DNA from: Armatimonadota bacterium
Lineage (GTDB): Bacteria; Armatimonadota; Hebobacteria; CAIYQO01
DNA length: 52,833 nucleotides
NCBI GenBank assembly: GCA_029553475.1
Contig: JAKPKV010000142.1
Location: forward strand, 1-52,833
Direction of reading: 5' to 3'
Shown here one piece after another: positions 1 through 52,833 of this stretch. The position numbers were made by a program, and so were the translations under genes. Numbering within the stretch: position 1 is the first letter of the stretch; the number at the start of each line of letters is the position of its first letter. Under the pieces are notes generated by a model. It saw only the letters and a program-made list of their open reading frames with translations, searched no databases and was not told the origin of the DNA.

Positions 1-138
1 GGGCGGCGGCGGTTCGGGCGCGAGGATGACGGCCGCCGGCCGGGGACGCGGCCAGAACTGCCGGCCGACGGTCACTCCGACGACCGCGATCACCGCGAGC
101 GAAAACCAGAGCGCGCCGTGGGGAAGCCAGCGCCGCAT
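1..138 (-). CDS. N-terminus of an unidentified membrane-anchored protein (cut by window edge)
   Basis: An open frame starts at ATG 138 and runs off the left edge of the window (46 codons visible). The start is supported by a GGAGGTG ribosome-binding site six bases upstream. The visible protein opens with a short basic segment (MRRWLPHG), then a hydrophobic stretch of about 18 residues (ALWFSLAVIAVVGVTVG), then a Pro/Ala-rich linker. This is the look of a signal anchor followed by a periplasmic or extracellular domain that lies outside the window. The visible part does not identify a family. It is transcribed in the same direction as rnj and lies 79 bp downstream of it, so co-transcription is possible. 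Confidence 0.6.
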   Translation of the reverse strand, partial: MRRWLPHGALWFSLAVIAVVGVTVGRQFWPRPRPAAVILAPEPPPP

Positions 139-217
139 GACCGCACCTCCGGAATGAGATAGCGCACAGGATAGCACGCCGATGTGACAGCCGCGTGACG
201 GCGAGATCACCGGGTGA

Positions 218-1936
218 TTACACTTCCAGAATCACCGGGATCACCATCGGGCGGCGTTTCGTGCGCGCGTAGACGAACTTGTTCAGCGCCGAGCGCACCG
301 TCGCCCGCGCGGACTCCCAGTCGGTGCTGCTGGAGATATCCAGCTTCGCGATCGCTTCGCGCACCACCGTCTTCGCGTCCGTAATGAGCTCTTCCGCTTC
401 CTCGGCGTAGACGAAACCGCGGGTGACGATGTCCGGGCCGGCGACGATCTCGCCTGTTTGCGAGTCAATGCCGACCACCGCGGTGAGCATGCCGTCTTCC
501 GACAGGTGCTTGCGGTCGCGCAGCACCACCGCGCCGATATCCCCCACCCCGAGGCCGTCAATCATCACCCGCCCCGCCTGCACCTGCCCCCGCACGGCGG
601 CGCCGTCTCGGGTGATCTCCAGCACGTCGCCGGAGTGCAGCAGCGAGACGCGGTCCGCGGTATAGCCCATCGTCTCCGCCGTTTTCCGGTAGCGCACCAG
701 ATGGCGGAATTCGCCGTGCATGGGGACCAGATGGCGGGGTGCGGTCAGCGTCAGCATCATTTTCAGCTCTTCCTCGTGGCCGTGCCCGGAGACATGCGTA
801 TGCTCCGCCCCGTGGTACACCACCTCCGCGCCCTGGCGGAAGAGCTGATTGATGGTGCGGTACACCAGATCCTCGTTGCCGGGGATTGGCGACGCGGAGA
901 TGACCACCAGATCACCGGGGCCAACCTTGATATACTTGTGCTCGCCGGTAGACATCAGGCGCAGCGCGGAAAGCGGCTCGCCCTGGGTGCCGGTGGTGAG
1001 CACGGCAACTTCCTTCGCGGGAAGACTTGCCGCCGCATCCGGCTCGATGAGGATATCGGGCGACGGCAGGTGCATGAAACCGAGCTCGCGGGCGATATCC
1101 ACGTTCGCGCGCATGCTGCGGCCGATTACGCAGACGCGCCGCCCGTAGCGCGCGGCGACGTTGATCACCTCCTGCATGCGGAAGATATTGGAGGCGAAAC
1201 AGGCGACGATGATGCGCCCGTCGGCGTCCGCGAAGAGCTCATCGAAGGTCACGGCGACCGAGCGCTCGGAAGTGACCCACCCCGGCCGCTCGATGTTCGT
1301 CACGTCGCACATCAGCGCCAGGATGCCGCTGGAGGAGGCCAGCGCCAGCTTTTGCACCTCGGTGCGCTGGCCGAAGATGGGGCTCTGGTCGAATTTGAAA
1401 TCGCCGGTATGCACGGTTTTTCCCGCCGGCGTGGTGAGAATCAACCCCACCGCGTCGGGGATGCTATGCGTCACGCGAAAAAACTCCACGGTGAAGGGAC
1501 CGAGCGCCAGCGGTTCATCCGGGTCTATCAGGTTCAGCTCCACCGGCGGCAGATAGGCGTGCTCGGCCAGTTTATTGCGCACTAGCCCCAGCGTCAGCTT
1601 GGTGCCCCACACCGGCACGTTCAATTCGTTCAGCACCCAGGGAAGCGCGCCGATGTGATCCTCGTGACCGTGCGTGATCACGATCCCCAGCACATCGTCG
1701 GCATGGTCAAGGAGGTAGGTGATATCCGGGATGACCAGGTCAATGCCGAGCATCTCCTGTTCGGGAAAGAGCAGGCCGCAGTCTACGACGAGGATTTTTC
1801 CGCCGTATTCATAGGCAAACATATTTTTCCCGATCTCCCCGATCCCGCCCAGCGGGATGAAGCGGAGGGCGTCGGGATCAGTCGGGAACGGATAGCACGG
1901 CTCATCGCTCGGCTCAACGGGTGGTGTATATTCCAC
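218..1936 (-). CDS. rnj: Ribonuclease J
   Basis: This is a metallo-beta-lactamase/beta-CASP nuclease of the RNase J family, 572 residues, close to the usual 555-580. RNase J is a 5'-3' exoribonuclease and endonuclease acting in cytoplasmic mRNA decay and rRNA maturation in bacteria lacking RNase E. The HGHEDHIG zinc motif sits near residue 90. It is preceded by the typical opening RFIPLGGIGEIGKNM, and followed by the conserved HTGDFK, SASPIPGNE and HVSGHGHEEE segments. The start is a GTG at 1936 with a GAGGT site about ten bases upstream. The gene is divergent from gatB, with a 224 bp spacer. Family identification is secure; RNase J1 versus J2 cannot be distinguished by reading. Confidence 0.96.
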   Translation of the reverse strand: MEYTPPVEPSDEPCYPFPTDPDALRFIPLGGIGEIGKNMFAYEYGGKILVVDCGLLFPEQEMLGIDLVIPDITYLLDHADDVLGIVITHGHEDHIGALPWVLNELNVPVWGTKLTLGLVRNKLAEHAYLPPVELNLIDPDEPLALGPFTVEFFRVTHSIPDAVGLILTTPAGKTVHTGDFKFDQSPIFGQRTEVQKLALASSSGILALMCDVTNIERPGWVTSERSVAVTFDELFADADGRIIVACFASNIFRMQEVINVAARYGRRVCVIGRSMRANVDIARELGFMHLPSPDILIEPDAAASLPAKEVAVLTTGTQGEPLSALRLMSTGEHKYIKVGPGDLVVISASPIPGNEDLVYRTINQLFRQGAEVVYHGAEHTHVSGHGHEEELKMMLTLTAPRHLVPMHGEFRHLVRYRKTAETMGYTADRVSLLHSGDVLEITRDGAAVRGQVQAGRVMIDGLGVGDIGAVVLRDRKHLSEDGMLTAVVGIDSQTGEIVAGPDIVTRGFVYAEEAEELITDAKTVVREAIAKLDISSSTDWESARATVRSALNKFVYARTKRRPMVIPVILEV

Positions 1937-2098
1937 AGAATGCTACCTCAATCGTCTGTCTCGCGGTGTATACGGTATTTCGCGGCAGCGGCGCGAATTC
2001 CTGCCTGGGTACAGTCAGGCAATCCATCCATCCCGTTCGTAGTGAGATCACAATGGGCAGTCCCCGACGGGGTTGCCCAGGCGGGCAGGCCGTTCGCC

Positions 2099-2128
2099 TT
2101 GGCGACGACCGGCGAATACGAGTATAAT
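2099..2128 (+). promoter_or_regulatory. gatB promoter
   Basis: TTGGCG (2099-2104), an 18-base spacer and a perfect TATAAT (2123-2128) lie 32 bp before the gatB ATG. This gives a leader of roughly 25 nt containing the AAGGA ribosome-binding site. Confidence 0.7.
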
Positions 2129-2160
2129 TCACCAAACCCCTTTGCGTGAAGGACGAGAAC

Positions 2161-3606
2161 ATGGTGGACTACGAACCGGTCATTGGTTTTGAAATCCATG
2201 CCGAGCTGGCGACGGCCTCCAAGGTCTTTTGCGGCTGCGGCACCGAGCCCGGCGCCCCGCCGAACACCCACACCTGCCCGGTCTGCCTGGGGTTGCCCGG
2301 CGCGCTGCCGGTGCTGAACGTGGCGGCGCTGGAGTACGCGCTGAAGGTGGTGCTGGCCTGTCATTGCGACGTCCCCTCCCCTGCCATTTTCGAACGGAAG
2401 AACTACTACTATCCCGACCTGCCGAAAAACTATCAGATTTCCCAGAAGCGCGCCCCCTTCGGGGTGAACGGCTGGTTCGAGTTCGAGGTGAACGGCGCGA
2501 TGAAGCGCGTGCGTATCCTCGACATCCACCTGGAAGAGGATGCCGGCAAGCTCGTCCACCCCCAGGAGCGCGGCGCGGCGGGGGTGAGCCTGGTGGACTA
2601 TAACCGCGCCGGCGTGCCGCTGCTGGAGATCGTCTCCGGGCCGGATATCCACAGCGTCGAGGAGGCGGAAGCCTACATGATCGCCATGCGCCGGTTGCTC
2701 CGCTACCTCGGCGTGTCCGAGGCGCGCATGGAGCTGGGGCAGATTCGCTTTGAGGCGAATATCTCCGTACGCCCGGTCGGATCGGCGACGCTGGGCACGC
2801 GCGTCGAGATCAAGAACCTGAACTCCTACCGCACGGTGATCCGCGGCATCGAATATGAGGTCGCCCGGCAGACGGCGCTGCATCGGAACGGCGAGCGCGT
2901 GGCGCAGGAGACGCGGCTGTTCGATGACGCGCGGGGCATCACGCTGGCGATGCGCGACAAGGAAGAGGCGCACGACTACCGCTACTTCCCCGATCCCGAC
3001 CTGGTGCCGATGCGCTTCACGCCGGAGTATCTCGAGCGGCTGCGCGCCGGCCTGCCCGAGCTGCCGGCGGCGCGGCGCGCCCGCTTCATCAGCGCCTATG
3101 GCCTGCCCGCCTACGACGCCGCGCTGCTCACCGACGAGAAGGCGATCGCCGATTTTGTGGATGCCGCGGTCGCCCTCAGCGCGCCGCCGAAGAGCGTGTC
3201 CAACTGGACCATGGGGGAGCTGCTGCGCCTGCTGAACGAGCGCGGCCTCTCGCCGGACGCGCTGCCCATCACCCCCGCGCACCTGGCGGCGCTCATCACG
3301 TTGGTCGAGAGCGGCGCGATCAACCAGAACCAGGCCAAGCAGGTCTTCGCCGAGATGTTCGAGACGGGAAAGGAACCGGCGCTGATCGTGAAAGAGCAGG
3401 GGTTTGCGCAAATCTCCGACGCCGGCGCGCTGGAAGCCATCGTGAACGAGGTCGTTGCCGCCAACCCCGACCCCGCCGCACGCTACGCCGCCGGCGAGGA
3501 CAAGCCGCTCGGTTTCCTCGTCGGACAGGTGATGAAGCGCTCCGGCGGCAAGGCGAATGCGCCGGTGGTCAACGCGATGCTGCGCGAGAAGCTGCGCGGC
3601 GGCTAA
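2161..3606 (+). CDS. gatB: Asp-tRNA(Asn)/Glu-tRNA(Gln) amidotransferase subunit B
   Basis: GatB is the tRNA-binding kinase subunit of GatCAB, which transamidates misacylated Glu-tRNA(Gln) or Asp-tRNA(Asn). About 481 residues, the normal length. Diagnostic segments are the opening YEPVIGFEIHAEL, FCGCGTEPGAPPNTHTCPVCLG with its Cys residues, RKNYYYPDLPKNYQISQ, and the C-terminal helical YqeY-like tail ending in GKANAPVVNAMLREKL. I take ATG 2161, not the in-frame GTG at 2146. AAGGA lies at 2149-2153 between them at good spacing, and homologues begin at this point. gatA and gatC are not in the window, so the complex is encoded at separate loci. Followed by a strong intrinsic terminator. Confidence 0.97.
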   Translation: MVDYEPVIGFEIHAELATASKVFCGCGTEPGAPPNTHTCPVCLGLPGALPVLNVAALEYALKVVLACHCDVPSPAIFERKNYYYPDLPKNYQISQKRAPFGVNGWFEFEVNGAMKRVRILDIHLEEDAGKLVHPQERGAAGVSLVDYNRAGVPLLEIVSGPDIHSVEEAEAYMIAMRRLLRYLGVSEARMELGQIRFEANISVRPVGSATLGTRVEIKNLNSYRTVIRGIEYEVARQTALHRNGERVAQETRLFDDARGITLAMRDKEEAHDYRYFPDPDLVPMRFTPEYLERLRAGLPELPAARRARFISAYGLPAYDAALLTDEKAIADFVDAAVALSAPPKSVSNWTMGELLRLLNERGLSPDALPITPAHLAALITLVESGAINQNQAKQVFAEMFETGKEPALIVKEQGFAQISDAGALEAIVNEVVAANPDPAARYAAGEDKPLGFLVGQVMKRSGGKANAPVVNAMLREKLRGG

Positions 3607-3629
3607 CGTTTCCCCCGGACAGACGCCGC

Positions 3630-3660
3630 AGCCGGGCGGATGGCATCCGCCCGGCTGTTT
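3630..3660 (+). terminator. Intrinsic terminator of gatB
   Basis: A perfect 12-bp stem (AGCCGGGCGGAT, 3630-3641, pairing with 3645-3656) with a 3-base loop is followed by GTTT. It lies 24 bp after the gatB stop, in the gap before the convergent gcvH. Confidence 0.8.
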
Positions 3661-3684
3661 GCATGGCGATGACGCGGTTGCCGG

Positions 3685-4056
3685 CTACAGCTTTTCCTGA
3701 TATTCGGCGGCCGTCAGCATGTTGTCGTAGTCGGCGGCGCCGCTCATCTCGATCTTCACCATCCACCCCGCGCCGTACGGATCGGCGTTGATGGCGCCGG
3801 GTTCATCGAGCAGCGGCTCGTTGATGGCGATCACGCGGCCGGAGACCGGCGCGTACAGGTCGGAGATGGTCTTCACCGATTCCACGCTGCCCATGACTTC
3901 GCCGGCCACCACGTCATCGCCCACCTGCGGCAGGCTCACGTATACGACATCACCGAGCTGATCCTGCGCGTGGTGCGTGATGCCGACGACGGCGATGCCG
4001 TCATCCACGCGCGCCCACACGTGGGCTTCGGAATACTTCAGGTTATCTGGATACAT
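3685..4056 (-). CDS. gcvH: Glycine cleavage system H protein
   Basis: The lipoyl-carrying shuttle protein of the glycine cleavage system, moving the aminomethyl group between P, T and L proteins. 123 residues, the usual length. The segment GSVESVKTISDLYAPVSG carries the lipoylated lysine (K62). The N-terminus KYSEAHVWARVDD and the C-terminal GWMVKIE are typical. The start is ATG 4056 with a very strong AGGAGGAG site about five bases upstream. gcvT and gcvP are not in the window. It converges on gatB across a terminator. Some bacteria use GcvH in lipoate relay as well, so its presence alone does not prove glycine catabolism. Confidence 0.96.
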   Translation of the reverse strand: MYPDNLKYSEAHVWARVDDGIAVVGITHHAQDQLGDVVYVSLPQVGDDVVAGEVMGSVESVKTISDLYAPVSGRVIAINEPLLDEPGAINADPYGAGWMVKIEMSGAADYDNMLTAAEYQEKL

Positions 4057-4315
4057 GGTCTCCTCCTTTTATCGCGTTCACGCCGAGTTCACGCTCAAGA
4101 TACCACGGCAGGGGGAGAAATCCCTTCTTTCGCTGGCGCACGCGCGCACTTTCGAGTACAATATACCGGCATGCCTACCCGCGTGAGATCATCCGCTGCC
4201 GCGCACCCCTCCCCCCGCCATGATGGCGCGCCCTGGCGCTGTCCGGCGCGGGCGCTGCGCCGGCGCCGCATCCACGCTGCTATCGCCATACCACACGATG
4301 GGAGGGCGCCGCGCC

Positions 4316-5596
4316 GTGTGCGCCTCTCCTGATACCGCTGCCGCCCCACCCCGCGGGGGCGCAACCTTCCGCGCCCTGCGCCATCACAATTTCCGCCTCT
4401 TCTGGTCCGGACAGTTGGTGTCGCTGGTCGGCACCTGGATGCAATCCACCGCCCAGTCCTGGCTGGTGCTGCAACTGGTGACGCGGGCATACGGCGCGGA
4501 CAAGTCCGCGCTGTACCTCGGTCTCGTCTCCGCGATCGGCAGCCTGCCCACCTTCCTCCTCACCCTGCTCGCCGGCGCCCTCGCCGACCGCGGGGACAAG
4601 CGCCGCATCGTCATCGCCACCCAGGCCGGCGCCATGCTGCTGGCGCTGCTGCTCGGCCTCCTGACGTATACCGGCTACATCCGACTCTGGCACGTGGTCG
4701 TGTACGCGGTGCTCGTCGGCACGGTGAATGCCTTCGACATGCCGACGCGCCAATCGTATGTCAAGGAGCTGGTGGGCGGAGAGGATTTGCTCAACGCCAT
4801 CGCGCTCAACTCCTCCGTCTTCAACGCGGCGCGCATCGTCGGCCCGGCTATCGCCGGCTGGCTGATGACCATCTTCGGCGTCGCCGGCATCTTTTTACTC
4901 AACGGCGCCAGCTACCTGGCGGTGCTCGCCGGGCTGTTCCGCATTCGCACACCCCGTCATACGGCTCCCACCGCCGACCGCTCGCTCTGGCAGCAGTTGG
5001 GCGAAGGCTTCCAGTATGCGTGGCGGAACCGGGCGATTCTCCTCCTGCTGGCGTTGATGGCGGTGCTCACCGTCTTCGGATTCTCCTATTTCGTGCTGAT
5101 GCCGGTCATCGCCGTACAGGTGCTGCACCTGGAGGAGGGCGGTTTCGGCATCCTCTTCGCGTTCAGCGGCGTCGGCGCGCTGGCGGGGGCGCTGCTCTTG
5201 GCCAGCACCGCCGGCCGCGCCCCTAAAGGCGCACTGCTGTGCGCCAGCGGCATCACCGCCGCCGTCTTCCTCATGCTGTTCAGCGTGAGCCGCGTCTTTT
5301 CGCTGTCCGCGCTCTTTCTCATGGGGATCAGCGGCGGGCTGGTCATCGCCAGCGCCAGCATCAACAGCCTCATGCAGGAGACCGCGCCGGATGCCCTGCG
5401 CGGGCGCGTGGTCAGTATGTGGATCTTCATCTTCGGCGGCTTCACCCCGCTCGGCGCCCTTTATGTCGGCACCGTCGCCCATCTCGGCGAACGGGTGGCC
5501 ATGCCGGCGCTGCCGCTGCTCGTGGGCGGCGCCGTCTGCCTGCTGGCCATCGCCGTCATCTCGCTGCGCGCCCGCTGGCTCTGGCGCCTGCCGTAG
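4316..5596 (+). CDS. Major facilitator superfamily exporter (EntS-like)
   Basis: A 12-helix transporter of the MFS_3/EntS type, predicted to sit in the cytoplasmic membrane. The family signature FRALRHHNFRLFWSGQ precedes TM1. The loop ADRGDKRRIVIATQ between TM2 and TM3 is the MFS motif-A region, and RQSYVKELVGGEDLLNAIALNS is characteristic of this subgroup. The substrate cannot be read from sequence; relatives export siderophores, drugs or sugars. The start is uncertain: GTG 4316 has GGAGG ten bases upstream, ATG 4298 and ATG 4220 are in-frame alternatives, and a TACAAT box at 4157-4162 could be the promoter. Followed by a regulator gene in the same direction, but that gene has its own promoter. 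Confidence 0.85.
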   Translation: MCASPDTAAAPPRGGATFRALRHHNFRLFWSGQLVSLVGTWMQSTAQSWLVLQLVTRAYGADKSALYLGLVSAIGSLPTFLLTLLAGALADRGDKRRIVIATQAGAMLLALLLGLLTYTGYIRLWHVVVYAVLVGTVNAFDMPTRQSYVKELVGGEDLLNAIALNSSVFNAARIVGPAIAGWLMTIFGVAGIFLLNGASYLAVLAGLFRIRTPRHTAPTADRSLWQQLGEGFQYAWRNRAILLLLALMAVLTVFGFSYFVLMPVIAVQVLHLEEGGFGILFAFSGVGALAGALLLASTAGRAPKGALLCASGITAAVFLMLFSVSRVFSLSALFLMGISGGLVIASASINSLMQETAPDALRGRVVSMWIFIFGGFTPLGALYVGTVAHLGERVAMPALPLLVGGAVCLLAIAVISLRARWLWRLP

Positions 5597-5689
5597 GGGC
5601 AGATGCGCGCCGGCGCTGGAGGCGCGGCTCTGTTCCGCCGCGGCGGTAGACGTGACGACAGGCCCTGCCCAGGAAGGGCAATATTCTGC

Positions 5690-5718
5690 TTGCGCTTTCG
5701 ATTCGACTGAAATATACT
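5690..5718 (+). promoter_or_regulatory. Promoter of the GntR/LacI-type regulator; likely leaderless
   Basis: TTGCGC (5690-5695), a 17-base spacer and TATACT (5713-5718). The ATG at 5725 lies only six bases after the -10 box and has no ribosome-binding site, so transcription should begin at or next to the start codon. Confidence 0.6.
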
Positions 5719-5724
5719 CGCTAT

Positions 5725-6888
5725 ATGCGCATCGTCACCACATCCGAGGCGGCTGACAAGCCGGCCAGTAAACAAGCGCGGATTATCCATCACCTCAAAA
5801 CACGTATGCTGACCGGGGAGATGCGGCCGGGTGACCGGCTCCCGACGCGCCAGGCGCTCATCGCCGCATACGGCGTCTGCATGGTCACCCTGCAGCGGGC
5901 TATGGATATCCTGCGTGACGACGGCTTCATCGTCACCCGTGGGCGGCTCGGTTCATTTGTGGCCGACGCGCCGCCGCATCTCTGCCGGTATGGGCTGGTG
6001 TTTCCGTGCGTGACGACGGAGCAGCAGGTCAGCGGCCCGCGCCTGGCGCATCTGGAGCCGCCGAGCCGTTTTATGGACGCCATGGCGCAGGTGGCGATGG
6101 CGTATGCCGATGACCCGGCGCAAGAGTTGATCTGCTATATGGCGGTGGACCGCGAACTCAATACCCCGGGATACCAGCGCCTGGTGCGCGACATCCAGGC
6201 GCGTCGGCTGGCCGGCCTCATTTTCCTGCACCCGAATTCGTCGTATACCCCCGGGCTGCTCGCCGGGACGGGCATTCCCAGCATTGCCTATGGGTATGGC
6301 CATTCGCTGCCGGGGTCCCCCATCTTCCAGACGGACCATCGCGCGTTCATTGATCGGGCGCTCGACTTCCTGGTGGCGCAGGGGCGGCGCCGTATCGCGA
6401 TGCTGACCATCGCCGTGCCCGGCGACGATATGGAAGCGCATTTTCACCAGGCCGCGGCGGCCCGCGGCCTGCGCACGGGCATCGCCTCGGTGCTGGGGCT
6501 GGAACCACAATACCCGTGGTGGGCCCGGAACGCGGTCGCGTTGATGCTGAACCAGGACCCGGCGCTGCGTCCCGACGGGTTGATCATCAGTGACGATCAC
6601 CTGGTGCCGAGCGGCACGCACGCCGTGTTGGAAGCGCGGATTGCGGTCCCCGATGCGCTCATGGTGGTGGCGCACTGCAACTTCGTGTCGAACGCGCCCA
6701 GCGCGGTGCGCGTGACGCGCCTGGGGTTTGACGTCGCGGGGATCTTGCGGACCTGTCTTGACCGGCTCGCCGCGCAGCGCCGCGGCGAGCCGGTCCCGCC
6801 CGTCACCCGGATCGCGCCGGTCTTTGCCCCCGAAACGGATCCCCGCCCACCGCACAAAATGGCGCGACGCCTCGCGCACTCCCGGTGA
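5725..6888 (+). CDS. GntR-family regulator with LacI-type ligand-binding domain
   Basis: A one-component transcription factor, 387 residues. Residues about 15-85 are a GntR winged helix (MLTGEMRPGDRLPTRQALIAAYGVCMVTLQRAMDIL region, then the wing DGFIVTRGRLGSFVAD). The remainder resembles the periplasmic-binding-protein-like sensor of LacI/AraR regulators, with segments such as IPSIAYGYGHSLPG, DHRAFIDRALDFLVAQGRRRIAML and DGLIISDDHL. This architecture is known for sugar-responsive repressors such as AraR, and related hybrids are frequent in Armatimonadota and Lentisphaerae. The ligand is probably a carbohydrate, inferred from the convergent secreted beta-helix protein. Start ATG 5725 is placed by the adjacent -10 box. 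Confidence 0.85.
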   Translation: MRIVTTSEAADKPASKQARIIHHLKTRMLTGEMRPGDRLPTRQALIAAYGVCMVTLQRAMDILRDDGFIVTRGRLGSFVADAPPHLCRYGLVFPCVTTEQQVSGPRLAHLEPPSRFMDAMAQVAMAYADDPAQELICYMAVDRELNTPGYQRLVRDIQARRLAGLIFLHPNSSYTPGLLAGTGIPSIAYGYGHSLPGSPIFQTDHRAFIDRALDFLVAQGRRRIAMLTIAVPGDDMEAHFHQAAAARGLRTGIASVLGLEPQYPWWARNAVALMLNQDPALRPDGLIISDDHLVPSGTHAVLEARIAVPDALMVVAHCNFVSNAPSAVRVTRLGFDVAGILRTCLDRLAAQRRGEPVPPVTRIAPVFAPETDPRPPHKMARRLAHSR

Positions 6889-6910
6889 CCCCGCCGGCGC
6901 GACGGGCCGG

Positions 6911-9214
6911 TCAGCGCACCGCGGGGTGGTTGAGCCGCAGGTCCACCGCCCCCAGGTGGCGCAGCGCGTCCAGCGCGCGCGCGAGGCCGTGCAGCGCCTC
7001 GGGGCTATGGGTCTCCACGGGGTCGAACGTGGCGAAGGTCGGGGCCGGCAGCGTGTAGTTGCCGAGCAGGAACACGCGTAGCGTCTGCGGCGTCACCGCC
7101 AGTTTGGTGCCGTAGAAGGTATTGCCGAACAGGTAGATGTCCACCGGGGCCGTGCCCGTCTGGATGATGCCGTGCGCCGGTTGCGCCGGTCCGCGGTGGT
7201 CGCTGAAATCCTTGCCGCCGAGGAACAGCTCGCCGCGATAGTTCTCGATGGTGGTGCCCACCGGACCATTCATGTGCGAACGGGCGCCGGTCACGACCAC
7301 GCGGCCCGGCGGCAGCTCCGGAGACCCGGACAGGTACAGCATGCCGCGCGATTGCTCGTTGTAGAAGTCGCTGGCCACGAAATTCTGGTTGTCTTTGACG
7401 AAGAGCGCGCGGTCCACGAGCGTGGCCAGGCGGGACTGAAAGCCCAGAAAGCCGTTCCGTCCGGTCTTCGTGCCCTCGACGACGATGCTCCCCTCCCAGG
7501 TGAAGTTGCCCAGGATGGTGGCGTCCGCGGAATCGGTGACGCGGATATTGCCCTGCAGCGCGTTGATGATGACCTGGTCCTTCGCGCCCAATTCCACCAG
7601 TTGCAGCCCCTGGCGCAACGAATCGTGTGGCGAGTTTTTATAGTAGCCGTATACCCGGACGCCATCATAGACCACCGACGAGCCGATCCCCGTGCTGGTC
7701 TGCCGGATATCGGCGGCGTTGTTCCCGGCATCGTTGCCGACCTGGAAGAACTCCAGCGTCACATTGCGCGGGTCAACGACGGAGATGATGGCGCCGTCCG
7801 CCGGTCCACGCCAGCGCAAGAAGGTGCCCCAGCCCTGCCCCCCGAGGGTATAGTCGCTGCCGGTGACCTGCAGGGTGTCTTGGATAGCGTAGCGGCCCGC
7901 GGGCAGGTAGGCGATGGCCCCCCGGCCATGCGCGCGGGCGGCGTTGATGGCGGCCTGAATGGCGGCGGTATCGTCCGTTTCGCCGTCCGCTCTGGCCCCG
8001 AAATCGCGCCGCGCATCGAAGACCTTGCCGGGGATGCGCACGGTCTCCTTGAGAAAGCGCTGCTCCGCCGAGCGGAGCGATCCCCCCAGGGCGCCGGCCG
8101 GCACCGTCAAGACGCGCGTGCGCGGCCACGCCAGCATGCCATCGAACCCCGTCACCGTATTATTGGAGAGGATCAACGGCTGCGTGTCGTTGTGAAGGCG
8201 CAGCGGCGGCGTGCTGCCGGGCGGGCCGGTGAAGACCGCGTCGAAGATCGTCAGCGGCGGCCATCCGGCGGCGTGAATGAAGCAGCCGTTGTAGGGCTGG
8301 GCGCGGGCGACCTGCACGTCCTGCACGGTCATCGGCCCCCCGCCGCCGGTATAGAGCAGGAACATCTGCGAGTTCAGCGACGTGACGCGCCGGATCGAGC
8401 AGGCATGCTCCGGATTCGCCTTGATATCCACGATCCGGCTGCCGGCGAAGTGGGTGTTGCGCACGTAAAAGCTGCCGTTATCGCAGTCAATGCCGATGCC
8501 GCAGTTGCGGAACTCGCACCCGTCGAAGGCGAAGTGGTAGTCGTTCCAGCGCAGGAAGGCCACGCCGCGCCCGCAGCGGTCGAAATAGCAGTTCTCGAAC
8601 ATCGGGTCCGACTGCGCCGCGGCGCGGTCAGGCGCGACCAGGATGCCGGCGTCAACGATGTTCAGGAAGGCCAGGTGCCGGTAGCGGCACTCCGTGGTGA
8701 ATCCCCCGTTCGGATGGAGCAATCCGACGCCGGCCTTCTGCCGGCCATCGAAGACCAGACCCTCATAGCGCGCATAGGTGAGGCCATCCGCGGAGAGCAT
8801 GGGCTGGTCATCGGGGCCGTCCCATACCAGCCGCGTGTCGCGACCGTGCCCGAGCAGCACCGTCCCGTGCGTGCGGAGCACCTTGCCGCCCAGGCGCAGG
8901 GTGGCGGTGAGGCGATAGGTGCCGGCCGGGAAGTAGATGGTGTCCTGGTCGCCGGCGTACAGCGTGGCCCGGTCGCCGATGGTATCCAGCACGCGCTGGA
9001 TGGCCTGGGTATCATCCGCCACCCCGTCGCCGATGGCGCCCGCCGCTTTCACACTCTTCCAGTCCGACCGCGCTTCCCAGTTCAGCACCGGGATCGGCGG
9101 CGAGGGGCGCGGTGCGGCATTTTGCGCGCCCGCCGCGCTCCCCACCAATAGGGCCAGCGTGACCAGGCCCCAGCCCACCACGGGGTGTATCCTGGCGAAG
9201 TGTCTGCGCATCAT
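6911..9214 (-). CDS. Secreted pectate-lyase-superfamily (parallel beta-helix) protein
   Basis: A 767-residue exported protein with a signal peptide (residues 1-30, hydrophobic WGLVTLALLVGSAAGA). It contains two copies of the pectate-lyase/epimerase-type beta-helix opening. Copy one is near residues 55-110 (AAGAIGDGVADDTQAIQRVL, TIYFPAGTYRLTATL). Copy two is near 401-455 (DFGARADGETDDTAAIQAAI, AIAYLPAGRYAIQDTL). The second repeat shows the two halves arose by duplication. The family includes polysaccharide lyases, rhamnogalacturonases and phage-type glycanases; substrate and catalytic residues are not assignable by reading. Start ATG 9214 has AAGGACGA upstream. It converges on the GntR/LacI-type regulator, which may control it. 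Confidence 0.8.
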   Translation of the reverse strand: MMRRHFARIHPVVGWGLVTLALLVGSAAGAQNAAPRPSPPIPVLNWEARSDWKSVKAAGAIGDGVADDTQAIQRVLDTIGDRATLYAGDQDTIYFPAGTYRLTATLRLGGKVLRTHGTVLLGHGRDTRLVWDGPDDQPMLSADGLTYARYEGLVFDGRQKAGVGLLHPNGGFTTECRYRHLAFLNIVDAGILVAPDRAAAQSDPMFENCYFDRCGRGVAFLRWNDYHFAFDGCEFRNCGIGIDCDNGSFYVRNTHFAGSRIVDIKANPEHACSIRRVTSLNSQMFLLYTGGGGPMTVQDVQVARAQPYNGCFIHAAGWPPLTIFDAVFTGPPGSTPPLRLHNDTQPLILSNNTVTGFDGMLAWPRTRVLTVPAGALGGSLRSAEQRFLKETVRIPGKVFDARRDFGARADGETDDTAAIQAAINAARAHGRGAIAYLPAGRYAIQDTLQVTGSDYTLGGQGWGTFLRWRGPADGAIISVVDPRNVTLEFFQVGNDAGNNAADIRQTSTGIGSSVVYDGVRVYGYYKNSPHDSLRQGLQLVELGAKDQVIINALQGNIRVTDSADATILGNFTWEGSIVVEGTKTGRNGFLGFQSRLATLVDRALFVKDNQNFVASDFYNEQSRGMLYLSGSPELPPGRVVVTGARSHMNGPVGTTIENYRGELFLGGKDFSDHRGPAQPAHGIIQTGTAPVDIYLFGNTFYGTKLAVTPQTLRVFLLGNYTLPAPTFATFDPVETHSPEALHGLARALDALRHLGAVDLRLNHPAVR

Positions 9215-9311
9215 CGTCGTCCTTCTGTGTGTCGCTTACCATTGCCGATCTCGTCCTGCCCACCGACAGGAGCGACGACCACCGGCGGGTGCTATGCGCG
9301 TGATGGGTCAG

Positions 9312-9340
9312 ATAATACATCGGTATATTTAACCATACAA
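9312..9340 (-). promoter_or_regulatory. Promoter and possible operator of the beta-helix protein gene
   Basis: On the minus strand TTGTAT (9335-9340), a 17-base spacer and TATTAT (9312-9317) precede the gene by about 100 bp. The spacer holds the partly dyadic GGTTAAATATACC, in an AT-rich island (about 9310-9365) that stands out from the GC-rich surroundings. This is a plausible operator, but that is inference. Confidence 0.5.
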
Positions 9341-9470
9341 GTAGAATATTTATTTATTTTCCCGCCGGGACCGCGCGAAGCGCCCCCCTCCAACCCGGCA
9401 TCATCCGTTGACCACCTCTCTAGCGGTATCTATTCACGTTTTTGCGTCTCTGTCCTGATCGAAGCCACCT

Positions 9471-9562
9471 CACCCCCCGCCCCCCTTCCCTGAGCGGGAA
9501 GGGGGAGTGATGGGGTGCAGATCCGGTGCTCCCCTCCCCGCTTAGGGGAGGGGCGGGGGTGC
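9471..9562. repeat. Palindromic C/G-rich intergenic repeat
   Basis: Two hairpins in tandem, CCCCCTTCCC/GGGAAGGGGG (9481-9490 with 9496-9505) and CCCCTCCCC/GGGGAGGGG (9531-9539 with 9545-9553). They are enclosed by an outer pair CACCCCCCGCCCC/GGGGCGGGGGTG. The nested symmetry and strand bias in C and G suggest a dispersed repeat unit, not a simple terminator; no U-run follows. Only one copy is in the window. Confidence 0.65.
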
Positions 9563-9767
9563 GCGCGGATGGCAAGGCACGCCGAGAAACGTGAAGAGAT
9601 ACCCGCAGCGCCCCCTCTCGCTTTCTCGCGCGCGCTCTGGTATAGTAAAGGCGCCGCACCGATTCGCGGCCCACCGAAACAGCGGCATTTTTCGCGTCGA
9701 ACGCAGGACTTTCCCACTCGCGGCGCGAATGAGCATACGTTCACTATAGAGGAGGAACATCGCGACA

Positions 9768-10763
9768 ATGATTAAAGTGTATTACGATGAGGATGCAGAC
9801 CTGAATCTGCTCGAAGGCACCAAAATCGCCATCATCGGCTACGGCGCCCAGGGGCGTTGCCAGGCGTTGAACCTGCGCGAGAGCGGCATTGACGTTATCG
9901 TCTCCGAGCTGCCGGGCACGGTGAACTACGACCAGGCGGTGGCGGATGGCTTCAAGCCGGTGACCGCCGTCGAAGCCGCGCGCGAAGCGATGCTGATTCA
10001 AATGCTGGTACAGGACCACGTGCAGCCGAAGGTCTACGCCAGCATCGTCGGTGAGCTGACCGAGGGGAAGGCGCTGATCTTCTCCCACGGCTTCAACATC
10101 CATTTCAATCAGATCATCCCGCCGCCGACCATTGACGTCTTCATGGTCGCGCCCAAAAGCCCCGGCACGCTGGTGCGCAGCGAGTACGAGGCCGGCCGCG
10201 GCGTCCCCTGCCTGATCGCCGTGTATCAGGACTACACCAAGCAGGCGAAGGAGCTGGCGCTGGCCTACGCCAAGGGCATCGGCGGCACCCGCGCGGGCGT
10301 CATCGAGACCACCTTCAAAGAGGAGACGGAAACCGACCTCTTCGGCGAGCAGGTCGTCCTCTGCGGCGGCGTGAGCGAGCTGGTGCTCGCGGGTTTTGAG
10401 ACGCTGGTGGAGGCCGGGTATCAGCCGGAGATGGCCTATTTTGAGTGCCTGCACGAGCTGAAGCTCATCGTGGACATCATCTACGCCAAGGGCATCGCGA
10501 TGATGGACTACGTGGTCAGCGACACCGCCGAGTACGGCGACTACGCCATCGGCCCGCGCATCATCACCCAGCAGACCCGGGACGAGATGAAGCGCGTCCT
10601 CGCGGAAATCCAGAACGGCGCCTTCGCCCGCAACTGGATCCTCGAGAACCAGGCCGGCCGCCCGCATTTCCTCGCCATGCGCCGCACGCGCTCCGAGCAC
10701 CTGATCGAGGAAGTCGGCCAGCGCCTGCGCGCGATGATGCCGTGGATGCGCGAAGAGGGGTAA
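9768..10763 (+). CDS. ilvC: Ketol-acid reductoisomerase (class I)
   Basis: Converts acetolactate or acetohydroxybutyrate to the dihydroxy acid in valine/isoleucine synthesis. 331 residues, a class I (short-form) enzyme. The Rossmann motif GYGAQG is at residues 24-29. Conserved active-site segments are SHGFNIHF (H107), the metal-ligand stretches DLFGEQ and ECLHELK, and SDTAEYGDY. After the second beta strand the loop reads [11 protein letters not shown]. The usual NADPH-binding Arg/Ser pattern (as in GLRPGSS) is missing and a Glu follows the strand, which may shift preference to NADH. Start ATG 9768 has GGAGGAAC upstream. No other ilv genes are adjacent. Confidence 0.96.
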
Positions 10764-10790
10764 CAGCCGCTCCCGCCCGTCCATCTCGCA

Positions 10791-10814
10791 CCGGCCGGGC
10801 ACGCGCCCGGCCGG
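10791..10814 (+). terminator. GC-rich hairpin after ilvC
   Basis: A perfect 10-bp stem CCGGCCGGGC/GCCCGGCCGG with an ACGC loop lies 28 bp after the ilvC stop. There is no U-run, so it is terminator-like rather than a classical intrinsic terminator. Confidence 0.5.
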
Positions 10815-10882
10815 CGCGCGTTGCTCAGAAACTGCGCCGGAAGCTCCCAGCAGGCATGCGCCGAGACTTCTCAGGCAGTTGC

Positions 10883-11536
10883 TCAGGATTTCGCGCGCGT
10901 GCGCCGCGGTTTCGCCCCGAATTTCACGGCGACGAATTTGCGCTCCGGCAGCAGCACGGCGGTGAGCTTGCCGCCGAAGACCGCCGCCGTATCCAGGTTG
11001 ATGCGGTTGGGCCGGATCTCCGGTTTGGCGCCCGGCTGGGGCGTGTGGCCGTGAATCACCAGCCGTCCCCAATCGCAATCCGACGAGAGGAACGGCTCGC
11101 GGATCCACCAGAGCTCTTCCTCGCGGCTCTCGTCCGGCTGGCTGCCGGGGGGCAATCCGCCATGCACGAAGATGAAGTCGTCGGTCACGTAATACGGCAG
11201 CGTGGCGGTCAGAAATGCCCAGTGGTCGTCGGGAATATCCTCGCCGGCGTAGCTATGTATCGTCTCGATGCCGCCGTTATACAGCCAGAGCTCGGCGCTG
11301 CGGGTGTCGCCACGCAGCGCGGCGATCGCCATCGCTTCGTGGTTGCCGCGCAGGAAGACGCAGGGCCGTTCCTCGCGCAGTCGCAACAGGCGGTCCAGCA
11401 CGCCTTTCGCGTCGGGCCCCCGATCAATGTAGTCGCCGAGGAAGATCAACGTGCCGTCGTCAGGCAGCTTGGCCAGCAGCAGGTCGAGCATCGTGCGGCA
11501 GCCATGAATGTCCCCAATGGCGATAAAGTCCGGCAT
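10883..11536 (-). CDS. PPP-type metallophosphatase (serine/threonine phosphatase-like)
   Basis: A 217-residue calcineurin-like phosphatase of the PPP subgroup. The full di-metal motif set is present in order: GDIHG near residue 8, GDYIDRGPD near 34, RGNHE near 65, VHGG and IHGHTPQPG. The same fold serves bacterial Ser/Thr phosphatases and symmetrical diadenosine tetraphosphatases (ApaH), so the substrate is open. The short C-terminal basic tail (KPRRTRAKS) is unusual. I start at ATG 11536 (MPDFIAIGDIHG); a longer in-frame extension upstream has no family support and would run into the atp promoter region. Divergent from the ATP synthase operon. Confidence 0.85.
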   Translation of the reverse strand: MPDFIAIGDIHGCRTMLDLLLAKLPDDGTLIFLGDYIDRGPDAKGVLDRLLRLREERPCVFLRGNHEAMAIAALRGDTRSAELWLYNGGIETIHSYAGEDIPDDHWAFLTATLPYYVTDDFIFVHGGLPPGSQPDESREEELWWIREPFLSSDCDWGRLVIHGHTPQPGAKPEIRPNRINLDTAAVFGGKLTAVLLPERKFVAVKFGAKPRRTRAKS

Positions 11537-11651
11537 AGCGCCGCTAGTGTAGCCGATTGCCGCACGGCTGGCAACTCTCGCCGGCCGCCGGATGAGATCG
11601 CCGCCGCGCCTGCCGGGGCCGCCCCCGGGCGCGTGATACGCTCGCCGCACC

Positions 11652-11680
11652 TTGACATTCCCCACCCGCGGTAGTATGCT
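11652..11680 (+). promoter_or_regulatory. ATP synthase operon promoter
   Basis: A perfect -35 TTGACA (11652-11657), a 17-base spacer and TATGCT (11675-11680) lie 43 bp before the first gene of the operon (ATG 11724). No other good promoter was seen before atpC. Confidence 0.75.
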
Positions 11681-11723
11681 GTTGCGGCTTTACAGGACGA
11701 CCGGGACAACTACGGAGGCCCTG

Positions 11724-12023
11724 ATGGCGAGACGGCGCCCGACGCGTGACCTGGGTGGGCTGGCGCTGCTCGCGGGCAGCGCGCTGCTGGTGCTGTTGAC
11801 CGTGGGCGGGTATAGCATCGGCAATCTGCTGGATCAACGGCTGGGCACCGCGCCGACGCTCGCCATCGTCGGCCTGCTGCTCGGCGTCGTCATCGGGTTC
11901 TGGGATTTATTCCGCATTGCCGCCATGGTCATGCGTGCGCAGCCGTTGCCGCCCCCCCCGCGCGACGCGCTCCCGGAGCCGGATGACGCCTCGCGGGATG
12001 ACGAGCCACATACGGACGCGTGA
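11724..12023 (+). CDS. AtpZ/AtpI-type small membrane protein of the ATP synthase operon
   Basis: A 99-residue protein with two predicted transmembrane helices (LGGLALLAGSALLVLLTVGG, and a second in APTLAIVGLLLGVVIGFWDLF) followed by a Pro/Asp-rich tail. The pattern GxxLD(Q/R)xLGTxPxLxxxGLLLGxxxGF is typical of the AtpZ (F0F1-ATPase subunit) family, which in some bacteria works with AtpI in Mg2+/Ca2+ transport or c-ring assembly. Start ATG 11724 has GGAGG (11714-11718). It is the first gene after the operon promoter, 36 bp before the next gene. Confidence 0.75.
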   Translation: MARRRPTRDLGGLALLAGSALLVLLTVGGYSIGNLLDQRLGTAPTLAIVGLLLGVVIGFWDLFRIAAMVMRAQPLPPPPRDALPEPDDASRDDEPHTDA

Positions 12024-12059
12024 TAAAGTTACCGGCAGACAATGCCGATGAGGAGAGTA

Positions 12060-12443
12060 ATGTCGCGCTGGGATCCCTGCACGCCGCGCTTTCTCGTTTC
12101 GACGATGCGCATGATGGTCGGACTCTGGATCATCGTCAGCGCCGTTGCCGCGGGATGGTTCGCGCCGGCGTTCTGGGGCGCGCTCACCGGGGGTCTGGTG
12201 GCCCTCGCGGCGTTCTGTATCGCGCTACGCGCCGGACACGCGATTGCGCCCGGCGCGCGGTTTGCCCGGATCATGACCGTCCTGCAGCTCAAGCAGCTTG
12301 CGCTCTGGGCGGCCATCGCCGTACTGATGATGGTGGTGAAGGTTGAGCCGGCGGGCTTCGCCGTCGGGGTCTCGATTCTGCCCGTCGGCATCTTGCTGAC
12401 GCTGGGCTGGTACCTGTTGCCGAGGGGAAAGACGCAGCCGTGA
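12060..12443 (+). CDS. atpI: ATP synthase subunit I (AtpI-like)
   Basis: A 127-residue membrane protein with about four predicted helices, in the position and of the size of AtpI, the c-ring assembly factor. Sequence similarity within this family is always weak, so the call rests mainly on length, hydrophobic profile and location directly before atpB. Start ATG 12060 follows a GAGGAG site. The end overlaps the atpB GTG start by four bases (GTGA), so translation is probably coupled. Confidence 0.7.
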   Translation: MSRWDPCTPRFLVSTMRMMVGLWIIVSAVAAGWFAPAFWGALTGGLVALAAFCIALRAGHAIAPGARFARIMTVLQLKQLALWAAIAVLMMVVKVEPAGFAVGVSILPVGILLTLGWYLLPRGKTQP

Positions 12444-13207
12444 ACGGACTGGCCGCACAACTCTACAGCATTCCGCTCCTGCTGGCGGAGACCACCGGGC
12501 ACGGTGGCGCACATGGCGCGGGCGACCAGCTGCGGTTCTTCTGGTCCTCCCTCGCGGCGTTCGTCGTCATCATGACCCTCGCCGTGCTGGCCACGCGCCG
12601 CCTGACGCTGGTGCCGAGCGGCCTGCAGAATTTCATGGAGTTCGTCTATGAGACGCTCGCGGGCCTGCCGGTGATGGTGATGGGGCCGCGCGGACGCCAG
12701 TATGCCCCCTTCGTCGCGACGTTCTTCCTCTATATCCTGGTCATGAATCTCATCCAGTTCATCCCCGGCGCCGTGCCCGGCACCGCCAGCCTCTCCATCA
12801 CCGTCGGGTTGGCGCTGGTGGCGTTCATCGGCGTGCAGTATTTCGGCTTCCGGGCGCACGGGCCGCGCTATCTGGCGCATTTCTTCGGGCCGGTGCCGAT
12901 CAAAAGCCTGCCGACGCTGCTGCTCGGTCTGCTGCTGCTGCCGCTGGAGTTGCTGGCGGAAGTGATTCGGCCGGTGTCGCTGTCCTTCCGCCTTTACGGC
13001 AATATCTTCGGTGAAGAGCAAGTCATCCACGCGCTGGCGACCCAGCTCGGCCCGCCGGGGCCGTTTCTCGCCGTGCTGATGCTGCCGATGCAGGTGCTCA
13101 GCAGCCTGCTGCAGGCGCTGGTCTTCACGCTGCTCGTGACGGTGTATCTCGCCCTCGCCACGGAAACGCATGACGAAGAGCACGAGGCGTCGGAAGCCCA
13201 TTCGTAG
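12440..13207 (+). CDS. atpB: F0F1 ATP synthase subunit a
   Basis: Membrane subunit forming the ion half-channels against the c-ring. 255 residues with five to six hydrophobic segments. The essential arginine lies in [17 protein letters not shown], the counterpart of Arg210 in E. coli. The segment [19 protein letters not shown] is typical. It begins with GTG overlapping the atpI stop. The N-terminus is His/Gly-rich ([13 protein letters not shown]), probably extracytoplasmic. Confidence 0.95.
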
Positions 13208-13263
13208 TCGAACCGCCGGACTCCGGTCCGCGGCGCAGAATTAGAAAGGTGGAGGAGACCCAG

Positions 13264-13539
13264 ATGATTTACTTTGCGATGCTCGCCCTGGCCATCGGTT
13301 TCGGGACGGCGTTCGCGGCGTTCGGCTGCGGCATCGGCCAGGGCATCGCGGTGAAAGGCGCGCTGGAAGGCACCGCGCGCCAGCCGGAAGCCGGCGGCCG
13401 TATCCTGGTGCTGATGATTCTCGGCCTGGCGCTCATTGAATCGCTCACCATTTACGCCCTGCTGCTGGGCTTCCAGTTGCGCAACTTCCTGCCCCCGACC
13501 GCAGAAGTGCTGCGCATCCTGCAGGGGATGCCGCAGTAA
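13264..13539 (+). CDS. atpE: F0F1 ATP synthase subunit c with Na+-type binding signature
   Basis: The rotor ring subunit, 91 residues, two transmembrane helices around the conserved loop ARQPEAGG. The ion-binding glutamate is E59 in [12 protein letters not shown]26 (GIGQG), E59, S60 and Y64 correspond to Q32, E65, S66 and Y70 of the Na+-binding c-ring of Ilyobacter tartaricus; the T67 equivalent is Leu. This pattern points to Na+ as the coupling ion, although Q/ES-type rings can also run on protons in some species. ATG 13264 is preferred to an in-frame GTG at 13249 because GGAGGAG lies between them. Confidence 0.95.
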
Positions 13540-13590
13540 GCGCCCCGCGCTTCTCCGGGCAGGGTGCGGCGGGAAAAGGAGCTGAGTGAC

Positions 13591-14103
13591 GTGGTGGAGT
13601 TTTTACGCAGTCTGGGGATAGAGCCGGCGGTCGCCCTCGCGCAGGCCATCGCGTTCGTGATCCTGCTGGTGCTGCTGGCGCGATTCCTCTATCGGCCGCT
13701 GGACAATATCCTGCGGCAGCGCGAGGAGCAGGTGGCCAATGACCTGGCCGGCGCGGAGGCCCAGCACGCGAAAGCGGGGGCGCTGCGGCGCGAATACGAG
13801 GCGCACCTGGCCCAGATCGCCGATGAGGCGCGCGCGCGGGTGGAGCAGGCGGTGCGCGACGCCGACGCCGTCCGCCGGCAGCAACTGGAGGCGGCGCAGG
13901 CGGAGATGCAGGCGCTCTATGCCCGTCACGAGGCGCAGCTCGCGCTGGAACGCGAGCAATTGCGCCGCGAGCTCCGCCAGGAGATGTCGGACATCGCCGT
14001 ACAGGCGGCGCAGAAAGCGTTGCGCGCACGGATGACGCCGGAGCTGCAGGCGGCGGTCATTGATCAGGTCATCGCGGAGTTGGACCAGACGACGCTGCAG
14101 TAG
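13591..14103 (+). CDS. atpF: F0F1 ATP synthase subunit b
   Basis: Peripheral stalk subunit, 170 residues. One N-terminal transmembrane helix (ALAQAIAFVILLVLLARFLY) is followed by the conserved RPLDNILRQREEQVANDL and a long, highly charged alpha-helical stalk rich in Ala, Gln, Arg and Glu, probably a right-handed coiled coil. I start at GTG 13591, with AAGGAG (13576-13581) upstream; GTG 13594 is equally possible. It follows atpE by 51 bp and precedes atpH by 16 bp. Confidence 0.9.
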   Translation: MVEFLRSLGIEPAVALAQAIAFVILLVLLARFLYRPLDNILRQREEQVANDLAGAEAQHAKAGALRREYEAHLAQIADEARARVEQAVRDADAVRRQQLEAAQAEMQALYARHEAQLALEREQLRRELRQEMSDIAVQAAQKALRARMTPELQAAVIDQVIAELDQTTLQ

Positions 14104-14119
14104 GAGCGCGAGACACGCC

Positions 14120-14710
14120 ATGTTGGCTCGGCGGATTGCACATCGGTATACGCGCGCGCTGTTCAGCCTGGCGCAGGAGCACGGCACCGTCGCCCGCTGG
14201 GAGGGCGAGTTGGCGACGCTCGCCGCCGTGCTGGCGTCTTCGCCGGAGCTGCCGCGGGCGCTCACCCACCCGGAAATCCCGCTGGCGCGCAAGCTGGCGG
14301 TGCTGGAGCGCGTGTTCGGGGGCACGCTGGCGCCGGAGATTCTCGCGCTGGTGCGCCTGCTCATCACCCGCGGGCATGAGCCGGACCTGGAGACGATCCA
14401 CGGGATGTTCGTGGAAGAGTGGAACGCCGCGCGGCGCATCCTGCCCGTCGCGGTGGCCAGCGCCGTCCCGCTCAGCGCGGCGCAGGCACAGGCGTTGACG
14501 GAGCTGTTGGCGCGGAAGACCGGGGCGACGATCCACCTGGAGCGCTCGGTGGACCCGGCGTTGATCGCCGGATTGGTGCTCCGCATCGGCGATCACGTCA
14601 TTGACGCCAGCGCCCGCGGCGCGCTGGACGGACTGCACGATGCCATGCGCGGCACGCCGACTTACGCGTACGCACATCCAGACCCGTTGAGGGGTAGCAC
14701 ATCACCATGA
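14120..14710 (+). CDS. atpH: F0F1 ATP synthase subunit delta
   Basis: Stator subunit linking the b stalk to the top of the alpha3beta3 head. 196 residues. The N-terminal six-helix domain begins [20 protein letters not shown], the family signature, and the C-terminal region has the conserved pattern around [20 protein letters not shown]. Start ATG 14120 has TAGGAG upstream; the end overlaps the atpA start by four bases (ATGA). A short tail ([16 protein letters not shown]) extends past the usual end. Confidence 0.92.
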
Positions 14711-16215
14711 ATATGAAACCGGAAGAAGTCAGCGCCATCATACGGCAGGAGCTGCAGCAGCATGACACCGCGCTGCGGGCGCGCGGCGTCGGGCAGGTGC
14801 TGCAGGTCGGCGACGGCATCGCCCGCGTGTATGGCCTGTCCGAGGCGATGGCCGGCGAGCTCATCGAGTTCCCCGGCGGGGTGATGGGCATGGCCCTCAA
14901 TCTGGAAGAGGATAACGTCGGCTGCATCCTCCTCGGTTCGGATGCCGGTATTCACGAAGGCGACACCGTGCACACCACCGGGCGCATCGTGCAGGTGCCG
15001 GTGGGCCTGCCGATGGTGGGCCGCGTGGTCACCGCCCTCGGCCAGCCGATTGACGGCAAGGGGCCCATCACCGCGCACGAGTTCCGCGCCACCGAAGCGA
15101 ATGCCCCGAACGTCATCCAGCGCCAGCCGGTGAAGGAGCCGCTGCAGACCGGGCTGGTGGCCATTGACGCGATGATTCCCATCGGCCGCGGCCAGCGCGA
15201 GCTCATCATCGGCGACCGCCAGACCGGCAAGACTGCCATCTGCGTGGATGCCATCCTCAATCAGAAAGGCACGGGGGTCTATTGTATCTACGTCGCCATC
15301 GGGCAGAAGCAGTCCACGGTGGCCCAGGTGGTGCGCACCCTCGAACAACACGGGGCGATGGATTACACCATCGTCGTCGCCGCCACCGCTTCCGACCCCG
15401 CGTCCGAGCAGTTTCTCGCGCCCTATGCCGGCTGCGCGATGGGTGAGTTCTTCCGCGATCGGGGCCAGCACGCGCTGGTGGTCTACGACGACCTGTCCAA
15501 GCACGCGGTGGCCTATCGCCAGGTGTCGCTGCTCTTGCGCCGCCCGCCGGGGCGCGAAGCCTACCCGGGCGACATCTTCTACCTGCACGCCCACCTGCTG
15601 GAGCGCGCGGCGAAACTCTCCGATGAGCTGGGCGGCGGCTCGCTGACCGCGCTGCCGGTCATCGAGACGCAGCTCGGCGACGTCTCCGCCTACATCCCGA
15701 CGAACGTGATCTCCATCACCGACGGGCAGATTTACCTGGAGCCGGACCTGTTCTTCGCCGGCGTCCGCCCGGCGGTGAACGTGGGCATCTCCGTCTCCCG
15801 CGTGGGCGGCAACGCGCAGATCAAGGCGATGAAGCAGGTGGCCGGCCGCCTCCGCCTCGACCTGACGTATTACTACGAATTGCAGGCGTTCGCGCAGTTC
15901 GCCTCGGAGCTGGACGCCGCCACGAAGGCGCAGCTCAATCGCGGCGAGCGCCTGGTGGAGATGCTGAAACAGCCGCAGTATCGCCCGCTGCCCGTCGCGG
16001 AGCAGGTGATGCTCATCTGGATGGGCACCAACGGCTTCCTTGACGAACTCGCGGTGGCGGACGTGCGCCGCTTCGCGGATGGCTACCTGGCCTTCATGCG
16101 CCACCGGCATGCCGACGTGGCGGCGGAGATCGCGGAGAAGAAAGCGCTGGACGACGCGCTGCTCGACCGGCTGAACGCCGCGGCCACCGCCTACCAGGCG
16201 GAGTTCAAGGCGTAA
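14707..16215 (+). CDS. atpA: F0F1 ATP synthase subunit alpha
   Basis: Non-catalytic nucleotide-binding subunit of the F1 head, 502 residues, the normal length. The P-loop is GDRQTGKT near residue 169. The DELSEED-type C-terminal helices, the segment [34 protein letters not shown] region and [15 protein letters not shown] are all standard. The start ATG overlaps the atpH stop, consistent with coupled translation. Confidence 0.98.
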
Positions 16216-16218
16216 GCG

Positions 16219-17049
16219 ATGCTCTCAACCCGCGACATCCAGCGCAAGATCCGCACCGTCCGCAATATCCAGCAGATTTGCCGGGCGATGAAGACCGTCG
16301 CCAGCATCAAGCTGCGCAAGGCGGAAGAGCGCATTCTCGCCGCGCGCCCCTACGCCGACGCGCTGCGCGAGATGGTGGCCGGCCTGGCGGATGCGGACTA
16401 TGCCCACCCGCTGCTGGCGGTGCGCGCGGTGCGCCGCACGCTCATCGTGGCGGTGAGCGCGGACAAGGGATTGGCGGGCGCCTACAACACCAATCTCATC
16501 CGTGAAACGCTCGCGCAGGTCCGCGCGCAGCCTGGCGAGGTGGCGCTCATTCCGGTGGGCCGCAAGGTCGCCGACGTCGTGCGTCGGCTCGATCTCGCCA
16601 CCGAAGCGGTGATCAATCCGCTGGGCGGGGAGCCGCGCTTCCGCACCTTTGCCGCGCTGGCGGATCAGATCGCGCAGCGCTATACAGAGGAGCAGATTGA
16701 CCGCGTGCTGCTCGTCTACTCCCGCTTCGGCGGCGGCATCACCACGCAAGACCTGTTGCCGCTGGCCGCGCTGGACGGCGACGGCGCCGCCGGCGACGTG
16801 ATGTACGAACCCTCGCCGGCGGGCATTCTGGAGCAGTTGCTGCCGCGCTATCTGCGCACGTCGCTGTATACCGCCGTGCTCTCCGCGGCGGCCGCCGAGC
16901 ACGCCGCGCGGGTGGCGGCGATGTCGCTGGCCACCGATAACGCGGAAGACGTGATTGCGCGACTGACGATGGACTATAACAAATCCCGCCAGGCCAGCAT
17001 CACCAACGAGCTGGTAGATATCGTCGGCGCCGCGGAGGCGCTGGTGTGA
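16219..17049 (+). CDS. atpG: F0F1 ATP synthase subunit gamma
   Basis: Central rotor shaft, 276 residues. The N-terminal helix (RDIQRKIRTVRNIQQICRAM) and the C-terminal helix (ATDNAEDVIARLTMDYNKSR) form the coiled-coil axle, with the KGLAGAYN segment of the globular domain between. It starts three bases after the atpA stop. It is slightly shorter than the E. coli protein, within the family range. It is followed, unusually, by trpS and not by atpD. Confidence 0.96.
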   Translation: MLSTRDIQRKIRTVRNIQQICRAMKTVASIKLRKAEERILAARPYADALREMVAGLADADYAHPLLAVRAVRRTLIVAVSADKGLAGAYNTNLIRETLAQVRAQPGEVALIPVGRKVADVVRRLDLATEAVINPLGGEPRFRTFAALADQIAQRYTEEQIDRVLLVYSRFGGGITTQDLLPLAALDGDGAAGDVMYEPSPAGILEQLLPRYLRTSLYTAVLSAAAAEHAARVAAMSLATDNAEDVIARLTMDYNKSRQASITNELVDIVGAAEALV

Positions 17050-17062
17050 GCAGTGGAGCATG

Positions 17063-19514
<2,452 letters not shown>

Positions 19515-19515
<1 letters not shown>

Positions 19516-19925
19516 TGGCGCACCCGTTTGACATCGCGGTGGTGGCGGCTGATCACACGGTGTATAGCGGCAAGGCGGTCTCCGTGGTGGCGCCCGCCGC
19601 CGACGGCTACCTCGGCATCCTCTCCGGCCACGCGCCGCTGGTCGCCGCGCTCACCGTCGGCGAGCTGACGATCACCCCGCCGGAAGCCGAGCCCATCGAG
19701 ATCGCCCTCAGCGGCGGCTTTCTCCGCGTGGACGGTGATAACGTGCTCATCCTCGCCGACACCGCCGAGCTGGCAAAAGAGATTGACATCGAGCGCGCCC
19801 AACGCGCCGTGGAGCGCGCCGAGACCCGCCTGCGCGAGGGCCCCGCCGAGACGGATATCGAACACGCCCGCATGGCCATGCTCCGCGCCCTCAATCGCCT
19901 GCGCGTCGCCCGCCGCGGACTGTGA
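19515..19925 (+). CDS. atpC: F0F1 ATP synthase subunit epsilon
   Basis: Rotor-foot and regulatory subunit, 136 residues. The N-terminal beta sandwich (FDIAVVAADHTVYSGKAVSV, GYLGILSGHAPLVAALTVG) is standard. The C-terminal helical hairpin (EIDIERAQRAVERAETRL onward) is full length, so the inhibitory C-terminal arm seems present. The start ATG shares its first base with the atpD stop (TGATG). Last gene of the operon. Confidence 0.95.
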
Positions 19926-19927
19926 CC

Positions 19928-19952
19928 CCCGCCCCAGGCCGCCGGGGGCGGG
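19928..19952. terminator. Hairpin between convergent atpC and TPR gene
   Basis: CCCGCCCC (19928-19935) pairs with GGGGCGGG (19945-19952) in the 29-bp gap between convergent genes. It would serve the atp operon, but the U-run is poor. Confidence 0.5.
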
Positions 19953-19954
19953 CG

Positions 19955-20494
19955 TTACTCCCTCTCCGCATCCGCGTCATGCTCCAGCCAGTCCAGGTGG
20001 TCCTCGAAATTTTCCACTTCCAGCGGACAGGCGCGCGGGGCCTCCTCGGTCAGCAGGCGCACCGCCTCGCGCTTGCGCCCCAGATACCACAGCGCGGTGG
20101 CTTTCTCGTTGTAAAGCTCGGCGACCAGGCGCTGGCGGTAGTCCGCGTTTTCGATGAATTCGCGGTATGGATCGCGCGGCACGCTTCGCAGCCCGCGTTC
20201 CACCCACTCCAGCGCGTCGTCGTGGCGCCGCGCGTCATTGGCCATCGCCGCCAGCCCGTGCAGCGCCTCCACCGAGTGCGGCTCCACTTTCAGCGCCAGG
20301 AGATGGTACCCGCGCGCTTCTTCGTCACGGTCCAGCTCGTAGAGGATGGCCGCCTTCAGGTTGAGCGCCTCGACGTCCGCCGGCGCGAATGCCAGCGCGC
20401 GATTGACCACCTCCAGCGCCCGCGCGGATTTCCCGAAGACGCCATACAGCTCCCGCGCTTCCGCGAGCACGGCCGCGAGACTCGATTCTGCCAC
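19955..20494 (-). CDS. Tetratricopeptide-repeat protein
   Basis: A 179-residue soluble protein composed mainly of TPR-like helix pairs: residues about 22-55 (GKSARALEVVNRALAFAPAD), 56-90 (EALNLKAAILYELDRDEEAR) and 91-125 (HSVEALHGLAAMANDARRHD), plus a fourth near 130-165. The C-terminus is very acidic (NFEDHLDWLEHDADAERE). TPR proteins act as scaffolds; no specific partner can be named. GTG start at 20494 preceded by a GGGGAGGGAG site. In line with the nth-type gene upstream, 55 bp away. Confidence 0.75.
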   Translation of the reverse strand: MAESSLAAVLAEARELYGVFGKSARALEVVNRALAFAPADVEALNLKAAILYELDRDEEARGYHLLALKVEPHSVEALHGLAAMANDARRHDDALEWVERGLRSVPRDPYREFIENADYRQRLVAELYNEKATALWYLGRKREAVRLLTEEAPRACPLEVENFEDHLDWLEHDADAERE

Positions 20495-20549
20495 GGTTCT
20501 CCCTCCCCTTGCGGATCATACCGATGATACGAAGAGACCTTTGCCGCCG

Positions 20550-21308
20550 TCAAGCCGCGGGCGCCTCACGGCCCGCGGTGATGGCGATCGCCGTCTCGAC
20601 CGGCGGTTCCGGGGCGGTTTTCTTCTCGTACGTACAGCAGCGATACACCGCGCATTGCGCGCAGCGCGGCCGTGGGCGGCAGGTGACGCGCCCGTGCTCC
20701 CATAAGCCCATATGGAGTGGCAGGACGAGGGACGGCGGGATCACGGCGCCCAGCACCGCGTGCGCGCGCTCCGCCGAGACGCGCGGACCGATCCACCCCA
20801 GCCGCCGCGTCACCCGGTAGACGTGGGTATCCACCGGTACGACCGGGCGCCCGAGCGCGAACAAGCAGACAATCGCCGCGCTCTTCGGCCCGACGCCGTT
20901 GAAGTCGGTCAGGTATTCGCGGATCCGCTCGGTCGGCCAGTCGCGCAGGAAATCGAGCGTGGGCCCTCCCTGCTCATCGCGTAAGCGGCGCAGGATCTCC
21001 TGAAGACGCGCCGCTTTCGTCGCCGCGAAATTGACCGGATAGAGCGCGGCCGCCACCTCCTGAACCGGCGCGTCGGCGACCGTATTCCAGTCGCGGAAGC
21101 GCGCGCGCAGCGCGGCGAAGGCGCGGTCGCGATTGCTGTCAGAGGTATGCTGGCTCAGTATGGCCCGGACGAGGCTGTCGAGCGGCGGATCCGCGAAAAC
21201 GCCTTCCGCCCGCTTGCGCGCTTCGATATAGGGGTAGGCCCGGGCGAGCAGCCCCGCGACCTGATGGATCTCCGCGTGGGTGACGCGTTTCTCATCTCTC
21301 TCCCGCAT
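20550..21308 (-). CDS. nth: Endonuclease III-like DNA glycosylase
   Basis: A HhH-GPD base-excision glycosylase/AP lyase, 252 residues, somewhat longer than E. coli Nth (211). The helix-hairpin-helix LTDFNGVGPKSAAIV carries the catalytic lysine, and PVDTHVYRVTRRLGW the catalytic aspartate. A C-terminal iron-sulfur cluster motif with four cysteines follows (CRPRPRCAQCAVYRCC). Both ends extend past the core with no recognisable domain. The opening DSLVRAILSQHTSDSNRDRAF resembles the LSQ(T/N)T motif, with His in the third position. Start ATG 21308 has GGGGAGGAG. It lies 15 bp after the ferritin-like gene in the same direction. Confidence 0.88.
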   Translation of the reverse strand: MRERDEKRVTHAEIHQVAGLLARAYPYIEARKRAEGVFADPPLDSLVRAILSQHTSDSNRDRAFAALRARFRDWNTVADAPVQEVAAALYPVNFAATKAARLQEILRRLRDEQGGPTLDFLRDWPTERIREYLTDFNGVGPKSAAIVCLFALGRPVVPVDTHVYRVTRRLGWIGPRVSAERAHAVLGAVIPPSLVLPLHMGLWEHGRVTCRPRPRCAQCAVYRCCTYEKKTAPEPPVETAIAITAGREAPAA

Positions 21309-21323
21309 CTCTCCTCCCCGTCG

Positions 21324-21833
21324 TCACGCCGCCCGGCGCGCTTCGCCGGATGATCCTCCTCCGCTGAGGGAGGGCAGCAGGCGCTGCAGCCGGCGCAGAT
21401 CGTCATGCTCGCGGCGCAGGTTCGTCTTCAACAGCTCGGCTACCTCATCTTTGCCCAGCGCCCGCGCCAGGGCGATCATCCCCTGATACCTGCCGACTTC
21501 CAGGTGGCCGAAGGCGATGGCGGCTAGCGTCAGGTGGATATCCCTATCCTGCCCCCGTGCCATCGGCATCTCCCGCATGGTCAGTTCGTCCTCGCGTTTG
21601 CGCGCCGCGACGAAGGGGCTGGTTAACCCCTGAATCGGTTCGGCATCCAGCGCGTCCAGGCAGACCCGCAAGTTCGCCACCCGCGCCTGGATCGCGCCAA
21701 TCTCGTGGGCGATCGCGTCCTGGAGCCGCGCATCGCTCACCTGATCCGACCAGGCCATCAGGTAGTCACGCCATCCTTCCTCCGTCGCGACCATCTCCTG
21801 CAACTGCACCACCAGGTGTCTGTCAAGAGGCAT
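21324..21833 (-). CDS. Ferritin-like protein (DUF892/YciE-type)
   Basis: A 169-residue all-helical protein. Helix-borne Glu/His residues (TEEGWRDYL, AHEIGAIQARV, FGHLEVGRYQGMIALARALG, RREHDDLRRLQRLL) match the four-helix ferritin-like fold of the DUF892/YciE family, whose members are linked with stress resistance. The C-terminal GGGSSGEARRAA tail is disordered. Start ATG 21833 has AAAGGAG, and a TATACT at 21868-21873 on the minus strand may be its -10. The pairing with endonuclease III in one transcript would fit a DNA-damage or oxidative-stress theme; that is inference. Confidence 0.65.
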   Translation of the reverse strand: MPLDRHLVVQLQEMVATEEGWRDYLMAWSDQVSDARLQDAIAHEIGAIQARVANLRVCLDALDAEPIQGLTSPFVAARKREDELTMREMPMARGQDRDIHLTLAAIAFGHLEVGRYQGMIALARALGKDEVAELLKTNLRREHDDLRRLQRLLPSLSGGGSSGEARRAA

Positions 21834-21960
21834 CCCCTGCTCCTTTCACGTCGCGAAATGCAGGTGCAGTATACGCGGGTTACGCATGACGGAGACGCCG
21901 GCGTCATGCCAATGCCGTCCCCCGCGCGCGGATGTCGCGCGGAACGGCACAACCCGATCA

Positions 21961-22821
21961 TCATCGGCCGGCCAGGAGCACGTCAATGCCCGTGCCCAGG
22001 AGCAAGAGCAGGCTGATGGCGCCGTTGGCGGTGAAGAAGGCGGCATCTACGCGGCGCAAATCGTCGGGGCGCACCATGCGGTGCTGCGCGATGAGCAGCG
22101 CGCCGACGGGCGCCAGCGCCGCCGCATACCCCCACCCCAACCCCGCCAACCATCCGAAAGCCGCGAGCCCGAGGAAGGCCAGGAGATGGAGAAACGCGGA
22201 CAGCGCCAGCGCGCGGCCCAGGCCCAGCGCCGCCGGCAGCGAATGCAATCCGACCGCGCGGTCGAACTCCGCGTCCTGGCAGGCGTAGATGATGTCGAAT
22301 CCCGCCACCCAGCAGAGCACGGCGAGGGTGAGGGCCATGGGCGCGAGGGTGAGCGTCCCGGTGAGCGCGATCCACGCCGCGGAGGGAGCGATGCCCAGCG
22401 CCAGCCCCAGCACCAGGTGCGAGGCCGCGGTGAAGCGTTTCGTCAGGGAATATCCCCACACCACGGCCAGCGCCACCGGCGACAGCCACAGCGCCAGCGG
22501 ATTGAGCTGCCAGGCCGCCGCCACCAGCAGCGCGGCGGCCGCCAGCGTGAAGGCCCACGCCTGCCCCACCGTCACCAGCCCCGCCGGCAGCGCCCGTCCC
22601 CGGGTGCGCGGGTTGCGGCGGTCATATTCCAGGTCGGCGAGGCGATTGAAGGCCATCGCGCTGCTCCGCGCCCCCACCATCGCCAGGAGAATCCACCCCA
22701 GCGGACCCCACTGTATGCGCCCGTCCATCGCCACCAGCGCCGCCATCAGCGCGAACGGCAGCGCGAACAGCGTATGCTCGAACTTGATCATCTCCAGCAG
22801 GAGGCGAAGGCGGCGGAACAT
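21961..22821 (-). CDS. UbiA-family prenyltransferase (UbiA/MqnP-like)
   Basis: An integral membrane aromatic prenyltransferase, 286 residues with about eight predicted helices. The first Mg2+/diphosphate motif NRLADLEYDRRNPRTRGR (N59, D63, D67) and the second DIIYACQDAEFDRAVGLHS are intact. The group includes 4-hydroxybenzoate polyprenyltransferase (ubiquinone) and MqnP of the futalosine menaquinone route; without other quinone genes nearby the substrate is open, with MqnP favoured for this kind of bacterium. I place the start at ATG 22821, because a TATAAT at 22828-22833 leaves no room for a longer transcript to include upstream codons. Confidence 0.85.
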   Translation of the reverse strand: MFRRLRLLLEMIKFEHTLFALPFALMAALVAMDGRIQWGPLGWILLAMVGARSSAMAFNRLADLEYDRRNPRTRGRALPAGLVTVGQAWAFTLAAAALLVAAAWQLNPLALWLSPVALAVVWGYSLTKRFTAASHLVLGLALGIAPSAAWIALTGTLTLAPMALTLAVLCWVAGFDIIYACQDAEFDRAVGLHSLPAALGLGRALALSAFLHLLAFLGLAAFGWLAGLGWGYAAALAPVGALLIAQHRMVRPDDLRRVDAAFFTANGAISLLLLLGTGIDVLLAGR

Positions 22822-22827
22822 GGGCGT

Positions 22828-22833
22828 ATTATA
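22828..22833 (-). promoter_or_regulatory. -10 box of the prenyltransferase gene, leaderless arrangement
   Basis: TATAAT on the minus strand ends six bases before ATG 22821. The -35 is weak (TTCGCG at 18-base spacing). No ribosome-binding site is present. Confidence 0.55.
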
Positions 22834-22859
22834 GCACGCCCCTCCCCGGCGCGCGAACG

Positions 22860-24797
22860 TCACGCCCGGCATAGCTCCCAGGCGCGCAGCACTTCGGCCA
22901 CGCTCCACGCCTGGCTGATGGCGCCGTTGGGGGCGTGCGGCGGGTCGCCGTCGAATATCTCCGAGATGCTGCCGATGCCGGCGTCCCGGAGGTGGGCGAG
23001 GAGCGGCTGCAGCAGCGCGCGGCCGCCGGCCTTCGCTTCAGCGGTGTGGCCGTGCACGCGCAGGTACGCCTCCACGTAGGGGCCGATCAGCCACGCCCAG
23101 ACCGTGCCCTGGTGATAGGCGCCGTCCCGCGACCACTGGTCGCCGCCGTACTGCCCGCGGTACGCGGGATCGTCCGGCGCCAGCGTGCGCAGGCCATACG
23201 GGGTGAGCAGATGGCGGGTGACCGCCTCCACCACCGCCCGCGCCCGCGGGTAATCCAGCGGCGAGTGCGGCAGGCTGACGGCGAAGAGCTGGTTCGGCCG
23301 CAGGCGCGCGTCCGGCGCGTCGCCGAGCACGTCATAGAGATAGCCGCCCTCCGCGTACCAGAAGGCGCTGAAGCTTTCGCGCGCCTGCTCAGCGAGCGCG
23401 CCATAAGGATTGGGCCAGCCCAAATCACGCGCGTATACTTCCATCACGCGCAGGGCGTGATACCAGAGCGCGTTCACCTCGACCGGTTTCCCGGCGCGCG
23501 GCGTCACCACCCAGTCGCCCACCTTCGCATCCATCCAGGTGAGCTGCCAGCCGGGCGCGTCGGCGACGATGAGCCCGTCCGGCGCCATGCGGATGCCGTA
23601 GTCGGTGCCGTCCCGGTAGGCGTGGATGATCGCTTCCAGCGCCGGCCGCAGCTCCTCGACCAGCGCGCGGTCGCCGGCCGCCCGCACATACCGGTCCACC
23701 GCGTAGACGAACCAGAGCGAGGCATCCACCGCGTTATACGCGCCGCCCTCGCCGGAATCGGAGAAGACGTTGGGCAGCAGGCCGTGCCGGCGCGCCGCGG
23801 CGAAAGTGCGCAGGATGGCGGCGGCGTCTTCCGCGCGCCCGGTGGTCAGGCACAGCCCGGGCAGCGCGATCATCGTGTCGCGGCCCCAATCGCCGAACCA
23901 GTGATAGCCGGCAATCACCGTGCGCCCGCGCGCGATCTCCGCGCCCGTCACGGTCTGCCGCTCTACCAGAAAAGTGGCGGCGGCGTGGCGCAGGAGGGTG
24001 ATCTCCTCCGGCTCGCCGGCGTCGCGGGCCGGCGCGCGCGGCAGCTCGGCAATCGGCGTACGGCCTTGCGGCTGCGTCGTCAGCGTCACGGTGAAATCAT
24101 CGCCCGGTCCCAGCGACGCCAGCAGATGCCCGGGGGAAAAGTGGTTGTCCCGGTCTCCCAGCCCGCGCCGGGTCTCCCACCGGTAGACCATGTCGTGATA
24201 CCAGACCGGGTCGTCGTGCCACGCGCCGGCTTCCGCGTACATCCAAAAACCGTCGCGCATCCAGGATGGCCGCAGGTGAAGCTGGATGCCGTCTCCCCAG
24301 CCGGCGCTGGAGACGTCGAAGGGGATGCTCCCGGCCGCCGACTCGCCGTGGAAGTCGCGGGCATTCACCAACGGCGTCAGTTCCAGGTCATACGGCACCG
24401 TGCCGAGGTTGCGGTAGCGCACGCAGGTGGTATTGTCGCCGGGCACCATCCAGATGCATTTCTCCAGCGCCATCTCCCCCGCCGCAAAATGCATCACCAC
24501 TTGCCCACCGTCATAGACGACCTCGCGCAGGCGGCGATAGCCGTCAGGGTACAGCGCGCCGGGATAGGCATTCGTCGCCAGCGGCACGGCCTGCCCATCC
24601 CGGCGCAGCGTTTCCTCCAGCTTGGCCACCAGGACGTGGCGATTGCCGGGCGGATGCAGCGCGGCCACCAGCAGCCCGTGATAGCGCCGGGTGAGCATGC
24701 CGCACAGCGTCGCCGACGCGTAGCCGCCCAGCCCATTGGTCAGCAGCCACTCGCGCTCGCCCGCGTCTTCAAGTGTGAACGGGCCGGTGAAATGCAT
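22860..24797 (-). CDS. Glycogen debranching-type amylo-alpha-1,6-glucosidase
   Basis: A 645-residue cytoplasmic enzyme with the bacterial/archaeal debranching architecture. The N-terminal domain (residues about 10-220; REWLLTNGLGGYASATLCGM, RRYHGLLVAAL) is followed by a GH133-type (alpha/alpha)6 domain (about 260-640). Conserved catalytic-domain segments include WFGDWGRDTMIALPGL, AYNAVDASLWFVYAV, TWMDAKVGDWVVTPRAGKPVEVNALWYHAL, and QWSRDGAYHQGTVWAWLIGP near the end. It is expected to trim alpha-1,6 branches of glycogen or related alpha-glucans. The start ATG 24797 lies 16 bp after the enoyl-reductase gene, so the two may share a transcript. Confidence 0.9.
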   Translation of the reverse strand: MHFTGPFTLEDAGEREWLLTNGLGGYASATLCGMLTRRYHGLLVAALHPPGNRHVLVAKLEETLRRDGQAVPLATNAYPGALYPDGYRRLREVVYDGGQVVMHFAAGEMALEKCIWMVPGDNTTCVRYRNLGTVPYDLELTPLVNARDFHGESAAGSIPFDVSSAGWGDGIQLHLRPSWMRDGFWMYAEAGAWHDDPVWYHDMVYRWETRRGLGDRDNHFSPGHLLASLGPGDDFTVTLTTQPQGRTPIAELPRAPARDAGEPEEITLLRHAAATFLVERQTVTGAEIARGRTVIAGYHWFGDWGRDTMIALPGLCLTTGRAEDAAAILRTFAAARRHGLLPNVFSDSGEGGAYNAVDASLWFVYAVDRYVRAAGDRALVEELRPALEAIIHAYRDGTDYGIRMAPDGLIVADAPGWQLTWMDAKVGDWVVTPRAGKPVEVNALWYHALRVMEVYARDLGWPNPYGALAEQARESFSAFWYAEGGYLYDVLGDAPDARLRPNQLFAVSLPHSPLDYPRARAVVEAVTRHLLTPYGLRTLAPDDPAYRGQYGGDQWSRDGAYHQGTVWAWLIGPYVEAYLRVHGHTAEAKAGGRALLQPLLAHLRDAGIGSISEIFDGDPPHAPNGAISQAWSVAEVLRAWELCRA

Positions 24798-24813
24798 GCC
24801 GTATCGCTTTCCA

Positions 24814-25614
24814 TCATCCCAGCAGGTCTTCGCCGCCGTCGGCGCGGATGACGTTGCCGGTAATCCAGGCCGTGCCGGGCAGCGCGAGCACCGCGAGCGC
24901 CGCCGCCACGTCGCGCGGCGTCGTCAGCCGGCCGTGCGGGTTATTCGCCAGCGATTTCGCCATCATCTCGTCGTGTGACGGCACCTTGCGCAACGCCGGC
25001 GTATCGGTGACGCCCGCTTGAATGGCGTTGGCGGTGATGCCCAGCGGCGCCAATTCGACGGCGAGTTGGCGGATATGCGCTTCCAGCGCCGCCTTGGCGG
25101 CGGAGACGATGCCGTACTCGCGCCAGACCCGATGCCCGCCGGCGCTGGTGAGGGCGAAAATGCGCCCCCCCTCCTCCATCAGCCCGTTGTGGATCACCCC
25201 CTGCGTCCAGTAGACCAGGCTGTTGGCCATCACCTCCAGCGTCATGGTCAAGTGCTGCGCGGTGGCCATCTCGCCTTCCGCCGCCACCAGCGGCTTCAAG
25301 GCGCCGAAGGCCAGCGAATGCACCAGGACGCGCAGCCGGCCCGACTCGCCGCGATTCCGCAGCAGTCCGGTGAGTTCGGCGATCACCACCGCGCGCTTCG
25401 CCTCGTCGGCGGCGTTGATATTAAAAAACCGCGCTTCCACGCCCGCGGCGCGGATGTCCGCCAGCACCGCTTCGACCTCGCCCATCGTCGCGCGACGATC
25501 GAGATGCACTCCCGCGATATGATACCCCTGGCGTGCCAGCTCGCGCGCGATGGCCGCGCCGAAACCGCTCGATGCCCCCAGGATCAACGCCCACTGCCCC
25601 TGTTGCGCTGCCAT
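24814..25614 (-). CDS. FabL-like enoyl-ACP reductase (SDR family)
   Basis: A short-chain dehydrogenase, 266 residues. The coenzyme motif is [11 protein letters not shown], near the N-terminus. The active site reads Y-x6-K ([19 protein letters not shown]), the spacing that separates enoyl-ACP reductases from classical SDRs (Y-x3-K). The C-terminal half ([54 protein letters not shown]) matches Bacillus FabL. It is therefore expected to reduce trans-2-enoyl-ACP in fatty acid elongation. Start ATG 25614 ([13 protein letters not shown]) has GAGGA upstream; a longer GTG/ATG extension exists but is not supported. No other fab gene is adjacent. Confidence 0.78.
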
Positions 25615-25730
25615 GCATTCGTCCTCATCGTCGTGACTATACCGCATCACTCCCGCCTCACGGTGATCAATTCCGCCTCACGGCGCAGAGTCCTGCTACA
25701 AACGGCTCCGCGCGTCCGCCATCCGCGAAG

Positions 25731-25760
25731 TTGCCACTCCGATCGCTTTTCGGGTATAAC
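25731..25760 (+). promoter_or_regulatory. ribBA promoter
   Basis: TTGCCA (25731-25736), an 18-base spacer and TATAAC (25755-25760) lie 37 bp before ATG 25798. No FMN riboswitch is recognisable in the short leader. Confidence 0.65.
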
Positions 25761-25797
25761 ATGGATGCGGCGCCGGCCGGCGCCGGGAAGGAGCGAG

Positions 25798-27042
25798 ATG
25801 TCCGCCAGGTCCCAGCACGAGACCCCGGTCCCCTTTGCCCGCGTCGAAGACGCCATTGACGAGCTGCGCGCGGGCCGCTGCATCATCGTCGTGGACGACG
25901 AGTGCCGGGAGAACGAAGGCGATGTCATCGCCGCCGCGGAGTTAGCCACACCGGAGACGCTGAATTTCATGATGCGCGCGGCGCGCGGGTTGATCTGCGT
26001 GCCGATGCCCCGCGCCCGCGCCGAAGCGCTGGGCCTGCCGCCGATGGTCGCGCAGAATCAGGATTCCCACTGCACCGCCTTCACCGTCTCGGTGGACGCG
26101 CGCCACGGCGTCACCACCGGCATCTCCGCCGCGGACCGCGCGCGGACGGCGCGCGCGCTGGCCAATCCCGCCACGGCGCCGCACGATCTGGTGCGCCCCG
26201 GCCACCTGTTCCCGCTGGCCGCCCGCGACGGCGGCGTGCTGCGGCGCGCCGGCCACACGGAAGCGGCGGTGGACCTCTGCCGCCTGGCCGATCTGTCGCC
26301 GGTGGGCGTGATCTGCGAAATCATCAATGATGACGGCACGATGGCGCGGCTGCCGCAATTGGAAGCCTTCGCGCGGACGCACGGGCTGCCCATCATCTCC
26401 GTGAAGCAGATCATCGCCTATCGCCACCGGCACGAGCGGCTCATCACGCGCGTGGCGGCCACGAACCTGCCCACCGCCGCCGGGCAGTTTCGCGCGGTCT
26501 GTTACGCCTCTTCGATAGACGACCGCCCGTACATCGCGCTGGTGTGCGGGGAGCCGGACGCCTCGCCGACGCTGGTGCGGGTCCATTCGAGCTGCCTCAC
26601 CGGCGATGTCTTCCACAGCCTGCGCTGCGATTGCGGCGAGCAATTGCACCGCGCGATGACCATGATTCAGGACGCCGGAAAAGGCGTGATCGTCTATATT
26701 GACCAGGAAGGGCGCGGCATCGGGCTGGCGAACAAGCTCCGCGCTTACGCGCTGCAGGACGAAGGCGCCGATACCGTGGAGGCGAATGAAATTCTCGGTT
26801 TCGCCGCTGACCTGCGCGACTACGGGCTGGGCGCGCAGATCCTCGCCGACCTCGGCCTGCGCCAACTGCGGCTGATGACGAATAATCCGCGCAAAATCGT
26901 CGGCCTGGAAGGCTACGAGCTGGAAATCGTCGAGGTGGTGCCCATCCAGACCCCGCCCAATCCCCATAACGCGCGCTATCTGCGCACGAAGCGCGATAAG
27001 CTCGGCCATCTGCTTGCCGACGAGGAAAGGGCGTTGACCTGA
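25798..27042 (+). CDS. ribBA: Bifunctional 3,4-dihydroxy-2-butanone-4-phosphate synthase / GTP cyclohydrolase II
   Basis: Makes both starting intermediates of riboflavin synthesis. 414 residues. The RibB half (about 1-215) has [11 protein letters not shown] and [14 protein letters not shown], the substrate and Mg2+ sites. The RibA half (about 216-410) has [18 protein letters not shown], with the three zinc cysteines completed by DCGEQL, then [16 protein letters not shown] and MTNNPRKI. Both halves keep their catalytic residues. ATG 25798 is chosen because AAGGAGCG precedes it; the open frame continues far upstream but without family similarity. No other rib genes nearby. Confidence 0.97.
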
Positions 27043-27188
27043 CCGGCGCCCGCGACGCTCCACGCGCCCGCTGTCGCGATGCGGCTCCTCGGCTCCGCGC
27101 CTTGTGCGTTCCCCGCTCCCCTCGCCGGCGCGCAATGGCGTACAATGCCTGACGTGAACGCGCGAAGCACGCAAGGGGAATGCGACGC

Positions 27189-28913
27189 ATGGCGCCCGCG
27201 AACACCAGCCAGATGATGCCGGACCCCGCGCTCCTCCGGTTGGGCGACTACCTTGCCGCCCACGCGGAGGAGATCGTCCGGCGCACCGAGCGCGTCTGGG
27301 AGTCCTCCATCCTGCTGTTTGCGGAGCTGGATGACGAGCAGCGCGCGCGGATACGCTGGCTCGCGGTGCAGACGCTCGGCGTCTGGAATCTGCGCCTGCG
27401 CCAGGACTCGTCGTACGCCCGCCAGGTTCACGAGCTGGGCCAGCAGTGGGGTGAACAGGCCGCCCGCTGGTCGCTGCACATCTATTCCTTCACGCGCGCG
27501 CTGGAATTGCTCATCCAGACCCTCTGGGAATATATCGCGGAAACCTACCCCCTGGAGCAGCTCTCTCCCGCCGCGGTGTTTTTCATCGGGCGCCTGCGCG
27601 ATCAGGTGATCGAGAATATCAGCGTACCGCTGCTCTCGGTCTACCTGCAGCAGCGCGAAGTGTCCATGGCGCAGACGCGCTTCACGCTCGACAGCCCGCT
27701 CACCCTGCCGGGGCGCTCCCTGCTGCTGGAATTGCGCACGCGTCTGCTCGCCACGCGTGACCGGGTGCTGCCCGCCTGGGTGGAGAGCGTGCGGCGCTCG
27801 GCCCAGGCGACGGAGAGCATGGAAGGCTTGCTCGCGCAGCGCGGCGGGCAACTGCTGGACCTGCTGTTGTCGCTGCTGCAATCCCCCACCCCGGAAACCG
27901 GCGCCGTCAGCCTGTCCACCATGCGGCAGATCGGCCTGGACAGCGCGCAGGCGGGCGTCTCGTTCCGCGAGATGTTCCACGCGCTGCAACAACTCCGTCC
28001 CATCCTCTGGGAATCCGTCTATGAAATCTATCGCTTCGAGCAATACTGGCATCCGGCGGAGTTCATTGAAGCGCTCGCGCGGCTGCATCTGCTGCTGGAT
28101 CTGTTCTCCGAAGGCATCGGTCAGGCGTATCTGCAGCAGAAAGAAATGATTATTCAGGAGCAAGCGGAAGCGCTGCATCGGCGTGATCTGAGCCTGGCGC
28201 GGGAGATTCTGGAAAGCCTGCTGCCGCAGCGGGCACTGACCTTTCCGACGGTGGAAATCGGCGCGACCTGGCTGCCGTCGCGGGAAATCGGCGGCGATTT
28301 TTATGATGTCTTCGAGCTGGATGATGGCGACATTGTGCTGCTCATCGGCGACGTGTCCGGCAAAGGCATCTCCGCCGCGCTGCTGGTCAGCATGGTGAAA
28401 TATGTGCTGAAGGCGAACGCGCCGTATCATCGCTCGCCCGCCTCGCTGTTCCGCGTCGCCAATCGTCTCTTTTATACGGATATGGGGCCGGAGTTGTTCG
28501 TCACGGCGTTTGTGGCGCGCTATACGCCGTCTACCGGGCGCCTGGTGTATTCCAGTGCCGGACATGATCCCGGCTATCTCTGTCGAGCGGTGGCGCCGTC
28601 GCGTACGATTACCCTCCCCAGCCAGGGGCCGGCGCTCGGCATCTTCCCCGACATTACCCTGAAGGACCGCCGGGTGGTGCTGAGCGAGCACGATGTCGTG
28701 TTTCTCTATACCGACGGTCTGGTGAATATGCGCCGCGGCGGCGCGCTGCGCATGGATGTCCAGGATTTGTGTCAGTTCGTGCATCGGCACCGGGCCTTGC
28801 CGGCGCCGGCGATGGTGCAGCAGGTCGTGGATGAGGTGACGGCGTCGTGTGAAGCGACCGATGACATCACCGCGCTGGTGCTGAAGCGACGTGCGGGAGG
28901 GACGCGTGACTGA
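27189..28913 (+). CDS. SpoIIE/RsbU-type PP2C phosphatase with tandem N-terminal helical domains
   Basis: A 574-residue signalling phosphatase. Residues about 370-570 are a PP2C-like SpoIIE domain, with IGGDFYDVFELDDGD, GDVSGKGISAALLVS, SSAGHDPGYL and the terminal ATDDITALVLKRR; all metal-binding aspartates are kept. The N-terminal 345 residues are entirely helical and appear to be two copies of one domain of about 150 residues. Each copy ends in a matching segment (SVYLQQREVS near 155, QAYLQQKEMI near 320). They resemble the RsbRD N-terminal sensor family. A short coiled linker leads to the phosphatase. It should dephosphorylate an anti-sigma antagonist, none of which is encoded here. It overlaps the next gene by eight bases. 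Confidence 0.85.
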   Translation: MAPANTSQMMPDPALLRLGDYLAAHAEEIVRRTERVWESSILLFAELDDEQRARIRWLAVQTLGVWNLRLRQDSSYARQVHELGQQWGEQAARWSLHIYSFTRALELLIQTLWEYIAETYPLEQLSPAAVFFIGRLRDQVIENISVPLLSVYLQQREVSMAQTRFTLDSPLTLPGRSLLLELRTRLLATRDRVLPAWVESVRRSAQATESMEGLLAQRGGQLLDLLLSLLQSPTPETGAVSLSTMRQIGLDSAQAGVSFREMFHALQQLRPILWESVYEIYRFEQYWHPAEFIEALARLHLLLDLFSEGIGQAYLQQKEMIIQEQAEALHRRDLSLAREILESLLPQRALTFPTVEIGATWLPSREIGGDFYDVFELDDGDIVLLIGDVSGKGISAALLVSMVKYVLKANAPYHRSPASLFRVANRLFYTDMGPELFVTAFVARYTPSTGRLVYSSAGHDPGYLCRAVAPSRTITLPSQGPALGIFPDITLKDRRVVLSEHDVVFLYTDGLVNMRRGGALRMDVQDLCQFVHRHRALPAPAMVQQVVDEVTASCEATDDITALVLKRRAGGTRD

Positions 28914-29364
28914 TCAACCGCCGGACCTGGGCGCGACCCGTATCGCCTTTTCGTTTCCGGCCTCACCCGAGTCCATTAGCGAAGTGCGCCACCTCATTCT
29001 CGCGGAAGCCCGCACGCTGCCCTTTTCCGAGGATGACCTGGATGACCTCGCGCTGGCGGTGTCGGAGGCGTTCACGAATATCGTGCAGCACGCGCACGGG
29101 TATCGCATCCGCGGCGCCTGTGAAATCCTCCGGCGCGGCATCGCGGTGACCTTCGAAGTGGAGGAAGGCATCGCCCGCTATCTGGAGCGCCGGCAGTTTC
29201 CTTCCGGTTTGTCGCACGGCGGGCGGGGCATCCCGCTGTTGAACCTGCTGATCCCGACGATTGAGTTTCGCGAGAAAGGGAATGGCACGGCGGAATTGCG
29301 TCTGGTGAAACCCCTGCATGGAAAGAGGAGTGCGCATGAAAACGGTACTGATCGTGGAGGATAA
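28906..29364 (+). CDS. RsbW-like anti-sigma-factor kinase (HATPase_c2)
   Basis: A 152-residue GHKL ATPase of the RsbW/SpoIIAB class, which phosphorylates an anti-sigma antagonist and may bind a sigma factor. The N-box is LAVSEAFTNIVQHAHG (E54, N58, H62). The G2-like glycine segment is SHGGRGIPLLNLL near residue 105. The usual G1 motif DxGxG is replaced by EVEEGIARY (E86-E87-G88), so nucleotide binding may be altered. Start GTG 28906 overlaps the phosphatase stop and has GGGAGG five bases upstream. Its 3' end overlaps the next gene by 29 bases, so the C-terminal tail (KRSAHENGTDRGG) is probably the constrained part. Confidence 0.8.
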   Translation: MTDQPPDLGATRIAFSFPASPESISEVRHLILAEARTLPFSEDDLDDLALAVSEAFTNIVQHAHGYRIRGACEILRRGIAVTFEVEEGIARYLERRQFPSGLSHGGRGIPLLNLLIPTIEFREKGNGTAELRLVKPLHGKRSAHENGTDRGG

Positions 29365-29716
29365 TGCCGAGCTGGCCAAGCTGCTGGAACTCATCCTCCG
29401 GCGCGCGGGCTATGCCATCGTCGTCGCGGAAGATGGCGTCAGCGCGCTGGAGGCGTATCGGCAGGCGCCGCCGGATCTGGTGCTGCTGGATATCATGCTG
29501 CCGCAGATGGACGGCTATGAGGTCTGCGAGCGCCTGCGCGGCGAGCTGCACGCGGAAGCGCCCATCATCATGCTCTCGTCGCTGGATTCGCCGCTGGACA
29601 TGGAACGCAGCCGGGCGGTCGGCGCGACCGATCACGTGGCGAAACCCTTTGATCGCGACCGCCTGCTCGCCACCATCCGCCAGAATCTGGGGGAAGCGCC
29701 GGAGGCGGCGGCCTGA
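29336..29716 (+). CDS. Stand-alone response regulator receiver (CheY-like)
   Basis: A 126-residue single receiver domain. The acidic pair is E8/D9, the phosphoacceptor is D52 (LVLLDIMLP), the conserved Thr/Ser is at S81-S82 (MLSSLDSP) and the lysine is K103 (HVAKPFDRD). There is no output domain, so it signals by protein contact. It overlaps the kinase-like gene by 29 bases and completes a three-gene phosphatase / kinase / receiver transcript. The receiver may be the switch that tunes the phosphatase or the kinase-like protein; no histidine kinase is in the window. Confidence 0.93.
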   Translation: MKTVLIVEDNAELAKLLELILRRAGYAIVVAEDGVSALEAYRQAPPDLVLLDIMLPQMDGYEVCERLRGELHAEAPIIMLSSLDSPLDMERSRAVGATDHVAKPFDRDRLLATIRQNLGEAPEAAA

Positions 29717-29725
29717 CCAAACGCG

Positions 29726-29752
29726 CCGCTCCCGACGCAGGGCCGGGAGCGG
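29726..29752. terminator. Hairpin between the receiver gene and the tRNA cluster
   Basis: CCGCTCCCG (29726-29734) pairs perfectly with CGGGAGCGG (29744-29752). It sits between two convergent transcription units. On the plus strand it is followed by GAAAAATT, on the minus strand by CGCGTTTGG, so it could stop the leftward tRNA transcript. Confidence 0.5.
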
Positions 29753-29759
29753 GAAAAAT

Positions 29760-29837
29760 TGGGGTGGGTAACCCGACTTGAACGGGCGACCTCCAGGGCC
29801 ACAACCTGGCGCTCTAACCGACTGAGCTATACCCACC
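29760..29837 (-). tRNA. tRNA-His (anticodon GTG)
   Basis: Cloverleaf read on the minus strand: 5' GGTGGGTATAGCTC, anticodon loop TTGTGGC, T-arm GTTCAAGTC, and encoded CCA at 29760-29762. The extra 5' G (29837) opposite C73 is the histidine-specific G-1. Confidence 0.95.
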
Positions 29838-29861
29838 ATCTACCGTGCTATCCGCCAAAGC

Positions 29862-29937
29862 TGGCGCGCCCAGCAGGAATCGAACCTGCGACCAACTGCT
29901 TAGAAGGCAGCTGCTCTATCCCCTGAGCTATGGGCGC
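29862..29937 (-). tRNA. tRNA-Arg (anticodon TCT)
   Basis: Minus strand: acceptor GCGCCCA/TGGGCGC, D-arm AGCTCAGGGGATAGAGC, anticodon loop CTTCTAA, T-arm GTTCGATTC, discriminator G and encoded CCA (29862-29864). Confidence 0.95.
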
Positions 29938-29940
29938 GTC

Positions 29941-30016
29941 TGGAGCGGGAGACGGGATTCGAACCCGCGACATCCAGCTTGGAAGGCTAGCGCTCTGCCA
30001 ACTGAGCTACTCCCGC
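29941..30016 (-). tRNA. tRNA-Gly (anticodon TCC)
   Basis: Minus strand: acceptor GCGGGAG/CTCCCGC, anticodon loop CTTCCAA, T-arm GTTCGAATC, discriminator T and encoded CCA (29941-29943). Only three bases separate it from tRNA-Arg. Confidence 0.95.
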
Positions 30017-30034
30017 CCAGCAATCATTCGCGAA

Positions 30035-30111
<77 letters not shown>

Positions 30112-30124
30112 GAACGCACGAGAC

Positions 30125-30153
30125 AGTATAGCGAATCCGCCGCTCGCAGTCAA
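30125..30153 (-). promoter_or_regulatory. tRNA operon promoter
   Basis: On the minus strand TTGACT (30148-30153), a 17-base spacer and TATACT (30125-30130) end 13 bases before tRNA-Pro. This is one of the best promoters in the window, as expected for stable RNA. Confidence 0.8.
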
Positions 30154-30242
30154 CTCCGTCGCGGATGCGGGCGCGCACGGGTCGGATGGCGCCAACGCGT
30201 CATCGCGGCCCGGCGAGCGCGCGCGCCGGCAGGGGCGCCATT

Positions 30243-30272
30243 TTGACGCGGACAGCGGTTTTCGGCTACAAT
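30243..30272 (+). promoter_or_regulatory. leuC promoter
   Basis: TTGACG (30243-30248), an 18-base spacer and TACAAT (30267-30272) lie 48 bp before ATG 30321. No leucine attenuator or T-box is visible. Confidence 0.7.
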
Positions 30273-30320
30273 CTGGCCTGCGCGTCGCGCAGACTGGCGC
30301 TCACGCGTGGGGAGTGTATC

Positions 30321-31631
30321 ATGAGGCTGACCATCACCGAGAAGATTTTAGCCGCCCATGCCGGCACAGCCGCGGTGCAGCCCGGCGAATTCGTCCGCTG
30401 TGCGCTGGATTTCGTGCTCGGCAACGATATTACCGCGCCGCTGGCGATCAATGAGTTCGTGAAGATGGGCGCGGCGGCGGTCTTTGATCGCGAACGCATC
30501 GGCCTCATCCCCGACCACTCGACGCCGAACAAGGATATCAAGGCCGCGCAGCTCGTGAAGCAGATGCGCGAATTCGCCCGGGCGCACGGCATCACGAACT
30601 ATTTTGAGGTGGGCCGCATGGGCGTCGAGCACGCGCTGCTCCCCGAACAGGGGCTGGTCGTCCCCGGCGATTGCATCATCGGCGCCGACAGCCACACCTG
30701 CACCTACGGCGCGCTGGGCGCCTTCTCCACCGGCGTCGGCAGCACCGACCTGGCGGCGGCGATGGCGCTGGGCGAGACCTGGTTCCGCGTGCCCGAAAGC
30801 ATGCTCTTCCACTTCTTCGGCCCGCTGCGCCCGTGGGTGAGCGGCAAGGACCTGATCCTCTACACCATCGGCAAGATCGGCGTGGACGGCGCGCGCTACC
30901 GCGCCATGGAATTCCGCGGCGAGGCGATTACGGCGCTGGGCATGGCCGACCGCATGGCCATCTGCAACATGGCGATCGAGGCCGGCGGCAAGAACGGCAT
31001 CATCGCCCCCGACGCCGTGACCCGCGCCTACGTGGACGGCCGCGCCGCGCGCCCCTATACGTTCTACGCCAGCGATGCCGACGCCCGCTACGCCGCGACC
31101 TTCGAGTGGGATTGCCGCGCGATTGAACCGCAGGTGAGCTTCCCCTTCCTGCCCTCCAATACCAAATCCATCAGCGAAGCGGCGGCGCTCGACGTCGCCA
31201 TCCACCAGTCCATCGTCGGCTCCTGCACGAATGGCCGCATCGAAGACCTGCGCGTCACCGCCGCCATCCTCACCGGGCGGACGGTGCATCCGGACGTGCG
31301 GATGATCATCATCCCCGCCACCCAGGAGGTCTGGAAGGCCGCGGTGCGGGAAGGGCTGATGGAGATCTTCGTGGACGCCGGCGCCGCCGTCAGCACCCCC
31401 ACCTGCGGGCCGTGCCTGGGCGGGCACATGGGCATCCTCGCCGAGGGCGAGCGCGCGGTGGCGACCACGAACCGCAACTTCGTGGGCCGCATGGGCCACC
31501 CCAAAAGTGAAGTCTACCTCGCCAGCCCCGCCATCGCCGCCGCCTCCGCCATCCTCGGCCGCCTCGGCAGCCCGGATGAAGTGGGGGTGACGCCGGAGGA
31601 ATTCACCGGCTTCTGCGCCCGGCTCGCGTAA
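30321..31631 (+). CDS. leuC: 3-isopropylmalate dehydratase large subunit (archaeal/LeuC2 type)
   Basis: An aconitase-superfamily dehydratase subunit of leucine synthesis, 436 residues. This is the shorter, archaeal-type LeuC shared with homoaconitase-like enzymes, not the roughly 470-residue E. coli form. Iron-sulfur ligands are in IVGSCTNGRIEDL and PTCGPCLGGHMG. Substrate-site segments are IPDHSTPNKD, GADSHTCTYGALGAFSTGVG and NRNFVGRMGHPKSEVYLASP. ATG 30321 follows GGGGAG. The small subunit leuD does not follow, so it must be encoded elsewhere. Homoaconitase or a methyl-substituted malate dehydratase remain possible alternatives. Confidence 0.9.
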   Translation: MRLTITEKILAAHAGTAAVQPGEFVRCALDFVLGNDITAPLAINEFVKMGAAAVFDRERIGLIPDHSTPNKDIKAAQLVKQMREFARAHGITNYFEVGRMGVEHALLPEQGLVVPGDCIIGADSHTCTYGALGAFSTGVGSTDLAAAMALGETWFRVPESMLFHFFGPLRPWVSGKDLILYTIGKIGVDGARYRAMEFRGEAITALGMADRMAICNMAIEAGGKNGIIAPDAVTRAYVDGRAARPYTFYASDADARYAATFEWDCRAIEPQVSFPFLPSNTKSISEAAALDVAIHQSIVGSCTNGRIEDLRVTAAILTGRTVHPDVRMIIIPATQEVWKAAVREGLMEIFVDAGAAVSTPTCGPCLGGHMGILAEGERAVATTNRNFVGRMGHPKSEVYLASPAIAAASAILGRLGSPDEVGVTPEEFTGFCARLA

Positions 31632-31684
31632 CGCGCAGGGTTCCGCACCCGTCAGGCCGCGAAAAAATATTCGCCCCCCGCTGT

Positions 31685-31712
31685 TTGAGACGGCAGAGAT
31701 CGCGTGTATAAT
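31685..31712 (+). promoter_or_regulatory. Promoter of the GH130 gene
   Basis: TTGAGA (31685-31690), a 16-base spacer and a perfect TATAAT (31707-31712) lie 78 bp before ATG 31791. Confidence 0.55.
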
Positions 31713-31790
31713 GCGAGCAGACGCGGCGGCGATCCTCACGCGACGCGTCAGCAAACCGTCAGGCATCTTTGTGGAACATGAGCGTGACCC

Positions 31791-32870
31791 ATGGATCTCC
31801 AGCGTGCCGCTGCCAATCCCCTGATTCGTCCGCAGGACGTGCGCCCGACTCGCCCGGACATGGACGTCATCGGCGTCTTCAATCCCGCCGCGACGCGTTT
31901 TGGTGATGAAACGCTGCTGCTGCTGCGCGTGGCGGAAGCCGTGCGCGACGTGCCGGACCGTGAGCTGGCGGTGCCGATGGTGGATTGCCGGGGTGATGAG
32001 GCCGTCCTGCGCATTGAGCGCATCCGTCGCGACACCCCGCATCTCGATCTCTCCGACACGCGAATGATACGCCTCCGCGACCGGCTGCTGCTCACCTCGC
32101 TCTCGCACCTGCGCCTGGCGCGCAGCCGCGACGGCGTCACCTTCACCATTGACGAAACGCCCGCCCTCTACCCGCGGGATCGCGCGGAAGAATACGGCCT
32201 CGAGGATCCGCGCATTACCCGCATTGATGAGACCTATTTTATCACCTACACGGCGGTGTCGCGCTGGGGCATCGCTGTTGGGCTGGCCTCCACGACGGAC
32301 TTCGTCACCTATCAGCGTCATGGCCTGATTTTCGGGCCGGAAAATAAAGATGTCGTGCTCTTCCCCGCGCGCATGGGCGAGCGCTTCTTCGCGCTGCATC
32401 GCCCCGCGGTCATCGGTCTGGGCGAGCTGCAGATCTGGCTGGCCAGCTCGCCCGACCTGTATCACTGGGGCCGGCATACGCCGCTCCTCTCCCGGCGCCG
32501 TGGGTACTGGGATGCGCTGCGCATCGGCGCCGGCGACGTGCCCGTGCGCACCGACGACGGCTGGCTGACGCTCTACCACGGCGTCAACGCGGAACACGGC
32601 TACTGCCTGGGCGCCGCGCTGCTCGATGTGCAGCACCCGTCACGCCTCCTCGCGCGCTCCGCCGAACCGGTGATGATCCCGGAGGCGGAGTACGAATGTC
32701 GCGGTTTCTTCGATCACGTCGTGTTCACCTGCGGCTCGGTGCTGGACGACGCCGGGATGCTGCACATTTACTATGGCGCCGCCGACGCCTGCACCTGCCG
32801 CGCCAGCGTGCCAGTGGCTGACGTGCTGGCCACGCTGGAACGCCCGCGCCGCAACTTTTCCGCCGCGTGA
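31791..32870 (+). CDS. Glycoside hydrolase family 130 enzyme (probable beta-mannoside phosphorylase)
   Basis: A 359-residue five-bladed beta-propeller enzyme of GH130. These mostly phosphorolyse beta-1,2- or beta-1,4-mannosides, a few hydrolyse them. The catalytic Asp lies in YGLEDPRITRIDETYFITYT. Other family segments are GVFNPAATRFGDETLLLLRV, the NKDVVLFPAR stretch, and FDHVVFTCGSVLDDAGMLHIYYGAAD near the C-terminus. There is no signal peptide, so it acts in the cytoplasm. The phosphate-binding residues were not checked, so phosphorylase versus hydrolase is open. Two phosphorylase/debranching-type enzymes in the window suggest oligosaccharide use. Confidence 0.87.
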   Translation: MDLQRAAANPLIRPQDVRPTRPDMDVIGVFNPAATRFGDETLLLLRVAEAVRDVPDRELAVPMVDCRGDEAVLRIERIRRDTPHLDLSDTRMIRLRDRLLLTSLSHLRLARSRDGVTFTIDETPALYPRDRAEEYGLEDPRITRIDETYFITYTAVSRWGIAVGLASTTDFVTYQRHGLIFGPENKDVVLFPARMGERFFALHRPAVIGLGELQIWLASSPDLYHWGRHTPLLSRRRGYWDALRIGAGDVPVRTDDGWLTLYHGVNAEHGYCLGAALLDVQHPSRLLARSAEPVMIPEAEYECRGFFDHVVFTCGSVLDDAGMLHIYYGAADACTCRASVPVADVLATLERPRRNFSAA

Positions 32871-32889
32871 GGGTCTGATAGAAACAGGC

Positions 32890-35800
32890 ATGCTCCCTGT
32901 TCATTCGCGCGGCATCACGATATGGCTGCTGGCGGTGCTTGCCGCTGTCCACGTGCTGGCTGGCGGCGGGCCGCAGAACGTCTTGGTGGTCATGAATGCG
33001 CGCAGCGCCGAGTCGCTGGAGATCGGCAACGCGTATCGGCGCGCGCGCGCCATCCCCTATCGCAACCTGGTGACCCTCGTCACGGCTACCGAGTACGCCG
33101 TGTCGCCGGATGTCTATCTGCAGGAGATTGAAGCGCCCATCCGCCACCACCTCCGCACCCGGCAGTTGGAGGAGGAGATCACCTGCATCGTGCTGACGCG
33201 CGGCGTGCCGCAACTGGTGCTGCGCGAAAACGGCTTTGCCGTCGCCGGCCTCCTCGCGGCCATGGCGCTGGAGCCGGCGCGCGCCCTCGGGCGCGTCCCG
33301 AATCCCTATTTCGCGAGCCCCACGCCCTTTTCGCGCCGCCAGACGATGCTGGCCGGCATGTATCTGGTCACCGCGCTGACCGGCTATTCGACGCGCGACG
33401 TGCAGCAGTTGATCGCGCGCGGCGTCTCCGCGGACGGCACCATGCCGGATGGCCGCTTCCTGCTGCAGCGCGGCGCGCACATGCCCGCCGCCGCACAGGA
33501 GGCCGCGGCCGCGCTGCTGACCCGGCGCGGCCTGCGCGTGGAACAGGTGCAGACCCTCCCGGATGACCGCGCCAACGTCATGGCCTACTTCTCCGGCGGC
33601 ATTTACAGCGGGATTTCTCGCGACGCGCTGCGCAGTATGACCTTTCTCCCCGGCGCTATCGCCGATATGGCACAGCCGTACGGCGCCGCCGCCGCCAACC
33701 TCGATGAGAATGCCACGCCGCTGCTGGCGCCGGCGGGGTGGTTCGTGCAGGCCGGCGTCAGCGGCCTGCACGCCGTCGTCGGGAATGCCGGGCTGGAGAC
33801 CATCCCCGCCGCGGGCCGTCAGGCGCTGGTGCTGGATCGCTACGCCGCCGGGCTGTCGCTGGCGGAGAGTTTTTACGCCGCCCTCCCCTCTCTGGGCGGG
33901 CAGAACCTCATCATCGGCGATCCGCTCTGCGCGCCCTATGCGAAGAAACCCGTCGTCACCATCGAGAGCGGCGAGGCGCCCCTGTCCGGCACCGCGGCGC
34001 TGAAAATTACCGGCACCGCCATCGAACCGGGACAGACGATCCAGCGCATGGATCTATACCTCGATGACCGCTTCTACGCCACGCTGTATGAGCCGCAAGG
34101 CGCGGCCATTCACCTGCGCATCGGCGACCACGCGCTGGAGTATCCGGTGCCGCCCGGCGCGGAGATGCGGGAGCTGCTGGCGGGATTGGCCGCGCAGGTG
34201 AACGGGCACCCCGTCCTCTCGCGGCCTGACGGCGTGCGCGCGCTACCCTCACCGGCCACCGCCTCGCTGCAGCTTGTTGCCCGCGCGCCCGGCGCCGAGG
34301 GGAATGATCTTCCGGTCGCCGTCGCCGTGGAAAGCGCCGAGCGACCTGCCGTAGAGCTCAGCGCGCGCCTGAGCGGCGACCGTCTCACCGGCGGCGGGCA
34401 AAAACCGTCACCCGCGCGCGGCGCCCTCTCCTTCCTCGGCCGGCGCATGAAACCCGGCGATGCCGTTGCCGTCAAGATCGGCCCGGAGCGGGTCACCTAC
34501 ACGATCCCGACGGAGCAGGCCACCCTTCCCGCGCTGCTGGCGGCGCTGGCGGGACGGATCAACGCCGCCCCCGCGCTGGCCGGCGCGGACGGCGTGCGCG
34601 CCTTCCCCGATCCGGACGGCATGCCCGTGCTGCTGCTGGAGGCCCGCACGCCCGGCGAAGGCGGCAATCGCATCTCCTTCGCCGTCGCCGTCACCCCCGT
34701 CGAAGGCTCGCAGCTGCGGGCGTATCCGGACACGCCGTCCCGGCTGCTGGGCGGGCATGACGGCTCCTCGGCCAGCGTGCAGGTGGCGTTCGTGCTGGGC
34801 GAACCCGCGGTGCGCCGCACGGTGCTGCTCGACACCAGCCGCCTCAGTGACGGCGCGCATCGCCTGCGCGCGGTGGCGTGCGACGGCTCCCCCGCGCAGG
34901 CACAGGGCTTCGCCGAGATCGCGCTGCTGGTGCGCAATCACCCCACCGGACCGACGGTATCGCTGCCCGACCAGCTCGGGCCGGCGCTCGGTGCGGTGAC
35001 GGTGCCAGTGACGGCCGGCGAGGGCATCGCGAAGGTCGAGGTGTTCGTGGATGGGCAATTGCTGGGCGCCGCGGAGGCCGCGCCCTTCGCCGTGCGCGTC
35101 CCCCTGGCCTCGCTGGGCCGCGGCGCGCATGATCTGTGGGCTGAAGGCATCACCGCCGATGGCCGGCGTTATCGCACCGCGCCCTCAACGCTCCACGTGG
35201 TGGTCCCGCCGGAAGTGCTGGGCGTGACCCCCGATCACGCCCAGCCGCGCGGCGGCGCCACGCATCGCGTCATCGGGACGGGCTTCCAGCCTGACTGCAC
35301 GGTACGTTTGGCCGGCGTGCCGGCGAAAACCGTCATCTATCGCAGTCCGAATATCCTGGAGGTGGTGAGCGAGGCCGGTGAAGCCGCGCGCGGTCCGGTG
35401 GACGTGATGAATCCCGACGGCACCACCGGCAGCCTGCCCCATGCGTTCGAGTATTACCTCCCCCGCGTCGCCTCCGCGAAACTCACCCCCGCCCGCGACG
35501 TGGTGCGCGTGAACGGCACCGCGCGCTTCGCCGCGACGTGCTTTGACCAATTCGGGTATCCCATCGCCGCGGCGGTCACCTGGACCGCGAACGGCGGCGC
35601 CATCACCCAGGACGGCCTCTTCACGGCCCCGCCGACCACCGGACAATATCGCGTCCACGCCGCGCATCCGGATGTTCCCAAAGGCTGGGACGCCCCGGTG
35701 ACCGTGGGACAGGCAGAGGTGCCTGACGGAGTCTTGCGGCACTGGCTGCTGCTGGGCGCGTTTCCGGACGAAGACGGCGCGGGCCTCGACAACGCCTATA

Positions 35801-36219
35801 TTCCGGAAACCATCGTGCTGCCGTCGCATGGCGAGACGCTGGCGGGCGCGACCTGGGTCAGCTATGCCGCGCCGACGCCCTTCGTAGACCTGACCGAGCG
35901 GCTATCGCCCGCGGTGAACGCCGTCGCCTACGCCCACGTGTACGTGAAGTCGCCGGCGGAGATGGACGCGGCCCTCGTCGTCGGCTCCGACGACGGCATC
36001 GCCATGTGGCTCAACGGCGCCCCTGTCTACAGCCTGCGCGTCCGCCGCGCCGCGGATCCCAACCAGGCGCGCGTGCCCATCCACCTGCGCGTGGGATGGA
36101 ACCGCCTGCTCGTGAAGGTGGATCAGGCGAGCGGCTCGTGGGGATTCTACCTCCGCGTGCAGGCGCGCGACGGCCAGCCGCTGGCCGACCTAGCCTATAC
36201 CCTCGATAACCCGCTCTAG
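32890..36219 (+). CDS. Large secreted TIGR03790-type protein with Ig-like and tandem beta modules
   Basis: About 1109 residues, exported by a signal peptide (residues 1-24, ITIWLLAVLAAVHVLAGG). Residues about 28-350 match the TIGR03790 family (NVLVVMNARSAESLEIGNAY, ITCIVLTRGVPQLV), of unknown function. Residues about 400-490 and 520-620 are two copies of an 80-residue module (IGDHALEYPVPPGAEMRELL and IGPERVTYTIPTEQATLPAL; both then contain DGVRA and ARxPGxxGN). Next come an Ig-like region (about 690-780), an IPT/TIG domain (about 785-855), a bacterial Ig domain (about 860-930) and a C-terminal beta-sandwich (about 940-1105). It is probably a cell-surface or extracellular protein. ATG 32890 lies 20 bp after the GH130 gene, with only a weak ribosome-binding site. 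Confidence 0.75.
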   Translation: MLPVHSRGITIWLLAVLAAVHVLAGGGPQNVLVVMNARSAESLEIGNAYRRARAIPYRNLVTLVTATEYAVSPDVYLQEIEAPIRHHLRTRQLEEEITCIVLTRGVPQLVLRENGFAVAGLLAAMALEPARALGRVPNPYFASPTPFSRRQTMLAGMYLVTALTGYSTRDVQQLIARGVSADGTMPDGRFLLQRGAHMPAAAQEAAAALLTRRGLRVEQVQTLPDDRANVMAYFSGGIYSGISRDALRSMTFLPGAIADMAQPYGAAAANLDENATPLLAPAGWFVQAGVSGLHAVVGNAGLETIPAAGRQALVLDRYAAGLSLAESFYAALPSLGGQNLIIGDPLCAPYAKKPVVTIESGEAPLSGTAALKITGTAIEPGQTIQRMDLYLDDRFYATLYEPQGAAIHLRIGDHALEYPVPPGAEMRELLAGLAAQVNGHPVLSRPDGVRALPSPATASLQLVARAPGAEGNDLPVAVAVESAERPAVELSARLSGDRLTGGGQKPSPARGALSFLGRRMKPGDAVAVKIGPERVTYTIPTEQATLPALLAALAGRINAAPALAGADGVRAFPDPDGMPVLLLEARTPGEGGNRISFAVAVTPVEGSQLRAYPDTPSRLLGGHDGSSASVQVAFVLGEPAVRRTVLLDTSRLSDGAHRLRAVACDGSPAQAQGFAEIALLVRNHPTGPTVSLPDQLGPALGAVTVPVTAGEGIAKVEVFVDGQLLGAAEAAPFAVRVPLASLGRGAHDLWAEGITADGRRYRTAPSTLHVVVPPEVLGVTPDHAQPRGGATHRVIGTGFQPDCTVRLAGVPAKTVIYRSPNILEVVSEAGEAARGPVDVMNPDGTTGSLPHAFEYYLPRVASAKLTPARDVVRVNGTARFAATCFDQFGYPIAAAVTWTANGGAITQDGLFTAPPTTGQYRVHAAHPDVPKGWDAPVTVGQAEVPDGVLRHWLLLGAFPDEDGAGLDNAYIPETIVLPSHGETLAGATWVSYAAPTPFVDLTERLSPAVNAVAYAHVYVKSPAEMDAALVVGSDDGIAMWLNGAPVYSLRVRRAADPNQARVPIHLRVGWNRLLVKVDQASGSWGFYLRVQARDGQPLADLAYTLDNPL

Positions 36220-36254
36220 CGCGGTCGCGCGTTTCGCTCCGGCCGTGTTTATGC

Positions 36255-36260
36255 TACAAT
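36255..36260 (+). promoter_or_regulatory. -10 box of queD
   Basis: TACAAT ends 17 bases before ATG 36278, with only a weak -35 (TTTCGC). The transcript would begin in or beside the GGGAG ribosome-binding site. Confidence 0.4.
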
Positions 36261-36277
36261 TCGGCGGGAGACTCACC

Positions 36278-36664
36278 ATGTTTCGCATGACCGTCGAGGG
36301 CCGCTTCAGCGCGGCACATTCCCTGCGCGGCTATCCGGGCCCGTGTTGCCGGCTGCACGGGCATAATTATCTGGTTCAGGTACGCCTGGAGGGCGAAGAG
36401 CTCGATGCGTTGGGGATGCTGGTAGATTACACCGAGGTGAAAGCCGCACTGACCGACGCGCTGGCGCCCTTTGACCACCAGTATCTGAATGACCTGCCGG
36501 ATTTTGCCGCGGTGAACCCCACCAGCGAAGCGCTGGCGCGGCTGCTCTATGCGCGGGTGTGCGAACGCCTCTTCACCCGCGACGATCTGCGCCGCCGCGT
36601 GCGTGTGACGGAAGTGATCATCTGTGAGAATGAACGCCAGGGCGTAGGATATGGAGAAGCCTGA
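36278..36664 (+). CDS. queD: 6-carboxy-5,6,7,8-tetrahydropterin synthase (QueD)
   Basis: Second step of queuosine/7-deazapurine synthesis, converting dihydroneopterin triphosphate to 6-carboxytetrahydropterin. 128 residues. The zinc ligands H14 (FSAAHSL), H27 and H29 (RLHGHNY) and the catalytic Cys of CCRLHGH (C23) are in place, as is LVDYTEVKAAL and the C-terminal EVIICEN glutamate. The last supports QueD/PTPS-I identity over other tunnelling-fold enzymes. Start ATG 36278 has GGGAG seven bases upstream. It lies two bases before the zinc-ribbon gene and opposite the queF gene further on. Confidence 0.93.
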   Translation: MFRMTVEGRFSAAHSLRGYPGPCCRLHGHNYLVQVRLEGEELDALGMLVDYTEVKAALTDALAPFDHQYLNDLPDFAAVNPTSEALARLLYARVCERLFTRDDLRRRVRVTEVIICENERQGVGYGEA

Positions 36665-36666
36665 CG

Positions 36667-36909
36667 ATGCCGCTTTATGAATTCCAGTGTCAGCAGTGTC
36701 ACACCGTCTTTGAAGAGCTGGTGCGCATGGGCAGCGCCGGGGAAGGCTTGACCTGTCCCGCGTGCCAGGCCGGCGACGTGCGCAAGATGATGTCCACCTT
36801 CTTCGGTCGCTCCGGGGGCGGCGGCAGCTATAGCGCCGTGGGCGGCCACTCCTGCTCCTGCGGCGGCGATTGCGGCTCCTGCGGCGGCAACTGCGGCTGC
36901 CACCACTGA
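36667..36909 (+). CDS. FmdB-family zinc-ribbon protein with Cys-rich tail
   Basis: An 80-residue small protein. Residues 1-45 are an FmdB/CxxC regulatory-type zinc ribbon (MPLYEFQCQQCHTVFEELV, then CPACQAG), giving four zinc-binding cysteines. A Gly/Ser linker follows. The C-terminal 20 residues are extraordinarily Cys/His-rich (SCSCGGDCGSCGGNCGCHH) and could hold further metal. Functions of FmdB ribbons are poorly known. It starts two bases after queD and shares that transcript. Its stop abuts the queF stop, which is convergent with no gap. Confidence 0.85.
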   Translation: MPLYEFQCQQCHTVFEELVRMGSAGEGLTCPACQAGDVRKMMSTFFGRSGGGGSYSAVGGHSCSCGGDCGSCGGNCGCHH

Positions 36910-37266
36910 TCAGGACTTCACGTATTCCGCCGTGACCACCGTGTGCAGCCCGCCGCGCACGGAGAAGTCGCCCACCACCGTCATGCGCCGGGGGCGGCAG
37001 GCCGTCGCCAATTCGTCGAGCATCTGGTTCGTCACCGCTTCGTGGAAGGCGCCTGCATCGCGGAACGACCAGAAGTAGAGCTTCAGGCTCTTCAGCTCCA
37101 GGCACAGCGCGTCCGGCACGTAGGTGAGGGTGATCGTCGCGAAATCGGGCTGTCCGGTCTTCGGGCACAGGCAGGTGAACTCCGGACAGGTGATCTGGAT
37201 GGTGAAATCCCGGCCGGGGTTCGGATTGGGAAAGGTCTCAAGCGCTTTGCTGGGCTTGGTCGTCAT
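36910..37266 (-). CDS. queF: NADPH-dependent 7-cyano-7-deazaguanine reductase (QueF, type I)
   Basis: Reduces preQ0 to preQ1 in queuosine synthesis. 118 residues, a unimodular (YkvM-type) QueF. The catalytic Cys is C34 in [19 protein letters not shown], and the QueF motif is [14 protein letters not shown]. Start ATG 37266 has GAGGA about nine bases upstream; the frame is open further upstream but nothing there belongs to the family. It is convergent with queD and the zinc-ribbon gene, so two steps of the pathway sit together on opposite strands. queC and queE are not in the window. Confidence 0.95.
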
Positions 37267-37404
37267 CGCGATGCCGTCCTCACAAGATTCTCGCCCGCTG
37301 CCCGCCGGCGCCGTCCTGTCGCGCGGCGCATGACGACGGGTGGCGCGCCACCGACGGGCATTGGTCTTTTCAGTATACCGCGAACGGAAACGGAGGGGAA
37401 GTGC

Positions 37405-38136
37405 ATGCCGGAGATGCTGGAGGTCGCCATCGCCGCCGCCCGCGAGGCGGGCGCGCGGCAGCGGGAGGGGTTGCGGCAGCCCATCGAAGTGCTGGAGGTG
37501 CGGCGGCACGACATCAAGCTGGCGATGGATGTCGCCTGCGAGGACGCCATCCGTCGGCGCATCGCGGAGGCGTTCCCCGATCACGCCGTCCTCGGCGAAG
37601 AGGCCGGGGGCGCGGTATCGCCGGACGCCCCGACGTGGATTATTGACCCCCTCGACGGCACGGTGAACTACGCGCGCCGCCTCCCCCACTTCTGCGTCAG
37701 CATCGCCGCTTGGCAGGGCGAGCACGCCCTCCTCGGCGTCGTCTACGACCCCGTGCGGGAAGAGCTGTTCCACGCGACCGCCGACGGCGGCGCCTTCCTC
37801 AACGGCGCGCCGATCCGCGTCAGCGCCATCGCCGCGCTGGAGCTGGCGATGCTCGCGGTGGGATTTTCCAAAACGACCGCCGCCGGCGGCCGCGCGCTCG
37901 ACGACGTGCGCGCGCTGCGGCAGCACGTGCAGAAATTTCGCCTCCTCGGCGCGGCGGCCCTCGATCTGGCCTACGTGGCCGCCGGTCGCCTAGACGGCTT
38001 CATCGAATATGGCCTGCGCACCTGGGATATCGCCGCCGGCGCGCTGCTCGTCCGCGAGGCGGGCGGCGCCGCGGCGCTCACCCCCGCCGGCGCGCACCGG
38101 TGGGACGTGCGGGCGCACAACGGCAGGCTCTGGTGA
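37405..38136 (+). CDS. Inositol-monophosphatase-family phosphatase
   Basis: A 243-residue Mg2+-dependent, Li+-sensitive-type phosphatase. The metal-binding motifs are complete: GEEAGG near residue 70, DPLDGTVNY near 87, and [15 protein letters not shown] near 210. The family covers inositol-1-phosphate, fructose-1,6-bisphosphate, histidinol phosphate and PAP hydrolysis, and the substrate cannot be fixed by reading. Start ATG 37405 has GGAGGGG upstream. It is divergent from queF across 138 bp and converges on the C11-peptidase-like gene with only four bases between stops. Confidence 0.88.
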
Positions 38137-38140
38137 ACGC

Positions 38141-39628
38141 TCACTGCGTCTGGCTGGCGATCCACTCGTCCCAGTGGGTGTCCCGCGACAGCGCCAGCGG
38201 CGCGTAGGTGCCGGCCAGCCGGGAATACACCTCCGGATACGGGACGAAGATGCTCACGCCGTGTGAATTTGGATGCAGCGCGCCGCGGTAGTTGGCGACC
38301 ACCGCCTTTTCGATTTGCGCCTGCAGCCCGCTGGCCGCGTTTTTCACGGCCTGATTGCTCACCGCGGCGGAAGCCCGCCGCGCGTAATCATACAGGTCTT
38401 TGTAGTCGCCGTAGGCGTAATCCTCGCTCTGGTCGCGCACGTCGGCCAGCGTCGGCGTGAAGCCGTGCGCGAGCAGCGCCTGGGCGAAGGCATCCACGTG
38501 GGCGGCCAGGGTATCCAGCTCGGCGGTATCCAGCACGGAATGGGTGATGTTGGAGCCGCTGCCGTAATAGTTCAGCGTCTCCCGCGCCATGGTGATGGCG
38601 AGATCGCGCGGCGTCATCGCCGGATCGGCCACCAGTGGGCCGAGCCAACTGTCGTATTTGTACCCGGCGCCCGGCGGGCTTTCCTCGGAGCCGATGATGT
38701 AGCGGCAGGAGTGACGCATTTCGTAGGCGATTTCCATCATCTGCATCAGCGAGGCGTCGAAGGCCACCAGGTCGAGCTGCGGCGTGGTCGCCAGCGCCGC
38801 CGGCAGCTCGGTGGTGCGGATATAGCTGCCGCTGGTGTCATCGAAGGAGACGCCGCGCGTTGCCGGGGCGTCGTCGGCGAGGGCGCGCGACCGCCATCCC
38901 GATCCGTGGTTCCAGACCACCAGCAGGTAGTGCTCGGCGGGGAAATTCGCCTTCCCCCAGGCGATAAACGCGGCGAGCTGCGCGGGGTCGCCCATGTCAA
39001 CCTCGCCCATCAGCTCCAGCGCGTTCGCCTCCAGCGCCGAGGTCATGACCGCGCTGTCCTGATCGTGGCGTATCACGAAGCGCCGCGTGTCCGTCCAGTT
39101 GCCATTGGTGGTATCCCAGCCCGGCGCGCGATCCATCTGCACCACCACCGTCACCTGCTCGCTGTCCGGCACGGCTTCCATCTCGTTGACGTCCTGCACG
39201 CCGTAGTACTCCAGATCGTTATCCGCGTTCAGGTACACCAGCACCGTCCACTTGCGCGTCACCGGCGTCAGCGTGCTGCTGGCGATATCCACCACCGCGT
39301 TGGCGTTCACCGTCACCGCTGCGGCGACGGCCTGAAAGCCGGGCGCGGAGATCAACAGCGTGCGCGGTCCGGCCGGCACGTTGGTCAGTTGGAAGAAGCC
39401 GTGCTGGTCCGTGCGGGTGGAGAGATTCGTGCCCTGCACGCGCACGTCGGCATTGGCGACCGGCGTCCCGTCCGCCCGCGTCAGCGTCTGGATCGCCCCA
39501 TTCGCGGCATAGACGTATCCCTGCACGGTGCCCACGCCTACCAGTGCCGGGCCGCCGCCGCCGCAGCCGGCAAACAGCAGCACGAGGGCCAGGGGGACAA
39601 GGACAGCGAACGCGCGCGGCATGGGCAT
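38141..39628 (-). CDS. Clostripain (C11)-family lipoprotein with Ser in place of the catalytic Cys
   Basis: A 495-residue exported lipoprotein: signal sequence with lipobox LLFAGC (lipidated C22). Residues about 33-115 are a carboxypeptidase-regulatory-like beta domain (GTVQGYVYAANG, GFFQLTNVPAGPRTLLIS). Residues about 125-490 match peptidase family C11, with WTVLVYLNADNDLE and the catalytic-His segment VVWNHGSGW (H241). The usual nucleophile motif DACLM reads DASLMQ (S293, codon TCG), so it is probably inactive as a cysteine peptidase, or works differently. TCG is two changes from a Cys codon, which argues against a read error. Start ATG 39628 has GAGG upstream. Confidence 0.82.
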   Translation of the reverse strand: MPMPRAFAVLVPLALVLLFAGCGGGGPALVGVGTVQGYVYAANGAIQTLTRADGTPVANADVRVQGTNLSTRTDQHGFFQLTNVPAGPRTLLISAPGFQAVAAAVTVNANAVVDIASSTLTPVTRKWTVLVYLNADNDLEYYGVQDVNEMEAVPDSEQVTVVVQMDRAPGWDTTNGNWTDTRRFVIRHDQDSAVMTSALEANALELMGEVDMGDPAQLAAFIAWGKANFPAEHYLLVVWNHGSGWRSRALADDAPATRGVSFDDTSGSYIRTTELPAALATTPQLDLVAFDASLMQMMEIAYEMRHSCRYIIGSEESPPGAGYKYDSWLGPLVADPAMTPRDLAITMARETLNYYGSGSNITHSVLDTAELDTLAAHVDAFAQALLAHGFTPTLADVRDQSEDYAYGDYKDLYDYARRASAAVSNQAVKNAASGLQAQIEKAVVANYRGALHPNSHGVSIFVPYPEVYSRLAGTYAPLALSRDTHWDEWIASQTQ

Positions 39629-39751
39629 GGGTCGTCAACCTCGTTTCCGGTAGTCACGTCAGTGTACCCGGCTTCGCCGTCCGTTATGCCGCCGGTGTAT
39701 CAACATGCGGCATGCCGCTGGCCCGGTTGTCGAGACCGCGCGACAGGGGGA

Positions 39752-40618
39752 CTACGCGCCGCCCGCCCGCACCGCCAGCACATCGCGCGCGCGGCCGCCG
39801 TAATCCTCGATGACGCGGATCTCCCGCCAGCCGCGCGCCGCCAGCTCCGCCCGCACGGCCTCCGCCTGCCCGTCGCCGACCTCCAGCGCCAGCAGGCCGC
39901 CGGGACGCAGTACCTCCGGGCTCTCGGCGATCAGCCGGGTAATCAGCGCCAGCCCGTTTTCGCCGCCGCGCAGCGCCAGCTCCGGCTCATAGACCCCCAC
40001 TTCCGGCATCAAGTCCGCCATCTGCGCGTCGGCGATATACGGGAGGTTGGCCACCAGCGCGTCGAGCTCCAGCGCGCCGATCGCCATGAGCGGCGCGAGC
40101 AAATCACCCTGCAGCACTGTCACGCGTGCCCCCACCCCGTGCCGTTCGGCGTTTGCGCGCGCGATGCGCAACGCGTCGGCGGAGAGATCAACCGCGTAGA
40201 CCATCGCCGCCGGCAGCTCCAGCGCCAGCGTCACCGCGAGTATGCCGCTGCCCGTGCCGATATCGGCCAGCCGCCGTGCGCCGGCCTCCCGCGCCCAGCG
40301 GAGCACCGCCTCCGCCAGCATCTCGGTCTCCGGGCGCGGCACCAGCACCGCCGGCGACACGAGAAACGGGCGCCCGTAAAACTCCCACTCGCCGAGGAGA
40401 TAGGCGATGGGTTCACGGCGCACGCGGCGGGCGAGCAGCGCGCGGAAGCGCGCGGCCTGCTCCGCGCTCACCGCCTGCTCCGGATGCACGCGCAGCCGGA
40501 TGCGCGGGAGGCCCAGCGCGTGCGCGAGCAGCAGCTCCGCGTCGAGGCGTGGGCTGTCACAGCCGGCCTGGCGCAGGCGCGGGATGGCGTCCGCCAGCAG
40601 TGCGCGCACGGTCGGCAT
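39752..40618 (-). CDS. prmC: Peptide chain release factor N5-glutamine methyltransferase
   Basis: Methylates the Gln of the GGQ motif in RF1/RF2. 288 residues. The N-terminal helical domain (residues 1-75; RREPIAYLLGEWEFYGRPF) and the SAM-binding Rossmann domain with DIGTGSGILAVTLALE are typical. The substrate-binding NPPY motif reads NLPYIAD (residues about 190), a common variant in this family. It begins three bases after the M16 peptidase stop, so both are likely in one transcript. Neither prfA nor prfB is adjacent. Confidence 0.93.
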   Translation of the reverse strand: MPTVRALLADAIPRLRQAGCDSPRLDAELLLAHALGLPRIRLRVHPEQAVSAEQAARFRALLARRVRREPIAYLLGEWEFYGRPFLVSPAVLVPRPETEMLAEAVLRWAREAGARRLADIGTGSGILAVTLALELPAAMVYAVDLSADALRIARANAERHGVGARVTVLQGDLLAPLMAIGALELDALVANLPYIADAQMADLMPEVGVYEPELALRGGENGLALITRLIAESPEVLRPGGLLALEVGDGQAEAVRAELAARGWREIRVIEDYGGRARDVLAVRAGGA

Positions 40619-40621
40619 CGC

Positions 40622-41893
40622 TCACCCGCCCAGCGCCGCGCGCACCGCGGATGCTTCCACCGGCCCGATCGAGACAAAGGACCACTGATCGAGATCACAC
40701 CTGCTGTCCAGCACCGCGTGCACGTCGTCCAGCGTCACCCGGTCAATGCGCGCGAGCAGCGCGTTCAGCGGATAGACCTCGCCCCAGGTGAGCTGGTGCT
40801 GCGCCAGGCGCCGCATGCGGTCCGCCGTGCTCTCCAGCGCCAGCGCCATCCCGGATTTCATCTGCGTCTTCGCCCGCTGCCATTCGCGTTCGGTGATCCC
40901 GCCCTCGCGCAGGTCGGTGATCACCGCGCGCACCAGCGCGATGACGTCCGAGAAGAGCGCCGGGCTGGTGGCGCCGGTGGCGGCCAGCAGTCCGGTCTGG
41001 CGAAACCCCATCAGGTAGGAGCCGATGTCGTAGGCCAGCCCGCGCTTCTCGCGCACTTCCTGGAACAGGCGGGATGTCGAGGTGGCGCCCAGCACGATAT
41101 CGGCCAGCGCCAGCGGAAAGACCCGGTCATCCGCGGCGGGGAACGCGCGCGCGCCCCAGGTGAAGTGCACCTGCTCCCCGTCCTCTTCCTCGTGCAGCAG
41201 CGGCAGCGTCGCGCCCGCGGCGCCGCGGTCACACCCCTCGCCATCCCGCGGCAGGTCGGCAAACGCGGCGGCCACGCGCGCCGTCACCGCATCGTGGTCG
41301 AGTTTCCCGGCGGCGGTGATGATGACGAGGGACGGCGTGAAATGCCGGCGCCAGCAGGCGACGAGCTGCTCGCGCGTGAAGCCGCGCACGCTGTCCTCCG
41401 TGCCGAGAATCGCATGGCCGAGCGCCCCGCCATGCCACAGCGCTGCCATCATCAGGTCATAAATGCGCTCTTCCGGCATCCCGTCGTATTTGCGGATTTC
41501 CTCGATGATGACCTGGCGCTCGCGTTCCATCTCGTCAGGGGGGAAGGTGCTGCGGCAGATGAACTCCGAGAGCATGTCAATGGCCGCGGGAAGCTGCTCG
41601 GCCAGCACGCGCGCGCCCACGTGCGTGAGCTCGCGCTCGGTATACGCGTCCACGTGCCCGCCGATATCCTCGATAGCCGCCGCCAGCGCGTAGGCGTCAT
41701 AGCGCGCGGTGCCCTTGAAGAGCATGTGCTCCAGGCAGTGCGCGATCCCGTGCTCGTCTGGCGATTCATCCGAGGAACCCGCGTCCGCCCATACTCCCAG
41801 CGCCACCGACTCCACGTCCGGCATCGCTTCCGTAATCACCGTCAATCCATCCGGCAGCACCGTCCGGCGGATGGCATCCGCGCGCTCGCTCAA
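40622..41893 (-). CDS. M16-family zinc metallopeptidase
   Basis: A 423-residue peptidase of the processing-peptidase/PqqL type. The inverted zinc motif HxxEH is HCLEH (residues 52-56), with the third ligand in VIIEEIRKYDG (E131 or E132), the normal spacing. The C-terminal M16 half includes the conserved R/Y region near DIGSYLMGFRQTGLL. There is no signal peptide, so it is cytoplasmic. Its substrate is unknown; relatives degrade peptides or process precursor proteins. The ATG at 41893 is used. It is followed by prmC with a three-base gap. Confidence 0.93.
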   Translation of the reverse strand: MSERADAIRRTVLPDGLTVITEAMPDVESVALGVWADAGSSDESPDEHGIAHCLEHMLFKGTARYDAYALAAAIEDIGGHVDAYTERELTHVGARVLAEQLPAAIDMLSEFICRSTFPPDEMERERQVIIEEIRKYDGMPEERIYDLMMAALWHGGALGHAILGTEDSVRGFTREQLVACWRRHFTPSLVIITAAGKLDHDAVTARVAAAFADLPRDGEGCDRGAAGATLPLLHEEEDGEQVHFTWGARAFPAADDRVFPLALADIVLGATSTSRLFQEVREKRGLAYDIGSYLMGFRQTGLLAATGATSPALFSDVIALVRAVITDLREGGITEREWQRAKTQMKSGMALALESTADRMRRLAQHQLTWGEVYPLNALLARIDRVTLDDVHAVLDSRCDLDQWSFVSIGPVEASAVRAALGG

Positions 41894-41996
41894 CGCAACC
41901 CCTCACTACGTCATGGTATTACGGCACATTCTACTCCAGATTGCCCTTCCGCGTCATCCCGGAGCGGGTACAGCGCGCGTGCATGCGCGGTTTTTC

Positions 41997-42116
41997 TCAC
42001 GGCAGCAACACCAGCGTCATCACCAGCGCGAAAAACGCCAGCAGCAGCAGCACCGCGAATACCCAGGCGCCCAGACTGATGACTTCCTTCCGGCGATCTA
42101 CCTCGATGTCCTGCAT
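41997..42116 (-). CDS. 39-residue single-span membrane protein
   Basis: A short open frame with a strong GGTGGAGGA ribosome-binding site just before ATG 42116. The product has a charged N-terminus (MQDIEVDRRKEVISLG) and one long hydrophobic helix (AWVFAVLLLLAFFALVMTL) ending in VLLP. The combination of Shine-Dalgarno sequence, amphiphilic layout and neat fit in the gap between the DUF4380 gene and the M16 peptidase supports a real gene, but the family is unknown to me. Confidence 0.55.
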   Translation of the reverse strand: MQDIEVDRRKEVISLGAWVFAVLLLLAFFALVMTLVLLP

Positions 42117-42261
42117 CTCGTCCTCCACCGTTGCCGCGTGTCTCCCGCATTCTGCCCCGGTCCGCCGCCGGGAAAAGCCGCCGCGTGACGCAAGCCTGAG
42201 ACACCCGTGGGGCGGGCACACCGGCCCGCCCCACGGGGAGACGCCCCACCGGGCGATCGGT

Positions 42262-43158
42262 TCACACCAGCGGCCGAATGATCCGGTCAATGCTCTCCTC
42301 GTCGGAGATCGCCGGCACGTCGCGGAAGAGCCGCCAGGTTTCCACGTGCTCCACGCTGGCGCCGGCTTCCAGGATGTCGAGCGGGCCCAGGCTCTCCACT
42401 TCCAGCATCTCCTCATTGCTGAACGTCTCGAAATTGCACCCGTAGTCCGGGTATTCCTCGAACGGCAGCAGGTCGAAATATTTCACAAAGAGCGTGCCGT
42501 GCACCAGGTACGCCGCCCACCCTTCCTCCACCAGCATGCCGAATTTGCCCGGCCCTTTCGCCGCGTCCTGGGTGAAGGTGATGTAGCGGCGGCCCCAGTG
42601 GTAGCGGCGGTCCGTCATGTCGGTATACGGCCACAGCACCAGCGGAAAGGCGGGGGTGAGCACCTCGGTGTGCGGGCGTTTTTCCGGCAGCGGCACGATC
42701 GCCACCCCGCCGGCGTCCATCACCGACAGCGCCCACGGCGCCAGCATGATGTCCCAGGCGCCGATGTTCGTCAGCCGGTGCGTCACCATCACCTCGTCGG
42801 CGCTCTCCGACATGATGATGTCCAGCTGCTTCTGGATGCCGTTGTCCGCCTCCGGCGCCGGCGTCAGGCGGAGGCTCATCGGCCCCAGCTCCTCCAGCGC
42901 CACCGGCGCGTTGTCCAGCGCGTAGCTGCGCGGCTTCCCCTCCGGCGCGTGCCACAGCCGATGCCCGCCGCGGATCATCCACTCGCCTTCCCCCGTGCCG
43001 CCCATTTGCGCGGAAAATTCCTTGAAGACGTTCGGCCCGCCGGTGAAGCCGCAGCGGATAATCCGCGGGCCCACGTCGAGCGTCGCGATCAGCTCGATCC
43101 GCCCGTTGGACAGTTTCACGGTGTTGGCCCAGCCGCCATACGCGGTGCGTGCAATCAT
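42262..43158 (-). CDS. DUF4380 (galactose-mutarotase-like) protein
   Basis: A 298-residue protein with the opening LSNGRIELIATLDVGPRIIRCGF and segments GEWMIRGGHRLWHAPE, VMVTHRLTNIGAWDIMLAPWALSVM and GRRYITFTQD. This is the pattern of DUF4380, a beta-sandwich related to aldose-1-epimerase/mutarotase folds and common in bacteria that use plant polysaccharides. No signal peptide is seen. Catalytic residues are not established for this family, so no reaction is assigned. It is divergent from a phosphoesterase gene across 112 bp. Confidence 0.75.
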   Translation of the reverse strand: MIARTAYGGWANTVKLSNGRIELIATLDVGPRIIRCGFTGGPNVFKEFSAQMGGTGEGEWMIRGGHRLWHAPEGKPRSYALDNAPVALEELGPMSLRLTPAPEADNGIQKQLDIIMSESADEVMVTHRLTNIGAWDIMLAPWALSVMDAGGVAIVPLPEKRPHTEVLTPAFPLVLWPYTDMTDRRYHWGRRYITFTQDAAKGPGKFGMLVEEGWAAYLVHGTLFVKYFDLLPFEEYPDYGCNFETFSNEEMLEVESLGPLDILEAGASVEHVETWRLFRDVPAISDEESIDRIIRPLV

Positions 43159-43270
43159 CAGGTGCTCCTTTGCGCTACGGTGTTACCCCTCCATTCGGCG
43201 CGCCCCTCCCCGTTCCTCTCGTTGGCGCCGCAAAGAGGAACCAGCGGTTCGGCGTTGAACGTCAACCGGC

Positions 43271-44032
43271 ATGACATCCGCCGCTGTTTTCTTCGGCCTC
43301 GTTACCGATACGCATTATGGTCCGACCGCCTACGGCAACCGCGATTGTCCGGGCGCGCTGGGCCGCCTGCGGGCGACGCTGGACGCTTTTGCCGCCGCCG
43401 GCGTCGCGCTCGTGGTGAACCTCGGCGACGCGATAGATACGGCCCCGACCGCCGCGGCGGAGCTGGCGCTCTGCGCCGAGGTGCGCGCGGCCTTCGACGC
43501 GTTTCCCGGCGCCGTGCTGCACGTCATCGGCAATCATGACGTGGCGATGCTCGGCAAGGCGGAATACCTCGCGGCGGTCGGCAGCCGGCACCCCGCGTAC
43601 TACAGCCTCGATCTCCACGGTATGCACCTCATCATCCTTGACGGCAATTGCCACGAAGACGGCACCGACTTTGACCGGGGAGACTTTTCCTGGGATGACG
43701 CCTGGCTGTCTCCGGCGCAAATCCAGTGGCTGGAAGATGACCTCGCCGCCGCCGCCGACCGCCCGACGCTGCTGTTTTGCCACGAGTGCCTGGACGCGAG
43801 CACGGATGATCCCCACGTGCTGCGCAACGCGCCGGAGATCCGCCGCCTGCTGCGCCGGCATCCCGCCGTCCGCGCCGTCTTCCAGGGGCATTTCCACCCC
43901 GGACGGCAGACGCGCATCGCCGGCATGCCCTGCCATACCCTCCCCGCCCTGGTGGCCGGCGCCGGCGGCGACCCCGTCGGCGCCATCGCGACGGTGCGGA
44001 CGGACGGCACCGTCACGCTGCGCGCGGTGTGA
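43271..44032 (+). CDS. Calcineurin-like metallophosphoesterase
   Basis: A 253-residue phosphoesterase with the ordered metal-ligand motifs TDTHYG (near residue 12), LGDAIDT, IGNHD, CHECLD and QGHFHPG. It resembles CpdA/ADPRibase-Mn-like phosphodiesterases rather than the PPP phosphatase encoded near 11 kb. No signal peptide, hence cytoplasmic. Substrate unknown. It ends 86 bp before scpB. Confidence 0.88.
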   Translation: MTSAAVFFGLVTDTHYGPTAYGNRDCPGALGRLRATLDAFAAAGVALVVNLGDAIDTAPTAAAELALCAEVRAAFDAFPGAVLHVIGNHDVAMLGKAEYLAAVGSRHPAYYSLDLHGMHLIILDGNCHEDGTDFDRGDFSWDDAWLSPAQIQWLEDDLAAAADRPTLLFCHECLDASTDDPHVLRNAPEIRRLLRRHPAVRAVFQGHFHPGRQTRIAGMPCHTLPALVAGAGGDPVGAIATVRTDGTVTLRAV

Positions 44033-44080
44033 TGGTCATCGGTAGCAATCCGCGAAACCCGCGGTTCCCCACCTCTTCCC

Positions 44081-44109
44081 TTGCCATCGCCCCCGCGGAT
44101 TGGTACACT
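44081..44109 (+). promoter_or_regulatory. scpB promoter, near-leaderless
   Basis: TTGCCA (44081-44086), a 17-base spacer and TACACT (44104-44109). The scpB ATG 44119 is nine bases after the -10 box and has no ribosome-binding site. Confidence 0.6.
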
Positions 44110-44118
44110 TACGGCGCC

Positions 44119-44676
44119 ATGATGACCACCGATGTACCATCGCCGGAGCTGCCGGGCGCGCTGGAGTGCCTGCTGTTCATGGCGACGCGGCCGCTGGCGC
44201 TGGGCGAATTGGCGGAGCTGCTGAACATCTCCGCGCCCGCCGTGCGCCAACTGCTGGAGTCGCTGGACGGGCGTTATCTCGGCATGCAGGTGGTGGAGGT
44301 GGCCGGCGGCTGGCAGCTCGCGACGAAACCGCAGTTCGCCGACTACGTGGCGCAACTGCACCGCCCGCCGAAATTCCGCCTCTCCCCCTCCGCGCTGGAG
44401 ACGCTGGCCATCATCGCCTATCGCCAGCCCATCACCCGCCCGGAGATCGAGCAATTGCGCGGGGTGAATTGCGACAGCGTGGTGGCCACCCTCGTTGACC
44501 GCGAATTTATCTGCGAGCGCGGGCACCGCAATGCGCCCGGCCGCCCGATGCTGTACGGCACCACCGACACGTTTTTACAGATGTTCGGCCTGGCCAGCCT
44601 GGACGCCCTGCCCGATCTCGCCACCTTCATCGAGCAGCAGACGCCGGCGCTGGAAGGCTTTACCGCCGAGGAGTGA
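44119..44676 (+). CDS. scpB: Segregation and condensation protein B
   Basis: Winged-helix subunit of the SMC-ScpAB complex for chromosome organisation. 185 residues. It begins with two MTT-like residues, then ALECLLFMATRPLALGELAELL. The conserved SALETLAIIAYRQPITRPEIEQLRGVNCDSV and the GRPMLYGTTDTFLQMFGL segment are diagnostic of ScpB. A longer in-frame extension from ATG 44029 is rejected because the promoter at 44081-44109 lies inside it. scpA is not adjacent. It is followed five bases later by nadC, suggesting co-transcription. Confidence 0.95.
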   Translation: MMTTDVPSPELPGALECLLFMATRPLALGELAELLNISAPAVRQLLESLDGRYLGMQVVEVAGGWQLATKPQFADYVAQLHRPPKFRLSPSALETLAIIAYRQPITRPEIEQLRGVNCDSVVATLVDREFICERGHRNAPGRPMLYGTTDTFLQMFGLASLDALPDLATFIEQQTPALEGFTAEE

Positions 44677-44681
44677 CCCCC

Positions 44682-45533
44682 ATGCTTCATGACGCGTTTG
44701 ACGCCGCGATGCTGCAGGCCATCCGCCCCATCGTTGACCTGGCGCTGGCCGAGGACCTGGGCACCGGCGACGTCACCTCGGCGTCCGTCATCCCGGCGGA
44801 TGCCCTCTCCGAGGGAGTTTTCCTCGCCAAGGCGCCCGGCGTGCTCGCCGGCATGCCGGTGGTGTCGCTGGTGCTGCACCGCGTGGACCCGCGCCTGCGC
44901 CTGGCGCCGCTTACCGAGGAGGGCGCGCGGGTGACCGCCGGGCAGAAGCTGGCGGAGGTCTCCGGCCCGGCGCGCAGCCTGCTCACCGCCGAGCGCACCG
45001 CCCTCAATTTTCTGCAGCGCATGAGCGGCATCGCCACCGCCACCGCGCGCTACGTGGCGGCGGTGGCGGGCACGAACGCCCGCATCGTGGATACCCGCAA
45101 GACCGCCCCCGGCCACCGCGTGCTGGATAAATACGCCGTGCGCATGGGCGGCGGCGGCAATCACCGCTTCAATCTCTCCGACGGCGTGCTCATCAAGGAC
45201 AACCACGTCGCGGCGATGGGCGGCGTCGCCCAGGCCATCCCGGCCGCCCGCGCCAATGCCCCGCACACGCTGAAGATCGAGGCGGAAGTCACCACCGTCG
45301 CGATGGCCGAAGAAGCCGTCGCCGCCGGCGCCGACATCCTCCTCCTCGACAACATGAGCTGCGATGAGATGCGCGCCTGCGTCACCATTGCCGCCGGCAG
45401 GGCGCTGACGGAGGCTTCCGGCGGCGTCACCCTCGACCGCGTCCGCGCCATCGCCGAATGCGGCGTAGACTTGATCTCCATCGGCGCGCTGACGCACTCG
45501 GTCACCGGGCTGGATATCTCGCTGGAGCTGTAA
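44682..45533 (+). CDS. nadC: Quinolinate phosphoribosyltransferase
   Basis: NAD synthesis: quinolinate plus PRPP to nicotinate mononucleotide. 283 residues, standard length. The active-site segments are LNFLQRMSGIAT, VDTRKTAPGHRVLDKYAVRMGGGGNHR (with the conserved Arg and Lys), DGVLIKDNH, and EAEVTTVAMAEEAV. APGHR replaces the common TPGLR. Start ATG 44682 has GAGGAG; a GTG at 44673 overlapping the scpB stop is less likely. nadA and nadB are not in the window. Confidence 0.96.
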   Translation: MLHDAFDAAMLQAIRPIVDLALAEDLGTGDVTSASVIPADALSEGVFLAKAPGVLAGMPVVSLVLHRVDPRLRLAPLTEEGARVTAGQKLAEVSGPARSLLTAERTALNFLQRMSGIATATARYVAAVAGTNARIVDTRKTAPGHRVLDKYAVRMGGGGNHRFNLSDGVLIKDNHVAAMGGVAQAIPAARANAPHTLKIEAEVTTVAMAEEAVAAGADILLLDNMSCDEMRACVTIAAGRALTEASGGVTLDRVRAIAECGVDLISIGALTHSVTGLDISLEL

Positions 45534-45593
45534 CCACAATTGAGACCGACACCCGTGTCGGGCACAGACTTGAACGCGGAGGGGAGGCGATTT

Positions 45594-47870
45594 ATGGCAT
45601 ACCGCGCGTCCTTGGCCCTGCTCAGCATCCTGCTGGCGCTGGCGTCCGCGCCGTCTCGCGCGGCGGCGGACGCCGCGGAACGCAAAATGTATGACTCCCA
45701 GTGGGGCACCCCGGTCTGCGACGACACGGCGGTGGATAAAACCCAGCCCCTCATCACGGTGAGCGGCACCGTCTTCGCCGACCTGAACGGCGACGGCCGC
45801 CGGGACGACGGGGAGCCGGGATTGCCGGGAGTATGCGTCTCCAACGGCGAGCAGGTGGTGAAAACCGGCCCGACCGGCGCCTATACGCTGGCGGCGGTGC
45901 AGCCGGGCGTGCACCGGACGGTCTTCGTCACCGTGCCGACGGGCTACCGCATCGGCGGGCGCTTTTATCAGCTCGTCCCCGACACATGCGCGGGGATGGC
46001 CGCGGAGTTCGGTCTGGTGCCCGACCCGGCGTCGCTGCACGCCGACCACGCGTTCGCGCACGTCACCGACGCCCACATCACGCGCAAGGGCGTGACGGCC
46101 TTCGCGGAGCTGGGGGCGCCGCTTGCCTTCGTCGTCGTCACCGGCGACATGAGCAACGACCGGGAGCTAGAGGCGTTTCAGGACGCGGCGCGCCGCTCGC
46201 CGGTTCCCGTCATGGTGCTGCCGGGCAACCACGACGTGCTGGTCAATGGCTCCGGCGCGCTCGCGCCCGCGCTCGGCACCGGCGCGGCCTACGAGACGGT
46301 GCTGGGGCCGAAATATTACGCCTTCGATTATGGCGGCCGCCATTACGTGTGCCTCAGCAGCGTCGAGGACATGCCGCGACAGTTGGTCTGGCTGAAGAAT
46401 GACGTCATGCAGCAGCCGGCGAATACGGAGCTGCTCATCTTCCAGCATTTCCCGCCCACGGCCGCGCAGATGGCGCTCTATCGCACGTATCGCGCCCGCG
46501 CGGTCTTCAGCGGGCATACCCACTCCAACCGCGTATTCCGGGATGGCGACATCCTCTACGTCAATACGCCGCCGTTCATCCGCGGCGGCCTCGATTTCAG
46601 TCCGCGCACCTATCGGGTCGTCACCTTCACCGGCGGGCGCATCGCGCTCGAAAGCTACGCGTCCGGCTTCGGGACGCACCGCCTCGCCGAGACGGACCCG
46701 GCCCTGCCGCACGCGTCCGGTCGCCTCCCCGCCGTGCGGCCGCGCCGCGACTGGCCGATGTTCAAAGGTGACCCGGCGCGCACGGGGGTGGCGCGGGACG
46801 CCGTGAAACCGCCCTTCGCCCTCGCCTGGCGCCGGCCGCTCGGCCTCACCATTCACATGGCCTCTCCGGTCGTCGGCGGCGGGATGGTCTATATCGGCGC
46901 CGGCGACGATGCCCTGGCCGCGCGGTCGGGCGTGTACGCCCTTGACGCGAAGACGGGCGCAGTGCGCTGGCATTATCCCACGCTGGCGAAGGTGGCGCAC
47001 AGCGTGTCGCTGGCGGGCGACACCGTGCTGGCGACCAGCAACGACGGCGTGATCCACGCCATCAACGCGAAGACCGGCGCCCGCCGCTGGACCTACGCGT
47101 TGGGGAATCCGCACGATTGCTGGCTGTATACCGCGCCGGTCGTCGCCGGGAAACTGGTCATCTGCGGCACGGCGCAGCACTTCACCGCGCTGGAGCTGGC
47201 GACCGGCGCACCGCGCTGGCGCCTGCCCGCGGAAAGCGCCGGCCACTGGCCCACCTACAGCTCTCCCGCTGTACAGGGAGAGGCGATGTTTGCCGCCTTC
47301 CCCGGCGCCGGCGCCTTCATGTGCGACGCGTCCACCGGGGCGCGCCGCTGGCGGGCGGACAACAGCCTCGTCATCAACAGCAGCAGCGCTCACACCGTGG
47401 CCGTCAGCGGGAAGACGGTGTACGTGCGGACGAACAGCGCCCTCTTCGCGCTGGATGCCGATACCGGCGTCACGCGCTGGCGCTCTGCCACTAAAGGCGG
47501 CGCCTCCTCGCCGGTCGCCACCGGGACGGCGGTGATCCTCGGCATGAGCGGCGGCGAGATCGTGAACCTCGACGCCGCCACCGGCGCGGAACGCTGGCGC
47601 TACGCGCCCGCCGGCGGGCCGCCGCGGGCCGATACGGCGAAACGCTACTTCGACCCCCGGCTCATCGCCACCCCCATCGTCTCCGGCGACATCATCTACG
47701 CGTGCACCACGGACGGCCAGCTGCTCGCGGTAGACGCCGCCACCGGCGCCGAACTCGCCGTCACGGCGCTGAACGCCCCCTTCACCGCTTCCCCGGCCAT
47801 ATCGGGCAACACCCTCTTCCTCGCCTCGTATACCGGCACGGTGTACGCGCTGGTGTCTATCGCGCGGTGA
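45594..47870 (+). CDS. Secreted metallophosphoesterase fused to a PQQ-type beta-propeller
   Basis: A 758-residue exported protein: signal peptide (residues 1-26, LALLSILLALASAPSRA). Residues about 50-125 are a SdrD-B/MetallophosN-like beta domain (GTVFADLNGDGRRDDGEPGL). Residues about 145-345 are a calcineurin-like phosphoesterase with complete ligands (TDAHI, TGDMSND, LPGNHDVL, QHFPP, SGHTHSN). Residues about 390-755 are a PQQ-dehydrogenase-like propeller of about seven blades, with repeats such as VYALDAKTGAVRWHYP, IHAINAKTGARRWTYA and VNLDAATGAERWRY. The PQQ quinoprotein catalytic residues were not identified, so the propeller may be a binding scaffold. Start ATG 45594 has GGAGGGGAGG. A CCGACAC/GTGTCGG hairpin precedes it. 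Confidence 0.85.
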   Translation: MAYRASLALLSILLALASAPSRAAADAAERKMYDSQWGTPVCDDTAVDKTQPLITVSGTVFADLNGDGRRDDGEPGLPGVCVSNGEQVVKTGPTGAYTLAAVQPGVHRTVFVTVPTGYRIGGRFYQLVPDTCAGMAAEFGLVPDPASLHADHAFAHVTDAHITRKGVTAFAELGAPLAFVVVTGDMSNDRELEAFQDAARRSPVPVMVLPGNHDVLVNGSGALAPALGTGAAYETVLGPKYYAFDYGGRHYVCLSSVEDMPRQLVWLKNDVMQQPANTELLIFQHFPPTAAQMALYRTYRARAVFSGHTHSNRVFRDGDILYVNTPPFIRGGLDFSPRTYRVVTFTGGRIALESYASGFGTHRLAETDPALPHASGRLPAVRPRRDWPMFKGDPARTGVARDAVKPPFALAWRRPLGLTIHMASPVVGGGMVYIGAGDDALAARSGVYALDAKTGAVRWHYPTLAKVAHSVSLAGDTVLATSNDGVIHAINAKTGARRWTYALGNPHDCWLYTAPVVAGKLVICGTAQHFTALELATGAPRWRLPAESAGHWPTYSSPAVQGEAMFAAFPGAGAFMCDASTGARRWRADNSLVINSSSAHTVAVSGKTVYVRTNSALFALDADTGVTRWRSATKGGASSPVATGTAVILGMSGGEIVNLDAATGAERWRYAPAGGPPRADTAKRYFDPRLIATPIVSGDIIYACTTDGQLLAVDAATGAELAVTALNAPFTASPAISGNTLFLASYTGTVYALVSIAR

Positions 47871-48069
47871 CGGCGTCATGTACATCAGCAGATGACGCGC
47901 TCGCCAACATCCGCGAAGCCATCCCCCTTTGCCTTGAAGTACGGGCGGAAAAGGGTCTTCCCCTTTGTATTTAGCACCCGTTCGTTGGTAGTGCGCCACG
48001 CAGCAAAGCGGAGTGGCGCCGCACCGGCAGTAGTCATAGCAAAGAAAGGGCTATCGAGGCTGCCCTATT

Positions 48070-48102
48070 CCTCTTCCCGGCCCATCGAGAGGCGGGAAGA
48101 GG
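48070..48102. terminator. Hairpin between convergent fusion gene and rtcB
   Basis: CCTCTTCCCG (48070-48079) pairs perfectly with CGGGAAGAGG (48093-48102) with a 13-base loop. It lies in the 267-bp gap (47871-48137), which otherwise holds a second imperfect palindrome near 47991-48025 and no gene. No long U-run. Confidence 0.5.
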
Positions 48103-48137
48103 AAGTTGCCGGTGAGGACACCGGCGCTCCCAGGCGG

Positions 48138-49580
48138 TTATCCCTTAATCACGCCGATGGGCACCGCCTTCGCCACGCGCCTGGCCACGCCGGCGCATTC
48201 CATCGCCCGCACCACGCGGTCAATGTCTTTGTAGGCTTCCGGGGCTTCCTCGGCGAGGCCCTCCCAACTGCCGCCGTGCACGTAGACGCCCTGTTTGCGC
48301 AGGCGCTGCTGCAGTTCCTTGCCCTGCACCTGCTTGCTGGCGGCGGCGCGGCTCATCACCCGGCCGGCGCCGTGGCAGGAGCTGCCGAAGGTTTTTTCCA
48401 GCGCCGCCGGCAGCCCGACGAGCACGTACGACGCCGTGCCCATGTCGCCCGGCACCAGCACCGGATGGCCGGCCGCGCGGTAGGCGTCCGGCACATCCGC
48501 GTGCCCCGCCGGGAAGCAGCGCGTGGCCCCCTTCCGGTGGATGATGAGCGTGCGCGGCTGCCCGTCCACCGCATACGTCTCGCGCTTCACGATGTTATGC
48601 GTCACGTCGTACACCTGCCGCAGGTGCGCGTCCGCGCCCAGCACGTCGAGGAAGACCGTGCGCGCGAGATGCGCCATCACCTGGCGGTTCGCCCAGGCGT
48701 AGTTCGCCGCGCAGGCCATCGCCGCGAAGTAGTTCTGCCCCTCCGGCGAGGCGAAGGGCGCGCAGACCAGCTCGCGGTCCGGCACGGTGATGCCATACTC
48801 CCGCATCGGCTGCTGAAAGCCGCGCACGTAGTCGGTGCAGACCTGGTGCCCGAGGCCGCGCGAGCCGGAGTGAATCCAGACCAGGAGCTGCCCCTGGAAC
48901 AGCCCGAAGACGCGCGCGGTCGCCTCATCGAAAATCTCCGCCACCCGGCCGATCTCGATGAAGTGATTCCCCGACCCCAGTGTGCCGCACTGCCCGGAGC
49001 CGCGCTTTTTGGCCTCGTGGCTCACCGCGTCCGCCCGCGCGCCGGCGAGACACCCGCGCTCCTCGGTATGCGCCAGGTCGTCCGGCAGGCCGTAGCCGAG
49101 CTCGACGACGTACTGCGCCCCGCGCTCCAGCAGCGCGTCCAGCTCGCGGTCCGCGAAATGCAGCGCGCCGCCGCGCCCCACTCCGCTCGGCACCCCGGCG
49201 AAAAGCGCGTCTACCAGCGCCTCGATGCGCGGTTTCACGCTGCCGAAGGAGAGCTCGGACGCCAGCAGCCGCACCCCGCAGTTGATGTCGTAGCCGGTGG
49301 CGCCGGGCGAGATCACTCCCGTCTCCTCGTCCATCGCCAGCACGCCGCCGATGGGCGGGCCGTAGCCCTGGTGGATGTCCGGCATCGCCAGCGCGAAGTT
49401 GGTGATCCCCGGCAGGCACGCCGTGTTGACGAGCTGCTCCAGCCCGCGGTCGTGCGACGCCGCCTCCAGGATCGCCGCGTCGGCGATCACGCGTGCCGGC
49501 ACCCGCATGTCGTCCCGATACGAGCGCGGAATCTCGTACACGCATTCCTCGATTTGCTTCACATCCGTGAGCGTAACCAT
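48138..49580 (-). CDS. rtcB: RNA-splicing ligase RtcB
   Basis: GTP-dependent 3'-phosphate/5'-OH RNA ligase used in RNA repair. 480 residues, full length. The Mn2+/GTP site includes the Cys of GYDINCGVRLL, GTLGSGNHFIEIG, HSGSRGLGHQV, and the guanylylated His in SSCHGAGRVMSR near residue 400. ATG 49580 has a GAGGAG site. It lies 223 bp downstream of the archease gene, in the same direction. The spacer is filled by palindromic repeats. Archease activates RtcB, so the pair forms a functional unit. Confidence 0.97.
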   Translation of the reverse strand: MVTLTDVKQIEECVYEIPRSYRDDMRVPARVIADAAILEAASHDRGLEQLVNTACLPGITNFALAMPDIHQGYGPPIGGVLAMDEETGVISPGATGYDINCGVRLLASELSFGSVKPRIEALVDALFAGVPSGVGRGGALHFADRELDALLERGAQYVVELGYGLPDDLAHTEERGCLAGARADAVSHEAKKRGSGQCGTLGSGNHFIEIGRVAEIFDEATARVFGLFQGQLLVWIHSGSRGLGHQVCTDYVRGFQQPMREYGITVPDRELVCAPFASPEGQNYFAAMACAANYAWANRQVMAHLARTVFLDVLGADAHLRQVYDVTHNIVKRETYAVDGQPRTLIIHRKGATRCFPAGHADVPDAYRAAGHPVLVPGDMGTASYVLVGLPAALEKTFGSSCHGAGRVMSRAAASKQVQGKELQQRLRKQGVYVHGGSWEGLAEEAPEAYKDIDRVVRAMECAGVARRVAKAVPIGVIKG

Positions 49581-49639
49581 AGTGTTTCTCCTCGTGGGAA
49601 TTCACCGGATGGGTAGTACTACTCCTATGTCTCCACTCA

Positions 49640-49804
49640 GTAATGCGGTGACTGACTGCGCATTACCCAACATGGAGTGGAACAGGGCGGATTCATGCAC
49701 GCGGGCATGTTTATCCAACCGTGTAGTCTGTCACCGCATTACCCTCCGAATACGACGACGATGACGACGACGATTAGTAATGCGTTGTCTGTCACCGAAT
49801 TACC
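49640..49804. repeat. Palindromic repeat cluster between archease and rtcB
   Basis: Unit A (49640-49666) is a hairpin with an 8-bp stem GTAATGCG/CGCATTAC. Unit B (49724-49743, CTGTCACCGCATTACC) is an inverted copy of A's left half (GTAATGCGGTGAC-GACT, one mismatch). A and B thus bound an element of about 104 bp with terminal inverted repeats. Unit C (49776-49804) joins the two halves again (GTAATGCG, then CTGTCACCGAATTACC) and ends at the archease stop codon. A CGA triplet run separates B and C (49751-49774). Confidence 0.7.
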
Positions 49805-50205
49805 TATACATCGAACACGATATGCGCTTCCGCTCCCCCCGCCGTTTCCGTAATCCGTAGATCGTGATACGTCGCCGCTTTGATCGTCTTGAGCTTGCGC
49901 GTGGTCGCGCCGCCGATGACCTGTGCCGTCAGCGCCGTCGGGGTGAAGGCGGTGATGCGGAATTCGGCGTAGGTCTCCCCTTCCACCTCGTGCAAGTAGA
50001 TCAGCTCGTTCAGCCAGTCCACCAGCAGGCTCTCCCGGTCCACCGATTCCAGGGTGATCTCCCGCGTCCGCTCTGGCGCCGCCGGCGGCTCCGTCATCAG
50101 TTGGAAGAGCGCCCGCGCGGCGTTGGCGAAGAGCGCCGGCACGTCCTCACCCCGCACCAGGATTGCCAGGTCCGCCGTGTGCTCCACGCGCTCGAAAAAG
50201 GACAT
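49804..50205 (-). CDS. Archease (RtcB-activating protein)
   Basis: A 133-residue archease, which with GTP speeds RtcB guanylylation and permits multiple turnovers. The signature HTADLAI near the N-terminus, the segment SLLVDWLNELIYLHEVEG, and KTIKAATYHDLRI through the C-terminal HIVFDV are typical. The terminal Asp-Val is the usual metal-binding end. Start ATG 50205 (MSFFERVEHTADLA) is the only sensible one, as the promoter at 50233-50261 lies just upstream. The stop codon overlaps the right end of palindromic repeat unit C. Confidence 0.92.
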   Translation of the reverse strand: MSFFERVEHTADLAILVRGEDVPALFANAARALFQLMTEPPAAPERTREITLESVDRESLLVDWLNELIYLHEVEGETYAEFRITAFTPTALTAQVIGGATTRKLKTIKAATYHDLRITETAGGAEAHIVFDV

Positions 50206-50232
50206 CGCCTCAACCCCCGGTGAAAGTGCCTG

Positions 50233-50261
50233 AGTATACGGACGCCCCGCGACTGTGTCAA
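50233..50261 (-). promoter_or_regulatory. Archease-rtcB promoter
   Basis: On the minus strand TTGACA (50256-50261), a 17-base spacer and TATACT (50233-50238) end 27 bp before ATG 50205. It is a near-consensus sigma-70-type promoter, so this RNA-repair pair may be well expressed without an RtcR/sigma-54 switch. Confidence 0.75.
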
Positions 50262-50279
50262 CATTGCAGCAGGAGATAG

Positions 50280-51590
<1,311 letters not shown>

Positions 51591-51611
51591 GGATAACGGG
51601 TGGCGCAAACA

Positions 51612-51795
51612 GGCCCGAAGGGCCGACAGCCGCTAGCCACGGGTGGAGCGCAACGGAACCCGTGGAAACGGTTTCCGAAAGAATGCCGGAGCCCCAACGG
51701 GGCGAAAGAAATATCGAATCTGTCGCCCTTTCAGGGCTCCGCGCATATACCGGCATATTGTCCACGGGTTCCGCTACGCTGCACCCGTGGCTAGC
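51612..51795. repeat. Nested palindromic intergenic repeat, interrupted by the IS
   Basis: A 34-bp arm (51632-51665, starting GCTAGCCACGGGTGGAGCG) pairs with an inverted copy (51762-51795, ending CACCCGTGGCTAGC), with three mismatches. Inside lies a second inverted pair (GGAGCCC...GGGGCG near 51689, and CGCCCTTTCAGGGCTCC near 51724). A small GGCCC-GAA-GGGCC hairpin (51612-51624) lies outside the left arm. A partial matching continuation (GCGGCTTCAGCCC) appears right of the IS at 52821. This looks like a dispersed palindromic repeat unit. Confidence 0.75.
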
Positions 51796-52816
51796 TGTAA
51801 TGGGTCGTCACATTGTATTCAGTGCTCCCGCCAATAGGTTGGTTCCAGCAGCATAGCGGCGGCGGCATGGAGGCGGTAGTCGCGCCGGAAGATGTCTAAC
51901 GGCGTGGCGCCACCCAGCCCTTGGTGCGCCCGTTTGGTGTTATAGTCCATCTCCCAGAGCCGGTGGTAATACTTGCGCTCCTCCGACGCGGCAAAGTAGC
52001 GCGCGCGAAAGCACTCTTCGTTATCGGTGCGATGCGAGCGCTCGATGATGCCGTTCTGCCAGGGGCAGCGGGATTGACACGTGCCATGTTGCAGGCCTAA
52101 CGCGGCGACGGTCTTTTGGAACGCATTCCGCGCGTGACGATTCGCGCTGTAGGTCATGGTGAATTCCAAGGCCTTGTCTGTCCAGACCAGCCACGCGGGC
52201 GGGAGACGGTCCAAGGCGCGTTGGAGTACACCGGCCACCGTGCGCGTCTGGTGATTCGGATGAATCTCGGAATACTTCCAGCGGGTGCGCAAATGGATGA
52301 CGCTGATTTTATACTCATAGCCGGTGCCGCCTCCGAGGGCGGGGAGTTGTTGACAATCCATCTGCAGGCGATGCCAGCCCACGGGAATCGGGTGACACTC
52401 CCGACGCCGGCGAGTCGCACGGGCCTGCAGACGCGCGACCCGCACAATATGGCGGACGGTACTGCGGGTGGCCTGCCGATACCACGGACGTAATTCGGTG
52501 GCGAGGCGGCGCGTGCCCCAGGCCCGATGGGCCTGCCGCAGATGGCGCACGGCCGCCTTATACCCCGGGGGGCGCTTACTCCGGCGGTGCTGCGGGGCAG
52601 AACTGCGATCCTGCGGGCTCTCGCGATGGCACCAGCGTTGGACCGTTTTCGGACTGACGTGGTACTTGGCGGCTAACTCCGCGCGACTGGCGCCCGCGAG
52701 AAAGTCCTCCCGGAGCGCTCGCCGCTGGTGGATAGTGAGCCGAGCATTCGGATGATATTTCATATGAACAGAGTACCCAATCCGCAGACGTGACTACATC
52801 GTGACGACCCGCTACA
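51796..52816 (-). mobile_element. Complete IS481-family insertion sequence (1021 bp)
   Basis: Terminal inverted repeats begin TGTAATGGGTCGTCACATTG on the left and, read inward, TGTAGCGGGTCGTCACGATG on the right (about 16 of 20 match). Both ends are flanked by a 6-bp direct repeat GCTAGC (51790-51795 and 52817-52822). This matches the NCTAGN target and TGT...ACA ends known for IS481. The single transposase gene is intact, so the element may be active. The target lies in the arm of the palindromic repeat. Confidence 0.9.
51819..52763 (-). CDS. IS481-family transposase
   Basis: A 314-residue DDE transposase. An N-terminal helix-turn-helix (residues about 10-50; REDFLAGASRAELAAKYHVSPKTVQRW) is followed by an rve-type integrase core. 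The catalytic triad is carried by RLQMDCQQL, LVWTDKALEFT and GIIERSHRTDNEE, with PWQN before the last, the usual IS481 context. The terminal helices DYNTKRAHQGLGGATPLD match the family end (usually YNxxRPHxxLxxxTP). No frameshift or stop is seen. It uses less extreme GC codon choice than neighbouring genes, in keeping with a mobile origin. Confidence 0.92.
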   Translation of the reverse strand: MKYHPNARLTIHQRRALREDFLAGASRAELAAKYHVSPKTVQRWCHRESPQDRSSAPQHRRSKRPPGYKAAVRHLRQAHRAWGTRRLATELRPWYRQATRSTVRHIVRVARLQARATRRRRECHPIPVGWHRLQMDCQQLPALGGGTGYEYKISVIHLRTRWKYSEIHPNHQTRTVAGVLQRALDRLPPAWLVWTDKALEFTMTYSANRHARNAFQKTVAALGLQHGTCQSRCPWQNGIIERSHRTDNEECFRARYFAASEERKYYHRLWEMDYNTKRAHQGLGGATPLDIFRRDYRLHAAAAMLLEPTYWREH

Positions 52817-52833
52817 GCTAGCGGCTTCAGCCC

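Follow-up and report, generated by a model that had tools for sequence, protein, structure and literature searches.

The fusion gene and its domains

The window, by which we mean the whole stretch of 52,833 nucleotides analysed here, comes from an assembly of 5.27 Mb in 194 contigs and carries an open reading frame that, according to the ORF list and its translation, runs stop-free from an ATG at 45594 over 758 residues. The element GGAGGGGAGG is located 6 bases 5′ of this ATG. The features of the gene are the following:

45594..47870, + strand: whole ORF, phosphoesterase–propeller fusion of 758 residues (ORF, Pfam, syntenic orthologue in L005)
45594..45668, + strand: likely Sec signal peptide, residues 1–25 (translation read by eye)
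45741..46028, + strand: MetallophosN/SdrD_B-like domain, residues about 50–145 (Pfam, both models just under cut-off)
46029..46658, + strand: calcineurin-like phosphoesterase domain, residues 146–355 (Pfam Metallophos, 1.8e-11; motif columns in 35 fusions)
46659..46763, + strand: short linker, residues 356–390 (alignment with relatives)
46764..47867, + strand: PQQ_2/BamB-type propeller, residues 391–758, eight blades by reading (Pfam, predicted structure, structural matches)

The joining of a phosphoesterase and a propeller in one protein, as the first-pass annotation had proposed, was borne out by the intact ORF, by the Pfam domains and by an orthologue from Armatimonadetes bacterium UR.bin144 (L005, same genus), the nearest named relative, on which the assignment to the phylum Armatimonadota rests. 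This orthologue carries the same fusion and is 75% identical over its whole length. The order ScpB, NadC, fusion, RtcB, S-adenosylhomocysteine hydrolase is common to both loci. The fusion gene and rtcB are about 2.2 kb apart in L005 (8278–10465) and about 0.27 kb apart in the window. Comparison of the two fusion genes by the Nei–Gojobori method gave a dN of 0.154 and a dS of 0.637 overall (dN/dS about 0.24), and none of the five blocks, among them the linker, reached a ratio of 0.33:

Leader: dN 0.339, dS 1.055
MetallophosN: dN 0.123, dS 0.498
Phosphoesterase: dN 0.133, dS 0.817
Linker: dN 0.244, dS 0.929
Propeller: dN 0.144, dS 0.536

Judged by these ratios, every block of the gene is under purifying selection. 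Since the orthologue shares both the fusion and the gene order, and since selection appears to act on every block, the fusion is regarded as one gene; a frame error joining two genes, which would have undone the proposal, is ruled out by the single ORF, the syntenic orthologue and the selection across the linker.

Read by eye in the translation, residues 1–25 show a basic start, a hydrophobic run and SRA-AA. The Pfam search recovered Metallophos and PQQ_2, with MetallophosN just below its cut-off. The latter model (PF16371) matched residues 73–120 (4.6e-08; 33.6 bits, cut-off 35.6), while residues 58–120 were matched by SdrD_B (3.8e-06; 27.5 bits, cut-off 29.7); because the two matches overlap, they were taken as one domain. 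A domain in front of the enzyme had been annotated as SdrD-B-like, and its presence is supported, but MetallophosN is the better name because six of nine relatives scanned pass the cut-off of that model (L005 scores 32.7, L054 29.4, and L099 has no match). The domain can thus be read as the usual partner of this phosphoesterase family. Its naming as an SdrD adhesin module was rejected: NF012181 (MSCRAMM SdrD) scored 9.1 against a cut-off of 2500, and SdrD_B lies under its own.

Metallophos matched residues 154–311 with 45.3 bits against a cut-off of 21.5 (E 1.8e-11), which places the protein in the calcineurin-like phosphoesterase superfamily. The metal motifs of this superfamily are D-x-H, GD, GNH, H and GHxH, and all five are present in the translation and the alignment, as D159-A-H161, G184-D185, G211-N212-H213, H285 and G307-H308-T-H310; such a metal site predicts phosphoester hydrolysis. 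In an alignment of 35 fusions, H213 and H285 are kept in all rows, D159, D185 and H308 in 34 and H310 in 33. H161 is kept in 21 of the 35 and N212 in 20, and relatives may for this reason differ in chemistry. Replacement of His by Gln in the first motif (10/35) and of Asn by Gly in the third (12/35) points to sub-lineages in which the metal site may have changed. A comparison of the phosphoesterase part with solved sequences, limited to E-values of 0.1 or less, gave no matches but two purple acid phosphatase sequences, both weak (best E 2.3e-4).

Distribution and history of the fusion

When 291 Armatimonadota genomes were searched with the enzyme part of the protein (residues 50–380, E up to 1e-10), matches were obtained at 77 places in 61 genomes. 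Profiles made from eight fusion proteins (the window protein, L005, L024, L028, L029, L035, L053 and L055) were run against the six-frame ORFs of the 75 places other than the window and its orthologue, and phosphoesterase and propeller share one ORF at 30 of these places, four of which (L056, L057, L058 and L064) are the origin of the seeds L024, L028, L029 and L035 and match by construction. Over all loci given to the profile search, 34 of 79 were fused; L005, L053, L054 and L055 are the four outside the 75. With the window and its orthologue included, the fusion occurs at 32 of 77 places and in at least 28 of the 291 genomes, a lower bound, since contig ends truncate some ORFs (four unfused ORFs being marked as cut) and distant relatives are lost at this threshold. 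One contig (L112; G056:C17) carries a tandem pair of phosphoesterase–propeller ORFs at 1390–3504 and 3491–5620, the second of which is also in L092.

The spread is patchy: the family or class of the window includes 12 further genomes outside its genus, none of which has the fusion at E up to 1e-10, and among these a single genome (G006) has a match, which is unfused. Outside the phylum, Pfam finds the same architecture in Phocaeicola massiliensis, Bacteroides finegoldii and Dietzia (the MetallophosN of the latter being under its cut-off), and two Rhodococcus places reach, in the sequence search, into both the enzyme and the propeller parts. The match in Phocaeicola covers 87% of the query at 27.9% identity. 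Proteins of the type of B. finegoldii WP_237922852.1, annotated as 'PQQ-binding-like beta-propeller repeat protein', follow the same order as the window protein, MetallophosN–Metallophos–(sandwich)–PQQ_2. That the parts usually occur in separate proteins, as stated in the first-pass annotation, gives no cause for surprise: on these matches the architecture is common, with members in Armatimonadota, Bacteroidota and Actinomycetota, and it is already in print (see below).

A tree of 80 phosphoesterase domains, 35 of them fused, was rooted at the midpoint and has eight long branches, so that a long-branch warning applies; one duplicate ORF (L112) and one other ORF of L005 (284 residues, phosphoesterase match only) were left out. 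At the fewest, five changes of the fused label are required, or three when starred branches alone are counted, which argues for more than one gain or loss of the fusion. One starred branch nevertheless separates the 35 fused rows, along with three unfused rows and one cut row, from the rest of the tree, and a single gain followed by losses would be a possible history. The N-terminal match is absent from 12 of the 35 non-duplicate fusion ORFs; eleven of these make up a separate starred branch, and the twelfth (L086) groups with L066 and L069.

The window protein differs from most MetallophosN–Metallophos–PQQ_2 proteins of Armatimonadota and Bacteroidota in the spacing between enzyme and propeller. 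In the alignment this spacing is 107–144 residues in 27 of 34 relatives and 18–52 in six others, whereas it is 35 in L005, with which the window protein aligns gap-free, giving about 35 residues here as well. A paralogue (L056 in G001), 40% identical over the propeller, has 110. Read by eye, the stretch of about 110 residues in the relatives may be a beta-sandwich; Pfam gave it no name in nine proteins scanned at E up to 0.001, and the same scan lent no support to its identification as MetallophosC. Loss of this sandwich-like stretch in the lineage of the window would be the simplest reading of the short linker.

Fold of the propeller

PQQ_2 matched the window protein with an E-value of 3.3e-53 in three stretches, the best at 558–753. 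Structure prediction of the whole protein from a two-row alignment gave a mean pLDDT of 50.4, with residues 18–406 under 50; the propeller is modelled with moderate confidence (ten-residue mean pLDDT of 36–92 from residue 411, mostly 60–90), and the structural comparison covers residues 399–757 alone. In the strand list of the model, seven blades of four strands each are followed by three final strands, which strand 408–415 could close, and the propeller would by this reading be eight-bladed, in agreement with its best structural matches, rather than roughly seven-bladed as first annotated.

The top match is BamB in the integrative model 9a3d (Z 38.4, rmsd 2.1, 329 aligned residues, 21% identity). 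Behind it are tied the designed eight-bladed Cake8 (Z 37.2), the BamB crystal structure 4xga (37.1) and tetrathionate hydrolase (37.1), and WD40 propellers reach up to Z 34.5 (Fbw7). Most of the top matches are BamB entries. The predicted fold is accordingly an eight-bladed propeller with BamB nearest by a small margin, and it gives no function. BamB itself is a stand-alone lipoprotein, and the window protein scores 119.4 against the cut-off of 285.2 of its equivalog model TIGR03300.

Gene context and possible function

The neighbours of the window fusion named above are housekeeping genes, and no context that would indicate a substrate was found among them. The B. finegoldii homologue belongs to a run of genes on one strand whose other annotations are phosphodiester glycosidase, DUF6528 and two GH3, of which DUF6528 and one GH3 were confirmed by Pfam, and the P. 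massiliensis homologue directly follows the gene of an Exo_endo_phos protein. NAGPA has five places over its cut-off in the genome of the window, none on this contig; this is weak evidence, as 6 of the 14 control genomes likewise contain the family.

A recent report (Sci Adv 2024, PMC11488536; preprint PMC11188070) describes the secreted calcineurin-like phosphoesterases around ShfP as occurring across bacteria in fusion with many surface domains, and names the PQQ beta-propeller and NAGPA, the phosphodiester glycosidase, among these. According to the same report, early-sporulating B. subtilis releases glycerol by means of ShfP, changes of its metal-site residues partly or wholly abolish complementation, and lipoteichoic acid is proposed as the likely substrate (PMC11488536, PMC11188070). 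The window protein, the secretion of which is predicted by eye, resembles this group in combining a calcineurin-like phosphoesterase with a surface or adhesion domain, while ShfP itself is a protein of 1289 residues that carries a lamin-tail domain and seven Ig domains (PMC11488536). The same combination being already in print, the window fusion is an ordinary one. As to whether such proteins are already characterised, this applies to ShfP (PMC11488536), but not to the propeller-bearing members, for which no assay was found in the open-licence PubMed Central papers searched.

We consider the window protein to be probably an exported phosphodiesterase that acts on an envelope or extracellular phosphate polymer and uses its propeller as a binding platform. 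Following export by the Sec pathway, as suggested by the leader, a binuclear-metal phosphoesterase of the large secreted calcineurin-like group would hydrolyse phosphodiesters in an envelope-associated or extracellular polymer, which may be a teichoic-acid-like glycan, a phosphoglycan, eDNA or a lipid head group, for the purpose of recycling or phosphate supply. To our knowledge, no teichoic acids are known in Armatimonadota. The propeller would be a rigid, non-catalytic platform for substrate, surface or partner, consistent with the presence among its best matches of BamB, a non-enzymatic scaffold. The metal motifs, the domain calls, the contexts in B. finegoldii and P. massiliensis, the ShfP report and, weakly, NAGPA count in favour of a phosphodiesterase; the housekeeping neighbours, the lack of teichoic acids known to us in the phylum, the variation at H161 and N212 and the modelling of the phosphoesterase part without confidence count against it. 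The extracytoplasmic phosphodiesterase with a large docking surface suggested by the first-pass annotation thus agrees with the anatomy of the protein and with the wider published group, its export being read by eye and its activity and docking predicted; the alternative offered there, a redox-sensing propeller, is not supported, as detailed below.

The purple acid phosphatase sequences, as the sole solved matches of the enzyme part, may hint at a general phosphate-scavenging phosphatase of that kind, merely stabilised by its propeller; we think this unlikely, given the glycan-linked context of the Bacteroides homologue and a scan of the neighbours that found no Pho-type context. Still less can be said for a propeller that serves as a BamB-like partner of outer-membrane machinery, with the phosphoesterase secondary or inactive. 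The predominance of BamB among the top structural matches speaks for such a partner, but the equivalog score is far from its cut-off, the metal motifs are intact and propellers of other function (tetrathionate hydrolase, Fbw7) score nearly as high, so that we hold it to be very improbable.

Binding of PQQ by the propeller, which would then sense redox state or oxidise a substrate beside the phosphoesterase, is suggested by the Pfam domain names PQQ and PQQ_2 and by PQQ dehydrogenases, which match the family profile, although they rank below BamB. Retention of a Glu/Asn/Asp calcium site and of an Arg would be expected of a quinoprotein. Across the 35 fusions, conservation of 70% or more in the propeller is limited to columns of Gly, Trp, Pro, Thr, Asp, Val, Ala and Leu that belong to the repeat, and no conserved Glu/Asn/Arg pocket or PQQ/Ca2+ ligand set is among them. 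The PQQ-dehydrogenase models remain far below their cut-offs (TIGR03075, 67.3 against 480.05; TIGR03074, 55 against 832.65), the translation contains no adjacent cysteines, and the propeller is of BamB size. In the genome of the window, PqqE has eight places, none over its cut-off, and PqqC has no match; both say little, since none of the 14 control genomes passed either cut-off and PQQ might also be scavenged. The conserved columns argue against PQQ binding across the family, a pocket limited to the lineage of the window being possible; a PQQ enzyme or redox sensor is not supported, and we give it almost no credence.

Returning to the exported phosphodiesterase, it is tempting to speculate that loss of the sandwich has brought the propeller directly over the active site, where it would gate a polymeric substrate and turn the window protein into a compact phosphodiesterase that is size-selective or processive and differs in this from most of its relatives, an elaboration that we regard as quite improbable. 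The significance of these observations is mainly one of annotation, in that secreted phosphoesterases with propellers form a widespread branch. The compact window protein would be convenient for expression and, if a substrate were found, the role of the propeller would become testable.

Elsewhere in the window, a transposase-like gene with an integrase core (rve_3) lies near the S-adenosylhomocysteine hydrolase gene (51819–52763, − strand), and four clustered tRNA genes, for His, Arg, Gly and Pro, occupy 29760–30111 on the − strand.
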